Below, in pieces: positions 1 to 10,000 of a stretch of 10,000 nt of DNA (within the stretch, counting starts at the first letter, position 1; every line of letters begins with the position of its first letter). The translations under genes and the position numbers were made by a program. Source of the stretch: Desulfovibrio sp. (GTDB taxonomy: Bacteria; Desulfobacterota; Desulfovibrionia; Desulfovibrionales; Desulfovibrionaceae); assembly GCA_020217165.1 (NCBI GenBank), contig JAIWOE010000012.1:1-10000 (forward strand). The letters run 5' to 3'. The notes under the pieces were generated by a model. It was not told the DNA's origin. It searched no databases and saw only the letters and a list, made by a program, of their open reading frames with translations.

Positions 1-65
1 ACAATGGTGCGGCCGGTGTTCCGGTTGAAGATACGCTCCAGACGAACGCTTTTTCCTAGCAACAT
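1..65 (-). CDS. ADH synthase (archaeal-type shikimate entry enzyme, DhnA/FbaB-like aldolase), N-terminus only
   Basis: Only the first 21 codons are in the window; the gene continues past the left edge. The visible start is MLLGKSVRLERIFNRNTGRT. It matches the opening of the class I aldolase family that includes 2-amino-3,7-dideoxy-D-threo-hept-6-ulosonate synthase and DhnA-type fructose-bisphosphate aldolase, which typically begin M-(L/H)-(I/L)-GK-x-(I/V)-R-(L/M)-ERI-x-NRNTG(R/K)T. The start at 65 is chosen over the ATG at 69 because it alone gives this sequence and because a perfect AGGAGG (77-72, minus strand) lies 6 nt upstream. In Desulfovibrio this enzyme opens a large operon of common-pathway, phe, tyr and trp genes (from memory). 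The aromatic attenuator just upstream supports the aromatic role over a glycolytic aldolase. The family call is fairly secure; the exact substrate rests on context. Confidence 0.7.
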   Translation of the reverse strand, partial: MLLGKSVRLERIFNRNTGRTI

Positions 66-135
66 ACATCGCCTCCTGCTCTGTTGGGGGTCGCTGGTGC
101 AGACACCCGCTGCGTGTGCTGCGTTCGCCAGGGCC

Positions 136-172
136 AAAAAAACGGGCCGCCGGCTTCTCGCCCGCGGCCCGT
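136..172 (-). terminator. Intrinsic terminator acting as attenuator of the aromatic operon
   Basis: Reading the minus strand, ACGGGCCGC (172-164) and GCGGCCCGT (150-142) form a perfect 9-bp GC-rich stem with a 13-nt loop, followed at once by seven T (142-136). This is a textbook rho-independent terminator, but it lies upstream of the ADH synthase start (65) and after the aromatic leader peptide. It would therefore stop transcription before the structural gene unless an alternative fold forms. Confidence 0.85.
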
Positions 173-190
173 GTGGTGGTGGTGCGCTGG

Positions 191-246
191 TTTCTGGTTA
201 AGGCTGCACCCTCCCTGCCGGACCCCGGGCCCTGGTAAACCAGAAA
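191..246 (-). promoter_or_regulatory. Alternative pairing segments of the attenuator leader RNA
   Basis: On the leader RNA, TTTCTGGTT (246-238), which lies inside the aromatic codons, is perfectly complementary over 9 nt to AACCAGAAA (199-191), which overlaps the leader stop codon. This is the relation expected of segments 1 and 2 of a trp-type attenuator: a ribosome stalled on the aromatic codons would prevent this pairing. A candidate antiterminator is GGCCCG (231-226) pairing with CGGGCC (171-166) in the 5' arm of the terminator, only 6 bp. The complementarities are seen in the sequence; their use as a switch is inferred, and the antiterminator is the least certain part. Confidence 0.5.
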
Positions 247-284
247 TAAAACCAAAAGTACTGGGAGGTCTGGCTGGTGTGCAT
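198..284 (-). CDS. Aromatic leader peptide of an attenuator (28 aa, eight aromatic codons in a row)
   Basis: A 28-codon ORF runs from ATG (284-282) to TAA (200-198) in the leader of the ADH synthase gene. Residues 9-16 (positions 260-237) are YFWFYFWF: two Tyr, four Phe, two Trp, with no interruption. The known pheL and trpL leader peptides carry similar control codons; this one mixes all three amino acids, which fits an operon serving the common aromatic pathway. The stop codon lies 25 nt before an intrinsic terminator hairpin, and the structural gene starts 132 nt further on. No good Shine-Dalgarno sequence precedes the ATG. A TTGACA-N18-TATTCG promoter candidate would place the transcription start on the A of this ATG, so leaderless translation is possible. 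The ORF stays open upstream to 503, but that part has no ribosome binding site and no family resemblance. The call is an inference from sequence pattern and position; translation is unproven. Confidence 0.8.
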   Translation of the reverse strand: MHTSQTSQYFWFYFWFTRARGPAGRVQP

Positions 285-290
285 GTGGGA

Positions 291-320
291 CGAATACCCC
301 AGGGCGGGGTGGGATGTCAA
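291..320 (-). promoter_or_regulatory. Candidate sigma-70 promoter for the aromatic operon leader
   Basis: On the minus strand there is a perfect -35 TTGACA (320-315), an 18-nt spacer and a weak -10 TATTCG (296-291). The predicted start of transcription is at about 284, the first base of the leader-peptide ATG. The -10 is poor (three of six matches), so this is a candidate only. A second TTGACA (382-377, minus) has no acceptable -10. Confidence 0.35.
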
Positions 321-454
321 GCGGGCCTGGCGGGAAGGCGGGAAAAAATCCCGGGCAGGCAGGCCTTGGCTTGATTTGTCAATTGCACGGGGAAGCCCGC
401 GCCGCCTGTAAGACGTGTTTGACATTTTTGTGTATCTGAAGCAAGGGGACCAGC

Positions 455-470
455 ATGAACTGCTGTTCAT
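455..470. promoter_or_regulatory. Perfect palindrome, candidate activator or repressor site
   Basis: ATGAAC and GTTCAT flank a TGCT spacer, giving a perfect 6-bp inverted repeat. Its centre lies about 147 bp upstream of the transcription start predicted for the sigma-54 promoter, a normal distance for a sigma-54 enhancer-binding protein. It could equally serve the divergent aromatic transcript. It does not match the NtrC consensus, so the protein that binds is unknown. Confidence 0.35.
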
Positions 471-583
471 AATTGTGAGGTTTGCCGCAGAAGAATTGTC
501 CAAATTGTAAAAATCAACCTTTCACGGGGAGGGGGTGCGGGGCGCTTGTTTTCTATCTCCTGGAATAAATGATGTTTTTGTGT

Positions 584-599
584 TGGCGAAGTTCTTGCT
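584..599 (+). promoter_or_regulatory. Sigma-54 (RpoN) promoter of amtB-glnB
   Basis: The sequence TGGCGAAGTTCTTGCT has the invariant GG (585-586) and GC (597-598) exactly 10 nt apart, with TGGC at the -24 element and TTGCT at the -12 element. The -24 element deviates after TGGC (GAA for the usual ACG). Transcription would begin near 610, about 128 nt before the amtB start. Ammonium transporter and PII genes are classic RpoN targets, which supports the call. Confidence 0.75.
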
Positions 600-723
600 T
601 AGCAAGGCATGGAAACGGAGTGTTCCTTGGCACCGTTGCAAATGAATCGCCTGCTACCCCGAGCCCCGCGGCCAGTGCCCTGTTCCCCGGCCCGCTGCAG
701 CAGGAAACGATTCCATTCATTTC

Positions 724-731
724 AAAGGAGG
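724..731 (+). promoter_or_regulatory. Ribosome binding site that decides the amtB start
   Basis: AAAGGAGG ends 1 nt before the ATG at 733 but 7 nt before the ATG at 739. Only the second spacing is suitable for initiation, so amtB is called from 739. Confidence 0.8.
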
Positions 732-738
732 CATGAGT

Positions 739-2148
739 ATGAGTTCCTGGATTTCTTCCCGCACGCGCCGGCCTGCCGGGCTTCGCACTGCACTGCTGGG
801 GGCGGCGGGTGCTGCCGTCCTGGCCCTGGTGCCGGTCCTGGCCATGGCCGAGGAAGCCGCCGCCGAGGCTCCTGAAATGTTGACCCAAACCCACGCCAAC
901 ATCCTGTGGACCCTGCTGGCGGCCATTCTGGTGATGTTCATGCAGCCCGGCTTTGCCATGGTGGAGTGCGGGTTTACCCGGGCCAAGAACGCCGGCAACA
1001 TCCTGATGAAGAATTTTCTGGATTTCGCTGCCGGCAGCGTGGTCTTCTTTTTGGTGGGCTTTGGGCTCATGTTCGGGGCGGACCAGGCCGGGTTCCTGGG
1101 CACGTCGGGCTTTCTGCTTGACGGCGCCACGGGTACCGACGCCGACGGCCAGTGGACGCTGACCTTCTGGTTCTTCCAGTCCGTCTTTGCCGCCACCGCC
1201 GCCACCATCGTCTCCGGGGCCATTGCCGAGCGCACCAGATTCCTGGCCTATATCCTGATCAGCGTGGTGGTGACCGGCATCATCTATCCCATATCCGGCC
1301 ACTGGGCCTGGGGCAACCTCTGGCTGGGCGATAACGGCGGCGGCTGGCTGGTGGACATGGGCTTCATCGACTTTGCCGGCTCCACGGTGGTGCATTCCGT
1401 GGGCGGCTGGGTTGGCCTGGCGGGCGCCATGGTGCTGGGGCCGCGCATTGGCAAGTACACCAAGGACGGCCAGGCCCGCGCCATTCCCGGCCATAACATT
1501 CCCCTGGCGGCCCTGGGCGTATTCATCCTGTGGTTCGGCTGGTTCGGCTTCAACCCCGGCTCCACCACCGTGGCCGGCGGCGAAATCGGCTACATTGCCG
1601 TGAACACCAGCCTGGCCGCCTGCGCCGGTTTGCTGGCCGCCATGACCACCACCTGGATCCGCTTCGGCAAGCCGGACCCGTCCATGAGTATGAACGGCGC
1701 CTTGGCCGGCCTGGTGGGCATCACCGCCGGGTGCTTCGAAGTGGCGCCGGTGGGCGCGCTGATCATCGGCTTCCTCACCGGTATCCTGGTGGTGCTGAGC
1801 GTGGAATGCATCGACAAGGTGCTCAAGATCGATGATCCCGTGGGCGCTGTGTCCGTGCATGGCGTGTGCGGGGCCTTCGGCACCGTGGCCGTGGCCTTCC
1901 TGGCCCACCCTGGGTATGGTTCTGCCACCGGCCTCCTGTATGGCGGGGAAATCTCCCTGCTGGTGACGCAGCTTGTGGGTGTGGGGGCAGTGTTTGTCTG
2001 GGCCTTTGGCCTGGGCTTCGTGGCCTTCAAGTTGGTGGATTTGATCATGGGGGTGCGGGCCAGCGCTGAGGAAGAGCTCAAGGGTCTGGACATCACCGAA
2101 CACGGCAGCGAAGCGTACAGCGGCTTCCAGATCTTCACCGTGGAATAA
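739..2148 (+). CDS. amtB: Ammonium transporter AmtB
   Basis: A 469-residue member of the Amt/Rh family, a trimeric inner-membrane channel for ammonium. The N-terminus (about residues 15-38) is a cleavable signal peptide with an AMA-EE type end, as in E. coli AmtB, followed by eleven membrane segments. The family signature DFAGSTVVHSVGG (211-223) contains the first pore histidine (H219); the second lies in VSVHGVCG (H374). The pore-lining aromatic residues and the VECGFTRAKN region are also kept. The C-terminal tail has the conserved GVRASAEEE(L)KGLDITEHGSEAY segment, with the EHG-x-x-AY end typical of channels gated by PII proteins. The PII gene follows after 38 nt, giving the usual amtB-glnK/glnB pair. 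The sigma-54 promoter upstream points to induction under nitrogen limitation. Nothing is missing or truncated. Confidence 0.97.
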   Translation: MSSWISSRTRRPAGLRTALLGAAGAAVLALVPVLAMAEEAAAEAPEMLTQTHANILWTLLAAILVMFMQPGFAMVECGFTRAKNAGNILMKNFLDFAAGSVVFFLVGFGLMFGADQAGFLGTSGFLLDGATGTDADGQWTLTFWFFQSVFAATAATIVSGAIAERTRFLAYILISVVVTGIIYPISGHWAWGNLWLGDNGGGWLVDMGFIDFAGSTVVHSVGGWVGLAGAMVLGPRIGKYTKDGQARAIPGHNIPLAALGVFILWFGWFGFNPGSTTVAGGEIGYIAVNTSLAACAGLLAAMTTTWIRFGKPDPSMSMNGALAGLVGITAGCFEVAPVGALIIGFLTGILVVLSVECIDKVLKIDDPVGAVSVHGVCGAFGTVAVAFLAHPGYGSATGLLYGGEISLLVTQLVGVGAVFVWAFGLGFVAFKLVDLIMGVRASAEEELKGLDITEHGSEAYSGFQIFTVE

Positions 2149-2186
2149 CGATCCAGCCATCAGTCTACGATCAGGAGGACGCCCTC

Positions 2187-2516
2187 ATGAAACTCGTCAT
2201 TGCATATGTTCGGCCCGAGAGCCTGACCGCCGTCAAGCAGGCGCTCTACTCCAAGAACATCTATTCCATGTCCGTGACCAACATCCTTGGCGCGGGCCGG
2301 CAGAAAGGGTTTACCGAGATGTACCGCGGTGTGCAGATTGAAGTGAATCTGCTCAAAAAAGTCCGTCTTGAGATGGGCCTTGCCGACGACAAGGTGGACG
2401 CCGCCATTGAGGCCATCACCGCCGCCGCGCGCACGGGCAAGGAAGGCGACGGCGTCATCTTTGTCCAGGACCTCGGCCGCGCCATCCGTGTCCGTACCGG
2501 GGAAGAGGGTCTGTAA
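2187..2516 (+). CDS. glnB: Nitrogen regulatory PII protein lacking the Tyr51 modification site
   Basis: A 109-residue PII signal protein, normal length, with a good AGGAGG (2173-2178) 8 nt before the ATG. It has the family layout: T-loop GRQKGFTEMYRG (37-48), K58 for 2-oxoglutarate, B-loop TGKEGDGVIF (83-92), and R101 and R103 in the C-loop for ATP/ADP. PII trimers read 2-oxoglutarate and ATP/ADP and close AmtB by inserting the T-loop into the pore; the adjacent amtB supports that role. Two departures from the E. coli type are visible. Position 51, the uridylylated tyrosine, is Ile (only Tyr46 remains), and K90 of the B-loop is Val. GlnD-type uridylylation is therefore unlikely, and control would rest on effector binding. 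Whether it should be named glnB or glnK cannot be settled from sequence; it is not a NifI-type protein. Confidence 0.95.
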   Translation: MKLVIAYVRPESLTAVKQALYSKNIYSMSVTNILGAGRQKGFTEMYRGVQIEVNLLKKVRLEMGLADDKVDAAIEAITAAARTGKEGDGVIFVQDLGRAIRVRTGEEGL

Positions 2517-2548
2517 CGCTTCCTCTCCGTTGCCGCACCTGCCCTGTC

Positions 2549-2581
2549 ACACGCCAGTCCCCTTGCCGGGGGCTGGCGTGT
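2549..2581 (+). terminator. Probable terminator after glnB
   Basis: ACACGCCAG (2549-2557) pairs perfectly with CTGGCGTGT (2573-2581). The stem continues through a G-U pair and four C-G pairs to a 5-nt loop (2563-2567), 14 bp in all. The hairpin lies 33 nt after the glnB stop. The following T tract is very weak (TTGCATG), so termination may be partial or aided by other factors. Confidence 0.55.
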
Positions 2582-2740
2582 TGCATGTGATGCATGGAAA
2601 ATATGGTGGCGTTGGATTGATGGTTGCTGATATGCAGCAACGTACCGACAAGGCCGGTGGGGGCGCATGCTCCACGGGCAAACAAGTATCCTATACCGAG
2701 TTGGCCAGGCAGCAGGCAGGCCTGGACGTGGTGTCACCCC

Positions 2741-3949
2741 ATGCCCTTTCCCCTTGATTTGCCCACCCTGGTCGCCTTTGCGGCGTTCCTGCACCTCGCC
2801 CTGGCGGGGGTGATGGTGTATACGCAGGTGTTCCGCAAGGTTTACCCCGGGTTTTCCAGCTGGACGGGCAGCCACCTGGCCTGGGCTGCCGGGGCGGCGT
2901 TGCTTTGTCTGCGCCAGGGGGTGGACGACGCCACCTTCGTGTTGGTGGGCAACGCCTGCTTTCTGGTGTTTGTGGCCTTGAACGTGGCTGGCTACCAGCA
3001 ATATGTGGGGCTGCAGCACCGGGGGTGGCGACGGCGGTGCGTCTGGGGGGTGGTGGTGGCGGCCATGGTGCTGCTGGCGTATTTCTATTTCATCGACAAG
3101 AATTTTGAGGCACGGGTCGTGGTGTTTTCCGCCAGCACCGGAGGGCTGATACTCTGGGGACTCCTGGAACCGCGCTTCCGCCCTGCCAGACGCTATGCGG
3201 CAGAGGGAATTTTTATTGCCGTGGTGGGGATATCCTGCCTGTTGCAGTGGTGGCGTGTGCTGCTGGTTCTGACACACAGCGAATTGCTGTTGTACAGCAG
3301 TGGAAATCCTGCGGACATACCCTTCAAGCTGTCCATGACCCTGGATGCCTTCATCGCCCTGGGCATGGTTTTCTCCCAAATCTCCATGACCTCCGAACGG
3401 GTGGAGGAGGAACTGGAAGACGCCCTGCGCGTGGCCAGGGACGAGGCTCATACCGACCACCTGACCGGTTGCCACAACCGGCGGTATTTTCTGGAGTTGG
3501 TGCAGGGAGCCCTGGCACGGGCCCAGCGCACGGGAGAGCCCGTGTGCCTGGCCATGCTAGATGTGGACCACTTCAAGGCCATCAACGACGGGGAAGGTCA
3601 CCTGGCCGGGGATGCCGTGCTGCGCAATCTGTATCAAGTCCTGCGACCGGTCCTGCGCCAGACGGATATATTCGGCCGGCTTGGGGGAGAGGAATTTGCC
3701 CTGTGCCTGGAGCGGACCAGCCTGGCAGAGGCCGCCGTGGTCATGGAACGCCTGCGGGCCCTCCTGGGGGGAGCCAGCCTGTTGGAACACAAGCCGGAGA
3801 TGCGCATCAGCGTGAGCATTGGCGTGGCCTGCTGGATGCCCGGCCAGTCCCTGGAGCAGCTGCTGGCCCGTGCCGACGAAGCCATGTACATCGCCAAGGC
3901 GGCTGGCCGCGATCGCGTGCAGGTCGCCGCGGACCGTGCAGCACCCTGA
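2741..3949 (+). CDS. Membrane-bound diguanylate cyclase (GGDEF domain)
   Basis: A 402-residue protein that would make cyclic di-GMP from two GTP at the inner membrane. Residues 1 to about 215 form six or seven hydrophobic segments of no recognised family, probably the sensor. A short charged helix (about 218-236, ERVEEELEDALRVARDEA) leads to the catalytic domain. That domain begins DHLTGCHNRR (239-248), has DVDHFKAINDGEGHLAGD, and carries the active motif as GGEEF (315-319), a working variant. An inhibitory I-site RQTD (306-309) sits exactly five residues before it, so product inhibition is expected. There is no EAL or HD-GYP domain. The start at 2741 places the first membrane helix at the N-terminus, but its ribosome binding site is poor. 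A TTG at 2624 would add 39 residues that look like translated spacer. The gene is monocistronic and converges on the DHH gene with an 18-nt gap. Confidence 0.9.
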   Translation: MPFPLDLPTLVAFAAFLHLALAGVMVYTQVFRKVYPGFSSWTGSHLAWAAGAALLCLRQGVDDATFVLVGNACFLVFVALNVAGYQQYVGLQHRGWRRRCVWGVVVAAMVLLAYFYFIDKNFEARVVVFSASTGGLILWGLLEPRFRPARRYAAEGIFIAVVGISCLLQWWRVLLVLTHSELLLYSSGNPADIPFKLSMTLDAFIALGMVFSQISMTSERVEEELEDALRVARDEAHTDHLTGCHNRRYFLELVQGALARAQRTGEPVCLAMLDVDHFKAINDGEGHLAGDAVLRNLYQVLRPVLRQTDIFGRLGGEEFALCLERTSLAEAAVVMERLRALLGGASLLEHKPEMRISVSIGVACWMPGQSLEQLLARADEAMYIAKAAGRDRVQVAADRAAP

Positions 3950-3967
3950 GGCCGATGCCGGAGGGTG

Positions 3968-5005
3968 TCAGGCGGGGAGGTGCTGGCGTTGTGGCTGCTG
4001 TGCCTGCTGTGGCTGCCGTGCCGACCGTTTGCGACAGAGCCGGCTCCAGACAAACTGCTCGGGATCCTCCTCATGGATGGCGGCCAGGGGCACTTCGGCC
4101 CGGGCCATGGTGGCATGCCCGCCGGCGGAACCCACGTCCCCGAAGGTGGCGGCGGCCAGCTTGCCCAGGTCGCGCACCCCGCGGCTCTGCCCGTCACCCC
4201 GGAAGATGCAGATGATGCGCCCCTCGAAGAGCCCGGCCACGGTGGTCCAGGAGATTTCCTGCACGCCCATGAAGAAATCCGCCAGAATCACCAACACATC
4301 GGGATTTTCCACCGGGCCCATGAACACGTGCAGGCCGTTTTTGTCAAAGCGGATCTGCTCGATGGCCCGGGAAAAATAGTGCAGCCAATCCAGGCGGAAC
4401 TCGCTGCGGGCCACCTTACGCAGCAGACCCTGGTCCGCCAGGGGGGTGAGCATGCGGAAGGCGCGCACGTCCACGTCGGAAAAGGCGCGGCCAAAGCTGT
4501 TGGTGTCGGCCTTGATGGCATACTGCAGTGCCGTGGCCAGGCGCTTGCCGGGTTTGATGCGCATGGCCCGCAGATATTCCACTAGGATGGTGGAATTGGC
4601 GCCGTAATCCGTTTTGATTTCCACAAAGTCCGCCAGCACGGGTTTTTCCGGCACCAGGGGGTGGTGGTCGATGACGATGGAAAACCGGAAGTCCTCGAAG
4701 ACGGGATGGTGGTGCGGCTGGGAATCCACCAAGGCGAACTTGGTGTATGTGCTCGCTTTTTCAAAATTGTAAAATTCTGTGGGGATGCGCAGGTAGCGGA
4801 TCATGGAAAGGTTGTCCGGCCGGCGTACTTCATTGACGTGCATGATGCCCACGGCCTTGACCTTGCCCTGCATGATGCGCTGCAGGGCCAGGGCCGAGGC
4901 CAGGGCGTCGGGGTCGGCGTTGATGAGGATCAGCCAGCGGTCCTCGCGCTGAAACAGTTTTTCCAGCTGGGCGCATTGCGTGGTCAGGGTGCGGAAGTAC
5001 CCCAT
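3968..5005 (-). CDS. DHH family phosphoesterase (NrnA / PAP-phosphatase-like)
   Basis: A 345-residue DHH/DHHA1 protein. Members of this superfamily are Mn-dependent phosphodiesterases that degrade short oligoribonucleotides, 3'-phosphoadenosine 5'-phosphate or cyclic dinucleotides. Motif I is NADPDALAS (29-37), with the metal aspartates D31 and D33 but Asn where many members have His. Other metal positions are D94 (ALVDSQPHHH), the name-giving DHH (113-115) and D167 (KADTNSFGR). The DHHA1 substrate domain ends in GGH (295-297). The C-terminus has a Gln-rich tail (QPQQAQQPQRQ) from a low-complexity stretch. The ATG at 5005 has a GGGGG 8 nt upstream and lies 4 nt after the cobU stop, so it is the last gene of the operon and probably coupled to cobU. 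Its substrate is not predictable; a second-messenger role beside the neighbouring c-di-GMP synthase is only a guess, since the genes are on opposite strands. Confidence 0.9.
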   Translation of the reverse strand: MGYFRTLTTQCAQLEKLFQREDRWLILINADPDALASALALQRIMQGKVKAVGIMHVNEVRRPDNLSMIRYLRIPTEFYNFEKASTYTKFALVDSQPHHHPVFEDFRFSIVIDHHPLVPEKPVLADFVEIKTDYGANSTILVEYLRAMRIKPGKRLATALQYAIKADTNSFGRAFSDVDVRAFRMLTPLADQGLLRKVARSEFRLDWLHYFSRAIEQIRFDKNGLHVFMGPVENPDVLVILADFFMGVQEISWTTVAGLFEGRIICIFRGDGQSRGVRDLGKLAAATFGDVGSAGGHATMARAEVPLAAIHEEDPEQFVWSRLCRKRSARQPQQAQQPQRQHLPA

Positions 5006-5009
5006 GGGA

Positions 5010-5579
5010 TCATCCCCCGTTCGGCACGGGTGTCCCCGCGCCTCGTTGCTTGAGGAACAGCGGCAGCCCCGCCGCCACCAGCACCACGTCCTCGCAGCAC
5101 CGGGCCAGGGCCTGGTTGCAGGCCCCCAGGCTGCGCACGAACCGCCGGGTGGCGGCGCTGGCGGCAATGGGTCCCAACCCCACCTCGCAGGACACCAGGG
5201 TCACGGCCATGCGATCCTGCACCGCCGCCAGGGTCTGACACAGGGCCTCCACCGCCTCTTCGTTTCCCGCGGCGGCTTCGCCCTGGGCCTCCAGCACGGC
5301 AAAGAGCCAAAATTCCACACTGTCCACCAGCACGGCGGCCACGCCTGCCCGGGCGGCGCGGACCAGGGCTTCGGACAGGGCCGCGGGCACGGCGGCGACC
5401 TCCTCCACCTGCAGCGTGGGCGAACGCTCCCGGCGGTGCTGCTCGATCTGCTGCCGAAAGGCTAGATCCCGGGCCTTGCCGGTCACCAGCAGCCGGTGCG
5501 GGCCGGCATCTTCCAGGAACCGGGCCATGGCCCAGGCGGACTTGCCGCTTTTTTCTCCGCCCAATACCAGCCTGTGCAT
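5010..5579 (-). CDS. cobU: Bifunctional adenosylcobinamide kinase / cobinamide-phosphate guanylyltransferase
   Basis: A 189-residue CobU/CobP protein, normal length. It phosphorylates adenosylcobinamide and then activates it with GTP to AdoCbi-GDP, in assembly of the lower ligand loop of cobamides. The P-loop GGEKSGKS (7-14) is intact, and H48 in QHRRERSPT corresponds to the histidine that is guanylylated. VDSVEFWL (85-92) holds the acidic residue D86 that is usual there, and AGLPLFLK is the conserved C-terminal motif. Two motifs differ from the common form: SCEVG (130-134) where SNEVG is usual, and DSVEFWL where DCLTLWL is usual. The start is the ATG at 5579, sharing one base with the cbiR TGA; a GTG one codon earlier is possible. 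Pairing with cbiR makes a salvage function likely: CbiR cleaves a cobamide to cobinamide, and CobU re-enters it into synthesis. Confidence 0.93.
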   Translation of the reverse strand: MHRLVLGGEKSGKSAWAMARFLEDAGPHRLLVTGKARDLAFRQQIEQHRRERSPTLQVEEVAAVPAALSEALVRAARAGVAAVLVDSVEFWLFAVLEAQGEAAAGNEEAVEALCQTLAAVQDRMAVTLVSCEVGLGPIAASAATRRFVRSLGACNQALARCCEDVVLVAAGLPLFLKQRGAGTPVPNGG

Positions 5580-6352
5580 CACCCTGCCTTGCCTTGCCCG
5601 GCACGTTGCAGCCAGCGGATGGACGACACCACACCCGCCCAGTCGAACACCTCCACCATGCGCCGGGCCTGGGGGGCGCCGGTCAGTAACGCCCTGGCCA
5701 GGCGATCCCCGGCGGCGTCCAGCCGGTCCAGGGGCAGATGCCTGTGGCCGGCCCCCCGCGGCTCGGGACAGGAAAGATGCAGCATCCCGCAGCGGGTCAG
5801 GGCCGCGGCGTCTGGTGTCTCGCCACTCAGGAGCAGATGCCCCAGGTCAAGGCACAGGCCCATGTCCAATTCGTACGCCAGGGCGACCACGGATTCAAGC
5901 GGCACGGCCGGGATATTTTCCAGCAGCAGCATGGACGAAGGCAGGCCGGCCGCCGTCCAGGCCGCCACCACGCGCCGCAGCCGGGCCGGGTCCTGGAACG
6001 GGTGCAGCACACAGGCCCAGGGCCGCAGGGGGAGGGCGCGGTGCAGGAGCTGCAGGCATACGGCGGCGGGGTCGGCCGGAAGCGTCGCGGTGGGGAGATC
6101 GTCCAGATCCAGGGGCAGATGCAGGTGATAGCGCAGGGGCAGGGCGGCCAGGGCCTCCCAGGTGGCAGCGGGGTAGTCCAGGCAGGCGGCGGACTCGAAG
6201 AGGCAGATTCCCACCTCGGCCACGTCCATGGCCTGCGCCGCTTCGGCATGCGCCAGGAACCGGCAGTTTTCCAGCACGTCCCCGGGCAGGACCCAAGACG
6301 GAACGGCGATGGAATCAGGCGGCACGGCGATGGAATCAGGCGGCACGATCAT
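5579..6352 (-). CDS. cbiR: Cobamide-remodelling phosphodiesterase CbiR-like TIM barrel
   Basis: A 257-residue protein of the AP-endonuclease-2-like TIM barrel superfamily. CbiR removes the lower ligand from cobamides so that a preferred base can be attached; the family is known from Rhodobacter sphaeroides and Akkermansia. The barrel opens with SWVLPGDVLENCRFLA (19-34) and FES (52-54), which resemble the family start. Metal-binding candidates lie where expected: HLH (76-78), H117, E145 in LLENIP, D169 and H172 in DLGH, H192, HRH (203-205) and E234. The ATG overlaps the helicase stop by 4 nt (ATGA), and the TGA overlaps cobU by one base, so translation is coupled on both sides. The immediate cobU neighbour is strong support. 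Residues 4-17 are a perfect tandem duplication of PPDSIAV, so the native N-terminus may lie slightly downstream. The alternative is another sugar isomerase or AP-endonuclease-like enzyme. Confidence 0.82.
   Translation of the reverse strand: MIVPPDSIAVPPDSIAVPSWVLPGDVLENCRFLAHAEAAQAMDVAEVGICLFESAACLDYPAATWEALAALPLRYHLHLPLDLDDLPTATLPADPAAVCLQLLHRALPLRPWACVLHPFQDPARLRRVVAAWTAAGLPSSMLLLENIPAVPLESVVALAYELDMGLCLDLGHLLLSGETPDAAALTRCGMLHLSCPEPRGAGHRHLPLDRLDAAGDRLARALLTGAPQARRMVEVFDWAGVVSSIRWLQRAGQGKAG
6303..6344. repeat. Perfect 21-bp tandem duplication at the start of cbiR
   Basis: Two identical 21-bp units, 6303-6323 and 6324-6344, lie head to tail, with three further matching bases after the second. 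The duplication is in frame and encodes PPDSIAV twice. It is confined to cbiR and ends five bases before the helicase stop codon. Confidence 0.95.
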
Positions 6353-9300
6353 CCCAACAGCGACAGGGCGGTTTCCTTCTGCCGCACCTTCACCAGCAAC
6401 GCCGAGCGGCGACAGGCCGGATGGGCCGAGGCGGCGGGCAGAAAGCGCGACGCCGGCAGCCGCAGCTCACGGCCATACAGCCGGCGCTTGCCAGCCCGGG
6501 AAAGGAACAGGGCATCCCGGGCCCGGGTGCAGGCCACATAGAACAGCCGGCGCTCCTCCTCCAGGTCCGGCCCCTGGTGCGGGCTGCCGGGCTGTACCGA
6601 GCCCGTGAGCAAGCCGGGCCCGGCAAAGGGCACCAGGCCGTCTTCCAGGGCAGGGAGGAATACAGCGCGAAATTCCAGGCCCTTGGCGGCATGCATGGTC
6701 ATGATGCGGATGGACTGGCTGCGGGCGCGGACCTGTTCCGCCTCGGTCTGCAGGGCCAGCCAGTTGCAGAAGGCCTGCCAGGTGCCCTGGGCTGCAAAGA
6801 CGGCCATGAGCTCCCGGAACTGCGCCGAGGCCCAATAGCCGGCATCGAAGGGCGGCGTGGCGGCCAGCACCCTGGGCAACACATCCGGGCCCCGGGCCAG
6901 GACATGCTCGGGGATCAGGGCCGTGGCGTCCCCTGTGGTCTCCTCCGCCAGGTCCTCGAACCCCAGCCCCAGCATGGCTCGCACCGAGCGGATAATCAGG
7001 GCCGTGCGGGGCTCCTCCCAGAATCGTTCCACCTCGGCTGCGGCCACGGGCAGGCCGGCCTCGGCCAGGGCGGCGCGCAGGGGGACAGCCAGGGAGGCGA
7101 GGCGCACCAGCACGGCCATGTCCCCGGGAGCCAGCGTGCCCGCCAGGCCCGTGCCGGCGAGGGAGCCACCTGCGGCGTCCTGGAGGGTGTGACTGGTGGC
7201 GCCCAGGAGCTGACGCATTTGCTGGGCCATCCATTGGGCTTCGGCTGCCGTGCTGGGGGCCTCGAACAGGCGGATGCAGGCCTCGCCGCGGCGCACCGGG
7301 CGAATGATGGGCCGCATGAGGAAGTCCTCGGCGGGGAACACGGCTGCCGCCACGTCCAGGATGGCCGGCAGGGAGCGGTAGTTTTCTTCCAGGGTGGCCG
7401 TGTGCAACAGGGGCCAGTGACTGCGGAGGGTTTCCTGCACGGCGGCGGCGGCGCCGCGGAATCCGTAGATGCTCTGATCCGGATCGCCGATGAGGAACAG
7501 CCCGTCGCCGTCGGAGGGCATGAGCTGGGCCAGACAATGGAGCTGCAGGGGGGTCAGGTCCTGCACCTCGTCCACCAGCACGTGGGTCCAGGGCCGCTGC
7601 CAGATGCCATGCTGCATGGACTGCAGCCAGAATTCCAGCAGGTCCGTGTAATCCGCCAGGTTCACATGCTCCTTGCGCTTGCTGTAGCGCAGGAGGATGT
7701 CTTCCCACTGGTCCAGGCGTTCCAGGCGCTCCCGGGCCAGCTGGCAGGCGTCGTACAGGGAATCGGCCTCCCTGGCGGTGAGGCCGGGGCGGGCGGCCTG
7801 GGCGGATTCGCGGAACAGGCGGCGGGCCGTGGGCTCGTCCATGAGGGTGGGGGGATCGCCGGCATAGCCTGCGCTCCAGACTTCATAGGCCAGGGCGTGG
7901 AGGGTGTCTGCCCGGGGGATGGCCTGAGAGTCTCCCAGGGTGGTCAGAAGGCGTTCTTCCAGCTCCGCCGCGGCCTTGCGGGTAAAGGTCACCAGCAGCA
8001 CGTGCCGGGCGGGATGGCCGGCCTCCAGGAGGGTCAGACAGCGGGCCAGCAGGGTCCGGGTCTTGCCGGCGCCGGGACCGGCCACCACCAGCACCGGCCC
8101 GGGCCCGGCCACGGTCGCGGCCTGCTGGGCGGGATTGAGGCTGGCCGGAGTGATGGCCGGGGGCGGCTCCCCGGCAGCTGCCTGGCCAGATGTTTGGCCA
8201 GCTGCCTGAATGGACGGGGATACGGGGTCGCCATCGTCCTGGGCATCGCCACCGCTGCGGGGCTCCCGTTTGCGTCTGGTGGTGGGCAACCGGCCACCCT
8301 GAGCGCGGGCGGCGCGCTCCTCGTCGGAAAAGACCCGGATCACGCCGAACTCCCCGTCATAGCCAGCCTGGCGGATGACCTGGCCCCGGCGCATGCGGTC
8401 CAGGGCTTCGGCCAGCACGGGGTTGAGCCGGCGCACGTCCTCCAGGGGAGCCTCACGCAGCACGTGCAGCTCCGGCCCCAGGCGCTGCAGGGTCTTGGCA
8501 TACAATTGTTTGACTTTCTTGGTGGTGGGCCCGGCGGCAAGCACGTCGGCAATGCATTCGGACAGGGGGAACAGGGAGGTGAACCCCGGCTGCATGACCG
8601 GCTGCACCGGGACGGTGCGATCCGCCAGCTCCATCACCCGGTGCAGCACCCCCACGGTCAGGGGCTTGCCGCAGACGGGGCAGCGGTCCTCGGGAAACAT
8701 CTGCACCGTGGGGTCCACCCGCACGCCGCAGGCGCGGTGGCCGTCCAGGTGGTACTTGCCTTCTTCTGGAAAAAATTCCACCGTTCCCAAGAACTTGTGG
8801 GAGAGTCCCTCCCGCTGCAGGGCATGGAAGATGCCGGCGTAGTCCGGCTCGCCCTGGAAGAGATTGCATTCCCGGGCCAGTTTTTCGCCGGAGTGGGCGT
8901 CGGAATTGGAGATGAGGGAATAGCGGTCCAGGGCGGAGATGCGCCAGTTCATCTCCGGGTCCGAAGAAAGGCCGGTTTCCAGGGCGAAGATGTGGCGGGC
9001 GAGGTCCCCGAAACATTCCTCCACCGAATCGAACCCGGATTTGGAGCCGAACAGGGAGAACCACGGCGTCCAGATGTGGGCCGGGACCAGGAAGGCCTGG
9101 GGATGCAGCTCCAGGACCATTTCCAGCAGGTTGCGGGAGTCCAGCCCCAGGATGGGCCGGCCGTCGGAGGCCAGGTTACCGATGGCGGCCAGTTTGCGGT
9201 TCAGGGCGCGGGCGGTCTCAAAATCCGGTACAAACACCAGATTGTGCACCTTGCGCACCTTGCCGCCGCGTTTATAAATGGAGCTGATCTCCGCCTGGAG

Positions 9301-9579
9301 CATGAACAGGGTGCGGCCGGGCAGGGGGGCCCCCTCCAGCTCGGGGAGTTCACGGCCCAGGCCGCGCTCGTCCTTGAGCCGGTACAGGCCGCTGGCCTGA
9401 TGGGGGGTAAGGGCGGCCTCCAGCTCGTCCAGCCAGGCGGGGTGGGTGAAGTCGCCGGTTCCCAGCACGTCCACGCCCTTGGCCCGGGCCCAGGCGGCCA
9501 GCAGCCGGGGGGTGAGGGCCTTGCTGGTGGCCCTGGAGTAGCGGGAATGGATGTGCAGGTCGGCAATGAACGTCTTCAT
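6349..9579 (-). CDS. Fusion of an Endonuclease Q-like PHP nuclease with a UvrD/Rep superfamily 1 helicase
   Basis: A 1076-residue two-part protein. Residues 1 to about 425 resemble Endonuclease Q, which nicks DNA 5' of deaminated bases (uracil, hypoxanthine, xanthine) and abasic sites. The PHP metal motifs are all present: DLHIHS (7-12), H46 in GDFTHP, E97, H112, PAHIW (H168), E201 and NSDAHSG (D227, H229). A zinc-finger-like part has C284 and CPVC (300-303), with H281 as a possible fourth ligand. A low-complexity linker (about 428-480) follows. Residues 481-1076 are a full SF1A helicase: Q motif LNPAQQAAT, Walker A AGPGAGKT (500-507), TFTRKAAAEL, Walker B VDEVQD (669-674), GDPDQSIYGFRG (698-709), EENYRS, TMHAAKGLEF (961-970) and FYVACTRAR (1013-1021). 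No motif is broken. The ATG at 9579 has only a weak GGA upstream. Damage-directed nicking followed by strand unwinding is the inferred role; the individual activities follow from family knowledge. Confidence 0.88.
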   Translation of the reverse strand: MKTFIADLHIHSRYSRATSKALTPRLLAAWARAKGVDVLGTGDFTHPAWLDELEAALTPHQASGLYRLKDERGLGRELPELEGAPLPGRTLFMLQAEISSIYKRGGKVRKVHNLVFVPDFETARALNRKLAAIGNLASDGRPILGLDSRNLLEMVLELHPQAFLVPAHIWTPWFSLFGSKSGFDSVEECFGDLARHIFALETGLSSDPEMNWRISALDRYSLISNSDAHSGEKLARECNLFQGEPDYAGIFHALQREGLSHKFLGTVEFFPEEGKYHLDGHRACGVRVDPTVQMFPEDRCPVCGKPLTVGVLHRVMELADRTVPVQPVMQPGFTSLFPLSECIADVLAAGPTTKKVKQLYAKTLQRLGPELHVLREAPLEDVRRLNPVLAEALDRMRRGQVIRQAGYDGEFGVIRVFSDEERAARAQGGRLPTTRRKREPRSGGDAQDDGDPVSPSIQAAGQTSGQAAAGEPPPAITPASLNPAQQAATVAGPGPVLVVAGPGAGKTRTLLARCLTLLEAGHPARHVLLVTFTRKAAAELEERLLTTLGDSQAIPRADTLHALAYEVWSAGYAGDPPTLMDEPTARRLFRESAQAARPGLTAREADSLYDACQLARERLERLDQWEDILLRYSKRKEHVNLADYTDLLEFWLQSMQHGIWQRPWTHVLVDEVQDLTPLQLHCLAQLMPSDGDGLFLIGDPDQSIYGFRGAAAAVQETLRSHWPLLHTATLEENYRSLPAILDVAAAVFPAEDFLMRPIIRPVRRGEACIRLFEAPSTAAEAQWMAQQMRQLLGATSHTLQDAAGGSLAGTGLAGTLAPGDMAVLVRLASLAVPLRAALAEAGLPVAAAEVERFWEEPRTALIIRSVRAMLGLGFEDLAEETTGDATALIPEHVLARGPDVLPRVLAATPPFDAGYWASAQFRELMAVFAAQGTWQAFCNWLALQTEAEQVRARSQSIRIMTMHAAKGLEFRAVFLPALEDGLVPFAGPGLLTGSVQPGSPHQGPDLEEERRLFYVACTRARDALFLSRAGKRRLYGRELRLPASRFLPAASAHPACRRSALLVKVRQKETALSLLG

Positions 9580-9690
9580 GCGTCAATCCATGGGCTTGTC
9601 AGCGTCGGAATACCATCGCGGATGAGACCGCGCCACAGGACCGCTGCCATGGACTGACTCTAGCAAAATTCTACACTGAACGCCACTCTG

Positions 9691-10000
9691 CTACGCCGAC
9701 GTCAACACCCATGTGAGTTCATGTTTGTTGTGGGAAAGATGCAGCAGCGTTCCGCCAATCTCCAGGAATCCCTGCATGGTGGCATAGTCCGTTTCCCCCT
9801 GGAACTTGAGGGTGCAGACGAAGTTGCGGCAGTGGCCATAAGCGATCCAACGGCGAATATACTCAAGCAGTCTGGCTGGATAACAGATGACGTCGGAAAA
9901 AATCCAGTCAGGATGCACGTCATTGTTGGAGGCGCGGGGATCAATGCCAAAGGCGCTGCCGCGGCGCTCGGTCACGCCGGGCAGGGCGGCCACCCGCGGA
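9691..10000 (-). CDS. RlmM-like 23S rRNA 2'-O-methyltransferase, C-terminal part
   Basis: Only the last 102 or so codons are in the window; the 5' part lies beyond the right edge. The visible part, DWIFSDVICYPARLLEYI then RNFVCTLKF and HELTW near the end, resembles the C-terminal catalytic half of RlmM, the SAM-dependent enzyme that methylates a cytidine of 23S rRNA. The D of FSD, the K of TLKF and the E of HELTW match the last three members of the K-D-K-E tetrad of this fold. The protein ends earlier than E. coli RlmM. It reads in the same direction as the nuclease-helicase gene, which starts 111 nt after its stop; no clear terminator or good promoter is visible in that gap (9580-9690), so co-transcription is possible. 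Another RrmJ-fold methyltransferase is the alternative. Confidence 0.65.
   Translation of the reverse strand, partial: PRVAALPGVTERRGSAFGIDPRASNNDVHPDWIFSDVICYPARLLEYIRRWIAYGHCRNFVCTLKFQGETDYATMQGFLEIGGTLLHLSHNKHELTWVLTSA

Follow-up and report, generated by a model that had tools for sequence, protein, structure and literature searches.

Ribosome-mediated transcription attenuation is best known from the classical leaders of E. coli, trpL and pheL. Multivalent attenuators stand before ilvGMEDA (Leu/Val/Ile) and thrABC (Thr/Ile), leaderless leader ORFs are represented by trpL of S. meliloti and by the mycobacterial polycysteine ORFs, and in C. glutamicum the aroR attenuator precedes aroF. Because the thrABC and ilvGMEDA leaders are known, multivalency is not in itself new, and the statement of the original prediction that classical leader peptides sense one amino acid does not hold for these multi-amino-acid leaders.

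The element found near the start of the window, as we call the whole stretch of 10,000 nucleotides analysed, is very probably a ribosome-mediated transcription attenuator responding to several amino acids (Table 1). Like trpL and pheL, it combines a leader ORF with control codons, an antiterminator and a Rho-independent terminator with a U run in front of a biosynthetic operon; unlike them, its run is made of three aromatic amino acids, region 2 lies inside the ORF directly after the control codons, and its transcript is predicted to start without a leader sequence. It resembles the ilvGMEDA and thrABC attenuators in that a single leader bears codons for more than one of the operon's end products, but it belongs to the aromatic pathway, and its codon set varies in relatives with what the operon contains, a single amino acid dominating in the extreme forms. 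With S. meliloti trpL and the mycobacterial polycysteine ORFs it would share the position of the leader ORF at the 5′ end of the transcript, predicted here from promoter spacing only, while the amino acids and the lineage are different. As in C. glutamicum aroR, a leader peptide stands ahead of a first-step aromatic enzyme, although of another enzyme family and in another phylum.

To the extent that this could be checked, three features are new: a run of all three aromatic amino acids spread over an order, a conserved core on which the control codons are swapped, and a start predicted to be leaderless; an earlier description is possible. In the passages looked up, PMC545781 mentions attenuation twice, for riboswitches and in the references, with no mention of aromatic, tryptophan or leader peptide; those of PMC1262725 concern Actinobacteria; those of PMC5764234 do not mention attenuation; those of PMC2965389 treat leader peptides in general, with no mention of Desulfovibrio or aromatic; and those of PMC4215793 contain none of these terms.

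Table 1. Features of the putative attenuator and its surroundings, in window positions
Feature	Position	Strand	Basis or remark
-35 element TTGACA	315..320	-	sequence reading; kept in the congener G093
probable -10 element TATTCG	291..296	-	18-nt spacer after the -35 element
leader peptide ORF MHTSQTSQYFWFYFWFTRARGPAGRVQP*	198..284	-	translation; no Shine-Dalgarno-like motif seen before the ORF
control codons Y F W F Y F W F, region 1	237..260	-	translation, shuffles, relatives
antiterminator strand, region 2, GCCCGGGGTCC, codons A-R-G-P	220..230	-	forms 10 pairs and a single G·G mismatch with 170-160
terminator 5′ arm, region 3	160..172	-	common to terminator and antiterminator
terminator 3′ arm, region 4 (154-142), and T7 run (142-136)	136..154	-	sequence and fold
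start of first structural gene, ADH synthase (TIGR01949)	1..65	-	65 bases in window; rest in adjoining 10-kb piece G000:C71

Translation and shuffling both bear out the leader ORF and the YFWFYFWF run on which the original prediction was built. The ORF has 28 codons, and eight consecutive ones among them are aromatic (TAC TTT TGG TTT TAT TTC TGG TTT), whereas 6 aromatic residues in 10 codons were the maximum for any short ORF when the 450 nt ahead of the first gene were dinucleotide-shuffled 2000 times. The terminator hairpin (arms 172-160/154-142, loop 159-155) is followed by seven T, as had been claimed; its stem, described as perfect, has 12 pairs interrupted by a G·G mismatch (163·151). 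When the leader RNA (284-136) is folded, as had been proposed, the terminator appears at -62.1 kcal/mol with a z of -2.9. Leader and Rho-independent terminator do precede, in this order, the structural gene starting at position 65, and in the short leader ORF the codons for the amino acids under regulation are clustered. A search with the 4227 models of Rfam release 15 over window 1-700, with E up to 1, gave nothing relevant and no match at gathering score, the single match being DnaX on the opposite strand and below its gathering score; at 13 related loci zero matches reached gathering score.

In regard to the genes behind the leader, the order is ADH synthase, a second ADH synthase, DHQ synthase II, PheA (prephenate dehydratase), AroA, TyrA-like, TrpE, TrpG, TrpD and TrpC, with the TyrA-, TrpE- and TrpC-like proteins scoring below the curated cut-offs of their families. 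Since the reading frame is carried on in G000:C71 from window base 1, the operon seems to be split only by the cutting of the assembly into pieces of 10,000 bases. It combines genes of the common pathway with those of the Phe, Tyr and Trp branches, and an operon with all three branches is the expected target of a leader with codons for all three aromatic amino acids. The divergent neighbour (733-2516) resembles, by eye, an ammonium transporter followed by a PII protein.

The leader was then compared across Desulfovibrionales. TIGR01949 matches occur in 194 of 199 genomes of the order, above the cut-off in 189. From about 150 listed matches, 124 were chosen, omitting extra members of well-sampled genera; 120 of these ADHS regions were taken, and 80 named loci were added from one collection scan; gene starts less than 150 nt from the end of a region were left out of the leader survey. 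Among the matches listed, aromatic-rich leaders precede the majority of those ADH synthases that are first in an operon or occur singly. At least seven aromatic residues in 10 codons were found in 128 of 151 upstream regions against 2 of 1510 shuffles, and a terminator is present in 146 of 151 distinct leader candidates, the window's included. Convincing leaders are absent at L071, L079, L083, L093, L099, L107, L109 (whose contig starts just 206 nt before the gene) and L227. Three doubtful loci (L081, L090, L113) were excluded from the leaderless, co-transcriptional and ddG sets, with L081 and L113 kept in the codon counts. The congener G093 has an identical ADH synthase across the 267 columns compared; between run and terminator its sequence is almost the same as the window's, with more differences in the flanks. 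Neither run nor hairpin has thus been lost in this close relative, and both are present in most relatives examined.

The original prediction also pointed to a complementarity between the control codons and the region around the leader stop codon. The 9 nt are there in the window, but as a conserved element this helix was rejected: it has 7 nt in G093, and over 146 leaders it averages 7.46 against 7.06 with shuffled linkers. The comparison instead supports a regulatory pairing of codons 230-220 with the terminator 5′ arm (170-160), an antiterminator element on the minus strand that the original prediction did not contain. Many leader peptides have in common an A-[C/R/S]-G motif directly after the aromatic run, and the RNA of these codons is complementary to the terminator 5′ arm. 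Over 75 aligned sequences, 92.4% of the cells of the terminator helix are paired (covariation 0.157 vs 0.090 shuffled), as are 92.7% of those of the antiterminator helix (0.252 vs 0.196), falling to 37-43% when the latter is slid. Column 135, in the 5′ arm, is particularly telling: its base co-varies with the antiterminator partner and is paired with it in 74 of the 75 sequences (UA 40, CG 18, UG 14, AU 2), while as part of the terminator it is paired in 21 of 75, leaving a mismatch in most terminators. In the peptide-anchored set, which comprises 132 of the 151 candidates, 127 pair, compared with a mean of 101 and a maximum of 114 in 10,000 permutations that retain relatedness. Furthermore, the complementarity between the coding stretch and the 5′ arm exceeds that of all ten of its own shuffles in 83% of 146 leaders. 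Antiterminator pairs changed on both sides number three, which is not above shuffles (95 of 500 reach three), and RNAalifold alone returned the terminator and a 3-pair hairpin only, with no antiterminator.

Two other origins of these structures have to be weighed at this point. Conservation of A-[C/R/S]-G after the run would also be expected if the nascent peptide itself, rather than the codons, acted as the sensor or arrested the ribosome. The exchange of Cys, Arg and Ser tracks the base in the terminator, though, and the N-terminal residues as well as the composition of the run vary; the conservation of the motif is accounted for by its pairing with the terminator arm, and we rejected the arrest peptide as the main reading, considering it very improbable. 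Alternatively, the ORF and the hairpin could have come together by coincidence, or the hairpin could be the ordinary terminator of upstream transcription. GC-rich DNA does yield terminator-like matches by chance, 1.1 being expected from shuffles of window 1-760 in a simple terminator scan that did not list the hairpin 172-142, probably because of its G·G mismatch. Since the elements occur in fixed order and spacing, with covariation, and stand out against shuffles, such a coincidence is scarcely conceivable. Judged by comparison, the locus harbours a genuine attenuator, of a kind already known.

Placement of the promoter at the leader AUG is another feature that had been missed. In the window, transcription is predicted to start at the leader ATG (284) or within a few nt of it. 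The strict consensus promoter scan of window 1-760 gave no promoter, because the -10 element fits just three of six consensus bases. Among 146 leaders, TTGAC[ATG] starts 36-37 nt upstream of the leader ATG in 83, and the best -10 element ends 6-9 nt upstream of it in 97, with a mean best promoter score of 9.2 vs 7.6 in shuffles. When in-frame alternative ATGs are allowed, TTGAC stands at leaderless spacing in 124 of 143 leaders; an SD-like motif is absent in 117 of these 124 and present in 11 of the 19 others. For the 23 leaders outside the order, the corresponding numbers are 4 with TTGAC at leaderless spacing and 6 with an SD-like motif. Promoter spacing and the absence of SD-like motifs together suggest that the leader transcripts are probably leaderless, which would make them candidates for attenuation acting on leaderless RNA.

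The control codons appear to follow the downstream genes while the core of regions 2, 3 and 4 stays conserved, a view that the leader comparison supports. For the classing of codons against genes, 20 of the 146 leaders were set aside as their contigs end too early. Operons with trp genes are preceded by 76 leaders, which have Phe in 76, Tyr in 76 and Trp in 75, the exception being L187 from a 43%-complete genome in which the genes match in several pieces. In the 50 leaders of operons without trp genes, Trp occurs in 10. The 29 leaders of lone ADH synthases, defined by none of eight reference aromatic genes being co-directional with gaps below 700 nt (other genes may follow), have Trp in 0, Phe in 28 and at least one Tyr in 14, and three are Tyr-rich. 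Where both kinds of leader occur in one genome, the contrast in Trp is kept in 11 of 11 genomes, ten of them from one genus. Phylogenetically independent contrasts in codon content are few: the tree permits just three independent, well-supported comparisons of trp genes with Trp codons, and none shows the opposite, a number with which significance is impossible.

The same counts bear on whether such a leader chiefly senses Phe, with Tyr and Trp codons being minor or owing their presence to the exchangeability of aromatic codons. Phe has the highest mean among the control residues in every operon class (3.9 per leader for full operons, 6.0 for lone ADH synthases), the last Trp and Phe codons of the window's run are predicted to be poor stall sites, and some leaders retain Trp where the operon has no trp genes; in genus g3, one Trp codon is kept in 7 of 7 leaders of this kind. 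A chiefly Phe-sensing attenuator would not account, however, for Trp codons in nearly all full-operon leaders and in none of the lone ADH synthase leaders, for the persistence of this contrast within genomes, or for leaders that are rich in Tyr or carry WW or WWW, and we regard it as unlikely. The separate trpE of ten g3 genomes and of G124 has its own leader with WW or WWW at 11 of 11 loci.

A codon series of this kind would be a natural set of attenuators with one RNA core and differing control codons tied to known gene contents, so that the sensed amino acid could be predicted from sequence and tested. It seems rather likely that one attenuator core has had its control codons repeatedly exchanged, with Phe, Tyr and Trp before all-in-one operons, a predominance of either Phe or Tyr where an ADH synthase isozyme stands alone, and the promoter at the leader AUG in most of the Desulfovibrionales leaders examined. 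Echoes of it would be the WW/WWW leaders of trp operons that have split off and, in other parts of the phylum, the aromatic leaders of DAHP synthases; the synthesis of aromatic amino acids would then be under the control of leader codons.

Several further observations concern individual leaders. The ORFs upstream of trpE (L291-L301) carry WW or WWW, as in GWWWR, together with scattered Phe codons. In Solidesulfovibrio and similar genomes, the leaders of second ADH synthase copies are rich in Tyr, with runs of 3-5 Tyr (L105, L111, L114, L272-L274); we know of no attenuator with a Tyr-rich control set. In G120, G150 and G105, where no trpD was found, the leaders have no Trp in the run.

A strict rule, by which a Trp codon would occur exactly when trp genes are present in the genome, was weakened by 21 further genomes, in which 24 listed loci were examined and the runs read by eye. 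Where trpD follows in the same orientation at 7-8 kb, the run contains Trp in 6 of 6 (G009, G014, G139, G090, G002, G013). With trpD on another contig or strand or more than 30 kb off, Trp is present in 7 of 11 and absent in G187, G170, G091 and G162. The second copies L309 and L326 have no Trp in the run; G038 has Trp, its trpD placement not being assignable to a class, and so has G033, a genome 89% complete in which no trpD was found. The hit in G181 lies below the family cut-off, and among these genomes no leader was recognised for G193 or for the copy L327.

In the mechanism that we propose, RNA polymerase would start at the A of the leader AUG or in its immediate vicinity, and a ribosome would initiate on the leaderless 5′ end. 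If charged tRNA-Phe, -Tyr or -Trp were scarce, the ribosome would stall within the run, leaving region 2 free to pair with region 3 once the latter is transcribed; this 2:3 pairing would block the terminator and let transcription continue into the operon for the three aromatic amino acids. With all three plentiful, the ribosome would reach the stop codon (200) and region 2 or its flanks would be masked, allowing the terminator to form and transcription to end near position 136. The comparison of relatives shows the two alternative helices, and their timing and the response to amino acids are presumed; by computation, the antiterminator is mutually exclusive with the terminator and would be freed by stalling. 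The original idea of a mixed aromatic attenuator before an all-aromatics operon is in this way supported by the comparison, and the leader would presumably sense all three amino acids. It would most likely work as a fuel gauge, switching on the genes for all three when any one runs short, and it suggests how sulfate reducers may tune the entry into the archaeal-type aromatic pathway.

Folding calculations, in which the ribosome footprint sizes are assumptions (with a 16-nt mask at the stop codon), reproduce parts of this scheme. Before region 4 is transcribed, a 2:3 helix of at least 6 bp is predicted in 132 of 140 leaders for a stall in mid-run and in 126 of 140 for a stall at the last codon. 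With stalling, the antiterminator gains on the terminator in 131 of 140 leaders (median 7.2 kcal/mol), and a ribosome at the stop codon shifts ddG in the direction of the terminator. At equilibrium the antiterminator is favoured in 0 of 140 leaders with the ribosome at the stop codon, in 8 of 140 without a ribosome and in 3 of 140 averaged over stalls. Equilibrium folding alone was thus rejected as an account of the switch, which it does not reproduce; as the terminator is favoured in nearly every state, the model requires the 2:3 helix to form first.

For the window itself the predicted shift is small, from -5.3 kcal/mol at the stop codon to between -1.8 and -2.9 kcal/mol for the first six control codons, while stalls at the last two (-7.7 and -14.4) are predicted to favour termination, with region 2 hidden. 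In the co-transcriptional model with the 16-nt mask, the 2:3 helix still forms in 77 of 140 leaders when the ribosome is at the stop codon; region 2 of the window ends 19 nt before the stop, against a median of 13. A sequestering 1:2 helix was found in 34 of 140 only and is not general.

In the phylum at large, of which 395 genomes were sampled, a covariance model of the element, which has one full-length match in its own genome, finds matches in 131, an upper bound because some matches cover the terminator alone. A few matches before unrelated genes (L264, L270, L279, L284) or without an aromatic leader (L258, L264, L276) may be due to chance. Among 34 loci inspected, several precede DAHP synthases of two types (by eye, two being checked by family), three precede ADHS-DHQS-PheA-AroA operons, and L288 precedes trpE with a WW leader. 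At several of the loci L260-L269 and L277-L290, aromatic leader ORFs and terminators are found together before DAHP synthases of both types.
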